A stretch of 64,000 nucleotides of DNA from a bacterium. Lineage in GTDB: Bacteria > Arandabacterota > Arandabacteria > Arandabacterales > Arandabacteraceae. Positions 1-64,000 of this stretch are shown in pieces. Below the pieces are notes generated by a model. The model was not told where the DNA came from and did not search any database. It saw nothing but the letters and a program-made list of their open reading frames with translations. Position numbers and translations under genes: made by a program. The stretch spans positions 1-64,000 of the forward strand of contig JAOZOU010000008.1 in assembly GCA_029933125.1 (NCBI GenBank). Reading direction: 5' to 3'. Positions within the stretch are counted from its first letter, which is position 1. Each line of letters starts with the position of its first letter.

Positions 1-73
1 GATTAGCTCAGTTGGTGAGAGTGCCTGCTCGACAAGCAGGAGGTCACTGGTTCAAGTCCAGTATCGCCCACCA
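1..73 (+). tRNA. tRNA-Val (anticodon GAC), 5' end cut by the window
   Basis: The sequence folds as a tRNA that lacks its first four bases: the 3' acceptor strand at 63-69 predicts GGGC before base 1. The anticodon stem is 24-28 with 36-40, the anticodon GAC is at 31-33, the T arm is complete and CCA is encoded at 71-73. GAC reads the valine codons GUC and GUU. The base before the anticodon (position 33) is C instead of the nearly universal U. It lies about 60 bases before thrS and may be co-transcribed with it. Confidence 0.9.
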
Positions 74-134
74 TATCTTTATATTAGGGCTAACCCATTT
101 CTGATACTAATGGAACTTTCCGGTATACCCCAAG

Positions 135-2063
135 ATGTCTGAATCTTTGTCCCGTGAACACTTGGATTTGGTAGTTGCTTCTAAACCTGGGGTAAGCCTT
201 GCCGAGCTCGCAGCAACGTTGAGTGCAAAGCACGGAAAATTGATTATTGCTGCTCGAGTCGGGGGTGAGGTCACTGGTCTCTCGACTATTCTCGAAGAGG
301 AAAACCAGGTTGAATTCTTGACCTTCGATTCACCTGAGGCGAGACAGATCTATCGCCATACTGCGGCTCATGTGATGGCGCATGCTGTCAAGAGCCTCTT
401 CCCTGATGCCAAACTCGGCATAGGCCCAGCCATAGAGGATGGTTTTTATTACGATTTCGATGTCGGTGGAAGATTGACTGAAGATATGCTCCCTGAGATT
501 GAGAAGAAGATGGCTGAGATCGTGGCTAAAGATATTCCGCTTGAGAGGATAGAGATATCACGCAATGATGCATTGAAGAAATTTGAAGAGCTCGGCGAAA
601 TCTATAAGGTTGAGCTCCTCAATGAGATGACAGAGGAAAAGGTGACGCTTTACCGTCAGGATGACTTCATTGATCTGTGCCGTGGCCCACACCTCCCATC
701 GACGGGTTATGTGCGTGCTTTTAAGCTTACTGGACTTGCTGGTGCTTACTGGAGGGGAGATGAAAATCGCCCTATGCTACAGCGCATTTACGGGACAGCC
801 TATGAGACCCAAGATGCATTGCAAGCACACCTTGAAAGACTCGAGGAAGCCAAGCGCCGTGACCATCGGCGCCTTGGAATTGACCTTGATCTCTACACCA
901 TTGATGAGACCGCTGGGGCTGGTCTTGTCTACTGGCATCCCAAGGGATCGGTTGTAAGGAGAATAATCGAGGATTTCTGGAAGGACGAACACACGAAGCG
1001 AGGCTATCACCTTGTCTATACACCACATATAGCCCGGGCAGATCTCTGGAAGACCTCCGGTCACTTTGACTACTACCGCGACAACATGTATGTCTTTGAA
1101 GTCGAGGATGATGAGTACGTTCTTAAGCCCATGAATTGTGTGGGTCATATCCTCATATACAAATCAAGGAAGAGGAGTTACCGTGAGCTACCCCTGAGAT
1201 TTGCTGAACTTGGCACAGTCTATCGAAGGGAGAGATCTGGAACACTTCATGGACTGATGCGTGTCAGAGGTTTTACCCAAGACGATGCGCATATTTTCTG
1301 CATGCGAGAGCAGATCGCTGACGAGATCTCTGGTGTGGTCCAACTCGCAGAGTATATGCTCAAAGTATTTGGCTTTGACACTTATGAGGTTGATCTCAGC
1401 GTTCGCGATCCCAATACACCCGAGCGTTATGCTGGCAGCGATGAGGATTGGCATGCAGCTGAAACCTCGCTGGCTGATGTGCTCAAAAGCATGCGCATAC
1501 CATTTAGAAGGTGCGAAGGCGAGGCTGTTTTTTATGGTCCCAAAATTGATATAAAGCTCCTCGATGCCCTTGGGAGGGGTTGGCAGGGACCCACTGTTCA
1601 ATTCGATTTCAACTTGCCCAGGAGACTGGGAGTGGAGTATGTGGGATCTGATGGTCACAGCCACTATGTTGTGATGATTCACAGGACTGTTCTTGGTGCA
1701 CTTGAACGTTTCATGGGAGTTCTCATTGAGCACTATGCAGGCGCATTTCCTTTGTGGCTGGCTCCGGTTCAGGTAGCCGTCTTACCAGTACTTGAAGGCA
1801 ATGAGGGCTATGCAGCGGATCTAGTTAAGAAGCTGAGTGAGAAAGGGATCCGGGCAGAACTTGTTGGCTCAGACCAGAAGCTTGGGTACAGAATTCGCGC
1901 TAAGAGTATGGAGAAGGTACCATATATAGTGATAGTTGGTAACAAAGAGGAGGAGGATGGTAGTGTATCAGTGAGAAAGCGTAAACATGGGGATCTTGGT
2001 AGTATGCCGTCCGACCAATTTATGAATTTGCTGCAAAGCGAGATAATTCAAAGATCGCCTTGA
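135..2063 (+). CDS. thrS: Threonine-tRNA ligase (ThrRS)
   Basis: Charges tRNA-Thr with threonine in the cytoplasm. The 642-residue product has the full bacterial ThrRS layout: an N-terminal TGS domain (about 1-70), the editing domain starting with the HxxxH signature near residue 74, a class II catalytic core and a C-terminal anticodon-binding domain. The three expected zinc ligands are visible: Cys near 335 in MNCVGH, His near 386 in DDAH, and His near 516 in MIHRT. The ATG at 135 has no clear ribosome-binding site, but an in-frame stop at 108-110 and no other start after it leave this as the first option. It heads the thrS-infC-rplT-pheS-pheT translation cluster, an arrangement known from many bacteria. 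Confidence 0.97.
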   Translation: MSESLSREHLDLVVASKPGVSLAELAATLSAKHGKLIIAARVGGEVTGLSTILEEENQVEFLTFDSPEARQIYRHTAAHVMAHAVKSLFPDAKLGIGPAIEDGFYYDFDVGGRLTEDMLPEIEKKMAEIVAKDIPLERIEISRNDALKKFEELGEIYKVELLNEMTEEKVTLYRQDDFIDLCRGPHLPSTGYVRAFKLTGLAGAYWRGDENRPMLQRIYGTAYETQDALQAHLERLEEAKRRDHRRLGIDLDLYTIDETAGAGLVYWHPKGSVVRRIIEDFWKDEHTKRGYHLVYTPHIARADLWKTSGHFDYYRDNMYVFEVEDDEYVLKPMNCVGHILIYKSRKRSYRELPLRFAELGTVYRRERSGTLHGLMRVRGFTQDDAHIFCMREQIADEISGVVQLAEYMLKVFGFDTYEVDLSVRDPNTPERYAGSDEDWHAAETSLADVLKSMRIPFRRCEGEAVFYGPKIDIKLLDALGRGWQGPTVQFDFNLPRRLGVEYVGSDGHSHYVVMIHRTVLGALERFMGVLIEHYAGAFPLWLAPVQVAVLPVLEGNEGYAADLVKKLSEKGIRAELVGSDQKLGYRIRAKSMEKVPYIVIVGNKEEEDGSVSVRKRKHGDLGSMPSDQFMNLLQSEIIQRSP

Positions 2064-2073
2064 AAACTAGGGG

Positions 2074-2682
2074 GTGACCACGATCGGAAAGCAGAACAAA
2101 AGTGTGAGGGTCAATGAGAGGATAAGAGTTCCTCAGGTCAGACTTATTGACGAAAGCGGCAAAATGATAGGGGTTGTCAGCACGAGACAAGCTCTGGAGA
2201 TGGCAAGAGAGCGAGGATATGATCTCGTTGAAGTTTCACCAGGGGCAGACCCACCTGTTTGTCGCATAATGGACTATGGTAAGTACAAGTATGAACAGAA
2301 CAAGAAAGCAAAGCGTGCCAAGAAAAAGCAGCACACCATGCACGTCAAAGAGATAAAGATGCGTCCGAAGATAGAAGCTCATGACTATGCCTTCAAGCTA
2401 AACCATGCCCGCAAGTTCCTTGAGCATAACGACAAGGTCAAGTTTCACTTGATTTTCCGTGGCAGGGAGGTTACTCATCCCGATATAGGCTTGAGGATTC
2501 TCGGCAAGGTGGCTGAGGACCTTGCTGACATTGCCAACGTGGAGGCTGGCCCTAAGAAGGAAGGCATGGTTATGACAATGGTACTTTGTCCCAAGCCAGC
2601 TGCGAAGAGGCCCAAGGAGAAAGCAACGGAGGTTGAAGATGCCACGAGCCAAAAGAGTGGTGCAATCGAGGAGAAGGCGTAA
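2074..2682 (+). CDS. infC: Translation initiation factor IF-3
   Basis: Binds the 30S subunit, keeps subunits apart and checks the start codon and initiator tRNA. The N-domain ([15 protein letters not shown]), the lysine-rich linker near residues 75-90 and the C-domain are all present. A charged tail of about 25 residues runs into rplT. The start is unusual. The GTG at 2074 lies inside the best ribosome-binding site, AGGGGGTGA (2069-2077), and an in-frame TAG sits at 2068-2070. The codons at normal spacing are ACG (2080) and ATC (2083). Because infC in other bacteria uses a rare start (AUU in E. coli) for feedback by IF-3 itself, ATC at 2083 is a serious alternative. The gene overlaps rplT by 44 bases, and no rpmI lies between. 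Confidence 0.95.
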
Positions 2683-3016
2683 AAAGGTTCTTAAGGCTGT
2701 ACGCGGGTATGTGGGGTCGAAGCATCGGCTCTATCGCACTGCACTCGAAAGCCTTAGGCGTGCTCTGGCTTATGCTTATCGTGATAGGAGATCAAAGAAA
2801 CGCCAGATGCGATCCCTCTGGATTGCCAGAATAAATGCAGCCGCTCGCATCCATGGCCTTGCCTACAACAGGCTGATCGATGGGCTTGCGAAGGCAGGTG
2901 TCAAGGTTGACAGACGGATACTCGCCGACCTGGCTGTAAATGACACCGAGGCTTTTGAAAAGATTGTTGCTAAGGCAAAGGCAGCTCTGGAGAAAGCCTA
3001 TGGATCTGCAGAGTGA
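2639..3016 (+). CDS. rplT: 50S ribosomal protein L20
   Basis: Binds 23S rRNA early in assembly of the large subunit. The 125-residue product begins [16 protein letters not shown] and has the very basic N-terminal tail and the compact helical C-terminal half ([20 protein letters not shown]) of L20. The ATG at 2639 is preceded by GGAGG at 2628-2632 and is preferred over a TTG at 2633. The start lies inside the end of infC, so translation is probably coupled. In most bacteria rpmI (L35) sits between infC and rplT, and here there is no room for it. The end overlaps pheS by 17 bases. Confidence 0.97.
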
Positions 3017-4025
3017 GGCGGCGAGGATAAGAGAAGCGGCTGCCAAGGCCATAAAGACCTGTAAATCCATCGATGATGTCGATGCAGTCAGGGTAAAATA
3101 CATAGGCAGGAGGGGTGAGCTTACACTTCTCCTGCGCAAACTGGGGGAGGTTTCACCTGGACAGCGGAAAGAAGTGGGGAAAATGCTCAATGCTATCAAA
3201 GATGAGATTTCTTCACTGCTTGCGGAACGCCGGAAAGAGATTGAGACTGCGCTCAAAGATGAAACTCTTAGGAAGGAGACAATAGATGTTACCCTTCCAG
3301 GCAGAAGGGTAAGGATTGGTAAGCTTCATCCCACCCTGCGGATCCTCAATGAGATCATTGACGTTTTTGTTGGATTGGGATTCACCGCTGTTGAGGGTCC
3401 TGAGATTGAAACTGAGTACAATAACTTCGATGCCCTCAATTTTCCGCCATGGCATCCTTCCCGAGATGATTTTGATTCTTTCTATGTAGGTGATGGCTAC
3501 GTTCTTAGAACTCACACCTCGCCTGCCCAAGTACGAGTTATGAAGTCTCAGGAGCCACCAGTGAGAGTCGTGGTACCGGGAAGGTGCTACCGTCGAGATA
3601 CTCCCGACGCCTCTCATTTGATGAGTTTTTTCCAGATTGAAGGACTCTATGTTGACCACGATGTGAGCTTGGCCGATCTTAAGGGAACGCTTGCAATTTT
3701 CGCTCGTGAGATTTTCGGTCCCGAGACAAAAATCAGATTCCGGCCTCACTATTTCCCTTTTACTGAGCCAAGCGCTGAGCTCGATATATCATGCTTGGTT
3801 TGTGGAGGTGCCGGATGCCGCCTCTGCAAGCAGTCCGGGTGGCTTGAGGTACTTGGTTGTGGAATGGTGCATCCCAATGTATTTAAGCACGTCGGCTATG
3901 ATCATAAGGCTGTTACAGGTTTTGCCTTTGGATTGGGTGTTGAAAGGATTGCAATGCTCAAATATGGCATTAGTGATATCAGGACACTCTACGAGAACGA
4001 TCTTAAGATCTTAAATAGCCTGTAG
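3000..4025 (+). CDS. pheS: Phenylalanine-tRNA ligase, alpha subunit
   Basis: Catalytic subunit of the alpha2-beta2 PheRS. The product has an N-terminal coiled-coil arm that contacts tRNA, then the class II core with [12 protein letters not shown] near residue 195 and motif 3 ([13 protein letters not shown]) near residue 311. A C265/C268/C273/C276 cluster ([12 protein letters not shown]) looks like a metal-binding insertion, seen in some bacterial PheS. I chose the ATG at 3000 because GGAG lies at 2989-2992 and the protein then has the usual length of 341 residues; a longer reading from 2940 would add a tail foreign to the family. It overlaps rplT and is followed after 9 bases by pheT. Confidence 0.96.
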
Positions 4026-4034
4026 GTCCAATCG

Positions 4035-6422
4035 ATGAGGATACCATTCGGCTGGCTTCAGAACTTTGTAAAGCTCGATATTTCACCTCAAGAGGCATGC
4101 GAGCAACTCATCATGCTTGGCTTTTCCGATGCTGAGGTAATTCCCAATGAGTGGGATTGTCTCGATAACTTCGTTGTCGGCCGAGCCACAAAGGTTGAAT
4201 CCCATCCAGGTGATGACCATCTCAAGATCGTTGATGTGAACCTCGGATATACCACCCTTAAATCGGTTTGTGGAGCTCCCAACGTTGTGACCGGAGGCGC
4301 CTATGCAGTTGCTTTGCCTGGTGCCAAGCTCGGAAGCGGTCAAACTGTGAGTCGCGCGGAGATAAGCGGCGTGGTTTCAGAATGTGTTCTCTGTTCTGGC
4401 TGGGAAGCCTGGCTTGATGACTCACGAGATTCACTACTTGAGCTTGATAAGGATCTGGTACCAGGTACGCGTCTTATAGAGGCGCTTGGTTTGGATGAAC
4501 CCGTAATAGAAGTTGAAGTAACCCCCAACCGTGGTGATTGCCTTGGACTTGTTGGCATTGCGCGTGAATTGGCAGCCGTTTTTGGCAAGGAGCTCATCAT
4601 CCCTGAGCCAGCTCCCAAGTATGGTTCAAAGCGAATTGAAGATCTTGTTGATGTTGAGATCCATGACGAGGACGCCTGTCCGAGATACGGTGCCATGGTT
4701 CTGGAAAAGGTAAGTGTGCGACCTTCGAGGGCAACCCTGAGAGCCCAGCTGCGACTGGCTGGCCTCAGAGCGGTCAACAACGTTGTAGATGCTGCCAATC
4801 TTGTAATGTTTGAAACAGGGCACCCCCTACATGCCTTTGATCTCGATAAGATAGAAGAAGCCCACGTCATAGTGAGGCGAGCGGCTGAGGGAGAAAAAAT
4901 CGTTGGTATCGATGGAGCTCAGTACTCGCTTGGTCCCGAAGACCTTGTCATTGCTGATCCTTCCAAGCCAATCGCCATAGCAGGCGTAATCGGCGGAGAA
5001 AACTCTGAGGTGACTTCTACAACACGGAGAATTCTCATCGAAGGTGCTTTCTTCAAGAAATCCGTCATATGGCGCATGTCCAAGAGGCTCGCAATAGATT
5101 CTGAGGCAGCCTATAGGTTTGCTCGGGGTGTGGATATAGAAGCTATCCCCTATGTTCTTGCTCAGGCTGCGGAGCTGATTCAGGATGAGACAAGCTGCGA
5201 TGTTTGTAGGGGAAGAATAGATGTGTATCCAGGACAGAGACCTCCGCGGTATGTGACGGCAAGACCTAAGAGGATAAACCGTCTTCTGGGAACGGCTATT
5301 CCCGATCAGGAGATCTGTGATTATCTCGAACGCCTAGGTTTTGGCGTCTCGCCTGGAAGAGATCTTGAGGTTGCTGTTCCTACTCGAAGGGGCGATGTAG
5401 AATCTGAAGTCGATATCGCTGAGGAGGTAGCTCGCCTTTATGGTTACGATCGCATCCGTGCTGCTGAGGAAAGGGCATGCAGTGCTCACGGCAAGGTGTC
5501 TAGCAGCCTGGCAACACAGAGCAGACTGAGAACGTTACTTGCGGGCATGGGTCTTACAGAGGTTGTTACAGATTCAATGGTAAGTCCTGAGGTGCTCAAT
5601 CTATTTGGCATGCTGCCTTCTCAGGCTGTTGACATAAGAAATCCAGTCGGTGTTGGAGCTTCGGTATTGCGAACGGGATTGGTTCCAGGGATTGTCGAGG
5701 TACTCGTAAAGAATGAGCACCGGGGGGAGGAATCCATTGCTGTTTTTGAAATAGGCAAGATCTACGATCGCAACAACGCAAACTTCTGTGAGAAGTATAG
5801 GGTGGGATTGGGGCTGAGTGGCCTCAATGAGCCACGCATATGGTGTTGTAATGCCAGGCAGTTCGATTTCTTTGATCTCAAGGGTATGGTTGAGGCTCTT
5901 CTCAGACAATTCGGACTCGAGGCAGCTTTTGTGCCAGGTGGACCTGAATTTCTCCACCTGGGCAGGAAGGCTCTTCTTCGAGGGATTGAAGGTAACGAGT
6001 TAGGTTTTGTGGGCGAGATCTTGCCCGATCTCTGTGGACGCTACGGATCCAGACGGCGGCTTTATGTTGCAGAGCTTGAGTTTGAACCCTTCCTTGAGAG
6101 CATTTCGGTGATCTCTAAAGTATCTGAGCGGCCGAAGTATCCAGGCGTCAAGCGTGATATAGCTGTAATAGTTTCTAAAACAGTTCTGGACAGCGATGTC
6201 CGAAGGATTATACTTGAAGAAGGTGGCGACCTTGTTGAGTCGCTTGAGACCTTTGATGTGTATGAAGGCAAACCAGTTCCTGAAAACCACAAAAGCCTTG
6301 CTTATGCGATTGTCTTCAGGGATAGATCGCGAACCCTGAAGGAAGTTGAGGTTGACGAGATTCAGAAGAGGATAGAGAAGCGCATAAATGAGGAGCTAAA
6401 GGGGACTCTGAGGAAAGAGTGA
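4035..6422 (+). CDS. pheT: Phenylalanine-tRNA ligase, beta subunit
   Basis: Partner of PheS; it binds tRNA and edits mischarged Tyr-tRNA. The 795 residues carry the expected domain order: an EMAP/OB-type tRNA-binding domain (about 40-150), the B3/B4 editing domain (about 205-375), the B5 domain (about 400-470, including PTRRGDVESEVDIAEEVARL), the catalytic-like core, and a C-terminal FDX-ACB anticodon-binding domain (about 700-795, with HKSLAYAIVFRD). The length matches bacterial PheT and no key segment is missing. Confidence 0.97.
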   Translation: MRIPFGWLQNFVKLDISPQEACEQLIMLGFSDAEVIPNEWDCLDNFVVGRATKVESHPGDDHLKIVDVNLGYTTLKSVCGAPNVVTGGAYAVALPGAKLGSGQTVSRAEISGVVSECVLCSGWEAWLDDSRDSLLELDKDLVPGTRLIEALGLDEPVIEVEVTPNRGDCLGLVGIARELAAVFGKELIIPEPAPKYGSKRIEDLVDVEIHDEDACPRYGAMVLEKVSVRPSRATLRAQLRLAGLRAVNNVVDAANLVMFETGHPLHAFDLDKIEEAHVIVRRAAEGEKIVGIDGAQYSLGPEDLVIADPSKPIAIAGVIGGENSEVTSTTRRILIEGAFFKKSVIWRMSKRLAIDSEAAYRFARGVDIEAIPYVLAQAAELIQDETSCDVCRGRIDVYPGQRPPRYVTARPKRINRLLGTAIPDQEICDYLERLGFGVSPGRDLEVAVPTRRGDVESEVDIAEEVARLYGYDRIRAAEERACSAHGKVSSSLATQSRLRTLLAGMGLTEVVTDSMVSPEVLNLFGMLPSQAVDIRNPVGVGASVLRTGLVPGIVEVLVKNEHRGEESIAVFEIGKIYDRNNANFCEKYRVGLGLSGLNEPRIWCCNARQFDFFDLKGMVEALLRQFGLEAAFVPGGPEFLHLGRKALLRGIEGNELGFVGEILPDLCGRYGSRRRLYVAELEFEPFLESISVISKVSERPKYPGVKRDIAVIVSKTVLDSDVRRIILEEGGDLVESLETFDVYEGKPVPENHKSLAYAIVFRDRSRTLKEVEVDEIQKRIEKRINEELKGTLRKE

Positions 6423-6428
6423 CATACG

Positions 6429-6701
6429 ATGACGCTAAATGAACTTGAGAAACTGGCTGAAAGGGTCGAAGCCTTAGTTGATGAGCTTAAGACCCAGCGA
6501 GAGATAAATAGAAGATTGATGGATGAAAAGGCGAATCTTGAGCAAGAGGTTGCGTCGCTTTCAAGGCAACTTGCCAAGCACGAAAAGGAGGGAAGCCGCA
6601 TAGAGCAATTATTGGCTGAAAACAAAGCAAATAAGAAGAAATTAGCTCTGTTGAAGGCCAAAGTTACATCAATGCTTGCAAAGGTGGAAGTTTTGCAGTA
6701 G
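6429..6701 (+). CDS. Small coiled-coil protein, possibly a ZapB-like division factor
   Basis: A 90-residue protein that is almost entirely heptad coiled coil, rich in Leu, Glu, Lys and Gln (for example ELEKLAERVEALVDELK), with no membrane segment or catalytic motif. It starts 6 bases after pheT and lies 78 bases before zapA. Position, size and coiled-coil character fit a ZapB-type partner of ZapA at the division ring, but coiled coils cannot be assigned by sequence alone. The name is an inference from context. Confidence 0.75.
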   Translation: MTLNELEKLAERVEALVDELKTQREINRRLMDEKANLEQEVASLSRQLAKHEKEGSRIEQLLAENKANKKKLALLKAKVTSMLAKVEVLQ

Positions 6702-6779
6702 AAATAATGGGGGAGTGGATGGGATCGATGGAGCAGTTCGGGAATCTTGAGATTATAACAATCGCTGGGAGGGGTCAGG

Positions 6780-7067
6780 GTGTCCGATGAAAAGGGTGGT
6801 ATAACAGTTGAGATTTTTGGGCATCAGTATAAGATACGGGGCGATGCAGATCCCGAGTATATGGCTGAGATAGCCCGCTATGTTGACCAGAAGATGAAAG
6901 AGGTTGCAAAAGGGGCACCTGTTGGCTCTCTGGCAAAGATTGGTATACTAGCCGCGCTGAATATCGCTGAGGAACTTTTCAGAGTGCGCGATGAGAAACT
7001 CAGGGTTATACAGGGAATTGACACTGTTGCCCGTAGAATGCAGCGCAAACTGGAGGAAGTAGCATAG
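6780..7067 (+). CDS. zapA: Cell division protein ZapA
   Basis: ZapA crosslinks and stabilises FtsZ filaments at midcell. The 95-residue product opens with a short beta-strand region (ITVEIFGHQYKIRGDADPEY), then AEIARYVDQKMKEVA, the classic ZapA N-domain, followed by a helical C-terminal coiled coil. The start is GTG at 6780, supported by the GGGAGGGG stretch at about 6769-6775. The neighbouring coiled-coil gene may encode its binding partner. Confidence 0.92.
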   Translation: MSDEKGGITVEIFGHQYKIRGDADPEYMAEIARYVDQKMKEVAKGAPVGSLAKIGILAALNIAEELFRVRDEKLRVIQGIDTVARRMQRKLEEVA

Positions 7068-7070
7068 TGA

Positions 7071-7195
7071 GGTTCTCCACAGCGGCTGGCTGACATCTCC
7101 ATCTCGAACTGATTTCCTCGAAGCCCCACCTTGATCTCCACTCCTCAGACCAATACGCTGCGGTGCTGTTTTAAGAGGCATCACCGCGGGGAGGT
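7071..7195 (+). other. Structured leader or small RNA candidate between zapA and rny
   Basis: No protein gene fits these 136 non-coding bases (7068-7203). Two competing structures can be drawn. One is a long-range closing stem of CTCC (7075-7078) with GGAG (7190-7193) and GCGG (7082-7085) with CCGC (7184-7187). The other is a local hairpin of GCGGTG (7160-7165) with CACCGC (7182-7187) around a ten-base loop. The closing stem would bury the ribosome-binding site of rny. In many bacteria the 6S RNA gene follows zapA, so 6S RNA is possible by position, but the length is short and I recognise no conserved 6S sequence. Confidence 0.3.
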
Positions 7196-7203
7196 GTGGT
7201 GAT

Positions 7204-8769
7204 ATGCTAGAAACAATACTCACTATTGTGGCAGGCATCGTCGTTGCCATGCTCCTGTTCTTACTTGGATGGTATGCTCGCAAGCGAGCCAGTGAGAGCA
7301 AATTGATGAGCACCGAGAAGCTTGCCGAAAAGATCATTGCCGAGGCCAAGAAGGAAGCCGAAACCCACAAGCGGGAGGCAATCCTTGAGGCTAAGGATCA
7401 GTGGTACAAAGCCAAAGAGAATTTTGAACGTGAGACCCAAGCCCGCCGTGCTGAGCTTGCTCGCCTTGAGAAGAAGCTCGCCGACAGGGAAGGGAGCCTC
7501 AACCGCAGAGTCGATATCCTTGAGAAGAAGGAGGCAGAGCTTCGCAGGAAGGAACGCGATCTGTCAAATCTTGAGAGGAGTCTCCGTGAGAAGGATGTCG
7601 AGCTTACCCATCTTATTGATGAGCAGAACCGGCGTCTCGAGAAGATAGCAGGGATGACAGCAGATGAAGCCAAACAACTTCTTATGACTAACCTTGAGAA
7701 TCAGGCGAGGCATGAGGCAGCTCAGCTGATTCGCAGGATAAGGGAGGAGGCTGAGAGAAAGGCAGAGAAGGAGGCACGCGAGATTCTCACGCTTGCCATT
7801 CAGCGCTGTGCTGCTGATCATGTTGTCGAATCGACTGTCTCGGTTGTCCAGCTCCCCAATGAGGAGATGAAGGGGCGTATCATTGGACGTGAGGGACGCA
7901 ACATAAGGGCGTTTGAGCTTTCGACAGGTATCGACGTTATCATCGACGATACACCTGAGGCTGTTATCCTCTCGGGCTTCGACCCCATAAGACGCGAAAT
8001 AGCCAAGGTAGCCCTCGAGAGACTCGTTGTGGATGGAAGGATCCATCCAGCACGCATTGAGGAGGTAGTTGCCAAAGTACAGGCTGAGATGGATGAGAAG
8101 ATAAGGGAGACGGGGGAACAGGTATCTCTCGATGTAGGTGTGCATGGATTGCATCCCGAGCTGATCAAGCTGCTTGGTCGACTGCAATATAGAACCAGCT
8201 ACGGCCAAAATGTGCTTCAGCATAGCAAGGAGGTAGCGCATCTTGCCAGCATCATGGCGGCTGAACTCGGCTTCGATCCTTCACTTGCTAAGCGAGCAGG
8301 CCTTCTTCATGACATAGGTAAAGCGATTGACCATGAAACCGAGGGTACACACACCCAAATAGGTGCAGAGGTCGCGGAGCGCTACGGAGAGAATCCCCAG
8401 GTCGTACATGCCATTGCTTCACATCATAGCGATTCGGTTGTAGAATCTCCTATCTCAGTCCTGGTTCAAGCTGCAGATGCTGTATCAAGTGCGCGTCCTG
8501 GAGCACGGCGTGAAACCCTCGAGAGCTATGTGAAGCGGCTTGAAAAGCTCGAGAAGATTGCTGATTCCTTCAAAGGGGTTGCGAAGGCTTTTGCAATTCA
8601 AGCCGGGCGTGAAATCAGAATCATGGTTGAGAACAAAGAGATAAGCGATGAACAGGCACAGGAGCTTGCCCATGATATTGCTCAGCGGGTAGAAAGGGAG
8701 CTGGAGTATCCCGGGCAGGTTAAGGTTGTTGTTATCAGGGAAACCCGGGCAATCGAATATGCAAAATGA
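7204..8769 (+). CDS. rny: Ribonuclease Y
   Basis: Membrane-anchored endoribonuclease that starts mRNA decay. The 521 residues show one N-terminal membrane helix (about 4-22), a long coiled coil with Lys/Glu-rich heptads (about 30-200), a KH RNA-binding domain with [15 protein letters not shown] near residue 219, and an HD catalytic domain with [10 protein letters not shown] near residue 368 and a second His pair (ASHHSDS) further on. All metal-binding residues of the HD site appear intact. GGGAGG at 7189-7194 precedes the ATG at 7204. The following gene, ymdB, is also its neighbour in Bacillus. Confidence 0.97.
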
Positions 8770-9565
8770 TGCTTTACTCAGGGTGCTCTTTATAGGCGAC
8801 ATTGTTGGAAGACAGGGTAGGAAAGCAGTTCAGCGCATCCTGCCAGGGCTCAAGCAGGAATTTCAAATAGACTTGACAATCGCCAATTGTGAGAATGCTG
8901 CCGGCGGTTTTGGGCTAACAAAGAAGCTTGCGGATGAACTCACCGAGGCTGGGATCGATGTGATGACTTCGGGGAATCATATCTGGGACAGAAGGGAGAT
9001 TGTCCCATACCTGGATTCACTACCCAATGTTCTGCGTCCTCTGAACTATCCACCGGGTGTCCCTGGTAGAGGAAGAGCAATATATGAGGTGACCGGGGGC
9101 AGGCGAATATGCGTGGTCAACCTCATGGGAAGAGTGTTCATGCGTGCAATTGATTGTCCTTTCAGAACAATAGATACACTGCTTAATCAGATCGAAAATA
9201 TGTGTACGATTGTTGATATGCATGCGGAGGCAACAAGTGAGAAAATCGCTATGGGCTGGTATCTCGATGGGAGAGTGAGCGCAGTTCTCGGTAGTCATAC
9301 CCATGTACAAACCGCTGATGAAAGAATCCTTCCTGGAGGTACAGCCTATATAACTGATGCTGGTATGACGGGACCCTTTGATTCAGTGATTGGAATTGAA
9401 AAGAAAGCAATAATAGAGCGTTTCCTAACAGGTATACCTTCAAGATTTGATGCTGCGACCCAGGATGTCCGTTTTTGCGGTGTTGTTGTTTCCATTGACA
9501 CAACAACCTCGAGGGCGCTTGAAATCGTGCGACTGCAGCGCTCAGTCAACCCCGAGGGAGACTAA
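8759..9565 (+). CDS. ymdB: YmdB-family metallophosphoesterase
   Basis: Member of the TIGR00282 metallophosphoesterase family; the Bacillus protein hydrolyses cyclic nucleotides and influences biofilm and motility decisions. The 268-residue product has the dinuclear metal-site motifs: GDIVGRQGR near residue 11, CENAAGG, GNHIWDR near 72, and SHTHVQTAD near 178. The ATG at 8759 overlaps the end of rny by 11 bases; a longer reading from 8726 would add residues not typical of the family. The rny-ymdB pair suggests coupled RNA turnover and signalling. The physiological substrate here is unknown. Confidence 0.92.
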
Positions 9566-10452
9566 TGAGTGCTGTCCTACTGGATGGCAGGAGTATTGCC
9601 AGGCAGATTAGGGAAGAGGTCAAGTCCGAGGTCGAGGATCTTAGGCAAACCGGTATCAAACCCTGTCTCGCTGTTTTACTCGTTGGAGAAAACCCAGCTT
9701 CAGAGATCTACGTTGCCAGCAAACAGAAGGCTTGTGAGAAAGTGGGGATTGAATCACAAATGCTGAGGTTGCCAGCCTCAGCTTCAGAAAGAGAAATCTT
9801 AAGGCTCGTAAGCGAGCTCAACTCAGATGAGAAAGTTCATGGTATCCTCGTCCAGCTTCCTCTACCTGACCACATTGACGAGCTTCGTGTGATTGATTCA
9901 ATAGATCCTCGTAAGGATGTCGACGGTTTTACGCCCGAGAACCTTGGAAGACTTCTTCTTGGAAAACCTTATACCGTACCATGTACCCCTGCTGGCATAG
10001 TGGAGCTACTCCGTCATTATGGTCTTCAAGTTGAAGGTTCTAATGTTGTTATAATTGGGCGTAGTAATATTGTCGGCAAGCCTCTGGCAGCCTTACTCGT
10101 GCAAAAAGCAGAGGGATACAATTGCACGGTCACAATTTGTCATTCAAAGACCAGAGACGTCACTTGGTTTACAAAGAGTGCCGACATAATTGTAACTGCA
10201 ATGGGTAGGGCGGGCTTTCTAAAAGCTGATATGGTAAGATCGGGCTCGATCATCATAGACGTGGGTATCAACAGGATTACTGATGTGACAGCCCCAAAAG
10301 GCTACCGAATTGTTGGAGATGCTGATTTCGATGATCTTCGTGACATCGCCTCCCATATTACCCCTGTACCCGGCGGGGTTGGCCCTATGACAGTTGCAAT
10401 GCTCCTTAGGAACACCCTTAAAGTCGCGAGGTCATCGCAATGGAATCGATAG
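9565..10452 (+). CDS. folD: Bifunctional methylenetetrahydrofolate dehydrogenase / methenyltetrahydrofolate cyclohydrolase
   Basis: Interconverts 5,10-methylene-, 5,10-methenyl- and 10-formyl-tetrahydrofolate, supplying one-carbon units. The 295 residues include the catalytic YxxxK motif (YVASKQKACEKVG, Tyr near 49 and Lys near 53), the folate-site signature GILVQLPLPDH, and the nucleotide-binding segment GRSNIVGKPLAALL near residue 164, ending with PGGVGPMTVAMLL. It abuts ymdB and overlaps xseA by 13 bases. Confidence 0.97.
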   Translation: MSAVLLDGRSIARQIREEVKSEVEDLRQTGIKPCLAVLLVGENPASEIYVASKQKACEKVGIESQMLRLPASASEREILRLVSELNSDEKVHGILVQLPLPDHIDELRVIDSIDPRKDVDGFTPENLGRLLLGKPYTVPCTPAGIVELLRHYGLQVEGSNVVIIGRSNIVGKPLAALLVQKAEGYNCTVTICHSKTRDVTWFTKSADIIVTAMGRAGFLKADMVRSGSIIIDVGINRITDVTAPKGYRIVGDADFDDLRDIASHITPVPGGVGPMTVAMLLRNTLKVARSSQWNR

Positions 10453-11669
10453 AAGGTGCAGTGGGTGAGGCAAAGATCTATACAGTATCTGAGCTAACAA
10501 TGCTCTTGCGAAATCTGATAGAAGGCGAGTTTCCCTCGCTATGGGTAACAGGAGAAGTCTCGAATTTCAACAGACACTCATCAGGTCATATCTATTTTAC
10601 CCTCAAGGACGAGAAGGCCCAGCTGAAGTGTTTGATATTTAGCGGAACAGCCCGTCTTCAGAGCTTCTTGCCTAAGGATGGTCTGAGAATCCTCGCACAA
10701 GGGAGATTGACTGTTTACGAGCGAGCAGGGCAATACGAGCTCATAGTAAATTCCCTCTTACCGTCAGGCAGGGGGGAACTCTACATAGCTTTTAATCAAC
10801 TTAAGGAGAAGCTGGCTAAGGAGGGCCTTTTCAATAGGGAAAGGAAAAAGCCCTTGCCTGCCTTCCCGCGACGCATAGCAGTTATCACATCACCGACAGG
10901 CGCTGCCATAAGAGATGTGATTCGGGTTGCAACCTCTATCCATTCAGGCATTACGATGGTTGTTGTACCCGTGAAGGTGCAGGGAGAGGGTGCTAAGGAG
11001 GAGATTGCCGAGGCTCTCGATTACATCAATGAGATTGGTGGCTTCGATGTTGTTCTCCTTACCAGAGGTGGCGGCTCCATCGAGGATCTCTGGGCTTTCA
11101 ACGAGGAGATTGTGGCCAGAGCTATAAGCAGGTCAAGGATACCTGTGGTTTCAGCAGTGGGACATGAGATCGATTATACGATTGCTGATCTTGTTGCTGA
11201 TGCAAGGGCTCCGACCCCTTCAGCTGCCCCTCCCCTTATCCTTGCCGACTATATTGATGCCAAACCGCGGCTTGCGTTGCTCATCCAGCGAGCCACAAGA
11301 GCCATAATCAATCGTGTAGTGAGCTATGAGAGTACCCTCAATGCTATCAAAGGAAGCTACGGTCTCAAGCGAATGAAAGATAGAGTTCTCGATAGCATGC
11401 AGCATGTGGATGAGGTAATCCTGCGTGCCCACAGAGCTATCGCGGGGATGATCGAATCTTCCAATGCAAGTCTCGAAGCACTACTTGCGCGAGCAAATGC
11501 GCTCAGTCCTCTTGCGACCCTTGAGCGAGGCTATTCTATTTGTTTTCGTCAGGATGGCAAAGTTGTAAGAAGCTATCTTGAAATTGCTCCTGGTGATAGG
11601 TTGAGAATTCGATTCGCTGAAGGACAGGCACTTTCAAGGGTTGAAAAAAGTGGGAAGGAGCTGGCCTGA
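10440..11669 (+). CDS. xseA: Exodeoxyribonuclease VII, large subunit
   Basis: Large subunit of ExoVII, which degrades single-stranded DNA from both ends. It has the N-terminal OB-fold (GEVSNFNRHSSGHIYFTLKD near residues 30-50) and the catalytic domain with ITSPTGAAIRDV, TRGGGSIEDLWAFN and SAVGHEIDYTIAD, followed by a helical C-terminus with RGYSI. The 409-residue length is normal. It overlaps folD upstream and shares the last base of its stop codon with the start of xseB, consistent with subunit coupling. Confidence 0.97.
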   Translation: MESIEGAVGEAKIYTVSELTMLLRNLIEGEFPSLWVTGEVSNFNRHSSGHIYFTLKDEKAQLKCLIFSGTARLQSFLPKDGLRILAQGRLTVYERAGQYELIVNSLLPSGRGELYIAFNQLKEKLAKEGLFNRERKKPLPAFPRRIAVITSPTGAAIRDVIRVATSIHSGITMVVVPVKVQGEGAKEEIAEALDYINEIGGFDVVLLTRGGGSIEDLWAFNEEIVARAISRSRIPVVSAVGHEIDYTIADLVADARAPTPSAAPPLILADYIDAKPRLALLIQRATRAIINRVVSYESTLNAIKGSYGLKRMKDRVLDSMQHVDEVILRAHRAIAGMIESSNASLEALLARANALSPLATLERGYSICFRQDGKVVRSYLEIAPGDRLRIRFAEGQALSRVEKSGKELA

Positions 11670-11923
11670 TGTCCGAAATGAAATTTGACGAGGCTATGAA
11701 ACGTATTGAGGAGATTGTGAACGATCTTGAGAAGGGTGAACTCCCGCTTGAGCAGGCTCTCGAACGCTTTGAGGAAGCAATTCGCCTTGCCAAGGTATGT
11801 CAGGCTAAGCTTGAGGACGCACGCGAGCGAATCTCCAAGCTAGTTCGTGAGGGTGAAGCCTTTAAGCTCGAGCCCTTTGAAGGTGGGGAATCCCGAGATG
11901 ATTCCAAGATCACACGAGTTTGA
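11669..11923 (+). CDS. xseB: Exodeoxyribonuclease VII, small subunit
   Basis: Small helical subunit that coats the large ExoVII subunit. The 84-residue product contains the family core FDEAMKRIEEIVNDLEKGEL followed by LEQALERFEEAIRLAK. Its ATG overlaps the xseA stop by one base, and its own end overlaps the polyprenyl synthase gene by 26 bases. Size and position are both as expected. Confidence 0.95.
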   Translation: MSEMKFDEAMKRIEEIVNDLEKGELPLEQALERFEEAIRLAKVCQAKLEDARERISKLVREGEAFKLEPFEGGESRDDSKITRV

Positions 11924-12806
11924 CATAAGGGCATATCTGAAACAGAAGCGAGCTCAGGTTGATAAAGCTCTCGATGAATGTCTTCCTCCGGAAGATACAT
12001 ATCCCCAAAGTCTCTATCGAGCTATGCGTTATAGCGTCTTCAGCGGAGGCAAGAGATTCAGGCCAGTGCTCTGTATAGCTTCTTTTGAGATCTGCGGCGG
12101 CAGGGGAGAAATTATTTTGCCTGTTGCCTGTGCGATTGAAATGATTCACACCTATTCACTCATCCATGATGATCTGCCTTGCATGGATGATGATGATCTC
12201 CGCAGAGGCAAGCCAACGAGCCATAAGGTGTTTGGCGAGGCTATAGCTGTTTTGGCGGGCGATGCTCTTCTAGGTCTTGCTATTGAGACTATAGCTAGAA
12301 GATTGCCTCCCGTGGCTGGATTTGAGATTACCAACAAGGTGCTTGTTGACCTTCTGGCTGCTATAGGCACGGACGGTATGGTTGCAGGACAGGTTGTTGA
12401 CATAGAAAGCGAGGGCAAAGCTGCCGATGCAAAAACGGTTGAATACATACACACCCGCAAGACTGGGTGTCTGATTGCAAGCTCGGTTCGCATAGGGGCA
12501 ATTGTGGCTGATGCCTCTGAGGAAGTAGTCGAGAGGCTCTCCCGGTACGGACAGAGGATTGGGCTCGCATTCCAGATAGTTGATGATATTCTCGATGTTG
12601 AAGGCTCATTTGGAAAGCTTAAGGGGGGAGTGGGAAGGGATGCTCAACGCCAGAAGACGACTTACCCGGGTGTTTTTGGGCTTGAGAAATCAAAGGAAAC
12701 TGCGCGTTCACTCGTAAACGAGGCCAAGGAATTTCTTGAAGATTTGGGTTCGAAGGCGTTACCTTTGAAATTGCTAGCAGACATGGTTATTGAGCGTACA
12801 TCTTAG
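11898..12806 (+). CDS. ispA: Polyprenyl (farnesyl/geranylgeranyl) diphosphate synthase
   Basis: Head-to-tail condensation of isopentenyl diphosphate with allylic diphosphates. The first aspartate-rich motif (HDDLPCMDDDDLRRGKP, near residue 90) and the second (DDILD, near 228) are intact, as are the GGKRFRP segment and the KTG motif. The short DDLPCMDDDD type with two extra residues is typical of bacterial FPP/GGPP synthases, but chain length cannot be read with certainty. The start was set at ATG 11898, after AGGTGGGG, inside xseB. The xseA-xseB-ispA-dxs order is common and supplies isoprenoid precursors. Confidence 0.93.
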   Translation: MIPRSHEFDIRAYLKQKRAQVDKALDECLPPEDTYPQSLYRAMRYSVFSGGKRFRPVLCIASFEICGGRGEIILPVACAIEMIHTYSLIHDDLPCMDDDDLRRGKPTSHKVFGEAIAVLAGDALLGLAIETIARRLPPVAGFEITNKVLVDLLAAIGTDGMVAGQVVDIESEGKAADAKTVEYIHTRKTGCLIASSVRIGAIVADASEEVVERLSRYGQRIGLAFQIVDDILDVEGSFGKLKGGVGRDAQRQKTTYPGVFGLEKSKETARSLVNEAKEFLEDLGSKALPLKLLADMVIERTS

Positions 12807-12809
12807 GGG

Positions 12810-14705
12810 GTGTTAGTCACGGCCATCCTCGAGAGGATAGACAGTCCGGCAGATCTTAAGAAACTCAAGGTAAGCGAGCTTCCCAAGCTCGCTGCGGAGA
12901 TTCGTGAAGAGATAATATCAGTTGTTTCGGAAACGGGTGGCCATCTTGCACCAAGTCTTGGTGTAGTCGAACTCACGCTTGCGATTCACTATTGCTTTGA
13001 TTCCCCTAAAGACAAGATCATCTGGGACGTCGGACACCAGGCATATGCCCATAAGTTGCTTACAGGTCGAAGGCGAGTTTTCAAGAAACTAAGGGTTAAA
13101 GGGGGAATAAGTGGCTTCCCCAAGATCGCTGAAAGTGAGCATGACGCTTTTGGCACTGGCCATGCCAGTACTTCGATTTCAGCTGCTCTTGGATTGGCCT
13201 GTGCCAGGGACATGAAAGGTGAAGATTATCACGTTGTTGCTGTAATTGGTGATGGCGCTCTAACCGGAGGCATGGCTTTCGAGGGTCTCAATCAGGCTGG
13301 GCATCTTAAGAAGGATCTCATAGTTATTCTTAACGAGAACAAGATGTCTATTTCGCGGAATGTGGGAGCCCTTTCACAGTATCTCACGCGTTTGATATCT
13401 GCCCCTGTCTATAGAAGGTTCGAAGCCGATGTATGGGAGCTCCTTGGTAAGATACCTACCTTCGGTGGAAAGGCGCGTAAGCTTGCAAGTAGAATCAAGG
13501 AGAGCCTCAAGAATCTTGTTGTGCCGGGAATACTTTTTGAGGAGTTGGGCTTCCGTTACTATGGACCAGTCGATGGCCATGATGTTGAGCAGCTCATCCA
13601 TGTTCTCAAGCACATAAAACAATTCCATGGTCCGCAACTGCTTCACGTTGTTACCAAGAAGGGTAAGGGCTACTGTCATGCGGAAAAGGATGCGACCAAG
13701 TTTCATGGCATTGGATCTTTTGACAAAGAAACGGGTAAGCTCGAGAAAGCTTCTGACTTTCCTTCCTATACGCAGGTCTTCGGCAGAACTCTAACAGAGA
13801 TTGCAAAACATAGAAGCGATATTGTGGCAATAACAGCTGCTATGCCTGATGGTACAGGTCTAACGACTTTCAGGGATACCATCCCTGACAGATTCTTTGA
13901 TGTGGGAATTGCTGAGCAGCACGCTGTTACCTTTGCAGCCGCTCTCGCCAGAGCTGGGCTGAAACCTGTTGCTGCGATCTATTCCACTTTTCTACAGAGG
14001 GCATTTGATCAAATAATCCACGATGTGGCTTTACAGAATCTCAATGTGGCATTTGCAATTGATCGCGGTGGACTCGTAGGTGAAGATGGACCCACGCACC
14101 ATGGTGTCTTTGATTTGAGTTATCTTCGGCAGATTCCCAACCTTGTTGTCATGGCTCCCAAAGATGAAAACGAACTGCGTCACATGATAGCGACCATGAT
14201 CGCCTACAAAGATGGACCCATTGCAGTGAGGTATCCCCGCGACTATGGCTACGGGGTTGGCTTTGATGAGGATCTCATGGTTCTACCTATAGGTAAAGGT
14301 GAGCTCCTAAAGCGAGGGAGTGAGGTTGCTCTTATAGCAATCGGTTCTATGGTTTATCCATCACTCAGTGCTGCGCACACTCTCGAGTCAGAAGGCATTT
14401 CAACAGCAGTAGTAAATGCGAGATTCGTTAAGCCGCTCGATGAGGAACTCATAATCAAAACTGCCTTAGGTGTAAAGATCGTCGTTACGGTTGAGGAGAA
14501 TGCTAGGTGTGGCGGCTTCGGTAGCGCAGTAGCCGAAATGTTAAGTCAGAATGGAGTAAATGTAGGACTTATACTTATTGGTCTGCCTGACCGCTTCATT
14601 GAACACGGCAGACGTTCTGAGCTTCTAGGTGACGTTGGACTGAATGCTGAAGGAATAGCAGCAAGCGTAAGAGAGGCCCTAAGGAGTGTTGAGCACCGTG
14701 CCTAA
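12810..14705 (+). CDS. dxs: 1-deoxy-D-xylulose-5-phosphate synthase
   Basis: First enzyme of the MEP isoprenoid pathway; condenses pyruvate and glyceraldehyde 3-phosphate using thiamine diphosphate. The 631 residues show the thiamine-binding motif GDGALTGGMAFEGLN near 147, the GHQAYAHKLLTGR segment, the transketolase pyrimidine-binding region with VGIAEQHAVTFAAALA near 365, and the C-terminal transketolase domain. The start is ambiguous: GTG at 12810 lies inside the ribosome-binding site AGGGGGTG (12805-12812), directly after the in-frame TAG that ends ispA. The conserved family N-terminus begins with the LERIDSPADLKKL stretch just downstream, so GTC (12816), ACG (12819) or ATC (12825) are alternatives. 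The same layout is seen at infC. Confidence 0.96.
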   Translation: MLVTAILERIDSPADLKKLKVSELPKLAAEIREEIISVVSETGGHLAPSLGVVELTLAIHYCFDSPKDKIIWDVGHQAYAHKLLTGRRRVFKKLRVKGGISGFPKIAESEHDAFGTGHASTSISAALGLACARDMKGEDYHVVAVIGDGALTGGMAFEGLNQAGHLKKDLIVILNENKMSISRNVGALSQYLTRLISAPVYRRFEADVWELLGKIPTFGGKARKLASRIKESLKNLVVPGILFEELGFRYYGPVDGHDVEQLIHVLKHIKQFHGPQLLHVVTKKGKGYCHAEKDATKFHGIGSFDKETGKLEKASDFPSYTQVFGRTLTEIAKHRSDIVAITAAMPDGTGLTTFRDTIPDRFFDVGIAEQHAVTFAAALARAGLKPVAAIYSTFLQRAFDQIIHDVALQNLNVAFAIDRGGLVGEDGPTHHGVFDLSYLRQIPNLVVMAPKDENELRHMIATMIAYKDGPIAVRYPRDYGYGVGFDEDLMVLPIGKGELLKRGSEVALIAIGSMVYPSLSAAHTLESEGISTAVVNARFVKPLDEELIIKTALGVKIVVTVEENARCGGFGSAVAEMLSQNGVNVGLILIGLPDRFIEHGRRSELLGDVGLNAEGIAASVREALRSVEHRA

Positions 14706-15588
14706 GATCTTCGGGATCATTGCTAACAAGCGAAAGCCAAATGTGGCAGAAGTTGTTAAGAGCCTGGTCAAGTGGCTGGAAAAGAGGGACTGCGAAGCAC
14801 TCGTGTGGGATGACATTGCGGAGGAAGTAAATTTAGGTAAGATTGTCCCAATCTCTGAAGTTGGAAGCGGAAGCGACCTTGTCATTGCCCTGGGGGGAGA
14901 TGGGACCCTACTAAGAGCCGCCAGAGCCGTCGGGGAAAAGCAAGTCCCTATTCTTGGTGTAAATATTGGAAGCCTCGGTTTCCTCACCGAGGTCACTGTG
15001 GATGAAGTTTTTGAGGCTCTTGAAGGGATACTGGCAGGGGACTATACCTGGGAAGATCGCATGAATGTTGATGTAATTGTCGAAAGACAGGGTAAGCAGA
15101 TTGGTACGTATACTGCCCTCAATGACATTGTGATAAATAAGGGCGCTCTCTCACGTGTGATCGAGATGCGCGTGAACATAGACGGACACTATCTTGCGAG
15201 CTATACTGCTGATGGCCTTATTATATCGACTCCAACTGGTTCAACAGCCTATTCGCTTTCAGCCGGTGGACCTATTATCAACCCATCCATGGACGCCATA
15301 ATCGCAACCCCTATATGTCCACATACGCTTGCAATCAGACCCATGATCCTCTCAGGAGCGCAAACGCTTAAAGTCGAGATCAAGGCTGGACACTCGCCTC
15401 ACCACAACACCGAGGTGACGCTTACAGTCGACGGTCAAGTTGGATTTGGTTTGGAATCAGGCGATCGACTCACCTTTAGGAAGTCATCACGTAAGACGCG
15501 ACTTGTGCTTTCGGGCTATAGATCGTTCTACGAGGTGCTCCGTGAGAAGCTATGCTGGGGGGATATCAGGCGCAGGCCTGGTAAGTAG
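14698..15588 (+). CDS. nadK: NAD kinase
   Basis: Phosphorylates NAD to NADP. The product carries the GGDGTLL motif near residue 66, the NE/D-type loop (TALNDIVINKG), and TPTGSTAYSLSAGGP, all diagnostic of ATP/polyphosphate NAD kinases. I place the start at GTG 14698 (PKIFGIIANKRKP is the typical opening), with GGAG at 14682-14685; GTG 14686 and TTG 14689 are less likely. The start overlaps dxs. nadK next to recN and dxs is a frequent bacterial arrangement. Confidence 0.94.
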   Translation: MPKIFGIIANKRKPNVAEVVKSLVKWLEKRDCEALVWDDIAEEVNLGKIVPISEVGSGSDLVIALGGDGTLLRAARAVGEKQVPILGVNIGSLGFLTEVTVDEVFEALEGILAGDYTWEDRMNVDVIVERQGKQIGTYTALNDIVINKGALSRVIEMRVNIDGHYLASYTADGLIISTPTGSTAYSLSAGGPIINPSMDAIIATPICPHTLAIRPMILSGAQTLKVEIKAGHSPHHNTEVTLTVDGQVGFGLESGDRLTFRKSSRKTRLVLSGYRSFYEVLREKLCWGDIRRRPGK

Positions 15589-15600
15589 TTTGGGTGGACG

Positions 15601-17301
15601 ATGCTAAGGCAGCTTAAGATCCGTAACTACGCCATCATCGATGATGTCGAAATCGATTTCACCGAAGGCTTGAATGTCTTTACTGGGGAGACAGGGGCCG
15701 GTAAGTCCATCATAGTGGGTGCCTTAAGCCTTGCCCTAGGTGAGCGGGCAACTGAGGACGTTATACGAAGGGGCGAAGACAGTTGTGTGGTTGAAGCCAC
15801 TTTTAACCTCAAGCATCCGCTCCATAAGAAGATTGGTAGCACAGGGCTATCTCCTGGCGGGGTCTTAAGAATCAAGCGGGAGCTTCGGCGAACTGGGAGA
15901 TCCAGATGCTGGGTAAATGAACAGCAGGTTCCCCTCACCCAGTTAAGAGCAATTGGCAACTTTCTGGTCGACTTCCATGGTCAGCACGAGCATCAAAGAT
16001 TGCTCGAGGTCTCGAGTCACGTTGATTTCCTTGATGCATTTGGGGATGTGTCACGCCTTCGCAAGATGCTTGCTGATTTCAGACATGAGGTTGCTGATCT
16101 CAGGAAACGAATTGAGCAACGCGAAGCCAAACTAAGAGAAATAACTCAACATGAACACATTGTAATCCATGACATTGAAGAAATTGAGAAGATGGATCTC
16201 AAGCCTGATGAGGATGTTAACCTTGAGGAACAGATCCGCCTGCTTGAGCATGGTGAGAAGATAGTTGAGCGTGGAACAAGTGCCCTTTATGACCTCTACG
16301 AAGGTGATGCGAGTGCGACCTCAAAGATTGCAAGTGCAATGGCCTCGCTTGGCGAGATCATAGACTACACTGGTGAATTGGAAGACGTGCAAGCAAATCT
16401 TGACCAAGCACATGTCATCGTCAAGGAGGCTGCACAAACCCTGCGTGCTGCAATCGCAAGCATTGATCTTGATGCTTCTCACCTTGAAGCCATGAGAGAG
16501 CGCCTTATGGCGATAGAGCGCCTTAAGCGTAAATATGGCAAGAACCTTGCTCAGCTGCTTGATTACCTTGCGACTTTAAAGGCTGATCTCGGCGGCAAGG
16601 CTGATCTTGAAGAAGAGCTAAGGGAACTTAAGAATCGCTTGCATGAAAGCGAGCAAAGGCTGGGTGAACTTTGTCTTGAGCTGCGTGAGAAGCGCAAGAG
16701 CGCTGCAAAGCGTTTCCAACGCCTTGTCGAAAGTGAACTCAAGATGCTTGGGATTGAAGGCGTGAGATTTCGGGTTGTTTTTGATGAGGTTGAGAATGGT
16801 GACACCATCACCTTGAGAGACGGGAGAATGATAGGAGTTGGAGAGCACGGTGCAGACTATGTCGAATTCTTCATAAGAACAAACGTAGGCGAGCAGCTTC
16901 TGCCCTTGAGAAGAATCGCATCGGGTGGGGAAATCTCGAGGGTGATGCTCGCTCTCAAAAAGTTGCTTGCTGGTGCCGATGAAGTTGAAACCCTCATCTT
17001 CGATGAGATAGATGCAGGCATTGGTGGAAGCCTTGCTGAGGTTGTAAGCGAGAAGCTTGGAGAATTGGCAGGAAGGAGTCAGGTGATATGTGTAACCCAT
17101 CTTGCCCAGATTGCTGCAGCTGCGAGAACGCATTTTGCTGTCGAGAAGAAAGTAGAAAAGGGACGCACCCTAACACGTGTGAGGCAGCTTAACGGCAAGG
17201 AAAGGGTTTCCGAACTAACTCGTATGATTGGAGGGCGCAGACCACCGAGGTCTGCAAGAGCTCACGCTGAGAGTATCCTTAGGAGGATGGAAGTCAAATG
17301 A
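15601..17301 (+). CDS. recN: DNA repair protein RecN
   Basis: SMC-like ATPase acting at double-strand breaks. The N-terminal ATP-binding half has Walker A GETGAGKSI near residue 30 and VDFHGQHEHQRLLE. Two coiled-coil arms follow (about 150-340), then the C-terminal half with the signature ASGGEISRVMLALK and Walker B IFDEIDAGIGG near 465. The length of 566 is standard. It ends 4 bases into the next gene. Confidence 0.96.
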   Translation: MLRQLKIRNYAIIDDVEIDFTEGLNVFTGETGAGKSIIVGALSLALGERATEDVIRRGEDSCVVEATFNLKHPLHKKIGSTGLSPGGVLRIKRELRRTGRSRCWVNEQQVPLTQLRAIGNFLVDFHGQHEHQRLLEVSSHVDFLDAFGDVSRLRKMLADFRHEVADLRKRIEQREAKLREITQHEHIVIHDIEEIEKMDLKPDEDVNLEEQIRLLEHGEKIVERGTSALYDLYEGDASATSKIASAMASLGEIIDYTGELEDVQANLDQAHVIVKEAAQTLRAAIASIDLDASHLEAMRERLMAIERLKRKYGKNLAQLLDYLATLKADLGGKADLEEELRELKNRLHESEQRLGELCLELREKRKSAAKRFQRLVESELKMLGIEGVRFRVVFDEVENGDTITLRDGRMIGVGEHGADYVEFFIRTNVGEQLLPLRRIASGGEISRVMLALKKLLAGADEVETLIFDEIDAGIGGSLAEVVSEKLGELAGRSQVICVTHLAQIAAAARTHFAVEKKVEKGRTLTRVRQLNGKERVSELTRMIGGRRPPRSARAHAESILRRMEVK

Positions 17302-18410
17302 GAAGAAACAGATCAAGGGTCTATTTCATCGACATGCGCTCGACGGCAAGCAACAGTCAAGTGGATAGATTTAGGAAGACCCTGCGAAGAGCCGGAATTG
17401 CTGACCTTGCTGGCAAGGGTGAACTCCTTGCCATAAAAATGCACTTCGGTGAGAGGGGCTGCACATCATATATTCGGCCTATCTACCTGAGGACTATTAT
17501 AGATGTCGTTACTGAATCAGGTTGTCTTGCCTTTCTCACTGACACAAACACGCTTTATGTTGGATCACGATCAAACAGTGTTGCCCATATTAGAACAGCG
17601 ATTGAAAATGGATTCTCCTATGCTTCGATGGGCATACCCATTATTATTGCTGACGGTCTAAGAGGGGCTAACTACGAGAGCATCGCCATTGGTGGTGGCT
17701 ACATGAAGGAAGTCAAGATAGCGAGCGATATCGTTCATTGTGATGCTCTTCTTGCTGTTACGCACGTGAAGGGCCACGAACTCACCGGTGTCGGAGGAGC
17801 GCTTAAGAACATCGGGATGGGATGTGGAAGTCGTGCTGGCAAGCTCGAAATGCACTCTGGCATGGAGCCTAAAGTCACAGATGCCTGTACGGGGTGCGGC
17901 AAGTGTGTCAGATGGTGCCCCGCTGGGGCAATAAGTATAGAGGCTAAGCATGCTGTTATCGATAGCAAGAAGTGCATAGGATGCGCTGAATGCATCGTTG
18001 TCTGCCCAAATGGGGCAATGAGGATAAACTGGAAGTGGGATGCAAGATATGTTCAAGAGCGCATGGTGGAGTATGCAGCTGGGGTTCTTAAGACAAAGGG
18101 TCGAAAGGTTGGTTTCGTGAATTTTGTCATGGATATTTCGCCTCAATGTGACTGTTACGGATTTTCAGATGCAAGTATTGTTCCAGATGTCGGAATCCTA
18201 GTAAGTAAGGATCCTGTGGCAGTAGATAAGGCATCCGTAGATCTTATCAATGCGCAGGTTGGTATCCCTGGGACAGCTTTAGGCTCACGAAGAAAGGGGT
18301 CGGACAAGCTTAGGCAGATTCACAAAGAAATCGACTGGAGGATACAATTTGAGCATGCCCAGAAGCTCGGTCTTGGTACCGAGAACTACGAGCTGGTAAA
18401 GGTCAAATGA
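17298..18410 (+). CDS. DUF362-domain protein with two 4Fe-4S clusters
   Basis: A 370-residue protein of the DUF362 family fused to a bacterial-type ferredoxin domain. The first part (about 1-190) is the DUF362 fold with IKMHFGERGCTSYIRP and THVKGHELTGVGGALKNIGMG. The ferredoxin segment has CTGCGKCVRWC near 196 and CIGCAECIVVC near 226, giving eight cysteines for two cubane clusters, and DUF362 sequence resumes after it. The reaction catalysed is unknown to me; an electron-transfer or corrinoid-related role has been guessed for relatives. It overlaps recN by 4 bases, so it may be read from the same transcript. Confidence 0.85.
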   Translation: MRRNRSRVYFIDMRSTASNSQVDRFRKTLRRAGIADLAGKGELLAIKMHFGERGCTSYIRPIYLRTIIDVVTESGCLAFLTDTNTLYVGSRSNSVAHIRTAIENGFSYASMGIPIIIADGLRGANYESIAIGGGYMKEVKIASDIVHCDALLAVTHVKGHELTGVGGALKNIGMGCGSRAGKLEMHSGMEPKVTDACTGCGKCVRWCPAGAISIEAKHAVIDSKKCIGCAECIVVCPNGAMRINWKWDARYVQERMVEYAAGVLKTKGRKVGFVNFVMDISPQCDCYGFSDASIVPDVGILVSKDPVAVDKASVDLINAQVGIPGTALGSRRKGSDKLRQIHKEIDWRIQFEHAQKLGLGTENYELVKVK

Positions 18411-18541
18411 TGCAGGTGACACAAGCCGGCTTTCGACTCTGTCGTGTAGGCAAAGGTGAAATCCCCACCCTGAGAGAAGCCTCCACATGCCAGCGTTGCT
18501 AAGCCTCAACCAGGTCTGGCGTTCCAGACCAAGGAGGTAAA
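18411..18541 (+). promoter_or_regulatory. Leader of the SpoIIAA-like gene with a strong hairpin
   Basis: This 131-base gap has no protein gene. It holds a perfect ten-base palindrome (AAGCCGGCTT at 18423-18432) and a seven-pair hairpin, GGTCTGG (18513-18519) with CCAGACC (18524-18530) around the loop CGTT. The hairpin ends exactly where the ribosome-binding site AAGGAGGT (18531-18538) begins. There is no T-run, so it is not a classic terminator. Translation control or an RNA-stability role is possible. I found no convincing promoter in it. Confidence 0.45.
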
Positions 18542-18925
18542 ATGGATTTCGAGTACAGAATAGACCCCGAAGCTGGGCTTATCTTTACTCGGTTCGAGGG
18601 GAAGTTTGATGTAGCCACCATGATAGCATGCCTCAAGAGAATCTATGCGGATCCTCAATTCACAACAGGTATGGACAGCTTGAATGATCTTCGTCTTGCC
18701 ACGATCGATTGGGATTATGACGATGTCGAACGCTTCAGAACATTTATCCAATCTGTCGAACACATTCGTGGCAAATGTCGCTGGGCATTACTGGTTAAGG
18801 GAGGAGCAACATATGTGAGTGCCAGAATTGCCTCAGTGATTGGAGAAGCTCACGGGATCGGTATAGAGGTTAAGCTGTTTGATAACGATTCTGAAGGTCT
18901 GGAGTGGCTGCGTAAGACCACCTGA
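18542..18925 (+). CDS. SpoIIAA/STAS-like domain protein
   Basis: A 127-residue soluble protein with the alternating strand-helix pattern of the SpoIIAA-like/STAS fold. It opens with a strand-turn (FEYRIDPEAGLIFTRFEG), has a conserved-looking SLNDLRLATIDW core and ends EVKLFDNDSEGLEWLRK, as in other SpoIIAA-like proteins in which FxxxxxAxxWL closes the domain. No serine typical of phosphorylated anti-anti-sigma factors stands out. It has an excellent ribosome-binding site. It is isolated from obvious partners (no anti-sigma kinase nearby), so its role is open. Confidence 0.75.
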   Translation: MDFEYRIDPEAGLIFTRFEGKFDVATMIACLKRIYADPQFTTGMDSLNDLRLATIDWDYDDVERFRTFIQSVEHIRGKCRWALLVKGGATYVSARIASVIGEAHGIGIEVKLFDNDSEGLEWLRKTT

Positions 18926-18942
18926 CTTAACCTCTTGATATG

Positions 18943-19019
18943 TGGTACGCCCGGCGGGATTTGAACCCACGGCCTGTGGCTCCGGAGGCCACCGCTCTAT
19001 CCAGCTGAGCTACGGGCGC
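18943..19019 (-). tRNA. tRNA-Arg (anticodon CCG)
   Basis: On the minus strand a complete cloverleaf of 77 bases can be drawn. The acceptor stem pairs 19013-19019 with 18947-18953 (one G-U pair at the end), the anticodon stem encloses CTCCGGA with anticodon CCG at 18983-18985, the T loop is TTCAAAT and CCA is encoded. It reads the arginine codon CGG. Only two bases separate it from the stop codon of the barrel-protein gene upstream on the same strand, so it is probably released from a shared transcript. Confidence 0.96.
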
Positions 19020-19021
19020 AC

Positions 19022-20212
19022 CTAGAAGCGATACGTAAGCGTCAGGAATCCTTTGTCAAGGGTACGTTTTTCCCTATACTCATCCTGAGGGGAAAACCTC
19101 TCAAAACAGGAGTGCACCCAGGCCACATCAACGGCAAGGCTGGACTCGACCAGAGTACCCAGTCCAAAAGTTATGTTTGTGCGATTCTTTTCCGCATCGA
19201 AGACATTAAGTGCCAGTGGAACATATGAGTAACCACCTCTGAAGCGCAGAGGTAGAATCGGAAGCGTATACTCGACACCGAATCTTAGGTCGGTGGTTGG
19301 ATCAAAGATGAAATTGCCGCTTTCATCGCGAATCCCACCCGGAAAGCCAAGTTGATGCCAATCGGTGTAGATGACATCGACAGCAATTGTGAAGTTGGGT
19401 GGCATCAAGCCGATTCCAATCGCCCCTGAAAATGGAAGGTCGATGTTATACTTCACCGGTGGATTGTACCTAATGCAGCCGGCATCGGTCCAGACCTCCT
19501 CACCTTCAACCGTTATGCGCTGCGGTGTCTTGAGGGTTAAGCCAACTGAGATAAACCTGCTCACATAAAGCATCCCCAGACTACCACCATAGCCACTGAG
19601 ATCACCTGTTTGGGAAAAGACAGCGGGTTCGTCACAACTTCCCCATGGCCAAAGCTGGTCATGATAGTCAAGATCGCCCGTGAAAAGGTGCCCCTCACCG
19701 CCAAGAAAGACATTGGGAGAAACCTGGACTGCAAACCCACCACTCCAGGCAGTAAGGACAACTTTCTTCTCCTCTATGTCATGATATCCTTGCGCTCCAT
19801 AACGGTTTAGGTATTGATCAAAGGAAGTTGCTCTTGTTACAGCACCTGCTGCCACAAGGCTTCCACGATAAGTCGGGAAGGGGTATGAGAATGAAGCATT
19901 CTGGAAGCGGGTTGTGCTAACCGAGGATGAGCTCTTTCGACCAGCCCAGGATGTCTCTATCCTCAGGTTTGCATTGGTCAAAGTTCCCAGAAGTTCAATC
20001 CTTCTGATCTTGCCCAATCCAGCGGGGTTATACCAGATAGCACTTCCATCGTCGACAATTGCTATACACGCGCCTCCCATCCCAGCCCATCTTGCACCTA
20101 TCTCCGCGCGTTGGGTAAAGGCAACATCCTTGTTGGTAGGAGGTGAGCCAGCTTGACCGAATGAAGCTAGGGATGCCACTACCGCTACTACGAGCAAAAG
20201 ACGGCTCAGCAT
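19022..20212 (-). CDS. PorV/FadL-like outer membrane beta-barrel protein
   Basis: A 396-residue exported protein. It has a signal peptide (about 1-21, ending FGQAG) and then ARWAGMGGACIAIVDDGSA with WYNPAGLGKI, the hallmark N-terminal segment of the PorV/FadL/OMPP1 barrel families. Alternating beta strands follow, and the protein ends LTLTYRF with a terminal Phe, the usual BamA recognition signal. In relatives it acts as a transporter of hydrophobic compounds or, as PorV, in type IX secretion; no other type IX genes are seen here. Its ATG shares one base with the stop of the upstream lipoprotein gene (TGATG), so the two are translationally coupled. Confidence 0.85.
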   Translation of the reverse strand: MLSRLLLVVAVVASLASFGQAGSPPTNKDVAFTQRAEIGARWAGMGGACIAIVDDGSAIWYNPAGLGKIRRIELLGTLTNANLRIETSWAGRKSSSSVSTTRFQNASFSYPFPTYRGSLVAAGAVTRATSFDQYLNRYGAQGYHDIEEKKVVLTAWSGGFAVQVSPNVFLGGEGHLFTGDLDYHDQLWPWGSCDEPAVFSQTGDLSGYGGSLGMLYVSRFISVGLTLKTPQRITVEGEEVWTDAGCIRYNPPVKYNIDLPFSGAIGIGLMPPNFTIAVDVIYTDWHQLGFPGGIRDESGNFIFDPTTDLRFGVEYTLPILPLRFRGGYSYVPLALNVFDAEKNRTNITFGLGTLVESSLAVDVAWVHSCFERFSPQDEYREKRTLDKGFLTLTYRF

Positions 20213-20727
20213 CAGTTTCCCTCTTTAGCTTTCTCTTTCTTCTTCTTCTTCTTCGGCTGTGATGGTGACTCTGCCTTGGGCCGTTTGCGATTCTGGTAGT
20301 AATTTGGCACTGTCGGCTTCTCAGGTGCCTGCTTGGTATCCTGGCGTATTGACTTGTCCTCTTCACCCTTAGACTTCTTGGGTTTGACCCGAATCGCACC
20401 GCCAGGGAGTCCAGGCTCCTGGGGACTTCTCCTGTCCTCATAATATCTCGGAGCTTCCCACTTGGGTGCCTGGCTGTCGTCCCACCACCAGTAATCATCC
20501 CACCACCACGGTCTGCAGTAGTAGGAACGCCAGTAAGAATAGCGCCAATACCATGTGTCGAGATAGGGAAAGTGCCAGTAATAGTAGTCAGCGCTGTTAT
20601 GACAATCCGAACAGTGCCGAGGGGACTCTGAGGTTTCCATTCCTGAGGTTTGGGGATGGACAACAACCGTGTAACAACCAGCCGCAACAATCCCAAGACC
20701 TAAGAGCAACAAAAGCCAAGTCTTCAT
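20212..20727 (-). CDS. Aromatic-rich lipoprotein with a CxxCH motif
   Basis: I do not recognise the family. The 171-residue product starts with a lipoprotein signal (MKTWLLLLLGLGIVAAGC, lipidated Cys near 18). A CSDCH motif near residues 40-44 could bind one c-type heme. A remarkable Trp/Tyr/Asp-rich stretch follows (YYYWHFPYLDTWYWRYSYW, then a run of WWWDD type), and the tail is Lys/Pro-rich (PKKKKKKEKAKEGN). The ATG at 20727 is favoured over GTG 20736 because AAGGA sits about ten bases ahead. It is the first gene of a transcript with the PorV-like barrel, so it probably sits at the outer membrane beside it. Confidence 0.75.
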   Translation of the reverse strand: MKTWLLLLLGLGIVAAGCYTVVVHPQTSGMETSESPRHCSDCHNSADYYYWHFPYLDTWYWRYSYWRSYYCRPWWWDDYWWWDDSQAPKWEAPRYYEDRRSPQEPGLPGGAIRVKPKKSKGEEDKSIRQDTKQAPEKPTVPNYYQNRKRPKAESPSQPKKKKKKEKAKEGN

Positions 20728-20766
20728 AGGAATCACATCCTTCTGTCTAGTCGGCTCTTCCTCTAT

Positions 20767-20796
20767 AATCTATCGGCGCAAAGGTGGTGGTGTCAA
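20767..20796 (-). promoter_or_regulatory. Promoter for the lipoprotein/PorV-like/tRNA-Arg transcript
   Basis: On the minus strand, TTGACA (20791-20796) is followed after 18 bases by TAGATT (20767-20772), a good vegetative sigma-factor promoter placed 40 bases before the lipoprotein start. It lies directly after the end of oadB, so it separates the sodium-pump genes from the following transcript. Confidence 0.6.
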
Positions 20797-20800
20797 TGGA

Positions 20801-21961
20801 TTAGTGAGGAATCATGGAAAGAAGCACACCGGCAGCAACAGCTGAACCTATTACACCTGTGACATTCGGACCCATGGCGTGCATAAGCAAAGAGTTCTGA
20901 GGATTCGCTCTTTCTCCTTCCCGCTGAACAACGCGTGCAGCCATCGGTACAGCAGATACGCCTGCTGCCCCGATCAAAGGATTTATCTTGCCACCTGAAA
21001 GGCGACACATTAATCTTCCAAGGAGCACACCAGCTGCTGTTCCGATGCCAAAAGCGACAACACCGAGAACAAGGATACCCAGGGTCTTGGGCGTAAGGAA
21101 GCGCGATCCCTCAAGGGTCGCTCCCACAGAGATGCCGAGAAAGATTGTTACTATGTTGATAAGTTCATTCTGCGCCGTTTTTGAAAGACGCTCAACCACA
21201 CCCGACTCCCTCAAAAGGTTACCAAACATAAGCATTCCGATGAGGGGTGCTGCAGAAGGAACCAGCAAAGCACATAGGATAGTAACAACGAATGGAAAAA
21301 GGATGCGTTCACGCTTGGAGACCTGCCTGAGCTGTTTCATCACAATTTTGCGTTCGCCAGGAGTTGTTAGCAATCTCATTATTGGTGGCTGAATAATTGG
21401 GACAAGAGCCATATAGGAGTAAGCGGCTATCGCAACAGGTCCAAGCAGGTGGGGAGCCATCTTTGAGGTGAGATAGATAGCGGTCGGCCCATCAGCTCCA
21501 CCGATTATTGCAATCGAACTTGCTTCCTGAAGTGTAAAGGAAAGCCCGAGGCAGGGTATCTTACCGAGGGCAAGTGCCCCTAGTAACGTACCAAAGATGC
21601 CAAACTGGGCTGCCGCTCCAAGAAGGGTTGTCTTGGGATTTGCAATCAAAGGACCAAAGTCGGTAAGAGCCCCGATACCGAGGAAGATAAGAAGAGGGAA
21701 AAGGCCTGTCTTTATGCCACTATCGTAGATTACTCTCAGGATACCACCCTCGTTCATCATACCAACAACAGGCACATTCGTCAGGATGGCTCCGAAGCCA
21801 ATAGGTATAAGAAGCAAAGGTTCGTAGCGCCGTTTCACAGCAAGGTAGATGAGCAAGCATCCGATACCTATGACTATGACATTTTGATAGGTAAGATTGG
21901 CAACACCGAGGGATTTCCCGAAGCGTGCAATGAGCTCGCTCAAAGTGTATGTCGGTTCCAT
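20801..21961 (-). CDS. oadB: Sodium-translocating decarboxylase, beta subunit
   Basis: Membrane subunit that decarboxylates carboxybiotin and exports Na+. The 386-residue product has many hydrophobic helices and the two family signatures: [14 protein letters not shown], containing the Asp essential for Na+ movement, and the [20 protein letters not shown] region followed by [18 protein letters not shown]. The family covers oxaloacetate, glutaconyl-CoA and methylmalonyl-CoA pumps. The OadA-type partner next door points to oxaloacetate. It starts 9 bases after the end of oadA, as the last gene of oadGAB. Confidence 0.95.
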
Positions 21962-21970
21962 CTTATCCTC

Positions 21971-23749
21971 TCAGGATATGACGACGAGTGGGTCACCATT
22001 TTCCACTTTGTCGCCAGGCTTCACAAGGAGGTGAGCAACGCGGCCCTCGTGAGGGGAAACAACCTTGGTTTCCATCTTCATTGCTTCAAGAACAATTATC
22101 TCCTCACCTTGGCTGACTTCATCACCCTCTTGCTTGAGGATTCTCAGAACATCACCGCTCAAAGGAGCCTTGACAGTTCTTCCGTCAGTCGGGATTGCCT
22201 TCTTTGTGGGTGGTTCGTCCGCTCGGGGTTGAACAGAAAAGCCCGTAGCATCCTCAATGGAAACTTCATAGGTCTTGCCATTGACGGTTATACGGTAGGT
22301 TGCGGGTGTGGGCTCTTGAGGTGCTGGACTGGGTTTCTGGGCTTTGGCTGGCGCAGGTTTGGCAGGCTCAGGTTTCTTCATGCCATCTCTTATTTGAATA
22401 AATTCGAGCCCGACCTCAGGGAAAAGCGCATAGGTTACAACATCCTCATCGGATCTAGGTTGCATTCCCAGCTTCTCAGCAAGCTCTCGCCTGTCCTTTT
22501 CGAGCTCCGGTTCAATATAATCTGCAGGCCTTTTGGTTATAGGCTGCTGTCCTGTCTCGGCAACCACTCTTTCAACCAAATCCTTGCGAATCTCGCCCGG
22601 GGCTTTACCGTACTTGCCGAGGATGTAATTCTTTGTGTGTTCAGTTAGAACCTTGTATCGCTCTCCCTGAAGCACATTTATCACAGCTTGAGTTCCAACC
22701 ACCTGACTGCTCGGCGTCACAAGCGGTGGGTAGCCAAGGTCAGCTCTTACCTTAACCACTTCGTCAAGGACCTCATCATAGCGATCCATTGCATTCTGAC
22801 TGCGTAGCTGGCTTGCAAGATTGGACAGCATGCCCCCAGGGATCTGGGCTGAGAGAATCCGGGCATCGACACCCGGGAGCCCGCTTTCATATTCGGAGAG
22901 TTGGGCTCGAACCTGCTTGAAGTGATCAGCTATCTCAATCAGTAGATCGAGATCAAGACCCGTATCGTATGGTGTATTCCTTAGAGCCGCCACAAGACTC
23001 TCAGTTGCAGGCTGAGATGTTCCAAGGGCAAGAGGTGAGAGTGCTGTATCAATAATGGCTGCTCCTGCTTCGATACCTTTGAGATAGCTCATCTCGCTGA
23101 GCCCTGTAGTTGCATGGCAATGGAGATGGATGGGAATACTTATCTTCCTCTTGAGAGCGGAAACCAGCTCAAGGGCAACATAAGGAGTAAGAAGACCAGC
23201 CATATCCTTGATGCAGAGAGTATCAGCGCCCATCTCCTCGAGCTGCTGTGCCATCTCAACGTAGAGATCAAGGGTATGAACAGGGCTCGTTGTGTATGAT
23301 ATGCAGCCCTCAGCATGTTTGCCAGCCTTCTTGGTAGCCCTCATAGCCGTACGCAGATTGCGGACATCGTTGAGGGCATCGAAGATTCGAAAAACGTCAA
23401 TGCCTGCATTTGCAGCAAGCTCAACAAACTTCTCAACGAGATCATCAGCATAGTGGCGATAGCCAACAACGTTTTGTCCTCTGAGTAGCATCTGAAGTCG
23501 CGTGTTGGGGATAGCCTTTCGCAGCTGACGAACCCGGTCCCAGGGATCTTCTCGCAGGAAGCGTATGCAGGAGTCGAAAGTAGCGCCTCCCCACATCTCA
23601 AGGGAAAAGTAGCCCACCTTATCGAGCTTGCTCGCAACCGGAAGCATGTATTTTGTTGGCATCCTTGTTGCGAGGAGCGACTGGTGAGCATCTCTCAGGA
23701 TGGTGTCAGTTATCATAACCGTCTGCTTGTCCTGGTTCACCAAGATCAA
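21971..23749 (-). CDS. oadA: Oxaloacetate decarboxylase, alpha subunit (carboxyltransferase plus biotin domain)
   Basis: Transfers CO2 from oxaloacetate to its own biotin. The 592 residues contain a TIM-barrel carboxyltransferase domain (about 10-290) with TDTILRDAHQSL, the metal-site Lys in LCIKDMAG and the HLHCHATTG histidines. A conserved PYC/OadA domain follows, then a Pro/Ala-rich linker (about 465-490) and a biotinyl domain with the EAMKMET motif near the C-terminus. The same architecture occurs in pyruvate carboxylase subunit B, so the OadB and OadG neighbours decide the call. The start is TTG at 23749 with GAAAGGAG ahead, overlapping oadG by 4 bases. Confidence 0.94.
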   Translation of the reverse strand: MILVNQDKQTVMITDTILRDAHQSLLATRMPTKYMLPVASKLDKVGYFSLEMWGGATFDSCIRFLREDPWDRVRQLRKAIPNTRLQMLLRGQNVVGYRHYADDLVEKFVELAANAGIDVFRIFDALNDVRNLRTAMRATKKAGKHAEGCISYTTSPVHTLDLYVEMAQQLEEMGADTLCIKDMAGLLTPYVALELVSALKRKISIPIHLHCHATTGLSEMSYLKGIEAGAAIIDTALSPLALGTSQPATESLVAALRNTPYDTGLDLDLLIEIADHFKQVRAQLSEYESGLPGVDARILSAQIPGGMLSNLASQLRSQNAMDRYDEVLDEVVKVRADLGYPPLVTPSSQVVGTQAVINVLQGERYKVLTEHTKNYILGKYGKAPGEIRKDLVERVVAETGQQPITKRPADYIEPELEKDRRELAEKLGMQPRSDEDVVTYALFPEVGLEFIQIRDGMKKPEPAKPAPAKAQKPSPAPQEPTPATYRITVNGKTYEVSIEDATGFSVQPRADEPPTKKAIPTDGRTVKAPLSGDVLRILKQEGDEVSQGEEIIVLEAMKMETKVVSPHEGRVAHLLVKPGDKVENGDPLVVIS

Positions 23750-23958
23750 TCTCTCCTTTCCTCATGTTTTGAGCGTTTGCGATGTGCATGCAAGGCTGCA
23801 CCAATGACCGCCACAACCTCAGCAAATGAGGACTCTTCGTGTGGAAGCTCGCCTGCAAAGCGCGCGAGGAAGCTAATTGCCACAGCGAGCAGGGCAATGA
23901 AAGCAAAGACGATACTCATGCCCAGAATTGTTATTGAAAGACCAGCTTGCATTCTCAC
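23746..23958 (-). CDS. oadG: Oxaloacetate decarboxylase, gamma subunit
   Basis: Small membrane anchor that holds alpha and beta subunits together. The 70-residue product has one N-terminal membrane helix (LSITILGMSIVFAFIALLAV) with the GMSIVFAFL-type pattern common in OadG, then a short charged tail with His residues (HAHRKRSKHEERRD) that may bind zinc as in other gamma subunits. The start may be GTG 23958 or ATG 23952. It is first in the oadGAB operon and overlaps oadA. Confidence 0.85.
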   Translation of the reverse strand: MRMQAGLSITILGMSIVFAFIALLAVAISFLARFAGELPHEESSFAEVVAVIGAALHAHRKRSKHEERRD

Positions 23959-23978
23959 CCCAGTTTTTCCAGCTATTT

Positions 23979-24007
23979 AGTTTATCCGTGTCCCGAAGAT
24001 GTGTCAA
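23979..24007 (-). promoter_or_regulatory. Promoter for oadGAB
   Basis: Minus-strand TTGACA (24002-24007), a 17-base spacer and TAAACT (23979-23984) lie 21 bases before the oadG start. It sits back to back with a plus-strand promoter at 24026-24054, forming a divergent control region. Confidence 0.6.
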
Positions 24008-24025
24008 TGTTTTTCGAAGTTTTGG

Positions 24026-24054
24026 TTGCAACACCACGATATGCAAAATATGCT
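24026..24054 (+). promoter_or_regulatory. Putative promoter for the 24.1 kb lipoprotein gene
   Basis: TTGCAA (24026-24031), a 17-base spacer and TATGCT (24049-24054) lie 20 bases before the TTG start. Both boxes match the vegetative consensus at four of six positions, so this is weaker than the divergent oadG promoter. Confidence 0.4.
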
Positions 24055-24074
24055 CTTCGCTGAAGGAGGATGCC

Positions 24075-24761
24075 TTGAGATCGAGAGACTTGTCTTTTTC
24101 CTTTGTAATGTATCTTGTGTTCATTCTCACACTGAGCTTACACCTTGCGGGTTGCGCTCATAAAAGGCCTCACCTGCAGCGACCAGGCGACCTCAGGACA
24201 ATAGTCAGGAAACTTCATGACATAGGGGGACTCAAGGGTAATGGTTGGATCACAGCTGAGGTGCGAGGTGAGAGATTAGGCGCCCCTTTTGAGGTGGCGA
24301 TTGCCGGGGATGGCAGAATTGAACTTACCCTTCATCCGGGCACTAACAGTTTGCTCTGGCGTGAATTCAGTCTTAAAAGCACTCAAGAGAGGACTACAGT
24401 TGTCACGCCAGATAGCGAGTTCGAGGTGAAGATCGCCAATATCTCTCCCAGGGGATTGTATGCCTTTCTGCTTTCCATTGCTGGAGGAGACATGATTGTT
24501 CGGTGGCTGGACTCAGCCGGATGCGCTCTCGCAGGAGTGATTGTGTGCGATGGGTTGGAATTTGAGGTGAGAGTCGATCCCTCAACCAGCTCAGTTTCCT
24601 CATGGACAATCCATGACGAGAAGGGAGCGGAACTCAATGCCATCATTTACCGTTATTCGATGTCGCCCATACCTATGCCTCGCATAATTTCAGCGACTGT
24701 CCAGCCCTACGATGTGATATTTGGGGTGAGATATGAGAAAATAGAGCTGTATCGCCCGTGA
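24075..24761 (+). CDS. Lipoprotein, possibly of the LolB/DUF4292-like fold
   Basis: A 228-residue lipoprotein of uncertain family. The TTG at 24075 follows AAGGAGGA (24063-24070) at good spacing and gives a lipoprotein signal with LHLAGC (lipidated Cys near 26). The mature part begins LRTIVRKLHDIGGLKGNGWI and then alternates beta strands with phrases such as GLYAFLLSIAGG and FEVRVDPSTSSVSSWTI, ending in FGVRYEKIELY. This resembles the unclosed barrel of LolA/LolB and DUF4292 proteins that carry lipids or lipoproteins. That is an inference from pattern, not from a clear motif. It precedes the ECF sigma factor by 62 bases. Confidence 0.6.
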   Translation: MRSRDLSFSFVMYLVFILTLSLHLAGCAHKRPHLQRPGDLRTIVRKLHDIGGLKGNGWITAEVRGERLGAPFEVAIAGDGRIELTLHPGTNSLLWREFSLKSTQERTTVVTPDSEFEVKIANISPRGLYAFLLSIAGGDMIVRWLDSAGCALAGVIVCDGLEFEVRVDPSTSSVSSWTIHDEKGAELNAIIYRYSMSPIPMPRIISATVQPYDVIFGVRYEKIELYRP

Positions 24762-24777
24762 AGAGTGAGGAGAGCAG

Positions 24778-24806
24778 GGAACTTTGCGGGTTTATGAATG
24801 TAAAAT
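24778..24806 (+). promoter_or_regulatory. Possible ECF-type autoregulatory promoter
   Basis: GGAACTT (24778-24784) matches the -35 element used by many extracytoplasmic-function sigma factors. It is followed 15-16 bases later by GTAAAAT (24800-24806). It lies 40 bases before the sigma gene, where a self-activated promoter would be expected. TAAAAT alone would also make a decent -10 for the vegetative sigma factor, so the assignment is tentative. Confidence 0.35.
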
Positions 24807-24823
24807 AGACTGGTAGGGAAGGC

Positions 24824-25489
24824 ATGGCCCATAGCGATGGGGACCTCCCACCCGATTATCGGAATGATTCCGATGAGAGCCTCATGCTCAGGGTGGGAAA
24901 AGGAGACAGGCAAGCTTTTGATGAGATAGTGCGGCGTTATGGAGCCAAAATGATCAATCTGGCTTATCAGATAACAGGTAACAGAGAAGTGGCTGAAGAC
25001 ATTGCTCAGGAGACCTTCTTTAGAGCCTACCGGAGTGCACCAAGGTATCGTGAGATATCCAAGTTTTCAACCTGGCTTTATACGATAGCGATAAATCTTT
25101 GCAGAAATGAGCTTAGAAGACGTAAGTTTAGGATCTTTTCACTCGAAGGGATGGCTGAACGCGAGGAGAATGATAAAATAAGGGTTGATATTGTCGATGA
25201 GAAGCTTAGGCCAGATGGCGAGCTTGAGCGCAAGGAGCTCGCCAGGATGGTTAGGAGAGCGATAACCAGTCTGCCTGAAAAATTCAGAACGCCTCTTGTT
25301 TTGAGAGACATCCAGGGTTTAGCTTATGATGAGATAGGCAAAATATTGAAGTTACCTGAAGGCACAGTCAAGTCACGCATAAATAGAGCTCGCATGAGAG
25401 TCAAAGATATTCTTAAGCCCATACTTGACGAGACATGGAAGGGGGCAAAAGATAATGGATTGCAAGAAGGTGGAGACCCTTCTGAGTGA
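24824..25489 (+). CDS. ECF-family RNA polymerase sigma factor
   Basis: Alternative sigma factor of the two-domain ECF type. The 221-residue product has region 2 (about 20-95) with FDEIVRRYGAKMINLAYQIT and AEDIAQETFFRAYR plus FSTWLYTIAINLCRNELRRR, a short linker, and region 4 (about 145-205) with LPEKFRTPLVLRDIQGLAYD and GTVKSRINRARMRVKD. It lacks regions 1.1 and 3 as expected. Its end overlaps the anti-sigma gene by 35 bases, a typical translationally coupled sigma/anti-sigma pair. The likely signal is envelope stress, inferred from the exported neighbours. Confidence 0.93.
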   Translation: MAHSDGDLPPDYRNDSDESLMLRVGKGDRQAFDEIVRRYGAKMINLAYQITGNREVAEDIAQETFFRAYRSAPRYREISKFSTWLYTIAINLCRNELRRRKFRIFSLEGMAEREENDKIRVDIVDEKLRPDGELERKELARMVRRAITSLPEKFRTPLVLRDIQGLAYDEIGKILKLPEGTVKSRINRARMRVKDILKPILDETWKGAKDNGLQEGGDPSE

Positions 25490-26012
25490 TCTTGTTGACG
25501 GCACACTCGATGACCGCTCACGCAGGGAGGTGGAGGAACACCTGGCAAAATGCAAGGATTGCAGGCATGAAAGAGAGAACCTGATTAAGACCCTTGCCAC
25601 ACTTAAAGCGATTGACCGGATCGATGTTCCTAGCGATTTCGTGCAAACCCTCCGGAAGAGAATTGACGAGTTTGAAAGTGCGAAGAAGGCATTGATGTTG
25701 ACCACACTCTTGGCTTTTGTCAGACACCACAGGAAAGCCATCGTGAGCGGAGCCGCCGCCTTCGTCGTTGCCTTTGGTGTCACAGCCTATTTTGTCACCC
25801 ACATAGGCCATGTTGAGCAAGTTGCCGAGCAGGCGACTACTCCGCAACAAGCATCGCGCACTTACATAATGAATGACATTTTGCCAACCGGTGGCGATTC
25901 AGCTAATACCGTGTACATTACGGGTGATAGGGAGCCTGATCCATTCAGAGAATTGCCAACCTATGTTTTCGATGAGGTAAAACCTGTCGGGCTTATCCCG
26001 GATGATTTCTGA
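25455..26012 (+). CDS. Zinc-type (ZAS) transmembrane anti-sigma factor
   Basis: Holds the ECF sigma factor at the membrane. The N-terminal cytoplasmic domain has Cys3 and the ZAS motif His29-x3-Cys33-x2-Cys36 (EEHLAKCKDC). One membrane helix follows (about 94-115, AIVSGAAAFVVAFGVTAYFV), then a periplasmic tail of about 70 residues without a known domain, where signal sensing or regulated cleavage could occur. The ATG at 25455 lies inside the sigma gene; a reading from 25425 would put extra residues before the ZAS domain. The next gene, 9 bases on, encodes the protease-like protein. Confidence 0.88.
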   Translation: MDCKKVETLLSDLVDGTLDDRSRREVEEHLAKCKDCRHERENLIKTLATLKAIDRIDVPSDFVQTLRKRIDEFESAKKALMLTTLLAFVRHHRKAIVSGAAAFVVAFGVTAYFVTHIGHVEQVAEQATTPQQASRTYIMNDILPTGGDSANTVYITGDREPDPFRELPTYVFDEVKPVGLIPDDF

Positions 26013-26021
26013 GGTGGATCC

Positions 26022-27203
26022 ATGAAGAAGCTAGCACTTGTAACAGTCGTTGTGCTTGTTCTAAGCAGTAAGACACCCGCTGGTCAGATATCTGAAATTG
26101 AGCGTGAGATAGTAGACCTCGTGGCAGGTGTCAGGCATTCCATAGTCGCAGTAGCAGCCGTATCCCACTATCACGGTGGCCATAAGGTGCCTTTTACTTC
26201 ACGCTCAAAAGCTGTCGGCTGTGGAGTCGTGCTTGACTCCCAAGGTCACATTCTTACAACTGCGACAGTTGTGGGAAGGGCAAACGAGGTTGAGATTACC
26301 ACTTCGGATGGGGATACGCTCAGAGGTGTGGTTCTTGGTACTGACAGGGTTGCTGACATTGCTGTCATTAAGGCGGATAACGAACACCTCAAGCCAGCAA
26401 CCTTTGCTGAGGAGGACGAGATTCCACCAGGTTCCCTAGCTTTCGTCGTGGGCAATGCATTTGGGGTCCTTCCTTCAGTTGCAATGGGGGTAGTAAGCGG
26501 TCTCGAGCGGTCAGCCGGCGAGGAGATATCTTCACTCAGACTTGCTGTGCCCATAAGTCCAGGTGACATAGGTGGACCTGTGCTCAATTCAGAGGGCAAG
26601 GTGATTGGGATAGTTCTGGGCAGATTGACTCTAGAGTCAACCTACAGGGCCGCACCAACCTCGACTGGAGGTCCTTTTGCCTTTAGGAGCTTTTCGCAAC
26701 CAACCAATATGGCTGTCGCAATTCCAACGCAAAGGGTTCGTGAGATCTCGAAGCAGATAATCACCAGTGGATCTATAAAGAGGGGTTATCTTGGAGTAAG
26801 GGTGCTAGATCTGACTGATGATTTGAGAAACCAGCTGGGGGACATGGACCTCAATGGTGTTGTCGTTGTGGAAGTCGTCAAGGGTAGTCCTGCTGAATCC
26901 ATCGGGATAAGACCTGGCGATGTCATAACTGATTTTGATTCAATTCCAATTGCATCTGTTGAATCCCTTCGCAACGAAGTTCTTAAGACCCAACCTGGGG
27001 ATGTTGTGGAAATCGGTTTCCGACGAGGTGCAGACACTCGCAGCGAAAAAGTGAGGATCGGTGACCGTACTCCACGCTATCTCAATTTGGGGCGCCTGAG
27101 GGTAGGTGAGTCTGAAGCTGAGATCCTGCGAACAAGGCTTGATGACCTAAGAGCCCAGATCAGGCAGCTTGAGGAACAGCTCAAGAAGCTTAGGCGCCCA
27201 TAG
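26022..27203 (+). CDS. HtrA/DegP-like pseudoprotease with PDZ domain
   Basis: An exported 393-residue member of the HtrA family that appears unable to cut. It has a signal peptide (about 1-22), a trypsin-like domain (about 30-235), a PDZ domain (about 250-345, with GYLGVRVLDL and KGSPAESIGIRPGDVI) and a C-terminal coiled coil (about 360-393). Aligned by eye with HtrA, the catalytic His of the NHVV motif is Thr82 (ILTTATVV), the Ser of GNSGGP is Ile183 (PGDIGGP), and only Asp112 (VADIAVIK) remains. It follows the sigma and anti-sigma genes by 9 bases. I infer a binding or sensing role, for example on misfolded outer membrane protein ends or the anti-sigma tail. Confidence 0.88.
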   Translation: MKKLALVTVVVLVLSSKTPAGQISEIEREIVDLVAGVRHSIVAVAAVSHYHGGHKVPFTSRSKAVGCGVVLDSQGHILTTATVVGRANEVEITTSDGDTLRGVVLGTDRVADIAVIKADNEHLKPATFAEEDEIPPGSLAFVVGNAFGVLPSVAMGVVSGLERSAGEEISSLRLAVPISPGDIGGPVLNSEGKVIGIVLGRLTLESTYRAAPTSTGGPFAFRSFSQPTNMAVAIPTQRVREISKQIITSGSIKRGYLGVRVLDLTDDLRNQLGDMDLNGVVVVEVVKGSPAESIGIRPGDVITDFDSIPIASVESLRNEVLKTQPGDVVEIGFRRGADTRSEKVRIGDRTPRYLNLGRLRVGESEAEILRTRLDDLRAQIRQLEEQLKKLRRP

Positions 27204-27222
27204 GAGCCAACCTATTTATCGG

Positions 27223-27251
27223 TTGACACAGCTACCTTTCCCCCTTAAAAG
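27223..27251 (+). promoter_or_regulatory. Promoter for the DUF4837 gene
   Basis: TTGACA (27223-27228), a 17-base spacer and TAAAAG (27246-27251) lie 22 bases ahead of the ATG at 27274, with GGAGGTG in between. The DUF4837 gene can therefore be transcribed apart from the sigma cluster. Confidence 0.65.
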
Positions 27252-27273
27252 GAAATAAACTGGAGGTGCGGCT

Positions 27274-28272
27274 ATGAAGAAGCTAATGACTCTGGCACTC
27301 ACTGTCCTGGCAATCTCATGCTCCAAGCCAATGATCGCTGCCTTTGGCTCCAACAGCGAGATCTTAATAGTGACTACACCAAGATGCTCAGAGGAGGCAA
27401 TGAAGCTTAAGAACATCCTTAGTAGGGAGATTGTCACAGTGCAATACGAACCTGCCTTTAAGGTGCGAATAGTCACCAAGGCTGATCTGAGGACCGAGCT
27501 CAACCGTAAGAACGTTCTTCTCCTGGATTATCTCAGTCCCGAGAGCAGGCTTGAGGGAAAGATAAGGGATGTAGTTGGGCAGAAATTCGATGAGCTCGAG
27601 CGTGGTGAAACCTACCGCTATGTTGTCTATGATCGGTGGGCAAGAGGGCAAGCAGTCATGGTCGTGACTGCACCAACAAAGCAGGACCTCAATAGGCTTC
27701 TCGACGAGAAAGCAGACGAAATTTTCAACTTTGTGGAAACATGTGTCCAGACTAGGCTTAATAAAGCTCTCTTCTACGGAGGTGAGCAGAAGGTTGCTAC
27801 CAAGAGGCTTCTTGATACCTATGGATGGACCTTAAGATTGCCAACAGGTTACAAAATTGATGAGACATATGCATCGGAGCGTGTTGTCAAGATAATGGAG
27901 GATAAACCTGCTCGGATGATCACTGTTTACTGGGAGGGTGGGCAGTGGTCAGATGAGTCAAAAAACTGTCTTGACCGTAAGCGCATGCTGGCGTGGCAAT
28001 ACTGGGATGAGGACGAGGTTGTGGATGAAACCCTCAGAATCGAGGAAGGTGAATTCCTGGGTCACAAGGCAATTGTTCTTAGCGGCACATGGGAAAACAA
28101 AAAATATACGATAGGAGGCATCTTTGTTACCTATTGCTTCTCCTGTCCAGAAGCCGGCCGGCACTATGTTGTCGATGCAGCAGTTTTTGCTCCCGGGCTC
28201 GACAAGCTCCCCCTTTTGCGTGAACTCAAAGCAATTCTATCCACTTTTGAGTGCAAGCCCAGGGCTGAATAG
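27274..28272 (+). CDS. DUF4837 family lipoprotein
   Basis: A 332-residue predicted lipoprotein with signal MKKLMTLALTVLAISC (lipidated Cys near 16). The body matches the DUF4837 pattern: an N-terminal region with two internal repeats (NSEILIVTTPRCSEEAMKLK and the later RGQAVMVVTAPTKQDLNRLL), then YGWTLRLPTGYKIDETYAS and a C-terminal part with FVTYCFSCPEAGRHYVVDA. The family is known mainly from Bacteroidota and relatives and has no assigned function. It has its own promoter after the pseudo-HtrA gene. An envelope role is inferred from the lipid anchor. Confidence 0.8.
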   Translation: MKKLMTLALTVLAISCSKPMIAAFGSNSEILIVTTPRCSEEAMKLKNILSREIVTVQYEPAFKVRIVTKADLRTELNRKNVLLLDYLSPESRLEGKIRDVVGQKFDELERGETYRYVVYDRWARGQAVMVVTAPTKQDLNRLLDEKADEIFNFVETCVQTRLNKALFYGGEQKVATKRLLDTYGWTLRLPTGYKIDETYASERVVKIMEDKPARMITVYWEGGQWSDESKNCLDRKRMLAWQYWDEDEVVDETLRIEEGEFLGHKAIVLSGTWENKKYTIGGIFVTYCFSCPEAGRHYVVDAAVFAPGLDKLPLLRELKAILSTFECKPRAE

Positions 28273-28275
28273 CGG

Positions 28276-28304
28276 TTGACATGCACTGGTTGCTCTGTTA
28301 GCCT
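28276..28304 (+). promoter_or_regulatory. Promoter for the pepP-efp-acc operon
   Basis: TTGACA (28276-28281), a 17-base spacer and TAGCCT (28299-28304) lie 27 bases before the GTG start of pepP. The -35 is exact and the -10 is weak (three of six). Confidence 0.5.
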
Positions 28305-28331
28305 CAACTCGTTAAAACATGGAGGGTTAGT

Positions 28332-29399
28332 GTGAGCCGACTCAGTAAGTTTATTGATTACCTTAAGGATGAAGGAATTGACAAGTTTCTGGTTACCAAC
28401 ATTACAAACGTAAGATACCTATCAGGCTTTACAGGTTCGACGGCTTGTCTCGTTGTGGATGATTCGGAAGCCACTCTCGTGACTGATTTTCGGTATAAGG
28501 AACAGGCTGAGGCTGAGGTCTGGCGGGGGACAAAGGTAAAGGTTGATAATCGTGAGACACTGACTGCTGCACTCGATGTTTTAGGCGACTTCGATGGCAA
28601 GCTTGGTTTTGAAGCGCTTTCACTTGCGTATAGCTCCTACACTACCTTGAGTGAGCGCTTGAAAGCGAAACTTGTTCCAACTTCAGGTGCCGTAGAGCGC
28701 CTAAGACGAACTAAAGATTCAAATGAAGTTGCTACGATAGCAAGAGCTGTTAAGATAGCCGATGAGGTCTTTTCAGAGATCCTTGAGGAGATAAAGCCAG
28801 GGCTGACTGAAGTAGATATAGCTGCAAGGATTGACTTCCTCTTAAGGAAGAAATCTCAAAACATCCCTGCTTTTGAGACAATTGTGGCATCGGGGCCCCA
28901 TTCTTCCCTCCCTCACGCTCAACCTACCAGCAGAATAATAAGTGAAGGTGATATGGTAAAGATGGACTTTGGCGCTATATGGGACGGATATCGTTCGGAT
29001 ATAACACGTACGGTCTTCGTCGGAAAGGCTTCTGATAAGTTCAGAGAGATATACGATATTGTGCTCCATGCCAATGAGGAGGCTATTTCAGGAATAAGGG
29101 CTGGGCTCAAGGCGAGTGAAGCCGATAGGCTCGCAAGAGCTCTTATCGAATCCAGGGGTTATGGTGAGAATTTTGGCCATTCCTTGGGACATGGTGTGGG
29201 ACTTGAGGTTCATGAAGCTCCACGTCTTTCTTCAAAAAACGATAGCCCCCTTGAGGCTGGCAATGTTGTTACTGTTGAGCCTGGTATTTATATTCCAGGA
29301 TGGGGCGGTGTAAGGATTGAGGATATGGTTTTGGTTGACAGTGACGGATGTACGGTCTTAACAAAGTCTAGCAAAGATCTTATAGAGGTGGGGACTTAA
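28332..29399 (+). CDS. pepP: Xaa-Pro peptidase (M24 family)
   Basis: Cytoplasmic metalloaminopeptidase acting on peptides with proline at the second position. The 355-residue product has a creatinase-like N-domain (about 1-125, with YLSGFTGSTACLVV) and the pita-bread catalytic domain. All five metal ligands are visible: the two Asp in DFGAIWDGYRSDITRT, the His in GHSLGHGVGLEVHE, and the Glu in VEPGIYI and VRIEDMVLV. The start is GTG 28332 after GGAGGG. It could equally be called PepQ/YpdF type. As in many bacteria it precedes efp. Confidence 0.93.
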   Translation: MSRLSKFIDYLKDEGIDKFLVTNITNVRYLSGFTGSTACLVVDDSEATLVTDFRYKEQAEAEVWRGTKVKVDNRETLTAALDVLGDFDGKLGFEALSLAYSSYTTLSERLKAKLVPTSGAVERLRRTKDSNEVATIARAVKIADEVFSEILEEIKPGLTEVDIAARIDFLLRKKSQNIPAFETIVASGPHSSLPHAQPTSRIISEGDMVKMDFGAIWDGYRSDITRTVFVGKASDKFREIYDIVLHANEEAISGIRAGLKASEADRLARALIESRGYGENFGHSLGHGVGLEVHEAPRLSSKNDSPLEAGNVVTVEPGIYIPGWGGVRIEDMVLVDSDGCTVLTKSSKDLIEVGT

Positions 29400-29401
29400 C
29401 C

Positions 29402-29965
29402 ATGACAACAACAAATGACCTTAGAACAGGAATGGTGCTCGAAATCGATGGGCAGCTCTACTCGGTTGTCGAATTTCTCCATGTCAAGCCAGGCAAAGGT
29501 GGTGCTTTTGTAAGGACAAAGCTTAAGAATCTTGCCACTGGTCGAGTGATTGATAAGACTTTCAACGCTGGCGAACGTGTGAAAGATGTTAGAATCGACC
29601 GCGTTGAGATGCAGTACCTCTACAATACAGGTGACGAGTATCATTTCATGAACACGGAGACTTTCGATCAAATAGCTTTGCCGGTTTCAATGGTTGAGGA
29701 GATAGCACAACTGATGAAAGACAATATTATGGTTACTGTCCAGATGAGGGATGGGCAGCCTATCGGTGTTGAACTTCCGACTTTCGTCGACCTTAAAGTT
29801 GTTGATACTGCTCCAGGTGTGAAGGGGGACACCGTATCCGGAGGCACAAAACCAGCCACACTTGAGACGGGAAAAGTGATTCAGGTTCCCCTTTTCATCG
29901 AAGTGGGTTCAATCGTAAGAGTTGATACAAGAACAGGCGAATATGTCTCGAGGGTGCAATCATGA
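29402..29965 (+). CDS. efp: Elongation factor P
   Basis: Relieves ribosome stalling at polyproline. The 187 residues form the KOW-like N-domain and two OB domains. The loop that reaches the peptidyl-transferase centre is KPGKGGAF, with Lys32 at the tip, so a lysine-type modification or an unmodified lysine is possible. No EpmA or YmfI homologue is in the window. The C-terminal signature [16 protein letters not shown] is intact. It sits 2 bases after pepP and overlaps accB by 4 bases (ATGA). Confidence 0.97.
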
Positions 29966-30408
29966 ACGTTTCTTTTCTCAAGAAGCTTGTGGAAATTGTC
30001 GAAGCTAGTGATATAGAGGAACTCGAAGTCAGGAAATGGTGGACAAAGGTTAGAATAATCAAGAAACGTTCCACCAATCCGACTTCCAACCAAACTCAGG
30101 CAGGTAGCAAGGTGAACGAGCACATAGTAGAGGTTGCACCTAAGGAACCTCAAGTACAAGAGGAGAGCTATCTTGAGATCAAGTCGCCAATGGTCGGCAC
30201 ATTTTACAGAGCACCAAGTCCTGGAGCCAGGCCCTATGTTGAGGTTGGTGATCGCGTTGAACCTGGTCAGGTGGTATGCATAATTGAAGCCATGAAACTC
30301 ATGAATGAGATTGAGTCGGAGGTCTCAGGAACAATCGCCAAGGTGCTCGTTGAGAACGCCCAACCTGTCGAGTACGGGCAGACGCTATTTCTCGTCAAGC
30401 CATCCTAG
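29962..30408 (+). CDS. accB: Biotin carboxyl carrier protein of acetyl-CoA carboxylase
   Basis: Carries biotin for fatty acid synthesis. The 148-residue product has an N-terminal helical region, a linker, and the biotinyl domain starting [19 protein letters not shown] with the [10 protein letters not shown] motif (biotinylated Lys near 112). It is coupled to efp by an ATGA overlap. Its usual partner accC lies downstream, but pilT is inserted between the two genes. Confidence 0.96.
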
Positions 30409-30417
30409 GAGAGTGTA

Positions 30418-31524
30418 ATGGATATCAAAGCGCTTCTTGAAGAGATAGTAAGAAAGAAGGCTTCTGATCTTCATATCAAGGTGGGAACATCTCCAACGAT
30501 AAGAGTCGATGGGGAACTCCAGCCCCTCGATGTTGAACCTCCTACACTTGATGAGGTTGAAGAGGCTTGTGAGCAGGTCTTAACACCCAAGCAGAAAAAA
30601 GAGTTTGATGAGAACAATGAGGTGGACTTTGCTTTTGGTGTTCCTGGGCTTGCGAGGTTCAGGGCAAACTTCTACCGTCAGCGGGGATCAACCGCGATGG
30701 TGTTCAGGCTAATACCTTTTGATCCTCCCCGCATAGAGGAGCTTAACCTTCCGCCGATTGTTAAGGAACTTGCCCTCAAGCCTAGAGGACTTGTTCTCGT
30801 AACAGGTACAGTTGGATCAGGCAAGACGACAACTCTTGCTGCGATGGTGCGCGAGATAAATGACAATCAGCGGCGAAACATAATCACAATAGAAGATCCC
30901 ATTGAATTCCTGCATCGCGATAACATGAGCTTGATAAGCCAGAGAGAGGTGGGCAGTGACACGGGATCCTTTGGCCAGGCCCTGCGCTACATTCTCAGGC
31001 AGGATCCAGATGTGATATTGATCGGTGAGATAAGAGATCGTGAGACGATGTCGATAGCTTTGACTGCTGCCAATACGGGCCACCTTGTTTTCAGTACCCT
31101 ACATACTGTCGATGCTGCCCAGGCAGTCAACCGTATCATATCCTTCTTTCCGCCTCATCAGCATCAGGAAGTCAGGTTCCTACTGGCATCCTGCCTTCAG
31201 GCAATTATATCGCTGAGGCTTGTACCACGTGCTGATACCGATGGTAGAGTTCCGGCTGTTGAGGTCCTTGTTGCAACTGAAACCGTAAAAGAATACCTTA
31301 TCGATCCTAAGCGAACAGCAATGATCAAGAATCTTATCGAGGAGAGTGTCACAGAATATGGAATGCAATCATTTGATCAATCCCTCCTTGCATGGTACAA
31401 TAAAGGAGTCATTACCCTTGAGGATGCGCTGAGATTCGCCTCGAGTCCAACTGCGCTAACAATCAAGGCGAAAGGAATCGAAACGGGTTCAGATGTTACC
31501 TGGGCGCCGTTTGCTTCCGAGTAA
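30418..31524 (+). CDS. pilT: Type IV pilus retraction ATPase PilT
   Basis: Hexameric ATPase that depolymerises type IV pili for twitching motility. The 368-residue product shows the N-terminal PAS-like domain ([20 protein letters not shown]), Walker [11 protein letters not shown] near residue 129, the Asp and His boxes ([30 protein letters not shown]) and the AIRNLIRE-like motif near the end (here MIKNLIEES). It lies between accB and accC with gaps of 9 and 11 bases. No other pilus gene occurs in the window. Confidence 0.96.
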
Positions 31525-31535
31525 ACGGACTATCA

Positions 31536-32924
31536 ATGTTTAACAAGGTTCTCATCGCTAACAGAGGAGAGATAGCCCTCAGGGTCATCAGGGCTTGCAA
31601 GGAGCTGGGTATAGCCACAGTTGCAGTATATTCCGAAGCTGACAGGGACTGCCTCCACGTTCGCTTTGCCGATGAAATCGTATGTATTGGCCCAGCCAGA
31701 GCGGCAGAAAGCTATCTCAATGTCCCGAGGATAATAAGCGCCGCTGAAGTCACGGCAGCTGAGGCTATCCATCCTGGCTATGGCTTCCTGGCGGAGAATG
31801 CCGATTTTGCTGAGGCATGTGAGTCATGCGGCATAAAGTTCATCGGTCCAAGTGCTAGGGTTATTGCAAAGATGGGGGATAAAGCGTCGGCCAGGCAGGC
31901 GATGCTCGATGCAGGTGTCCCAGTTGTGCCGGGCAGCGTTGGCTCAGTGGAGCGAATCGAAGATGCCATCTCAGTAGCTGCGGAGATAGGCTATCCTGTA
32001 ATGATAAAGGCATCGGGCGGTGGAGGGGGCAAGGGTATGCGTCTGGCAAGGGATGAGGCAGAACTTGAGAAAGCCTTTGTTGCTGCGGCTGGTGAGGCTG
32101 AAGCCAGCTTTGGCAACCGAGCTGTCTATATTGAGAAGCTGATCGATCGTCCAAGGCACATAGAGATCCAGGTGCTCTGTGATTCTAAGGGAAATGGCAT
32201 ATTCCTCGGAGAGCGTGACTGTTCAATTCAACGCAAGCATCAGAAGCTGATTGAAGAAGCACCTTCACCTGCGGTTGATGAAGATTTGAGACTTAAACTG
32301 GGCGCAGCAGCTGTTCGTGGTTGTCTTGCCTTGGGATACGAGAATGCTGGCACGGTTGAATTTCTTATGGACAGCGATGGCAGGTTCTATTTTATTGAAA
32401 TGAATACACGCATACAGGTAGAGCATCCCGTGACCGAGATGGTGACAGGCATCGACATTGTGAAGGAGCAAATAAAGATTGCCGCTGGCGAATCTCTCGA
32501 GATCAGGCAGGAGGATGTGGAGTTGCGAGGCCATGCTATAGAGTGCAGGATAAATGCTGAGGATCCTGATCGTGACTTCGCACCATGTCCGGGTAAGATT
32601 GAGGCACTTCATATGCCAGGGGGACCGGGTATTAGAGTGGACACTCACATTTATGCCCAGTATGAGATTCCGCCATATTACGATTCGCTTCTCGCCAAGC
32701 TGGTTGCTCATGGTCCGGATCGTCACGTCGCCATAGCTAGAATCCTCAGGGCTCTCGATGAATTCGTGGTTGAGGGTATAAAGACGACTATAGGTTTTCA
32801 CCGCAGGGCTATAGATAGTCCAGCTTTCCGCTCGGGTGATTTCGATACATCCTTCGTCAAATGGGTGCTCGAGGGCGGTGCAAGAGAGGAAGCACCAGTA
32901 CATGGGGTTGATACTAAGCCATGA
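31536..32924 (+). CDS. accC: Biotin carboxylase of acetyl-CoA carboxylase
   Basis: ATP-dependent carboxylation of biotin on AccB. The 462-residue product has the preATP-grasp domain ([20 protein letters not shown]), the ATP-grasp domain with [12 protein letters not shown] near residue 158 and [17 protein letters not shown], and the C-terminal biotin carboxylase domain ([13 protein letters not shown]). The length suits AccC; related PycA enzymes are slightly longer. AccB in the same operon supports the acetyl-CoA carboxylase call, although OadA/PycB at 22-24 kb could also use such a subunit. It overlaps comB by 4 bases. Confidence 0.94.
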
Positions 32925-33670
32925 GGATCGAAACACTTCTTGCACCTGGAGAAATCGAGGAAGGGCTTGTAAAGTCGAAGACCGTTGCAATTGTCGATGT
33001 TCTCAGGGCTTGCACAACAATAGCATTTGCCATGTCCCATGGCTGTGAACGCATAATACCCGTCGAGACTGTTGAGGCTGCCACCAAGCTCGCTTCTTCC
33101 CTTGAGCGCGGTTCAGCCCTTCTGGGAGGTGAGCGGGAAGGAAAACGCCTCGATGGTTTTGACCTGGGTAACTCACCAGGCGAATATACCGCTGACCTCG
33201 TCAAGGGTAAGACGGTGATCCTCACGACCTCAAATGGCACAAAGGCAATTACCCTTAGCCAAGGAGCCAAAGAGATCCTCATAACGTCCTTCGTTAACCT
33301 CTCAGCAGTTGCTCGCTATATCAGTGCCCATGGTTGCAAAGGTCTCACGGTGATTTGCGCTGGCAAGGATAATAGGTTTGCTCTTGAGGATGCGGTTTGT
33401 GCTGGAATGCTCATAAATGAAGTGTGCAAGACAGGAGAATGTGAACTTGCCGACGGCTCGCAGGCAGCACTTTCTCTTTACAGGCTTCACGAGAGCTCCA
33501 TCCTGGATCTCCTGAGATCATGTGAGCATGGGAAATATCTTGCTGGGATTGGCTTCGAGAACGATCTCAAGGCATGTGCGAGGGTGGACTATCTTAAGAT
33601 TGTGCCTGTCGTTAAGGATGGGCGCATAACGGCAGCTAAGCTGGGAAGAGGTAGAAGCCGCTCGTCCTGA
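32921..33670 (+). CDS. comB: ComB-like 2-phosphosulfolactate phosphatase family protein
   Basis: Member of the ComB family, whose archaeal founder removes phosphate from 2-phosphosulfolactate in coenzyme M synthesis. The 249-residue product has [40 protein letters not shown] and TTSNGTKAI, all family hallmarks. No ComA or ComC gene lies nearby, so the true substrate here may be different; many bacteria without coenzyme M carry ComB homologues. It is coupled to accC by an ATGA overlap and precedes two thiamine genes. Confidence 0.85.
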
Positions 33671-33680
33671 GAGGCATTCC

Positions 33681-34112
33681 ATGAGCAAGGAGCCCATCTA
33701 CAGAATTCTCGATGCCAATGCAAATCGCTGCCGTGAGGCTCTGCGTGTTATCGAGGACTATACGCGCTTTTGTCTCGAAGATGCCAAGTTGGCTTCGGCT
33801 CTGAAACGTCAACGCCATAGAATAGCAAAGAATTGTGACAATATCCTCAAGGAAAATCTGAAGGGATTGAGAGCAAGGCGTGTTACAACCGATCCCGGCC
33901 GCCAAACTCGACTGGCATCGGAGATAACTCGAAATGAGTGGCTTGATGTGCTTATTTCGAATTTCCGAAGAGCTGAGGAGAGTTTGAGGGTTCTGGAAGA
34001 GGTAAGCAAGCTTCTTAACACCGAGGCGAGCAAGAGCTTCAAGAATTCCCGCTTTCGCATATACCAGCTTGAAAAAAGGTGTCTTCTCAAACTTCGAGAA
34101 AACGTGTGTTAG
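33681..34112 (+). CDS. thiD2: ThiD2-type hydroxymethylpyrimidine phosphate kinase
   Basis: A 143-residue all-helical protein matching the ThiD2 domain that is often fused to the N-terminus of ThiE. The recognisable features are YRILDANANRCREALRVIEDYTR, the middle EITRNEWLDVLISNFRRAEE and SLRVLEEVSKL. ThiD2 has been reported as a monofunctional HMP-P kinase. Here it is a separate gene that overlaps thiE by 34 bases in another frame, so the two proteins likely work on successive steps. The name follows family knowledge; the substrate is not readable from sequence. Confidence 0.85.
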   Translation: MSKEPIYRILDANANRCREALRVIEDYTRFCLEDAKLASALKRQRHRIAKNCDNILKENLKGLRARRVTTDPGRQTRLASEITRNEWLDVLISNFRRAEESLRVLEEVSKLLNTEASKSFKNSRFRIYQLEKRCLLKLRENVC

Positions 34113-34741
34113 ATATTGACTTAAGCCTCTATGTGATAGTCGATCCCGGGGTGGAAGAGATCATGCCCCTTGAACGTTTTCTCAACGAGATCTGCTCTGG
34201 TGGAGCTACATGTCTTCAGGTGCGATGCAAGGACGTTTCTACGCGCTCGTGGCTTATCTTCACACGGCGGGTCATTTCAGGTGCCCATGCTCATGGGGTT
34301 CCAGTTATTGTCAACGATCGCCTCGATATTGCCTTAGCCGCACGTGCTAAGGGAGTACATCTAGGCAGGGATGATCTCCCTGTGGCAGAAGCCCGCCGCA
34401 TTGCGCCAGAGGGTTTTGTGATCGGTGCTTCTGTGCGCTGTTTGGATGAGGCTCTCTTGGCGGCAAGAGATGGAGCAGACTACCTTGGGGTTGGTCCCAT
34501 CTTTGCCAGTCCAACGAAGCCTGATCTCGAACCCATCCCCGCTGGGACAATACGTGAGATCACAAGCGAAATTAGCTTGCCAATTGTTGCAATTGGTGGC
34601 ATAAATCACATGAATGCAACCTTGCCGGTTTCCGAGGGTGCCGATGGGGTTGCAGTCATCTCTGCCCTGCGTCAGTGTGAAAGCCTCAGGGATGCGGCTG
34701 CCAAGCTCCGAGAAGCTGTAGATAGGGCAAAGAAAGGGTGA
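34079..34741 (+). CDS. thiE: Thiamine-phosphate synthase
   Basis: Joins HMP-diphosphate and thiazole phosphate to thiamine phosphate. The 220-residue TIM barrel shows CLQVRCKDVSTR, VIVNDRLDIALAARAKGVHL, GRDDLPVAEARRI, VGPIFASPTKPD and VAIGGINHMNA, all standard ThiE elements. The start is GTG at 34079 or GTG at 34106; neither has a strong ribosome-binding site, so it may depend on translation of thiD2, with which it overlaps. No thiC or thiG is in the window. Confidence 0.94.
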   Translation: MSSQTSRKRVLDIDLSLYVIVDPGVEEIMPLERFLNEICSGGATCLQVRCKDVSTRSWLIFTRRVISGAHAHGVPVIVNDRLDIALAARAKGVHLGRDDLPVAEARRIAPEGFVIGASVRCLDEALLAARDGADYLGVGPIFASPTKPDLEPIPAGTIREITSEISLPIVAIGGINHMNATLPVSEGADGVAVISALRQCESLRDAAAKLREAVDRAKKG

Positions 34742-34747
34742 GATCAC

Positions 34748-36844
34748 ATGCCTGCAAGACGCAGGGACAATCTGATTCCAGCAGCCGGGGTCGGATTGAT
34801 TGCTTTGGGCATTCTCTTTGTCATTGCACTTGCCGGCGGAAGCAAGAGCCTTGGCAAGTTTAGTCTTGTCATTGTCGACCGTGGTATAAACAACTATCTG
34901 GGAAGACTTTCCTGGATTGTACCAATGCTCTGCCTCTACTGGGGCTGGAAGCTCATCATTGGCACAAGAATCTATTTTGACATTGGCGTCTCAGCGCTCG
35001 TGTGGCTTGCCTATACGTTCCTGTCGAGCCTCAGTTATGGCATAGATCTAAGGGGGTCTAACCTCGGTGGGCAGATAGGGGGGTATCTTGGAGAAGTGTT
35101 CGTGCATTCTCTGGGTCGAGTTGGAAGCCTCATCGTCTTAGGGGCTGGCCTGATAATTATCCTCGTAATATCTGCAGGTATCGATCTTAAGCGTGGAGCT
35201 CTCTGGCTCCAGGAGCGCTTCCTCGATTTTCTCAGAATCTTTCGTGATGCCTTTGGCGGGGAGGAATCTCAAGCTAAGTCTCGCGAGCCCAGGCGCATGA
35301 GGCGTAGACCTGCAATTGTCAGTGTTGAAGAATCACCCAAAGAGGTAAAGCCCCAAAAGAGCTGTCCCATGGTCACGAAGGAGCAAGAGGCTGAATCTCG
35401 AATGATCACCCAGAAAGCTATGCAGACCAGTGAAGATTCGGCTGGGCGAGCTGAATACAGGCGCCCACCGCTTTCACTCTTCAAACGCCCGTCTGCTGAT
35501 GTGACTATTCCCCAGCAAGAACTTCAGGAGCTCGCCTCATATCTTGAGGACAAGATCGGAAGTTTCGGCATTGATGCAAGGGTCACAGAAATCCATCCAG
35601 GCCCTGTGATAACGCGCTTTGAAATTGAACCAGGCAGCTCAACCAAAGTGCATCAAGTGGTCAACCTTGCTGATGATCTCGCCCTTGCCCTCAAAGCAAG
35701 GAGCATCCGTATACTTGCTCCCATACCAGGAAAAGGGGCCATAGGCATTGAGGTGCCAAACAGGAATCCTTCACCGGTTTTGATAAGCGAGGTTCTGGCA
35801 TCACCCCGATTCGAGCAAGCCCAGTCGAGACTTGAAATCGCTCTAGGTAAGGATGTTGCTGGCAACCCCTACACTGCTGATCTCGAGGCAATGCCCCATC
35901 TTCTTATAGCCGGAGCAACTGGCTCGGGTAAGAGTGTCTGCATAAATGCTATTATCACCAGTCTCGTCTATCGCAATTCCCCTCAGGATGTTCAGCTTAT
36001 ACTCATTGACCCCAAGCGTCTTGAACTGAGCCAATACGAGGCAATACCTCACCTGTTGTGTGAAGTCGTCACCGACGCCAAGAAGGCAGTCCGTGCTCTC
36101 AACTGGGTCATTGAGGAAATGGATACGCGCTATCAGCTTCTGGCAAGAAGAGGGGTGCGAAACATCAGACAATATGAAGAGGGTCTTCCATACATAGTTG
36201 TTGTGATTGACGAGCTTGCTGATTTGATGCTTGTGATGCCCCAGGAGATTGAATCGGCAGTAACCAAGCTTGCTCAAATGGCTAGAGCTGTTGGCATCCA
36301 TCTTGTAATGGCAACTCAGAGACCTTCGGTTGACGTCATAACTGGAGTGATAAAGGCTAATTTCCCGTGTCGCATTGCCTTGAAGGTTGCATCCAAGATC
36401 GACTCAAGGACAATAATCGACGTGAATGGGGCTGAGCGTCTCCTTGGCAGGGGCGACATGCTCTTTGTTGCACCTGGTACGGCCGAGCCCATCAGGCTTC
36501 ATGGTGCTTTTGTCTCCCATGAGGAAACACGTAGGCTTGCAGAATTCTTGAGGAAACAAAGCCACCTCGCTGCGCCTTGTTTCTCCGTTGAGAACGTTGA
36601 GCCACGTCAAAAACCTCTTGTTGAGAGGGATGAGCTCTTTGAGGATGCAGCAAGGATAGTCATAACACATGGCCAGGGTTCGGTTTCACTGCTTCAGCGA
36701 AGACTCAAGATTGGATATTCAAGAGCTGCTCGCCTCATTGACTTTCTCGAGGAGGCCGGCATCGTTGGACCATTTGAGGGAAGCAAAGCTCGCCAGGTAC
36801 TTGTTGATGAATCCTACCTTGAGAATCTTTCGCAGAAAAGTTAG
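34748..36844 (+). CDS. ftsK: DNA translocase FtsK/SpoIIIE
   Basis: Pumps chromosomal DNA through the closing septum. The 698-residue product has four N-terminal membrane helices (about 10-150), a short linker (about 170-240), and the motor: Walker A AGATGSGKSVC near 387, DPKRLELSQYE and VVVIDELADLM. A C-terminal gamma winged-helix domain (about 625-690, with GQGSVSLLQRRLKIGYSRAA) recognises orientation sequences and XerD. The short linker is typical of non-enterobacterial FtsK. It lies 6 bases after thiE and 9 bases before rimO. Confidence 0.96.
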   Translation: MPARRRDNLIPAAGVGLIALGILFVIALAGGSKSLGKFSLVIVDRGINNYLGRLSWIVPMLCLYWGWKLIIGTRIYFDIGVSALVWLAYTFLSSLSYGIDLRGSNLGGQIGGYLGEVFVHSLGRVGSLIVLGAGLIIILVISAGIDLKRGALWLQERFLDFLRIFRDAFGGEESQAKSREPRRMRRRPAIVSVEESPKEVKPQKSCPMVTKEQEAESRMITQKAMQTSEDSAGRAEYRRPPLSLFKRPSADVTIPQQELQELASYLEDKIGSFGIDARVTEIHPGPVITRFEIEPGSSTKVHQVVNLADDLALALKARSIRILAPIPGKGAIGIEVPNRNPSPVLISEVLASPRFEQAQSRLEIALGKDVAGNPYTADLEAMPHLLIAGATGSGKSVCINAIITSLVYRNSPQDVQLILIDPKRLELSQYEAIPHLLCEVVTDAKKAVRALNWVIEEMDTRYQLLARRGVRNIRQYEEGLPYIVVVIDELADLMLVMPQEIESAVTKLAQMARAVGIHLVMATQRPSVDVITGVIKANFPCRIALKVASKIDSRTIIDVNGAERLLGRGDMLFVAPGTAEPIRLHGAFVSHEETRRLAEFLRKQSHLAAPCFSVENVEPRQKPLVERDELFEDAARIVITHGQGSVSLLQRRLKIGYSRAARLIDFLEEAGIVGPFEGSKARQVLVDESYLENLSQKS

Positions 36845-36853
36845 TTTGGTGGT

Positions 36854-38194
36854 GTGATCTCGAAGAAAGTCTATATCCACCCAGCCTCATGTCCAAAAGC
36901 AAAAGTCGATCTCGAGAAGATCGCCTCACTCATTGTGGCAAATGGGGGCAGCCTCCAAATCAGTCCTGAGCAAGCTGACTTTGGGATCGTCTTTGCCTGT
37001 GGATTCATTGACGACGCCAAACTCGAATCCATCGAAGATATTCTGGAGCTGGCTGAGCTTAAGAAAGAGCACAAGCTTGACCATGTCGTGGTCATCGGCT
37101 GTATGCCCCAGAAATATGGTAAGGATCTTGCAAGGGATTTAGATGAGGTCGATGCTTTTGTCGGGATGGGCTCTCTTGATTCTTTGGTATCCATTCTCGA
37201 TGCTATAGGGCATGGTGAGACGAAACGTCTCTGGGTTGAAGGGCAGTTTGGAGACTTCCGAACCTATAGCAGGGTTGTTCTGGACAACGCTTCGTGGACA
37301 CGTAGTCTCATGATATGTGACGGCTGTGACAATCACTGCTCATACTGTTCGATACCCCAAATGAGGGGAAGCCTTCGGAGTCGTAATCTCGAAGACATAA
37401 TCGCTGAAGCCGATCTCCTTGTGGAGCAGGGTGCGAAGGAGCTCGTAGTTGCCGGACAGGATACAGCCTCTTATGGAAAGGATATCGGAAGCAGTCTCGA
37501 AAAGGTGGCGAGGGCTCTCGCTGAGCGTTATCCCAATTGCTGGATAAGAATAGCGTACGCCAATCCTGATAATCTCAAGCCGGATATTGCCCAAATCATA
37601 GGCACCTATCCGAATGTTTGCAACTATCTTGACATTCCTATTCAGCATGCTTCACCCAGAGTACTTGAGGCAATGGGCAGATCAGGAGATGTTGCAAAGC
37701 TTGAGGATCTCATTATGGAGTTAAGAGCGAGGATACCCGACATTGCCCTAAGGACAAGCGTTATCGTGGGCTTTCCTGGTGAGACAGAGAAAGAATTTCA
37801 AGACCTCCTGAGATTTCTTGGGAAAGTGCGATTTGATCTTGTTGGGGCTTTTATATATTCTCCTCAGCCGGGAACTCCAGCTGCAAGTTTGCCTGATCAA
37901 GTTCCCGATAGCATCAAGGAGGAGAGATTGATTGAAGTAATTGCACTTCAGCATGATATAGCTCTGGAGAAAATGCATGATCTCATTGGCGAACAAGTTG
38001 AGGTACTCATCGAGGAAAGGCAAGGGGAATTCTTTCAAGCAAGGACGCAGTACGATATGCGTGAAGTTGATCGAATTGTTCTTCTTGAAGCCCGAGATCT
38101 TGAGCCGGGAAGGTTTGCTTTGGCTCGCATAGAAACTGCATACGGATACTATGGGTGGAAGGCAAACCTCATAAACATGGGGGAGAAGGGCTGA
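36854..38194 (+). CDS. rimO: Ribosomal protein S12 methylthiotransferase
   Basis: Radical SAM enzyme that adds a methylthio group to an Asp of ribosomal protein S12. The 446-residue product has the UPF0004 N-domain, the radical SAM CxxxCxxC motif with Cys158, Cys162 and Cys165 (CDNHCSYC), LRTSVIVGFPGETEKEF, and a C-terminal TRAM domain. RimO rather than MiaB is favoured by the LDIPIQHASPRVLEAMGR phrase and the ending YGYYGWKANLIN-type tail. The GTG at 36854 directly follows GGTGG, giving tight spacing, so the exact start is uncertain. Confidence 0.92.
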   Translation: MISKKVYIHPASCPKAKVDLEKIASLIVANGGSLQISPEQADFGIVFACGFIDDAKLESIEDILELAELKKEHKLDHVVVIGCMPQKYGKDLARDLDEVDAFVGMGSLDSLVSILDAIGHGETKRLWVEGQFGDFRTYSRVVLDNASWTRSLMICDGCDNHCSYCSIPQMRGSLRSRNLEDIIAEADLLVEQGAKELVVAGQDTASYGKDIGSSLEKVARALAERYPNCWIRIAYANPDNLKPDIAQIIGTYPNVCNYLDIPIQHASPRVLEAMGRSGDVAKLEDLIMELRARIPDIALRTSVIVGFPGETEKEFQDLLRFLGKVRFDLVGAFIYSPQPGTPAASLPDQVPDSIKEERLIEVIALQHDIALEKMHDLIGEQVEVLIEERQGEFFQARTQYDMREVDRIVLLEARDLEPGRFALARIETAYGYYGWKANLINMGEKG

Positions 38195-38214
38195 ACTGAG
38201 AGCCTCTCATCAAC

Positions 38215-38553
38215 TTAGCATGTCAGATGAGCTGCGAAGGCAACGTCCTCGCCAGCGAGACTATTGAACTCCTCGCATGCATTGCGAGTGGGCATAGCAA
38301 TAAGCTTTATGCCCCTGTGCTCAAGCTCTTCTCTTAGATTATGTGCAACACTCATCAAACCTGAAAAGCCAGTTCCCACCACAAGCACCCTGGGTCTTGC
38401 TTCGAGAATGTCCTCCACATCTTCCACATTCAGGACATGACCTTCGCGCCGCCACCAATTGGGTATAATCCTTCCTCTCAGAATCTTAAGATCGTTTGTA
38501 TAGCATTTGCCGTCTATGATTATCGTGCCAAAATCATAATGCTCAATTCTCAC
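38215..38553 (-). CDS. Mth938-domain (DUF498) protein
   Basis: A 112-residue protein of the Mth938/NDUFAF3/AAMDC fold family. Family phrases include RIEHYDFGTIIIDGKCYTND, NWWRREGHVL and RVLVVGTGFSGLM. The molecular role in bacteria is not established. I prefer the GTG at 38553: GGGGTGAT lies 5 bases ahead, and the upstream ATG at 38571 is overlapped by a likely -10 box. It converges with rimO, 20 bases apart, and diverges from the response regulator. Confidence 0.85.
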   Translation of the reverse strand: MRIEHYDFGTIIIDGKCYTNDLKILRGRIIPNWWRREGHVLNVEDVEDILEARPRVLVVGTGFSGLMSVAHNLREELEHRGIKLIAMPTRNACEEFNSLAGEDVAFAAHLTC

Positions 38554-38569
38554 TCCGATCACCCCAATC

Positions 38570-38599
38570 ATAATATGATTTCGCTTGACAACGAATCAA
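38570..38599 (-). promoter_or_regulatory. Promoter for the Mth938-domain gene
   Basis: Minus-strand TTGATT (38594-38599), an 18-base spacer and TATTAT (38570-38575) predict transcription starting just before GGGGTGAT. It overlaps the plus-strand promoter of the response regulator. Confidence 0.5.
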
Positions 38600-38613
38600 G
38601 TGGAAGTTAACGT
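38585..38613 (+). promoter_or_regulatory. Promoter for the response regulator gene
   Basis: TTGACA (38585-38590), a 17-base spacer and TAACGT (38608-38613). The -35 is exact; the -10 matches three of six. The box overlaps the opposing promoter at 38570-38599. Confidence 0.5.
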
Positions 38614-38617
38614 GTCT

Positions 38618-38631
38618 CTGGAACATTCCAG
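38618..38631. promoter_or_regulatory. Inverted repeat, possible operator
   Basis: CTGGAA-CA-TTCCAG is a perfect six-plus-six inverted repeat placed just downstream of the response-regulator -10 box and before its ribosome-binding site GGAGGGGGTGA. It could be a repressor site or a short RNA hairpin. Confidence 0.35.
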
Positions 38632-38648
38632 GGAGGGGGTGAGATGCC

Positions 38649-39032
38649 GTGGCCAGACTCCTCCTCGTCGAAGATGAGCCTGCCCAGCTCGATTACTACC
38701 GGTACCTTCTTGAACAGGATGGTCATGATGTTAGACATGCAACCTGCGGAAAGGAAGCTATAGCAGTTGCCGAGCAATTTTGTCCCTCCGTTGTAGTCAT
38801 GGATCTTGTTCTGCCTGACATGGATGGTACCGAGGCTATTTCGAGAATCTTAAATACATGTCACAAGGCCAAGATTGTCATCAATACCAACTATGAATCC
38901 TTCAGATTGGATTTTCGGTGTTGGGGTGCTGATGCCTTTGTGGTTAAATCAAGTGATCCGACCGAGTTGAGAACTGCTGTCAAGCAGGTTTTAGCGAAAG
39001 GAAATTCAACCAGGCTGGAATCACGCAACTGA
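38649..39032 (+). CDS. Single-domain response regulator (CheY-like)
   Basis: A 127-residue receiver domain with no output domain. The acidic pocket (LLVEDEPAQ), the phospho-accepting Asp near residue 56 in VVVMDLVLPDMDG and the Lys in FVVKSSDPTE near the C-terminus are present. The switch position usually occupied by Thr/Ser is in VINTNYES. The GTG at 38649 follows the strong GGAGGGGGTGA site; the ATG at 38644 is out of frame. No sensor kinase is nearby, so its partner is encoded elsewhere. It is followed by a terminator. Confidence 0.9.
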   Translation: MARLLLVEDEPAQLDYYRYLLEQDGHDVRHATCGKEAIAVAEQFCPSVVVMDLVLPDMDGTEAISRILNTCHKAKIVINTNYESFRLDFRCWGADAFVVKSSDPTELRTAVKQVLAKGNSTRLESRN

Positions 39033-39039
39033 ACTTCTT

Positions 39040-39086
39040 GGGCGTCTACCGAGAATTGTCTCACTCGGCAGTCGCCTGATTTTTTT
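39040..39086 (+). terminator. Intrinsic terminator after the response regulator
   Basis: GGCG (39041-39044) pairs with CGCC (39073-39076) and CCGAG (39049-39053) with CTCGG (39064-39068), separated by a four-by-four internal loop. Seven T residues follow at 39080-39086. The T-run ends directly before the ribosome-binding site of polA, so read-through here would affect polA. Confidence 0.65.
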
Positions 39087-39100
39087 GGGATGGCGCGAAA

Positions 39101-41728
39101 TTGAAAATGCTTATTGTAGATGGGCCAGCATTAGCTTATAGGTCGCATTACGCCCTTGCCAAGGCGAACTTGCGAACACCCGATGGCAAGACTACGGCAG
39201 CCACTTATGGCTACACCACGACCCTTTTGAAACTCCTGCGGGAAAATGAGCCCGAATATGCCTGCGTAGCTTTCGATACTGAGAAACCCACTTTCAGACA
39301 TGAGCTCTTCAAGGCTTACAAAGCTGACAGACCAGGTATGCCACAGGATCTTGCAGATCAACTTGAGTGGATAAAGCAGATAACCGAGGCTGTGGGTGTG
39401 AGAATTATTGAGATGGAAGGCTATGAGGCCGACGATATTATTGCCACGCTTGCCAGGATAGCCAATGAAGCTGGCTACGATGTCGTTATCGCTACCGGGG
39501 ATAAGGACATGCTTCAGGTAGTGAATGAGAAAACCAAGGTCGTTATGCTGAGTGGCTGGGGAAGGGAGACAAAGGTGATGAATACCAACGCAATCCTATC
39601 CAAGTTTGGATTCTCACCTGGCTTGCTTCCCGACTACTTCGCTCTTGTTGGCGATGCCATAGATAATGTTCCAGGAGTGCGCGGCATAGGGCCTAAGACG
39701 GCTTCAGCTCTTGTCAAGAAATTTGGAAGTCTCGAAGGAATTTTTGAGAATCTGACCAAGGTAATGTCAGCAAGAGTGCGCAAGGTACTGGCTCAAAACC
39801 GTGAAAATGCTTTCAGAAGTCGTGAGCTTGTTCTCATCGATTCTCAGGTTCCTTTAAACCTTGAGCTGGAGGATCTAAAAAGGAAGCCTATAGCAAAGGA
39901 TGATCTTAGAGCAATTTTCGCTTCACTCGGTTTCAGGTCTCTGATTAGAAGCGTTCTCGGAGATTCCGAACCTACTATTGATACGAGGATATGGCAGGAG
40001 AACATGTCAGTCTCGGATCTACCTCACCCTGGCGGAAAGGTTGCTGTCTACGTTAATCTCGATGGATCAAGCGGAGTTCGTGGAAGATTGCTCGGCATAG
40101 GGCTTTTCTCAAGAGATGGATTCTCACTTTATCTTCCAATCACTCATCGTGAACCGGGAAACTTGAGCAGGGGAAAGGTAAGGGAGATTCTATCAAAGAT
40201 CTTTGAGGACTGCTCAGTTGTCACTCACGACTCCAAAGTACTCATCGAATGTTTGACGCGCCTAGATCTTCCGCAGCCCCGAATTGTCTCAGATACGATG
40301 CTTGCAGGCTATCTCCTCGATCCTGGCAATACCAAGCTAGCCGTTGCCGACCTAGCAGGTCAGCATCTTGGAATCCTTCTGGAGAACGCAGTGCGCGGTA
40401 GAGCCTTCCAGACTCTCAATCAGGCAAGCCAGGCTTGCGGCAGAAGGGCCTGGGCTATGGCAGAGATGATTGATGATCTCGAGAGTCAACTTGAGAAGCA
40501 AGGCATGATTGATCTTTATCGCAAAGTCGAGCTGCCACTTGCACGCGTTCTAGCTGATATGGAGCTCCGGGGTGTGAAAATTGACAGGGCACGCTTGGAA
40601 GCTCTAGGGCACGAGCTCGACAAGCGGTTGGATATGATCGAAAGGGCCGCTTACAGTAGTGTCGGCCACAGGTTCAATCTCAATTCCCCAAAGGAGATTG
40701 CCCACGTTCTTTTCGTCGAGCTGGGTTTGACCCCCAGAAGACGCACCAAGAGTGGCTATTCCACAGACATCGGTGTTCTTGCTGAGCTAAGCCAGGAGCA
40801 TCACTTGCCGGGACTTATACTCGAGTACAGGCAGCTTGCCAAGCTCAAGTCGACATATGTTGACCAGCTGCTCAAGTTCGCTGATCCAGTGACAGACAAA
40901 GTCCATGCCAATTTCAATCAGACAGTTACTGCAACCGGGAGGTTGAGTTCGAGTGATCCCAATCTCCAGAACATACCCATTCGCTCAGATCTTGGTCTCG
41001 AAATAAGAAAAGCGTTTGTACCTAGTTCACCTGACTGGATTCTAATCTCTGCTGACTACTCTCAGATAGAATTGAGGGTCCTTGCCCATCTTTCAAAAGA
41101 TGAGAGATTACTTGAATCCTTCGAAAAGGGTGAGGATATCCACGCGACAACTGCCTCAGCTATCTTCAAGGTGCCTCGCGAAAAAATAACACCTCTCATG
41201 CGCACGATTGCGAAGAGCGTTAACTTCGGGGTAGTTTATGGTATGGGTGTCCAGGGACTGGCAAGGGCAACCGGGCTTTCAACGCAGGAAGCTGAAAACT
41301 TCCTCGAGGAACATCGAAGAACGTATCCGCGCGTCTATGAATACATAAGCGAATGCCTTGAGCTTGCACGCCAGCGGGGCTACGTCCAAACAATCTTGGG
41401 GCGCAGGCGTTCGATAGTGGGCCTTGAAAGTGATCAACCATCCCAACGCTCAGCAGCTCAGCGAATCGCAATAAATACACCTGTGCAGGGTTCCGCAGCA
41501 GACATCATCAAACTAGCAATGCTTGAGATAAATAAGGAGATCACTTCAAGGAATCTCAGGGGAGGCATAGTCATACAGGTTCATGATGAAATTCTCATCG
41601 ATTGTCCTCGCGCCGAGGGCGACATTATGGAAGAGATCATCCGTGACAAGATGGGTAACGCCTTCGACCTCTGTGTCCCGCTCGAAGTGCAGGTTGGTAA
41701 GGGTGGGAGCTGGTATGAAGCTCACTAA
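39101..41728 (+). CDS. polA: DNA polymerase I
   Basis: Repair and Okazaki-fragment polymerase. The 875-residue product has the 5'-3' exonuclease domain (about 1-290, with VDGPALAYRSHYAL and EADDIIATLARI), a 3'-5' exonuclease-like domain (about 300-470) and the polymerase domain with motif A DYSQIELRVLAHLS near 653, motif B (RTIAKSVNFGVVYGM) and motif C QVHDE near 827. The acidic residues of the proofreading site are missing (VAVYVNLDGSS in place of a DxE motif), as in Taq and Bacillus enzymes. The start is TTG 39101 with GGGATGG ahead; ATG 39107 is an alternative. Confidence 0.96.
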   Translation: MKMLIVDGPALAYRSHYALAKANLRTPDGKTTAATYGYTTTLLKLLRENEPEYACVAFDTEKPTFRHELFKAYKADRPGMPQDLADQLEWIKQITEAVGVRIIEMEGYEADDIIATLARIANEAGYDVVIATGDKDMLQVVNEKTKVVMLSGWGRETKVMNTNAILSKFGFSPGLLPDYFALVGDAIDNVPGVRGIGPKTASALVKKFGSLEGIFENLTKVMSARVRKVLAQNRENAFRSRELVLIDSQVPLNLELEDLKRKPIAKDDLRAIFASLGFRSLIRSVLGDSEPTIDTRIWQENMSVSDLPHPGGKVAVYVNLDGSSGVRGRLLGIGLFSRDGFSLYLPITHREPGNLSRGKVREILSKIFEDCSVVTHDSKVLIECLTRLDLPQPRIVSDTMLAGYLLDPGNTKLAVADLAGQHLGILLENAVRGRAFQTLNQASQACGRRAWAMAEMIDDLESQLEKQGMIDLYRKVELPLARVLADMELRGVKIDRARLEALGHELDKRLDMIERAAYSSVGHRFNLNSPKEIAHVLFVELGLTPRRRTKSGYSTDIGVLAELSQEHHLPGLILEYRQLAKLKSTYVDQLLKFADPVTDKVHANFNQTVTATGRLSSSDPNLQNIPIRSDLGLEIRKAFVPSSPDWILISADYSQIELRVLAHLSKDERLLESFEKGEDIHATTASAIFKVPREKITPLMRTIAKSVNFGVVYGMGVQGLARATGLSTQEAENFLEEHRRTYPRVYEYISECLELARQRGYVQTILGRRRSIVGLESDQPSQRSAAQRIAINTPVQGSAADIIKLAMLEINKEITSRNLRGGIVIQVHDEILIDCPRAEGDIMEEIIRDKMGNAFDLCVPLEVQVGKGGSWYEAH

Positions 41729-42338
41729 CAGGAATGACTTAGTCGTCGGGGTAAGTGGCATAATGGGTTCTGGCAAGAGCACGGTAACGAAGGTCTTCGA
41801 GCGTCTCGGGGCAAAGAGGATCGACGCCGATTCAATTGGGAAAAGTATGCTGGATATCCCCGAGGTCAGAAAGGAATTGCTTGAAGCATTCGGAAATTCC
41901 ATTGTAGGTACCACGGGAAAGATAGAGGCATCGCTTCTTGCGAAGGTTGCTTTCAAAGACAGGCAGGCAGCATCAATGCTCAACAGCATCACACATCCAC
42001 ATCTCGTCAGGAGACTTCTCGAGGAGGTTGGGAGAGCTCGCGAGACGAGTCCCATCATAGTTATCGATGCGGCGCTATTGCCTGAATGGAGATTGCAATC
42101 AGTCCTTGATATCCTCATCGTTGTGGATGCTCCTATTGAGGAGGCAATTAGGCGTGCGTGCAAGCATAGAGGATTCGGTAAGCAGCAGGTTATAGCGCGG
42201 ATGCAAAATCAACTTTCGCGCAGGGGTAAGATACGGAGAGCAGATTTGATCATTCCCAATTATGGGACATTGGAAGAACTTTCATGGCGAGCAACGAAGA
42301 TCTTCTGGTATCTAGCAGAGACATGGGGAGGTGATTGA
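41715..42338 (+). CDS. coaE: Dephospho-CoA kinase
   Basis: Last step of coenzyme A synthesis. The 207-residue product begins with the P-loop GVSGIMGSGKSTV near residue 12 and has RIDADSIGK, ITHPHLVRRL, and IIVIDAALLPEW in place of the usual VPLLFE phrase. ATG 41715 follows GGGAG and overlaps the polA end by 14 bases; a much longer reading from 41583 is just polA in another frame. polA-coaE neighbours are common in many genomes. Confidence 0.9.
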   Translation: MKLTNRNDLVVGVSGIMGSGKSTVTKVFERLGAKRIDADSIGKSMLDIPEVRKELLEAFGNSIVGTTGKIEASLLAKVAFKDRQAASMLNSITHPHLVRRLLEEVGRARETSPIIVIDAALLPEWRLQSVLDILIVVDAPIEEAIRRACKHRGFGKQQVIARMQNQLSRRGKIRRADLIIPNYGTLEELSWRATKIFWYLAETWGGD

Positions 42339-42339
42339 G

Positions 42340-43450
42340 ATGGCTAATCACGAAAAGGATGACCTGGCTGAGATAAAGGGGCGTATAGCAAAGCTGGGTG
42401 AACATCTTTGACATCCCTCAACGTGAGAAGCGCATAAAGGTTCTCGAAAGCAGGATGGCAAAGCCAGACTTCTGGCATGATGCCAAGCTCGCCAGGACGA
42501 TAATGAAGGAGGCGTCCGCTCACAAGGCTTTGCTTGAAAACTGGTATAGACTGGAACGTGAAGCGAAGGATATTGAGGAATTCCTCACAATGTCTCAGGA
42601 GCTGAGTGAAGCTGGGCTCACGGAAGATATCGAGAAAGCTTTATCAAAACTCAGCAAGGATGTCGAGCAACTCGAGTTACAATCGCTGCTTTCTGGAGAG
42701 GACGATCCAAGGAACGCTATTGTCACAATCCATCCTGGAGCAGGTGGTACGGAGTCGCAGGATTGGGCACAGATGCTAATGCGGATGTATCTTCGCTGGG
42801 CGGAACGTCATGGTTACCAGACTGGTGTAATGGATATGTTGCCAGGTGAAGAAGCAGGCATAAAGAGTGCAACTCTTGAAATAAAGGGGCCGTATGCCTA
42901 TGGCTATCTCAAAGGTGAATCAGGAGTCCACAGACTTGTTCGGATATCGCCCTTTGATGCAAATCATCGTAGGCACACTTCCTTCGCCTCTGTTTTTGTC
43001 TACTCAGAAGCAGATGAGGAGCTCGAAATTGAAATCAAAGATTCAGACCTGAGAATTGACACCTTCAGGGCAAGCGGTGCTGGCGGACAGCATGTCAATA
43101 AGACTGACAGCGCTGTGAGGATAACTCATCTACCGACTAGGATAGTTGTGCAATGTCAAAGTGAACGCTCTCAACATCGAAACAAGGAGAATGCTCTCAA
43201 GATTCTCAAAGCTAAACTTCATGCTTATTATCTTGAGCAGGAGAGAAAGAAGATGGAAGAGATCGAGAAGAGCAAGAAAGACATCGCATGGGGAAGTCAG
43301 ATAAGATCATATATCCTGCAGCCTTACAGATTGGTCAAGGATCATAGAACAGGCGCGGAAACTGGAAACGTCGATGACGTGCTTGATGGTAACATTGATG
43401 TGTTCATTGAAAGCTATCTGAGATTTCAGAGTGGTTCTGAGAAGGGGTAA
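42340..43450 (+). CDS. prfB: Peptide chain release factor 2, with programmed +1 frameshift
   Basis: Releases nascent chains at UGA and UAA. The gene starts at ATG 42340 and meets an in-frame TGA at 42409-42411 after 23 codons. The slip site is CTTTGAC (42406-42412), identical to that of E. coli prfB. After skipping T42409, the reading continues from GAC 42410 to 43450, giving 369 residues. SPF (the stop-codon recognition tripeptide) and GGQ (in GAGGQHVN) are present. A purine-rich GGGTG at 42396-42400 lies 5 bases before the slip codon, slightly further than in E. coli. The frameshift serves autoregulation by RF2 level. Confidence 0.95.
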
Positions 43451-43456
43451 GCCAAG

Positions 43457-44917
43457 ATGAGAACATTGATTCAACAGAGACTTGCAAAACTGGAGGAGCT
43501 TCGCAAGAGAGGCATAGAACCTTATCCCTACAGATTTGTGCAGACGCACCATGCCGCAGATATCAAGGCTGCGTATGAGAATCTTGCAGCCACCGAGGCA
43601 AAGGTAAAAGCTGCGGGTAGATTGATGTCCAAAAGACCGCACGGGAAGTCATGTTTCGGTCACATGCGAGATCTCACAGGGGATATCCAGATCTATTTTA
43701 AGGTCGATGACCTCGGCTCGGAAAGATTCGATCTCCTGGATCTCATCGATATCGGTGACACCATTGGTGTTGAGGGCACTGTGTTTAAGACCAGAACAGG
43801 TGAGATAACCATAAGGGTCAGTGACTATGAACTGCTTGCAAAGGCTATAAGACCCATGCCTGAAAAGTGGCACGGATTGAAGGATAGGGAAACAAGATAC
43901 CGTCAGCGCTATGTGGATCTCGCTTTCAACATGGATGTGAGGGAGATCTTCATTAGAAGGGCAAAGACCATAAGAGCGATGAGAAAATTCCTTGATGAAC
44001 GAGGTTTCATTGAAGTTGAAACTCCGGTGCTGCAGCCGATATATGGAGGTGGCAATGCGGAACCCTTCACAACATATCACAAGGCACTGGACATGAGCCT
44101 CTATCTCAGAATAGCTGATGAGCTCTATCTCAAAAGGCTGCTAGTTGGTGGGCTTGAGAGAGTCTATGAGATTTCAAAGGATTTCAGAAACGAGGGGATG
44201 GATCGTACTCACAGCCCTGAATTCACTCAGCTTGAGCTCTATCAAGCCTACGCTGACTATTTTGACATGATGGAACTTTTTGAGCAAATGATGGAATATC
44301 TTGCTTTGGAGCTTACTGGTTCAACTGAGATCACTTACCAGGGTACGAAGATTGACATGCGTCCGCCCTGGAGAAGATTGAGCATTCCTGAAGCAGTGAA
44401 GAGATTTGCTGATGTGGATATCGAAACATGTACTGATGACGATCTTCGTCGGGTATGTATGAAGATATCGGACCAGGATTGGCAGGCAGCAAAGAGAGGA
44501 ACAATGATAGATGAGATCATTGACCATTTTGTTGAACCCAACCTTGTCGAGCCGACCTTCCTTCTGGACTTCCCAACAGAAACATCCCCGCTAGCAAAGG
44601 TCTCAAGGAGAGATGCCCGGTTTGCAGAGAGATTTGAGCCGTATGCTTTTGGAATCGAGCTTGGAAATGCCTTCTCCGAGCTCAATGACCCTATGAGGCA
44701 GCTCCAAAACTTTAGAATGCAACGTGAGGATGGCAAAGAGATCGACTACGACTTCGTACGAGCACTACAATATGGTATGCCACCAGCCGGTGGCCTGGGG
44801 GTGGGTGTAGATAGGCTTGTGATGATATTTACAAACAGTCATAGCATACGCGACGTCATTCTCTTTCCCCAGATGAGACCTGAACCCGACCTTAGTGAGG
44901 AATTCGATGGGCTTTAG
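43457..44917 (+). CDS. lysS: Lysine-tRNA ligase, class II
   Basis: Charges tRNA-Lys. The 486-residue product has an N-terminal OB anticodon-binding domain (about 45-145, with AAGRLMSKRPHGKSCFGHMRD) and the class II core: FLDERGFIEVETPVLQPI (motif 1), ISKDFRNEGMDRTHSPEFT (motif 2) and GGLGVGVDRLVM (motif 3, near 446). The length is normal. It follows prfB by 6 bases, the same order as in E. coli, and overlaps lolC by 11 bases. Confidence 0.97.
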   Translation: MRTLIQQRLAKLEELRKRGIEPYPYRFVQTHHAADIKAAYENLAATEAKVKAAGRLMSKRPHGKSCFGHMRDLTGDIQIYFKVDDLGSERFDLLDLIDIGDTIGVEGTVFKTRTGEITIRVSDYELLAKAIRPMPEKWHGLKDRETRYRQRYVDLAFNMDVREIFIRRAKTIRAMRKFLDERGFIEVETPVLQPIYGGGNAEPFTTYHKALDMSLYLRIADELYLKRLLVGGLERVYEISKDFRNEGMDRTHSPEFTQLELYQAYADYFDMMELFEQMMEYLALELTGSTEITYQGTKIDMRPPWRRLSIPEAVKRFADVDIETCTDDDLRRVCMKISDQDWQAAKRGTMIDEIIDHFVEPNLVEPTFLLDFPTETSPLAKVSRRDARFAERFEPYAFGIELGNAFSELNDPMRQLQNFRMQREDGKEIDYDFVRALQYGMPPAGGLGVGVDRLVMIFTNSHSIRDVILFPQMRPEPDLSEEFDGL

Positions 44918-46130
44918 TCTCTTTATTGCCCGAAAGTATATAGGAGCATCAAAGAGAAGTGGCTTTGTCACTGCGATAACTATTATATCAATAGCTGGTG
45001 TTGCTCTCGGTGTCCTCGCTCTGGTGGTTGTCCTTTCCGTGATGAATGGATTTGAAACTGAAGTACTTGATCGCATTGTTGGAACAAATGCCCATGTGAT
45101 CGTTCGTCATGAGGATGGCATCGGTGACTACGGAGAGGTGGGCAAGCTTGTTCTGGGAAGATCTGATGTTGTCGGGGTTGCACCATTCGTCCTCGATAAG
45201 GCGATGGTGATATCGGAGAATGGGACCGATGCTGTTTTCGTTAAGGGCATCGATCTTGAAGCGGAAGAAGCGGTTACCCAAGTTAGAAATTACATACATC
45301 CAGAGGGCTTTACCTTCAGCGGTGACTCAACAAGCCTGAGTAAGATAGTTGTCGGAAAGGAGCTAGCTTATAGCCTTCAGGTGGCGATTGGTGATACAAT
45401 TGTCCTGGCTAGGGCTGATATCTCGTCATCTGCTCCACTTGGAATACTGCCTGAGTTCAGACGTTTCGTTGTCGGGGGATTCTTTGACTCAGGTATGTAC
45501 GATTACGATGCTTCATTTGCATTCTTGAGTCTAAGAGATGCCCAGGATTTCTACCATATGGATTCAAAGGTTAGCGGACTGAGCGTGAAGGTTAAAGACA
45601 AGTTTAAGGCACCCATCATCGGTTATGCCATAGCAGGTATACTTGGAAGTGGTTACAGTGTAAATGACTGGATTCATTTGAATCGAAGCCTTTTCAAGTG
45701 GATGAACATGGAGAAGAAAGTGATGTTTATCATACTTAACCTCATAATTCTGGTTGCTGCCTTCAACATTGCCAGCACCCTCATAATGGCAGTTCTGCAG
45801 CGTACCAGAGACATCGGAATCTTAAGGTCAATGGGGGCTACGGCTCGCTCAATAATGAATATCTTCATGCTCCAAGGTGTTCTCATAGGGCTGATCGGAA
45901 CAACTGTCGGCATAATTGGAGGGGTAGTGCTATCAAATCTGATCGATAAGTATCACCTTATCAAGCTACCGGGTGATGTATATTTCATTGAGACAGTCCC
46001 CGTTCTGCTAAAACCCCTTGACGTGACTCTCATAGGGGCAGTTGCCATGCTTGTGTGTTTCGTGGCTACAATATATCCAGCCTGGCGGGCCGCCAAACTA
46101 ATTCCTGTTGAGGCAATTCGCTATGAGTAA
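44907..46130 (+). CDS. lolC: Lipoprotein-releasing ABC transporter permease (LolC/LolE family)
   Basis: Inner membrane permease that extracts outer-membrane lipoproteins for LolA. The 407-residue product has one N-terminal membrane helix (ITIISIAGVALGVLALVVVL), a large periplasmic MacB-like domain (about 45-260), and three C-terminal helices with LQRTRDIGILRSMGA. The N-terminal phrase FIARKYIGASKRSGF is typical of LolC/E. Only one permease gene is present, so a homodimer (LolF-like) is likely. ATG 44907 follows GAGGA; it is preferred to GTG 44895. Confidence 0.92.
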   Translation: MGFSLFIARKYIGASKRSGFVTAITIISIAGVALGVLALVVVLSVMNGFETEVLDRIVGTNAHVIVRHEDGIGDYGEVGKLVLGRSDVVGVAPFVLDKAMVISENGTDAVFVKGIDLEAEEAVTQVRNYIHPEGFTFSGDSTSLSKIVVGKELAYSLQVAIGDTIVLARADISSSAPLGILPEFRRFVVGGFFDSGMYDYDASFAFLSLRDAQDFYHMDSKVSGLSVKVKDKFKAPIIGYAIAGILGSGYSVNDWIHLNRSLFKWMNMEKKVMFIILNLIILVAAFNIASTLIMAVLQRTRDIGILRSMGATARSIMNIFMLQGVLIGLIGTTVGIIGGVVLSNLIDKYHLIKLPGDVYFIETVPVLLKPLDVTLIGAVAMLVCFVATIYPAWRAAKLIPVEAIRYE

Positions 46131-46818
46131 AGACAAAGTTGTTCTTGAGTGCAGAGATCTCAAGAAGTCATATACTTCAGGAAAGGATGTCATAGAGGTT
46201 CTGAAGGGTGTGAGCTTGGAGCTTCACAAGGGAGAAATCATCGCCGTTGTTGGACCATCTGGTGTAGGTAAGAGTACGTTACTACACCTGCTTGGGGCAA
46301 TAGATAAACCTGATGATGGCAGGATTCTGGTTGATGGTTTTGATGTTCTTTCACTCCCGGAGGATAAGATAGCGGCATTTAGGAACAGGCACTTCGGATT
46401 TGTTTTTCAGTTTCACCACCTCTTGCCTGAGCTCAGTGCACTTGAGAATGTGATGGTACCCTGCATAATAGCAGGTATGGAAATGTCGAGAGCCATGAAG
46501 CGTGCCCGAAGGATTCTTGAGGAAGATGTTGGCCTGGCAGGTCGACTCCATCACCGTCCCCGCGAGCTCTCAGGCGGGGAACAACAGCGGGTTGCTGTTG
46601 CAAGAGCTCTTGTTATGAACCCTGTGGTTGTTCTTGCCGATGAACCTTCTGGCAATCTCGATCCCGATAATGGGAGGTTACTGCATGACCTTATATGGGA
46701 TCTTCGTGAAAAGCTTGGACAGAGTTACATCATAGTGACACACAATGTTGAATTGGCGCAAAGATGTGATCGTACACTAAAACTATTTGACGGCGTTGTT
46801 GAGGACGTTAAGATATAA
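46123..46818 (+). CDS. lolD: Lipoprotein-releasing ABC transporter ATPase
   Basis: Nucleotide-binding subunit of the Lol exporter. The 231-residue product has Walker [10 protein letters not shown] near residue 44, the Q-loop in [16 protein letters not shown] (a LolD signature), the ABC signature [15 protein letters not shown], and Walker [16 protein letters not shown] 46123 overlaps the lolC stop. The pair serves lipoprotein sorting for the several lipoproteins encoded in this window. Confidence 0.95.
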
Positions 46819-46832
46819 TACAGGGGGATGAT

Positions 46833-47333
46833 ATGCTTTGTGACAATTGCGGAAAAGAGCCAGCTAGAGTGCACTACAAAGAGATGAAGGACAACGAAGT
46901 AACTGAACTCCATCTCTGCGAAAAGTGTGCTCTCGAAAAGGGGATTCAGCTTCCTCATAAGAAGCAGCCTTTTATGATCTCGAATATTCTGGCGAGCATG
47001 GCTGAAGAGGTTGGCTCGGACATAGTTCGGTGCAAGACCTGTGGGCTTTCCTATAAGGACTTTCGCGAATGTGGTCGCCTTGGATGTGCCGATTGCTATG
47101 AGGCATTCAAGGAACAACTCAAGTCACTCCTTAGAAGGATCCATGGATCTAACATACATGTTGGTAAGAGCCCTCGCCAGAGCCAGGATGTTTTCGAGAA
47201 GAGACGTCAGATTGAGAACCTCAAGGTCGAGCTGAGCAGAGCAATCGAGAAGGAGGATTTCGAGAAGGCTGCGGAGATAAGAGACAAGATAAAGGAGCTT
47301 GAGAAGGTTGCGGAGGACAGAAGTGACAATTGA
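46833..47333 (+). CDS. mcsA: McsA, activator of protein arginine kinase
   Basis: Zinc-binding adaptor that activates McsB. The 166-residue product starts MLCDNCGKEPARVHY and has four CxxC pairs (CDNC, CEKC, CKTC and CADC), consistent with two zinc sites, and a C-terminal UVR motif (IENLKVELSRAIEKEDFEKA, AEIRDKIKEL). This is the Firmicute ctsR-mcsA-mcsB-clpC order without ctsR. It starts 14 bases after lolD. Confidence 0.92.
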   Translation: MLCDNCGKEPARVHYKEMKDNEVTELHLCEKCALEKGIQLPHKKQPFMISNILASMAEEVGSDIVRCKTCGLSYKDFRECGRLGCADCYEAFKEQLKSLLRRIHGSNIHVGKSPRQSQDVFEKRRQIENLKVELSRAIEKEDFEKAAEIRDKIKELEKVAEDRSDN

Positions 47334-48423
47334 GGAAATGGCAAGGAATCCCAGTCCGTGGTTGGCAGGCCGGAGCGAGCTTGCCGATTCGGTTGTCAGC
47401 AGCCGAGTAAGACTTGCTCGGAACATCGAGGGATTACCGTTTGCCCATCGAGCAACTTCAGAACAACTGTCAGAGGCACTGTCGCTTGCAAGGGAGGCAA
47501 TTGAGAAATCTAATACTCTGAGGACAGGTACGTTCATGCTTATGAGCGATCTTGATGATCTTGACAGGCAATTCCTTGTTGAGCGTCATCTCATAAGCCA
47601 TGAGCATGCTGAGAAATCGCCAACAAGAGCCATCGCAATCGGCGAAAATGAGATGGTAAGTGTCATGGTTAACGAGGAAGACCACCTTAGACTACAATCA
47701 GTACAGCCTGGCTTCCAGGTGATGGAGGCATGGCGCCTTGTTGATCGACTTGATAATGAGATCGATGCAAATCTCAAGTATGCGTTCTCATACGAGTGGG
47801 GCTATCTTTCTGCCTGTCCAACAAACACAGGTACGGGATTGAGAGCATCTATGCTTGTGCATCTGCCTGGGCTCATCCTCACCAAGCAGATTGAGAAGGT
47901 GATACATAGTATTACCCAGATGGGGCTTGCTGTGAGAGGCTTTTTTGGCGAAGGAAGTGAGGTCGTTGGGAATCTCTTCCAGATTTCCAATCGCACGGCT
48001 CTGGGAACTTCCGAGATCGATATAGTTCAAAGTTTGGAAAAGGTTGTAAGACAGGTACTTGAATATGAGACACGAGCTCGCGATATTTTGTTAAGGAACG
48101 CCCGTTTCGAGATCGAAGATAAGGTATGGAGGGCATACGGTATTTTGAAATATTGCAGAAAGGTAACATGGAAGGATGTGATGTCGTATGCCTCTGCCGC
48201 GAGATTAGGTTCGTCCTTGGGGATTCTCAAGGACGTATCGGTCTCAAGGTTAAATGAGATGATATTTATGGCTCAACCCGCTCATCTTCAGAAGCGTTTT
48301 GGTAAACGCATGGAACCTGCTGATAGGGATGTTGTCAGAGCGGAGATGATTCGTAATATGCTTGCTGAAGATGAGAAACGATCAAACAAGGGAAATGCTG
48401 CTCAGACGGGGGAGGCAACCTGA
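47323..48423 (+). CDS. mcsB: Protein arginine kinase McsB
   Basis: Phosphorylates arginines on misfolded proteins, marking them for ClpC-ClpP. The 366-residue product matches ATP:guanido phosphotransferases: [20 protein letters not shown] at the start, [19 protein letters not shown] containing the active-site Cys, and [19 protein letters not shown]. The RDxxRA phosphoarginine-binding motif specific to McsB is present (RDVVRA near the C-terminus). GTG 47323 with GGAGG at 47312-47316 is preferred; ATG 47338 is possible. It overlaps mcsA by 11 bases and shares one base with clpC. Confidence 0.94.
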
Positions 48424-50930
48424 TGCATGACAAGTTCACAGACAGGGTCAAGCGTGTAATGTTCCTGGCAAGAGAAGAGGCTGCCAGGTTACATCACGAC
48501 TATATCGGAACAGAGCATCTGCTTCTCGGAATAATCAGAGAGGGTGAGGGGCTGGCTGCTACGATTCTCACCAACCTTGGACTTGACCTTGATATGGTTC
48601 GCAGAACAATTGAAAGCATGGTGCCTGCAAGCAGTGGAAGTGTTACCATCGGCGAAATCCCATTTACCCCGCGGGCAAAGCATGTGCTCGAGCTTTCGGT
48701 AGATGAGGCAAAGCTTCTGGGACACAACTATGTTGGTACAGAGCACCTGCTACTTGGCTTGATACGAGAGGGTGAAGGGATAGCTGCAAGAGTGCTAACA
48801 GAATTTGGTGCTGACAAGCGTCGGGTGAGAGAGGAGGCTCTCAGATTGCTGGGAGGAACCCAACGTGGTCATAGAGGAAAGCAGGAAGCCAAGACCGAAA
48901 CCCCTGCGCTTGATCAGTTTGGAAGGGATCTAACGGAGCTCGCCAGACAGGGCAAGCTCGATCCTGTAATTGGCCGCGAAGTTGAAATAGAGCGTGTCAT
49001 CCAAGTTCTTTGCCGTAGGAAGAAGAATAACCCGGTCCTTATAGGCGAGCCTGGAGTGGGAAAGACAGCCATTGTCGAGGGGCTTGCGACCAAGATAGTT
49101 GAGGGTAGAGTGCCAGAAATACTGAGAGACATGCGGGTTGTTGCTCTCGATCTTGCTGCAATCGTAGCTGGAACCAAGTATCGCGGCCAGTTCGAGGAGC
49201 GGCTTAAGGCCATCATAAATGAGATAAGGGAAGCCCATAGCGTGATCATTTTCATAGATGAGCTTCATACGATTGTGGGGGCTGGTGGCGCCGAGGGTGC
49301 CATCGATGCATCTAATATGCTTAAGCCAGCTCTTGCCAGAGGCGAACTCCAGACCATTGGAGCAACTACCCTTGATGAGTACCGCAAGTACATTGAGAAA
49401 GATGGCGCCCTTGAGAGACGCTTTCAGCCAATAATGATATCGCCACCTACGGTTGAGGAGACGATAGAGATCATTAAAGGCTTGCGTGATAAGTATGAAG
49501 CTCACCATCGGGTCCGCATTACCGATGAAGCCATCATCGCAGCTGTTCGCCTTTCTGATCGCTATGTTAAGGACAGGTATCTTCCTGATAAGGCCATCGA
49601 TGTTGTGGATGAGGCTGGTGCAAGGGCACGCCTCTCGGTCTCGTCGGTCCCGCCTGATATTAGAGAGCTCGAACGTAAGATAGAGAAGCTTGCTGCTGAG
49701 AAGGAAAGCTTCATTCGCAAACAGGATTTCGAAAATGCTGCACGCATTAGGGACCGTGAACGTGAACTTAAAGCAAAACTTGATGAGATAAAGGGAAGCT
49801 GGAGGCAGATTTCTGACGGAGCAGATGTGAAGGTCGAGGCTGAGGATGTTGCCTATATTGTATCGAGAATGACAGGTATTCCAATTACCAAGCTCGAGGA
49901 GGAGGAATCGCGCAAGCTTCTGCGCATGGAGGATGAGCTCAGGAAGCGAATTGTTGGTCAGGATGAGGCTCTTAAAGCCGTTTCTAAAGCCATAAGACGG
50001 GGTCGGGCAGGGCTTAAAGATCCGCGGCGCCCGATTGGATCCTTCTTCTTCCTTGGCCCAACTGGTGTAGGGAAGACAGAACTTGCAAGAGCACTGGCGG
50101 AATTCCTCTTTGGTGATGAAAATGCTATGGTAAGAATTGATATGTCGGAATATATGGAAAAGTTTGCCGTCTCGCGTCTCGTTGGAGCACCGCCAGGATA
50201 CGTTGGCTATGAGGAAGGTGGACAGCTGACCGAGAAAGTCCGAAGGAGGCCATACAGTGTTGTGCTTCTTGACGAGATTGAGAAAGCGCATCCTGACGTA
50301 TTTAACATTCTTTTGCAGGTGCTTGAGGATGGCCAGCTGACCGACAGTTTTGGCCGAGTTGTTGACTTTAAAAATTGTGTTGTTATCATGACTTCTAATG
50401 TTGGAACACGGCGCATCAAGGGTGGAACATCTCTTGGCTTCCACAGAACAGAAAGTGATGAAAGCTACGAAAGGATGCGAGATAAGGTACTCGATGAACT
50501 CAAACGCACCTTTAACCCTGAGTTCCTTAACAGAGTGGATGAGATTATAGTCTTCAGGCCCCTTGGCATACCTGAGATCAAGAAGATAGTTGACATACTT
50601 CTCGCTGAGGTCGAGGGGCGGCTTGAAGCCTATGGTCTTAAGCTGATTGTAGCACCCGAGGCGAAGGATCTCTTGATAGAGAAGGGTTATGATCCTGCAC
50701 TGGGGGCTAGACCTCTGAGGAGGACTATCCAGAGGCTCCTTGAAGATCCACTTGCTGAAGAAGTTCTCAAGGGGACATTTAAGTCTGGCTCCACAATTAA
50801 GGCTTGTCGGAACCAGGATGTACTCACGTTCGAGTGCAAGTCGAAATCTAAGAAGGAGAAAGTAGCCTGCTCAAAGTCCAAGGAGAAGGATGTTGACAAG
50901 AAGGAGCCTGATAGCGAAAGCCTCTCCTGA
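48423..50930 (+). CDS. clpC: ATP-dependent Clp protease ATP-binding subunit ClpC
   Basis: Hexameric unfoldase feeding ClpP. The 835-residue product has the N-domain double repeat ([19 protein letters not shown] and the following copy, about 1-145), the first AAA+ domain with [14 protein letters not shown] near 215, and a middle domain with a UVR motif (about 430-465, [18 protein letters not shown]). The second AAA+ domain has [14 protein letters not shown] near 545, and the C-terminal domain ends in a basic Lys-rich tail. The UVR-containing middle domain makes it ClpC rather than ClpA or ClpB. clpP is not in the window. Confidence 0.95.
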
Positions 50931-53289
50931 CATAGCTCAAACCAGACCTGATCATCCCCCATTGTCTGTGAGGTTGGTCGGGTCTAACTTTTTTTGGCTT
51001 TTGCTCTTTGTGACTTTGCTTTGTATCCCGAGGGCAATCCTTGCATTTCCTGAGAGAGTTAAGATTGCCGGGATCGAAGTCAGAGGTACCAAGCGCACTC
51101 ACGCTAAATCGGTAATCAATACGTTTGGTCTCACTGAAGGCAAGGAGTATCCTTATGAGGATGTTCAGGATGGTCTTAGACGTATCTACCATATGAATCT
51201 TTTCAGCAATGTTCGTTTGCTGACGAAGCATACACCGCAGGGCGACTCCTTGATAATAGAGGTTGTTGAGAGGCCTGTCGTTAAGGGCATAACGATCTCA
51301 GGGAATCGCAAGATTGGAAAAGGAGACATACGCAGCAAAATAGAGCTTGCTGTTGGATCAACTTTCGACGAGCGCCTGCTCGAGAAGAGCCTCAAGGCAA
51401 TCCGTTCCCTTTACAAGGGGAAGGGATACTACCTGGCTGATGTCACATATGAGACCAAACCTGCCGGGAAGACTGGTGTTTCCCTGATTTTCAGAATAAA
51501 TGAAGGCGTCAAAGTCAAAGCTGAGAAAATAGATATCGAAGGCAATAGGGCACTTTCGGATAAAGCACTCAAGAAGATCATGGAGACCAAGGAGCGCGGA
51601 TGGTTCTCGGGTAAGGACTACAACCCCGAGGTGCTTGAGCAAGACCTTGAGCGTATAATTGGGCGCTATCGTGATGAAGGTTTCATGCAGGCTCATATTG
51701 TGGAGCACTCGGTTGATATAGATAAGAAAAAGAAAGTCGCAAGGATCCGAATAAAGGTCAATGAAGGACCGCGGTTATACATAAGCAAGGTTGGAATTGA
51801 ACTCAATAATGATGTGGACCTTCCCCATGAGCTTTCTCAGGAAGTTCTTCACAAAGCAATCACGCTAAAGCCAGGCGATCCTTACAGTGAGAGCGAATAT
51901 GATAAGACACTTGAGAACCTCTATTCGATCCTGGGAGACTACGGATATATGTATGCTCAGATCGAGCCCAATCAGAACTTCAGGGGTGATAGCGTCTCCC
52001 TGACATTTAGAGTGGATCCTCAGCGTGCTGTGCGCGTTCACAAGATCATCATTGAAGGGAATGAAACAACCCTTGAAAAGGTCATAAGGCGGGAGCTTGT
52101 GATCCACCCGGGCGATATCTTGAGAAGATCCCTGATCGAGAGGAGCCATCGTGAGGTTTTCAATCTAGGCTATTTTGAAGACATCCAGGTTGGCTCAAGA
52201 GTTGCAAACGAGCAAGGAGATATAGATCTTGTCTTTAAGGTAAAGGAGAGACAAACAGGGGTTGCCAATGTTGGAGCTGGCTACAGTGAGGAATTTGGAC
52301 TAACCGGCTTTGTCGAATTTGCCCACAACAACGTTGGCTTCTACAGGAAATTTCCATTCCTCGGTCTCGGCAAAGGCCAAACTCTAAATCTCAGATGGGA
52401 GTTCGGAAAGCTTGATCAGATTGAGCTAAGCTACCGCGACCCTTGGTTCCGCGATCGTCCGATACTCGTTGGATTTGATCTCTATGATACCAGGCGTGAA
52501 TATGATACCTATACCGACAAACGTAGTGGCTTCGGCTTAGTGTTCGGGAGACGCATATCGTGGATAAACTATTCGAGGGTTTACTTGCGATACAGCCTTG
52601 AGCGTAGGGAAATCGATCCTAATGAGCAGAGGGCAAGTGAGTGGGTAAAGAGCCAGGCTGGAACCCGGACCACCTCAAGCGTTATCTTAAGCTTTATCCG
52701 TAACAGCGTTGATAACCCATTCTTTCCGCGAACTGGAAGCCGCACGTCGTTGACCTGCGAGTGGGCTGGTGCAGTACTCGGCGGCAATACGGCATACCAG
52801 AGCTATATCCTTGAGAGTTCAAACTTCATTTCCATTCCCCTCCTGAAGTCAGCTTTCGTCTTTAAGGTGAGGACTGGAATAGTTGACGAACTTGGAGGTG
52901 GGGGTTACATTCCAATCTATGAGAGATTTAGACTCGGTGGTTCTACACTCGATGGTGTCAGAGGATATGGAGATCGAACCATAGTGCCAGAGGGCAATGC
53001 AATTGACGAAGGCGGGCGCTTCATGCTTATTGGTACAATGGAGTACCGTATCCCGGTCGTAGAAAACCGAGCTCATGTACTTGTCTTCCTAGATGCTGGT
53101 GATACGTGGAATAGCTTCAGAGCAGCTCGCCCAGGTATCCTGAGAAGATCAGCCGGGGTTGGGTTCCGCATTGAGATACCGATGATGGGTCAGCTGGGAC
53201 TCGATGTCGGCTATGGCTTCGATCGCGATGAAGCATATGGAGGTCCTGGCTGGGAAACTCATTTCCAGTTTGGAACAGCAGGATATTAG
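50890..53289 (+). CDS. bamA: Outer membrane protein assembly factor BamA
   Basis: Inserts beta-barrel proteins in the outer membrane. The product has an exported N-terminus ([20 protein letters not shown]), five POTRA domains (about 55-445), and a 16-strand barrel with the conserved [13 protein letters not shown] near residue 675 (the VRGF/Y motif). The start is uncertain. ATG 50890 has AGGAG at 50881-50885 and overlaps clpC by 41 bases, but gives a long region before the signal helix. GTG 50971 would make a compact signal peptide but lacks a ribosome-binding site. The product ends GTAGY. Confidence 0.94.
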
Positions 53290-53308
53290 AACCGAGGAGG
53301 AAACGGCC

Positions 53309-53830
53309 ATGAAGAGGCTTGGATTTATTTTTGCTCTTATTTTGCTTCTGCCTATGGCTGCCGTTGGAGCCGAGCAGAAGATCGGATACGTCAATGTCAG
53401 TGCGATCTTCGAGCAGTATTCAGCAGCAAAAGAGGCTCAGCAGACATATCAAAAAGAGCTTGAAGAACTCAATCGTCAGGTAACTGAGATGGAACAGGCA
53501 ATCCAAGCCTTGGCTGACACGCTCAATTATAAGCGCTATTATTTCAGTGAGGAGCGCTTGCGGGAGAAGCAGCAAGAGCTTGAGCAGCGCAAGAAGGACT
53601 ATCTGGACTTCAGGCAGAAGGCTGAAGCTAAGGCTGCACAGCGAAATGACGAACTCTCTAAACCAATCCTTAATGCTATTGAGGAGGCCATACGTAAGGT
53701 CGCCCAGAAAGAGGGCTTTGACTTAGTTCTGGACTCGGGACCTGGTATTGTGCTTTACTCAAAGCCCGAGCTTGACCTAACGGACAAGGTGTTACAGCTT
53801 CTTGAGGAATCAAGAAGCGCATCAGAATAG
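53309..53830 (+). CDS. skp: Skp/OmpH family periplasmic chaperone
   Basis: Escorts unfolded outer membrane proteins to BamA. The 173-residue product has a signal peptide (MKRLGFIFALILLLPMAAVG, cleaved near 21), the short beta core (IGYVNVSAIFEQY), long helical arms rich in Gln/Glu/Lys (about 40-120), and the return strand FDLVLDSGPGIVLYS. ATG 53309 follows GAGGAGG and is clearly better than an earlier reading inside bamA. The bamA-skp-lpxD-fabZ-lpxA-lpxB order is widespread in diderms. Confidence 0.94.
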   Translation: MKRLGFIFALILLLPMAAVGAEQKIGYVNVSAIFEQYSAAKEAQQTYQKELEELNRQVTEMEQAIQALADTLNYKRYYFSEERLREKQQELEQRKKDYLDFRQKAEAKAAQRNDELSKPILNAIEEAIRKVAQKEGFDLVLDSGPGIVLYSKPELDLTDKVLQLLEESRSASE

Positions 53831-53849
53831 GTGATAGTTCGCCACAGGT

Positions 53850-54884
53850 ATGGAAATAACACTCAGCGAATTAGCGAAATTGATCGGTGGAGAGGTCTCG
53901 GGCGACCCTTCTGTGGTTATAACAGGGGTGGCTGGTATCAGGGAAGCTCGCCCTGGTGACGTAACTTTCCTAGCTGATCCGCGCTATAGCAGATTTCTCG
54001 AAACTACGAAAGCTTCGGCAGTGATTGCTCCGCCAAACGCAGGCCGCAGTAAGAAACCGCTCATAATCTGTGAAAATCCATATCTGAGCTTCGTAAAGGC
54101 TGTCGAATACTTCTTCCCTAATAGAGATTCCTATCCGCGTACTATCCATCCGTCGGCTGTCATTGCGTCAAGTGCAAACATTGGCAAGAATGTCGCAATT
54201 GGTGCTTGTGCTGTGATTGAGGAGCATGTCAAGATTGGTGACAATACGGTGGTCCTTGCGGGTACATATATCGGTAAGCGGACCACTGTTGGAAGTGATT
54301 GCCTCATATATCCCAATGTTACAATTAGAGAGGAGATCAAAATCGGCGACCGTGTCATTATCCATAGTGGTGCTGTTATAGGCAGCGACGGATTTGGATT
54401 TGTGAAAGACGGTGAAGTCTACAGGAAGATACCGCAGGTTGGAAATGTTGTTGTTGAAGACGATGTCGAGATTGGCGCCAACGTTACAATAGATAGAGCC
54501 ACTACCGGTACAACTCTTGTCGGAAGGGGCACAAAGATAGACAATCTTGTCCAGATCGGACACAATGTTGTAATAAGAGAAAACTGCATCATTGTTGCCC
54601 AGGTTGGAATAGGTGGAAGCACAGAGGTTGGAAGTGGAGCAACAATTGCAGGACAGGCCGGTATCGTCGGACATGTCAAGATAGGTGAAGGGGCAATAGT
54701 TGCTGCTCAGGCAGGGGTTGTCGGTGATGTAACTCCGGGTGGAATGGTCTCTGGATATCCAGCCCGTGATCACAAGCAAGCCAAGAAGATTTACGCAAGC
54801 CTCCAAAAGCTTCCCGACCTTCTCAAGCGTGTTGCAGATCTAGCAGAGCGAGTTGCGAAACTTGAAAAAGGGCAGAAAGTATGA
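53850..54884 (+). CDS. lpxD: UDP-3-O-acylglucosamine N-acyltransferase
   Basis: Third step of lipid A synthesis. The 344-residue product has the N-terminal uridine-binding domain (about 1-100, with AKLIGGEVSGDPSVVITGVA), then a left-handed beta-helix of hexapeptide repeats (for example IGDNTVVLAGTYIGKRTTVG) and a C-terminal helix. The catalytic His is in QIGHNVVI near residue 238. It overlaps lpxC-fabZ by 4 bases (ATGA). Confidence 0.95.
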   Translation: MEITLSELAKLIGGEVSGDPSVVITGVAGIREARPGDVTFLADPRYSRFLETTKASAVIAPPNAGRSKKPLIICENPYLSFVKAVEYFFPNRDSYPRTIHPSAVIASSANIGKNVAIGACAVIEEHVKIGDNTVVLAGTYIGKRTTVGSDCLIYPNVTIREEIKIGDRVIIHSGAVIGSDGFGFVKDGEVYRKIPQVGNVVVEDDVEIGANVTIDRATTGTTLVGRGTKIDNLVQIGHNVVIRENCIIVAQVGIGGSTEVGSGATIAGQAGIVGHVKIGEGAIVAAQAGVVGDVTPGGMVSGYPARDHKQAKKIYASLQKLPDLLKRVADLAERVAKLEKGQKV

Positions 54885-56233
54885 CCACCAAACAGAGAAC
54901 GATTAGGGAGATAATCTCTTTCGAAGGGGTCGGTCTGCATAGTGGGCAAAAGGTAACCATGACATTCAAGCCTGCCTGTGCTGATCAAGGCTTGCGCTTC
55001 GTCCGCAATGACCTGCCTGGAAGGCCTGAGATAGGAGTTGACGTTGCAAATGCTCCTGAGACGAGAGAAATCTCAAGGAGGACAGTCCTTAAGGTTGAAG
55101 AGGCAACTGTCAGCACAGTCGAGCATGTGCTTGCTGCCATCGTCGGTCTGGGAATAGATAATCTTGTGATAGAACTCGATGGACCGGAGGTTGCTGAACC
55201 CGACGGGTCAAGCGTCCCCTTTGTTGCGCTTCTCAAGAAGGCAGGTCTCATTGAACAAGATGCACCCAAGCGATATCTTGAGATCAAGTCACCGGTTTCA
55301 ATCTCCAAGGACGGCATCGAGCTGGTTGCTCTGCCACATCATGGCTTGCGTATTAGTTTCACGATTGACTTTCCGCACCCCTTGATTGGTACGCAATATG
55401 CATCGTTTGAAGTCACTGAAGATGTCTTTGAGAAACAACTCGCACCAGCCAGAACTTTTTCCCTCGTCAGCGATGTTGAGCTACTCAAGAGTCGTGGTCT
55501 TATAAAGGGTGGAAGCCTTAAGAACTCAATCGTTGTCGGGGACGATGGCATCCTCAACGATGAGCCTTTGAGATTTCCAGACGAATTCGTGCGGCACAAG
55601 ATCCTCGATCTCTTAGGCGATCTTGCTCTGCTGGGTGCACCGATTAAGGGACATATTATCGCTGTTAAATCGGGCCACGCCACCAATATACAGCTTGTGA
55701 GGAAGCTGCGCGAAACCTTTGATAACGCCCGAAAGACTTTCTCAGGAAGACACGTGCGCGATGTGCCATCAATGCTTTCAATAGAGGAAATCCAGGAGAT
55801 AATGCCCCACCGATATCCTTTCCTTCTCGTTGATCGCATAGTCGAACTCGAGAAGGGTAAGCGTGTAGTTGGTATAAAGAATGTCACTATCAATGAGCCC
55901 TTCTTTGTTGGTCACTTCCCGGGGCATCCCATAATGCCGGCTGTCCTTATAATCGAGGCCATGGCTCAGGTTGGGGGAGTGCTTCTCTTGAGCATGGTCG
56001 AGAATCCTAAGGAGAAACTTGTCTATTTCATGGCTATTGATAAGGCAAAATTCCGCAAGCCGGTTTTCCCTGGTGATCAGGTGCGTTTTGAGCTTGAGAT
56101 GATGAAGCTTATGCTCAATTCCTGCAAGATGAAGGGACGTGCCTTTGTCGATGAGAAACTTGTTGCCGAAGCCGAACTACTATCTGTTCTGATGGATAGG
56201 GAGGACGTTAGGAAAAGAGGACTTTCTAGATGA
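54881..56233 (+). CDS. lpxC/fabZ: LpxC-FabZ fusion: UDP-3-O-acyl-GlcNAc deacetylase / 3-hydroxyacyl-ACP dehydratase
   Basis: One polypeptide of 450 residues with two enzymes. LpxC (about 1-290) commits UDP-acyl-GlcNAc to lipid A; its zinc ligands are in STVEHVLAAI (His near 79) and RHKILDLLGDLALLG (His near 237, Asp near 241), with the catalytic His in SGHA near 264. FabZ (about 305-440) dehydrates 3-hydroxyacyl-ACP, with MPHRYPFLLVDRI and GHFPGHPIMPAVLIIEAMAQ holding its His and Glu. The two compete for hydroxyacyl chains, so fusion balances lipid A against phospholipid. Such fusions are known from Bacteroidota and some other phyla. Confidence 0.96.
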   Translation: MTTKQRTIREIISFEGVGLHSGQKVTMTFKPACADQGLRFVRNDLPGRPEIGVDVANAPETREISRRTVLKVEEATVSTVEHVLAAIVGLGIDNLVIELDGPEVAEPDGSSVPFVALLKKAGLIEQDAPKRYLEIKSPVSISKDGIELVALPHHGLRISFTIDFPHPLIGTQYASFEVTEDVFEKQLAPARTFSLVSDVELLKSRGLIKGGSLKNSIVVGDDGILNDEPLRFPDEFVRHKILDLLGDLALLGAPIKGHIIAVKSGHATNIQLVRKLRETFDNARKTFSGRHVRDVPSMLSIEEIQEIMPHRYPFLLVDRIVELEKGKRVVGIKNVTINEPFFVGHFPGHPIMPAVLIIEAMAQVGGVLLLSMVENPKEKLVYFMAIDKAKFRKPVFPGDQVRFELEMMKLMLNSCKMKGRAFVDEKLVAEAELLSVLMDREDVRKRGLSR

Positions 56234-57042
56234 CAGATGAAGATAAGCAGGCAGCGGATACGAGAGGTGCAACAAAAATCCATCCTGGTGCTTACATCGA
56301 TCCTCGAGCCCAAATTGGTGAAGGCGTTGTAGTTGGCCCAAGCACCCTTATTGGTCCCAATGTGACAATCGGAGACGGTACAACTATCGGAGCCAATTGT
56401 CTGATCGAGGGCTGGACAACAATAGGCCCAAGATGTCGGATATTCCATTGTGTCGTGATAGGAGCTGAACCCCAGGATCTCAAGTATCGGGGCGAGCGTA
56501 GTTTCGTCAGGATAGGGGATGGAAATACCATAAGGGAGTTTGCGACAATCCATCGAGCAACCGGAGAAAACGAGACCACATCTGTCGGCAATGGCAACTA
56601 CATAATGGCTTATGCCCACATTGCGCACAATTGCAAGATCGGGAATAACATCATCATCAGCAATGCTGTCAATATGGGAGGACATGTAACCATTGAGGAT
56701 TATGCTGCCATAAGCGGATTGACAGCAATTCACCAATTCGTCCGCATCGGTAGCTACTCTTACACAGGTGGGGGTTCGCGGGTACCAATGGATATCGTTC
56801 CCTACATTCGGGTAGCGGGTAATCCCCCTGTGGTAAACGGACTAAATACCATTGGCCTTCAGCGGCATGGTTTCCCTCAAGAGACCATCCGCATACTCAA
56901 GCAGGCTTACAAGATCATCTTCCGGTCAAACCTCAATGTTTCACAGGCTGTTGAGAAGATAAAGTCTGAGCTTCCCATGATTCCTGAGATTCAACACCTC
57001 ATTGATTTTATCCAAACTTCTGAAAGAGGAATCAGGCTTTAG
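56230..57042 (+). CDS. lpxA: UDP-N-acetylglucosamine O-acyltransferase
   Basis: First step of lipid A synthesis. The 270-residue product is a left-handed beta-helix with hexapeptide repeats, the catalytic His in HIAHNCKIGN, GLTAIHQFVRIG, and a helical C-terminus (GLQRHGFPQETIRILKQAYK). It overlaps the fusion gene by 4 bases. Sequence alone does not reveal acyl length or whether the acceptor is UDP-GlcNAc or the 3-amino analogue. The latter is worth asking because of the oxidoreductase gene that follows. Confidence 0.95.
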   Translation: MTDEDKQAADTRGATKIHPGAYIDPRAQIGEGVVVGPSTLIGPNVTIGDGTTIGANCLIEGWTTIGPRCRIFHCVVIGAEPQDLKYRGERSFVRIGDGNTIREFATIHRATGENETTSVGNGNYIMAYAHIAHNCKIGNNIIISNAVNMGGHVTIEDYAAISGLTAIHQFVRIGSYSYTGGGSRVPMDIVPYIRVAGNPPVVNGLNTIGLQRHGFPQETIRILKQAYKIIFRSNLNVSQAVEKIKSELPMIPEIQHLIDFIQTSERGIRL

Positions 57043-57055
57043 CAAAGAGAAACAC

Positions 57056-58030
57056 ATGAAGAAGCTTCGATGTGGAGTTATTGGGGTTGGACATCTTGGT
57101 AAACACCATGCTCGCATCTACAGCGAACTACCTCAGTGCGATCTCATTGGGATTCATGACATCGACAAACAACGGATGCATGACATTGCAAGAGCGTTTC
57201 ATACCAAAGCCTACGATTCCCCGGATGCACTAGCAAAGGATGCAGATGCAATCAGTCTAGCTGTCCCAACAAAGTTGCACTATGAACTCGGTAAGCTCGT
57301 CTTGCTTCACAATTGTCACCTGCTCATAGAGAAACCCATTACCGAGACTGTTGACCAAGCCAGAGAACTGGTGGAGATGGCAAGCCAGCGCAAGCTCATA
57401 CTCTATGCTGGTCATACGGAACGCTTTGCAGGTCCAATACGAAGTGTGCGTGAATGGCTATCGCATCCTAAGTACATTGAAGCTCTGCGCCTTGCTGGTT
57501 TTGCTTCAAGAGGCACCGATGTCTCAGTCATTCATGACCTCATGATCCATGACATCGATCTTGTCTTGAGCATAATGGATTCGCACATCCAGAGTGTCGA
57601 AGCTATTGGTGTTCCTGTTTTTACCCGTAAGGTGGATATAGCAAGTGCACGCCTGAGCTTCAGCGATGGGTCAATAGCCTCCCTAACTGCGAGCAGGGTT
57701 TCCATGGAGAGGGTACGCAAGCTCCGATTTTTCCAGCAGGATGCTTACATATCTATTGATTTCCTCAAGAACGATGCGAAGATATACAGGCGCAGAAAAG
57801 CAAAAGCAAATCTCAACTCTCAATCTCCCCTTGATATGCTTGACCTCATTGAGACAGTCAAGCCAGAGGTATCCACGCATGAACCCCTCGTGCTTGAGAT
57901 CACTGACTTCATCAGCAGCGCTTCTGGAGAAAAAGATCCTGAAGTCCCTGGAGAAGCTGGTCTGAGAGCACTTTCAGTGGTTACAAGGATCGTCGATGAT
58001 ATCCAAAGGCGACTCGCTGGCTGGAGTTAG
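57056..58030 (+). CDS. Gfo/Idh/MocA family oxidoreductase in the lipid A operon
   Basis: NAD(P)-dependent sugar oxidoreductase of 324 residues. The Rossmann motif is GVIGVGHLGKHHARIY near residue 6, followed by the family EKPITETVDQARELVE (the conserved Lys-Pro) and the HDLMIHDIDLVLSIM segment with the catalytic His region. Its place between lpxA and lpxB, where lpxI is often found in other bacteria, suggests a role in lipid A sugar chemistry. GnnA, which makes the 3-keto form of UDP-GlcNAc, is of this family, but no GnnB aminotransferase gene is in the window. The substrate is therefore unproven. Confidence 0.8.
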   Translation: MKKLRCGVIGVGHLGKHHARIYSELPQCDLIGIHDIDKQRMHDIARAFHTKAYDSPDALAKDADAISLAVPTKLHYELGKLVLLHNCHLLIEKPITETVDQARELVEMASQRKLILYAGHTERFAGPIRSVREWLSHPKYIEALRLAGFASRGTDVSVIHDLMIHDIDLVLSIMDSHIQSVEAIGVPVFTRKVDIASARLSFSDGSIASLTASRVSMERVRKLRFFQQDAYISIDFLKNDAKIYRRRKAKANLNSQSPLDMLDLIETVKPEVSTHEPLVLEITDFISSASGEKDPEVPGEAGLRALSVVTRIVDDIQRRLAGWS

Positions 58031-58033
58031 CCC

Positions 58034-59176
58034 ATGGCCAAGCATGTCATGATTATAACAGGAGAGGTATCGGGTGACCTCTATGGGTCTCTCCTGGTTG
58101 AGCAGCTCAAAAGCCTTGAACCTTCAATAAGGATCACCGGAATTGGCGGTGAGCGCATGCGCCGGACCGGGGTAGAGACCTTTCTTGACAGCAATGACCT
58201 GTCCGTAGTTGGAATCTGGGAAGCGATCGTAAGATTGCCAAAGCTTCGTAAGGCACTTGAAACTGCGAAGCAGCAAATTGCGACTGAGACCCCAGACCTC
58301 CTCGTTCTGATCGACTATCCAGGGTTCAATCTGAGGCTTGCTGAATTCGCCAAGAAGCGCAGAATCAAGACGATGTACTACGTCTCACCTCAAATATGGG
58401 CTTGGGGTCGCAAACGCATAAACCTTGTAAGACGCCATGTTGACAAAATGGTTGTGATTCTACCATTCGAGGTCGAGCTCTACCAAAGGGCAGGCGTTGA
58501 TGTTACCTACGTTGGGCATCCTCTACTGGATATTGTGAGAACTAACCTGACGAGAGATGAATTCCTTGATGTGCTTTCACTTCCGCGAGAAACCAGATTG
58601 ATAGCTCTTCTTCCAGGGAGCAGATTGCATGAGATTACACGTCATCTAGATCCACTTCTCAAGTGCGTCCCCCTGATAAGAAAACACCTCAAAAATGTTT
58701 CCTTTGTGGTTGCCACACTCCCCAACTTTGAGGGCTTGGTGAGAAATGAGGTTGCCAGGACTGGTGAAAGCATCCGTGTGCTGACCGACCATCGTTATGA
58801 AGCTCTCAAACACAGCGACCTGGCAATCGTTTGCTCCGGAACGGTTACCCTTGAAGCTGCCCTCCTCGACACCCCTACAATTGTGATATACAAACTCGCT
58901 TTGTTCTCATGGGCAGTTGGTAAGATGATCGTCAAAGTTCCTTACATTTCCCTTACCAATCTTGTGGCTGGCACCAAGGTTGTTCCTGAATATGTCCAGG
59001 ATGCCGTTAATCCAGATGTCCTTGCCGATGAGGCGCTAAGGTTTCTTACGGACACAGAGTATCGACAAGGGATGCGCAAGCAGCTTGAGACTGTGAGAGA
59101 GCGATTAGGGCCACCGGGTGCTTCTCGAAGAACTGCACAGATTGCCCTGAAGATGATATCAGATCATAGTCAATGA
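58034..59176 (+). CDS. lpxB: Lipid-A-disaccharide synthase
   Basis: Joins UDP-diacylglucosamine and lipid X to the lipid A disaccharide. The 380-residue GT19 glycosyltransferase has ITGEVSGDLYGSLLVEQLK at the start, DYPGFNLRLAEFAKKR, YYVSPQIWAWG, LLPGSRLHEI and CSGTVTLEAALLDTPTIV. It starts 3 bases after the oxidoreductase gene. The enzyme that supplies lipid X (LpxH or LpxI) is not encoded nearby. Confidence 0.96.
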   Translation: MAKHVMIITGEVSGDLYGSLLVEQLKSLEPSIRITGIGGERMRRTGVETFLDSNDLSVVGIWEAIVRLPKLRKALETAKQQIATETPDLLVLIDYPGFNLRLAEFAKKRRIKTMYYVSPQIWAWGRKRINLVRRHVDKMVVILPFEVELYQRAGVDVTYVGHPLLDIVRTNLTRDEFLDVLSLPRETRLIALLPGSRLHEITRHLDPLLKCVPLIRKHLKNVSFVVATLPNFEGLVRNEVARTGESIRVLTDHRYEALKHSDLAIVCSGTVTLEAALLDTPTIVIYKLALFSWAVGKMIVKVPYISLTNLVAGTKVVPEYVQDAVNPDVLADEALRFLTDTEYRQGMRKQLETVRERLGPPGASRRTAQIALKMISDHSQ

Positions 59177-59196
59177 GTCTTTGAGAGAGTCAAGGT

Positions 59197-60483
59197 ATGG
59201 ATGATATTGAGCTGTTTCTTTACAAATACCTACCATTGCCACTCTACTGGGTGCTACGTGGCTTCTCGAGTCTCCTTCCGGCTAACGCATCCAACCTCCG
59301 TCGGAGACTAGCAATTGATATTCCATATGCGCCACGTCATGCTACTATTTGGTTGCATGCAGCTTCTGTAGGTGAGATCTCAACCATCGCTCCTCTTGTT
59401 GAAGAGGTAAGGCAACGTTTTCCTAATTATCCTCTTGTTGTGACAACCATGACCACCAATGGCATGAAACGCGCTTTGAGTCTTTTGGAATCAACACAAG
59501 TTGGATTACTCCCCCTCGACTTCCTTCCCTCTATCCGCAAGACAATCGAGATCCTCAAACCCCGAACTCTCATCATAGGCGAAACAGAGATATGGCCCAA
59601 TCTAGTCACCCAGACTCACAGCTATGGAGCAAAGATTGTCCTTGTCAATGGAAGAATTTCCCTCAAATCACTGCGCTGGTACCGGCTTTTCGGAAGGCTG
59701 ATTCGCAGGGTACTCAGGGATTTTGACTACTTTCTTATGCGCACCCACGATGATGCAGACCGTATAAAATCCCTTGGTGCACCAGATGAGCGAGTGCAGG
59801 TGGCCGGCAATACAAAGTTTGATGTATTGCCAAAGCCTATACCGGAGGAAGCAAGAAGAGAGCTTAAAGAGAAGTTAGGCATTCCACCGGAACGAGCGGT
59901 TTTAACCCTGGGTTCCATTAGAGATGGCGAGATGGAAATACTTATTGATGCACTTGCCTCAGCAATTCGATCTTCAAAGGTACTCGTGATTGTTGCGCCT
60001 AGGCATCTCAACACCCTACCTGCCATAAGAGCCGTCATTGATTCACATGGATTCACTTATGGCGAAATAGATTCCACAAGACCCTTCGGAGCCGCCGAAG
60101 CATCCTCATTGGACTTCCTTCTGCTAGGACAAATGGGAAGACTGCTGGAGATGTATGCCATTGCAGACATAGCAATCGTAGGTGGTACTTTTAGGCCATT
60201 TGGTGGTCACAATCCCCTCGAGCCAGCAAGCCAGGGAACCACCACTATCGTTGGACCATACAATGACAACATAGCTGATGACATACAATATCTCAAGTCA
60301 TATGACTGTGTCCTTGTCTGTGAGCCGTCCACTTTAGGCAAGTGCATCATCGATCTTCTCAGGGACAAACCCAAGCGTGAGAAGATTGCCAGCAGTGCGA
60401 TCGAAGCCATCAGAACAAAAAAGGGCATAGCCTCAAGATGCGTTGACATTATGCTAGCAAAAGGGCTTCTTCCAGAGCAGTGA
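59197..60483 (+). CDS. kdtA: 3-deoxy-D-manno-octulosonic acid transferase
   Basis: Adds Kdo residues to lipid A precursor at the inner membrane. The 428-residue product has the GT30 N-domain with WLHAASVGEISTIAPL (containing the catalytic Glu), LLPLDFLPSIRKTIE, IIGETEIWPNL, and the C-terminal FGGHNPLEPASQGTT and PYNDNIADDI. One or two Kdo additions cannot be told from sequence. It is followed 1 base later by lpxK. Confidence 0.94.
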   Translation: MDDIELFLYKYLPLPLYWVLRGFSSLLPANASNLRRRLAIDIPYAPRHATIWLHAASVGEISTIAPLVEEVRQRFPNYPLVVTTMTTNGMKRALSLLESTQVGLLPLDFLPSIRKTIEILKPRTLIIGETEIWPNLVTQTHSYGAKIVLVNGRISLKSLRWYRLFGRLIRRVLRDFDYFLMRTHDDADRIKSLGAPDERVQVAGNTKFDVLPKPIPEEARRELKEKLGIPPERAVLTLGSIRDGEMEILIDALASAIRSSKVLVIVAPRHLNTLPAIRAVIDSHGFTYGEIDSTRPFGAAEASSLDFLLLGQMGRLLEMYAIADIAIVGGTFRPFGGHNPLEPASQGTTTIVGPYNDNIADDIQYLKSYDCVLVCEPSTLGKCIIDLLRDKPKREKIASSAIEAIRTKKGIASRCVDIMLAKGLLPEQ

Positions 60484-60484
60484 A

Positions 60485-61537
60485 ATGAATATCATCGATT
60501 TGCGAAGCCTCAAGCTTCCCGAGGAGACACAAGTCGGACGCAAGCTCAGGCCTATGCTCGTACCGCTCACGTGGATGTACTGGCTTGGGGTAAGATTGTG
60601 GCGTGCTTTTCCAGTGCGATGCAGGGATATTGACCTACCAGTCATCAGCATCGGTAGCCTTGCTGTTGGAGGGACGGGCAAGACACCCCTGACGATCCAT
60701 ATCGCCCAGAGACTTGTAGCCAATAGCATAAGGGTGGCTATTGTGTCACGAGGCTGGAAACGCCAATCGACCAAAGATGTTGTGGCTGTAAGTGACGGAG
60801 TTCAAATGCTGGCCAGTGTCTATGAGGCAGGGGATGAACCTTATCTTATGGCCATGCGCGTGCCCGGAGCTGCTGTCTATGTCTCAAAAGATCGCTACAA
60901 GGCTGCTGTTGCAGCAAAGAGGATCACCAAAGCCCATATCATTCTGCTTGATGATGGGTTCCAATACCGCCGGCTCAAGAAAGCGTTGGAAATCATCTGC
61001 CTCGACGGACGCACCATCCCACCCAATGCAAAGCTTCTCCCTTTGGGCCCAATGCGTGAACCTTTCTCAATCCTCGAGCCAGAAAACATAGTTGTTGTGA
61101 TGGAATATGCTGAAGCTAAAGCACTTGAGAAAAAGCTAGGATGTGAGGTTGTTTGTGCTCAATCCCAGGTGAGCACACTAGTTGATGCAGAGCTCAATCC
61201 GATGAGCAAGGAAGCAATTGAGGGGAAGCGACTCATAGCCATATCTGGAATTGCAAATCCTTCTGGTTTTGAAAGTTCATGTGCGAGATTGGGGCTTTCT
61301 CCCGTTGTAAGTTTGCGCTACGATGACCATAAATGGTATCATGAAGGTGATGAAGCAAGAATTCTCAAGGTAATGAAGGACGAGAATTGTCAAATGATTG
61401 TGACAACTGAAAAGGATATCATCAAGTTACCCGAGGGTCTCAAGCCCTATGCAGTTGCCCTCCGCAAGGACATTGCTCTAACCGATAGCAGGTTCTGGAG
61501 GAGGATTGAAGAAGCGATAGCACGATATGTCAGCTAA
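60485..61537 (+). CDS. lpxK: Tetraacyldisaccharide 4'-kinase
   Basis: Phosphorylates the lipid A disaccharide at position 4'. The 350-residue product has an N-terminal amphipathic region, the P-loop VGGTGKTPLTIHIA near residue 60, VSRGW, DDGFQYRRLKKALEIICLD and TTEKDIIKLPE. It overlaps nadB by 11 bases. Family length is about 330-350. Confidence 0.94.
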   Translation: MNIIDLRSLKLPEETQVGRKLRPMLVPLTWMYWLGVRLWRAFPVRCRDIDLPVISIGSLAVGGTGKTPLTIHIAQRLVANSIRVAIVSRGWKRQSTKDVVAVSDGVQMLASVYEAGDEPYLMAMRVPGAAVYVSKDRYKAAVAAKRITKAHIILLDDGFQYRRLKKALEIICLDGRTIPPNAKLLPLGPMREPFSILEPENIVVVMEYAEAKALEKKLGCEVVCAQSQVSTLVDAELNPMSKEAIEGKRLIAISGIANPSGFESSCARLGLSPVVSLRYDDHKWYHEGDEARILKVMKDENCQMIVTTEKDIIKLPEGLKPYAVALRKDIALTDSRFWRRIEEAIARYVS

Positions 61538-63125
61538 GGAATCTGATTTCCTGATAATTGGAAGTGGTATCGCGGGCCTGCTTGTTGCTATTAAACTAGC
61601 CAGGTTAGGCAAGGTGAATGTTGTAACCAAGAAAGAGAAAAGTGAGTCAAGCACAAACTACGCGCAGGGTGGTATTGCTGTACCTGTTGGCGAGAATGAT
61701 TCACCTCAATTGCACATCCAGGACACTTTGAGAGCTGGATGCGGTCTGAGTCATCGTGAAGTTGTGGAATTTGTTGTCACACGTGCCAAAGAATGCCTAG
61801 ATGAGCTCATGAAAATGGGGGCACGCTTCACTCTCGAGGAGTCAAGGAAGGGTAAGCGCCTGGCCCTTGGGCAAGAGGGAGGCCATTCAGTCAGAAGAAT
61901 TGTTCATGCTCAGGATACGACTGGCAGACATATAGAGGCTGTCTTACTTGAACGGGCTAAGTCACTGGAGACTGTAGAGATACATGAGAACAATGTGGCA
62001 GTCGATCTCATTCTTGAATCACGCATACGCCATAAACCAATGAAGCCTGATAGATGCTGGGGAGCCTATGTCCTTGAAGGCAAAACGGGAAGGGTGAATG
62101 CCTTCGTAGCTAGGGTGACCATACTTGCTACAGGCGGCGCCGGCAAGGTTTATCTCTACACTTCAAATCCAGACATAGCCACCGGTGACGGTATAGCAAT
62201 GGCTCATAGAGCTGGGGCAAGATGCGGTAACCTCGAATTCGTGCAATTTCATCCCACATGTCTTTATCACCCGGAAGCCAAAAGTTTTCTCATATCCGAG
62301 GCTGTCAGAGGGGAAGGAGCTGTGCTCAACACCCTTGATGGAGAACCTTTCATGAAGAGATACCACCCCAATGCTGACTTGGCACCTCGAGATGTCGTTG
62401 CAAGGGCAATAGATTCGGAAATGAAGAGGCTGGGCCACAAACACGTTTTGCTGGATATGCGACCCATCGGCAAGATTCGTGTTAAGCGAAGATTCCCCAA
62501 CATCTACAAAACCTGCCTTCGATACGGGTATGACGTTAGCAAGCAACCTTTACCAGTTGTTCCAGCCGCTCACTATATGTGCGGAGGAGTTGCTGTCGAT
62601 CTCAAGGCTAGGACAACAATTGACGGATTACTGGCAGTAGGTGAAGTTGCCTTCACTGGAATGCATGGAGCAAACAGACTCGCTTCCAACTCCTTGCTCG
62701 AGGCTCTCGTTTTTGCCGATGTTGCAGCCAAGACAGCAAGCAGCATCGCTAAATCTAAGGCGATCTGCCCACCCGAGGTTGAACCCTGGAAGGACGAAGG
62801 TACAGCACAGCTGCCTGAGATCGTTCTGCTTGACCATGACTGGGATCAGGTCAGATCGCTGATGTGGGACTATGTTGGTATAGTTCGTTCAGATTCGAGG
62901 CTCAACATTGCTCGGAGACGCATCCGAATGCTTAGAGAGCATATCGAGTCATACTATCGAGCTTATAAACTTGTCCCCGACCTCCTAGAGCTCAGGAACA
63001 TAGCATATGTTGGTGAGCTAATCATAAGATGCGCCATGATGCGCAGGGAAAGCAGAGGTCTCCATTACAACATCGATTGTCCGCGGACCGATGATCTCAA
63101 TTGGCGAAGGGACACCCTAATTTGA
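61527..63125 (+). CDS. nadB: L-aspartate oxidase
   Basis: First step of de novo NAD synthesis, oxidising aspartate to iminoaspartate. The 532-residue flavoprotein begins with the FAD motif DFLIIGSGIAGLLVAIKLA, then STNYAQGGIAVPVG, EGGHSVRRIVHAQDTTG, QFHPTCLYHPE, AHYMCGGVAVD and GMHGANRLASNSLLEALVFA, and ends with the helical C-domain. These phrases separate it from the related fumarate reductase. nadA and nadC are not next to it. Confidence 0.95.
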   Translation: MSAKESDFLIIGSGIAGLLVAIKLARLGKVNVVTKKEKSESSTNYAQGGIAVPVGENDSPQLHIQDTLRAGCGLSHREVVEFVVTRAKECLDELMKMGARFTLEESRKGKRLALGQEGGHSVRRIVHAQDTTGRHIEAVLLERAKSLETVEIHENNVAVDLILESRIRHKPMKPDRCWGAYVLEGKTGRVNAFVARVTILATGGAGKVYLYTSNPDIATGDGIAMAHRAGARCGNLEFVQFHPTCLYHPEAKSFLISEAVRGEGAVLNTLDGEPFMKRYHPNADLAPRDVVARAIDSEMKRLGHKHVLLDMRPIGKIRVKRRFPNIYKTCLRYGYDVSKQPLPVVPAAHYMCGGVAVDLKARTTIDGLLAVGEVAFTGMHGANRLASNSLLEALVFADVAAKTASSIAKSKAICPPEVEPWKDEGTAQLPEIVLLDHDWDQVRSLMWDYVGIVRSDSRLNIARRRIRMLREHIESYYRAYKLVPDLLELRNIAYVGELIIRCAMMRRESRGLHYNIDCPRTDDLNWRRDTLI

Positions 63126-63126
63126 T

Positions 63127-63684
63127 ATGAAGATCCTTGTGACTGGTACCCCGGGCATAGGTAAGACCACGGTTGTCGAAAGGGTCGTGGCTCACCTGGG
63201 AGATATGGCAGGTGGTTTCATAACACGTGAGATAAGGGAACGAGGGTCTCGCACAGGTTTTATGATCGAAACATTGGATGGGCAAAAGGCTGTTCTGGCA
63301 ACTCTGGAGGGTAAAGCCAAACCAAGGGTTGGCAGATATCACGTAATCGTATCCAATCTTGAGAACGTTGGTGTCGTTGCTATCGAACATGCCCTGCAGG
63401 AAGGTAAGATAATAGTTGTGGATGAGATAGGAAAGATGGAATTGTTATCTCCCAGGTTTAGGGATACTATTCTTAGGGTGCTGGATCGTGAAGTCTCGCT
63501 TTTAGCAACAATAGGTGTAGGTAAGGATCCCTTGCTAAGGTCGATAAGGAAGCGCAGAGATATCCAACTCATGAAAGTGACTAAGGAGAAGCGTAACGAT
63601 CTACCCATGAAGATACTCAAGCTGCTTGGTCACGGTGGAGGTTGGTCACATGAGAGGGAGAAGTCTGGGAATTGCTTCGATTAG
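63127..63684 (+). CDS. THEP1-type nucleoside-triphosphatase
   Basis: P-loop NTPase of the THEP1 family, active on several nucleotides in vitro. The 185-residue product has Walker A VTGTPGIGKTTVVERV near residue 5, GGFITREIRERGSRTGF, and Walker B VVDEIGKMELLSPRF near 98. The family is common in archaea and thermophiles and has relatives with roles in nucleotide cleaning. The biological role here is unknown. It begins 1 base after nadB, and its 3' end overlaps the next gene by 35 bases. Confidence 0.88.
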   Translation: MKILVTGTPGIGKTTVVERVVAHLGDMAGGFITREIRERGSRTGFMIETLDGQKAVLATLEGKAKPRVGRYHVIVSNLENVGVVAIEHALQEGKIIVVDEIGKMELLSPRFRDTILRVLDREVSLLATIGVGKDPLLRSIRKRRDIQLMKVTKEKRNDLPMKILKLLGHGGGWSHEREKSGNCFD

Positions 63685-64000
63685 CATCTTTCTCTTGATC
63701 TTCGCTTTTGCATGTTCCAAGGGCACCGAGTCCCGCGAAAGGGGGAATGCTAGTATGGCACCATCCGTGGAAATTAGAGAGCCAGCTGTTGCCGGTGCTT
63801 TCTACCCTGGGACGGAAAGCGCACTTCGTAAGAATGTAGAGCAATTGCTTAGCCAGGCTAAGCCACCTGTGTTCAAGGGCAAGGTGATTGGTCTTATATC
63901 CCCACATGCAGGCTACATATATTCAGGTCTCGTCGCTGCTCATGGATATAAGCTCATCAAGGGTACGAGATTTGACGATGTTATCATCGTGGCACCGAGC
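63650..64000 (+). CDS. Memo-family protein (AmmeMemoRadiSam system protein B), cut by the window end
   Basis: Only the first 117 codons are in the window. After residue 45 the Memo signature appears: EPAVAGAFYPGTESALR, then GLISPHAGYIYSGLVAAHGY, with a His expected in the metal site, and FDDVIIVAPS. Before it lies a lipoprotein signal (hydrophobic stretch 7-22 ending FAFAC, lipidated Cys near 23), so this copy appears to be exported and lipid-anchored. ATG 63650 has GGAGG at 63637-63641. The family often travels with AMMECR1 and a radical SAM protein, which would lie beyond the window. Confidence 0.88.
   Translation, partial: MRGRSLGIASISIFLLIFAFACSKGTESRERGNASMAPSVEIREPAVAGAFYPGTESALRKNVEQLLSQAKPPVFKGKVIGLISPHAGYIYSGLVAAHGYKLIKGTRFDDVIIVAPS

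Follow-up and report, generated by a model that had tools for sequence, protein, structure and literature searches.

A conserved operon of an ECF sigma factor, a zinc anti-sigma factor and an HtrA-fold pseudoprotease as a candidate envelope-stress circuit

The operon of Pseudomonas aeruginosa that centres on the sigma factor AlgU has the order algU-mucA-mucB-mucC-mucD, in which mucD is of the HtrA type. This envelope ECF system includes an anti-sigma factor, the shield protein MucB and a PDZ domain, that of AlgW, which reads C-terminal protein ends (PMC8545111, PMC7400510), and the RpoE-RseA-RseB system of E. coli, operating with DegS and RseP, comprises a membrane anti-sigma factor, a shield, PDZ sensing of outer-membrane protein (OMP) C-termini and RseP (PMC8103513). 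RseB and MucB are the precedent for a periplasmic shield (PMC7400510, PMC8103513), the C-terminal ends bound by the PDZ domains are of the form YxF for DegS and WVF for AlgW (PMC8545111), and the carboxylate-binding loop motif of HtrA PDZ domains has been described (PMC11642142). In Mycobacterium tuberculosis, genes for an ECF sigma factor, a zinc-type anti-sigma factor and an HtrA protein adjoin one another (sigE with rseA-htrA-tatB; PMC10027907), a grouping for which the reason is hard to see, according to that review. Finally, an HtrA-family pseudoprotease with a non-catalytic role is known in MamO of magnetotactic bacteria (PMC4794232). The locus that we describe here resembles each of the four systems in these respective features, with a shield and PDZ sensing being proposed for it.

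The window (the whole stretch of DNA analysed, 64,000 nucleotides) comes from contig C141 of a 3.2 Mb draft genome that is 97% complete. An earlier note on its sequence had proposed a three-gene cluster at 24778-27203, and open reading frames and Pfam matches (Sigma70 r2/r4, zf-HC2, and Trypsin_2 plus PDZ) confirm this, the first base of the cluster, 24778, being also the first base of a promoter-like GGAACTT. The features of the locus are as follows.

24108-24761, plus strand: LolB-like lipoprotein, 5' of the promoter (AF2 model and structure comparison)
24778-24804, plus strand: ECF promoter-like element GGAACTT-N15-GTAAA, 20-46 nt 5' of the sigma gene
24824-25489, plus strand: ECF sigma factor, RpoE/SigW-like, 221 aa (Pfam Sigma70_r2 2e-20, r4_2 9e-14)
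25455-26012, plus strand: membrane ZAS anti-sigma factor, 185 aa (zf-HC2 8e-13)
25962-26009, plus strand: conserved periplasmic tail of the anti-sigma factor, Y170-V-F-D-E-V ... D-D-F185-COOH (proposed pseudo-HtrA ligand)
26022-27203, plus strand: exported HtrA-fold pseudoprotease, 393 aa (Trypsin_2 3e-25, PDZ_2 7e-16)
26265-26267, plus strand: Thr82 (ACA), at the catalytic His place (alignment to solved HtrA proteins)
26355-26357, plus strand: Asp112 (GAC), catalytic Asp (alignment to solved HtrA proteins)
26568-26570, plus strand: Ile183 (ATA), at the catalytic Ser place (alignment to solved HtrA proteins)
26781-26798, plus strand: PDZ carboxylate-binding loop R254-G-Y-L-G-V259, intact (residue counts in 54 trio HtrA proteins)
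27274-28272, plus strand: DUF4837 putative lipoprotein, downstream neighbour (PF16125 2.9e-29)

The start of the anti-sigma gene overlaps the end of the sigma gene by 35 nt, and 9 nt separate the end of the anti-sigma gene from the start of the HtrA-like gene, a spacing like that of a translationally coupled operon. The sigma factor is a short protein with regions 2 and 4, as is typical of ECF members of the sigma-70 family; it scores above the cut-off of the superfamily model TIGR02937, and its NCBIfam SigW and RpoE matches lie far under the equivalog cut-offs. The anti-sigma factor carries the zinc motif H29-x3-C33-x2-C36 plus C3, of which H/C/C are invariant in 8 relatives, and a single transmembrane segment at about 95-114 (hydrophobic segment score 2.07) followed by a periplasmic tail. 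An HxxxCxxC motif, an adjoining ECF sigma gene and a membrane segment are thus all present, as in other ZAS (zf-HC2) proteins.

The third protein, hereafter the pseudo-HtrA, consists of a signal peptide, a protease-like domain, one PDZ domain and a predicted C-terminal helix at 365-391. A chymotrypsin-like domain followed by a PDZ domain is the architecture of HtrA/DegP proteins (peptidase family S1C), but the His-Asp-Ser triad of that family is represented by T82/D112/I183. When solved HtrA proteins are aligned with it, Thr82 (TTATV) stands where they have the His of TNNHV and Ile183 (PGDIGG) where they have the Ser of PGNSGG, and their Asp coincides with Asp112; this bears out the assignment of both lost residues in the earlier note. 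All NCBIfam models for DegP, DegQ, DegS and HtrA score the protein far under their cut-offs (best 192.8 bits vs 416.2). The AF2 model is of low confidence (pLDDT 60), and its match to the DegS protease domain is nonetheless clear (Z 25.4, rmsd 2.6 over 189); together with the PDZ hit, this upholds the view that fold and PDZ domain have been kept, and the C-terminal coiled coil of the earlier note corresponds to the predicted helix.

The catalytic His is missing wherever we find the three genes together (hereafter the trio). Within the phylum of the window, the trio occurs in 8/8 genomes examined, and the order sigma - anti-sigma - HtrA - DUF4837 is the same in 7/7 relatives, which range from the same genus to the same class. 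The place of the catalytic His is taken by Thr or Ser in all 8 members and the Asp is kept. At the Ser place, members of the window's own family have Ile or Val and a relative at order level has Thr; G007, related at class level and the most distant of the seven compared, still has Ser. Sister genomes with an intact triad would have pointed to an error of sequencing; the His is lost in all 7 relatives, although G007 has kept the Ser, and both sequencing error and a pseudogene are ruled out by intact open reading frames bearing the same losses in 8/8 genomes of the phylum and in others.

A contig profile search with 5 orthologues gave matches to named records only inside the phylum. An 8-protein profile run over 386 genomes added 10 genomes with full-length matches in the sigma - ZAS - HtrA arrangement, and a 17-row profile separates 18 trio proteins (E 1e-116 or better) from the next HtrA proteins (E 1e-91), a gap that arises partly by construction, since each of these 18 either belongs to the profile or is closely similar to it. 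Searching the phyla of G201 and G323 yielded 36 further loci, none of them used in the profile, with a sigma homologue of 42-49% identity upstream in 35 of the 36 and the remaining locus beginning at a contig edge. The trio, with its three genes in one orientation, is therefore present in at least five phyla, since those of the window, G201, G323 and G065 are distinct and phylum lists place G109, G143, G226 and G327 outside all four; because only His-less members went into the profile, it could have overlooked trios whose HtrA is active.

Across 54 trio HtrA proteins the catalytic His is absent without exception, its place being occupied by Phe (22), Ser (18), Gly (6), Ala (3), Thr (2), Asp (2) or Asn (1). 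The Asp place holds Asp in 39, Asn in 14 and Gly in 1, and the Ser place holds Ser in 42, Ile in 5, Thr in 3 and Val, Gly, Ala and Asn in one each. Substitution of the triad by another His or Ser is likewise ruled out, as no alternative His or nucleophile is conserved among the 54; by their aligned residues, none of these proteins could use a His-Asp-Ser triad. The PDZ loop is strongly retained, with G255 in 53/54, L257 in 50/54, G258 in 54/54 and V259 in 49/54. In a tree built without the three catalytic columns, one branch (SH-aLRT 100%) splits trio from active HtrA proteins, a topology compatible with a single, old loss of catalysis, which is suggestive only because branches are long and the root is not known.

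What the PDZ domain might hold is indicated by the anti-sigma factors, whose periplasmic part is strongly variable but whose end is conserved. The last residue in 52 trio anti-sigma factors is Phe (21), Leu (27), Tyr (2), Trp (1) or Pro (1), that is, F/L/Y/W in 51/52, whereas only 3/22 other ZAS proteins of the same genomes, taken as controls, end in F/Y/W/L. With one vote per lineage, a hydrophobic end is found in 7/8 trio lineages vs 3/22 controls (Fisher p 4e-4, the lineages being families that are treated as independent); the exception is the G065 lineage, in which the anti-sigma factor ends in ...TFSP. A [YF][VI]L..V-like segment precedes the tail end in most lineages, as TYVFDEV in the window, FYLLPAV in G109, RYVLPVI in G143, EFILDPV in G201, RYVLDQV in G226 and HYILKQV in G046. 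Among 28 anti-sigma sequences from the phylum of G323, the last 20 columns are 73% identical vs 40% in the preceding 60 (the linker). In this phylum (L156-L183) the end is a nearly invariant GGL and most HtrA proteins have Phe at the catalytic His place, a distinct sub-type whose PDZ pocket invites comparison with that of the Phe-ended type. By our own reading of its sequence, the product of 19022-20212 on the minus strand, which has no Pfam match, is probably an outer-membrane beta-barrel; it ends in YRF, an end of the sort recognised by HtrA PDZ domains, and so the anti-sigma end in the window looks like OMP ends.

Two proteases with intact triads are encoded in the genome, one DegS-like with a membrane anchor and a single PDZ domain and one DegP-like with two PDZ domains, and so is an RseP whose gene adjoins dxr and a BamA-like gene; the DegS-like site-1 and RseP site-2 proteases lie on contigs C120 and C161. 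Since these enzymes are encoded elsewhere in the genome, the cutting machinery is separate from the dead HtrA. The DegS-like protein has a different PDZ loop, EIWIGL. As an observation in its own right, the two-PDZ DegP-like gene stands directly upstream of an RpoD/RpoS-like, primary-type sigma gene on the same strand (C42; L042 4572-6062 and 3654-4517), the second pairing of an HtrA gene with a sigma gene in this genome.

The sequence before the sigma gene suggests that the circuit regulates itself. The pattern GGAAC-N17/18-GT occurs within -70 to +10 of the sigma start in 12/16 trio operons vs a mean of 0.16 in shuffles, with the consensus GGAACY-N16-GTA, and also in 11/33 held-out loci, including all 8 of the G201 phylum. 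We propose that the element at 24778-24804 is an autoregulatory promoter. Genome-wide, the pattern is not enriched in the window's own genome (3 matches vs 9 for a reversed control), and a wider regulon based upon it was dropped; only autoregulation is supported because the genome-wide pattern does not rise above its control.

The earlier note had taken the lipoproteins that flank the cluster to fit an envelope role, and the upstream one resembles LolB in its predicted fold. The AF2 model of the 24108-24761 product (pLDDT 84.7) has LolB as its best match (1iwm, Z 15.5, rmsd 3.1 over 162), in a protein with almost no Pfam sequence signal and for which a family sequence search against the PDB returned nothing. 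In most genomes of the phylum this gene immediately precedes the sigma promoter; it was not found in G004. The possibility that it encodes an RseB was rejected because the predicted fold fits LolB far better (Z 15.5 vs 7.2 for RseB). DUF4837 is otherwise known as a Bacteroidota lipoprotein family; it lies immediately 3' of the trio not only here but also in another lineage, of a different phylum (G143 and G280; L108 6594-7604; L109 2477-3592). In the window's family the circuit is further flanked by biotin/Na+ pump and carboxylase genes (20801-23749, minus strand, with oadB and a pycB-like gene; 29402-32924, plus strand, with efp, a biotin carrier, a PilT-like gene and accC), and biotin carrier and PilT-like genes are near the trio also in G201 and G332.

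The earlier idea of an envelope-stress circuit with a dead protease is therefore supported, and the protease belongs to a conserved family. We give about an even chance to the reading that this operon forms an envelope-stress circuit under its own control, with the HtrA-fold pseudoprotease serving, without any cutting, both as a sensor and as a shield for the anti-sigma factor. The pseudo-HtrA probably senses by holding rather than cutting, because the anti-sigma tail is of the kind that its docking domain normally grips; the suggestion that it may hold the anti-sigma factor is strengthened by the conserved hydrophobic C-terminus, and from this we infer binding, shielding and competition. Its PDZ domain would bind the anti-sigma C-terminus, and the [YF][VI]L..V strand would perhaps lie in the dead substrate groove, such that the bound tail would be hidden from a real site-1 protease. 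Misfolded OMP C-terminal ends, or other clients, would then occupy the PDZ domain and set the tail free, upon which a DegS-like enzyme and RseP would cut the anti-sigma factor and release the sigma factor, which in turn would raise the production of all three trio proteins. A single protein would thereby combine two roles, sensing through a PDZ domain as in DegS and shielding as in RseB and MucB. Porin ends may not be the competitors in every lineage, because the Leu ends found in the G323 phylum are unlike OMP ends. More tentatively, it is possible that the trio represents a widespread class in which a His-less HtrA grips its own anti-sigma factor at two sites, with the PDZ domain taking the C-terminal hydrophobic residue and the groove of the dead active site taking the [YF][VI]L..V strand, and lets go when the ends of damaged envelope proteins compete for the PDZ domain.

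Several alternative hypotheses may explain the pseudo-HtrA. It could be a non-cutting periplasmic chaperone, a mere target of the sigma factor that makes no contact with the anti-sigma factor, given that HtrA proteins act also as chaperones (PMC12826053), that effector genes are common in sigma operons and that LolB-like and DUF4837 neighbours are of the envelope type. The conserved anti-sigma tail disfavours this reading, which explains neither that hydrophobic C-terminus nor why this HtrA accompanies the sigma and anti-sigma genes in all lineages observed, and we consider it rather unlikely. It is doubtful, too, that the pseudo-HtrA is a positive element, binding the tail and delivering it to, or activating, a genuine DegS-like protease, for example in hypothetical mixed oligomers. 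The tail evidence fits such an adaptor too, and MamO promotes proteolysis by active MamE non-catalytically (PMC4794232), yet an inhibitor is the better match for a protein made constitutively together with the anti-sigma factor, and the PDZ loop of the genome's own DegS-like protein differs from that of the pseudo-HtrA. It also counts against the sensor-and-shield reading that the tail may have its reader in the PDZ domain of the active DegS-like protease. Very improbable is a protease that still cuts through other residues or through the retained Ser (42/54) and Asp (39/54) in a different mechanism, since His is found in 0/54, no His or nucleophile is conserved elsewhere and the family of the window has lost the Ser as well, to Ile or Val.

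If the sensor-and-shield reading is true, the site-1 protease fold of envelope-stress signalling became a non-cutting receptor that has been kept across several phyla, which would suggest an answer to why HtrA genes adjoin sigma/anti-sigma pairs; thanks to the conserved anti-sigma tail, a single purified protein and a short peptide would suffice for a direct test.

The earlier statement that no characterised system has this composition requires qualification, given its cousins in M. tuberculosis and P. aeruginosa, and holds for the loss of catalysis. In the open-licence literature we found no description of an ECF / ZAS / His-less HtrA family, or of an HtrA pseudoprotease with an ECF sigma factor. 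In M. tuberculosis, HtrA is an active serine protease, RseA is controlled by PknB phosphorylation and ClpC1P2 together with redox, and sigE and rseA are not cotranscribed (PMC10027907). The MucB shield of P. aeruginosa has a LolA/LolB-like fold, whereas the pseudo-HtrA has an HtrA fold, and both MucD and AlgW are active proteases. In E. coli, sensor and shield are two proteins, DegS and RseB, whereas here one HtrA-fold protein would hold both roles, and the anti-sigma factor of the trio is of the zinc type. MamO binds metal, promotes MamE, keeps His and Asp, has a transporter domain and has no link to a sigma factor (PMC4794232). Against cousins with an active HtrA, which were already known, what appears to be new in the aligned sequences is the loss of catalysis in all trio HtrA proteins and their wide distribution.
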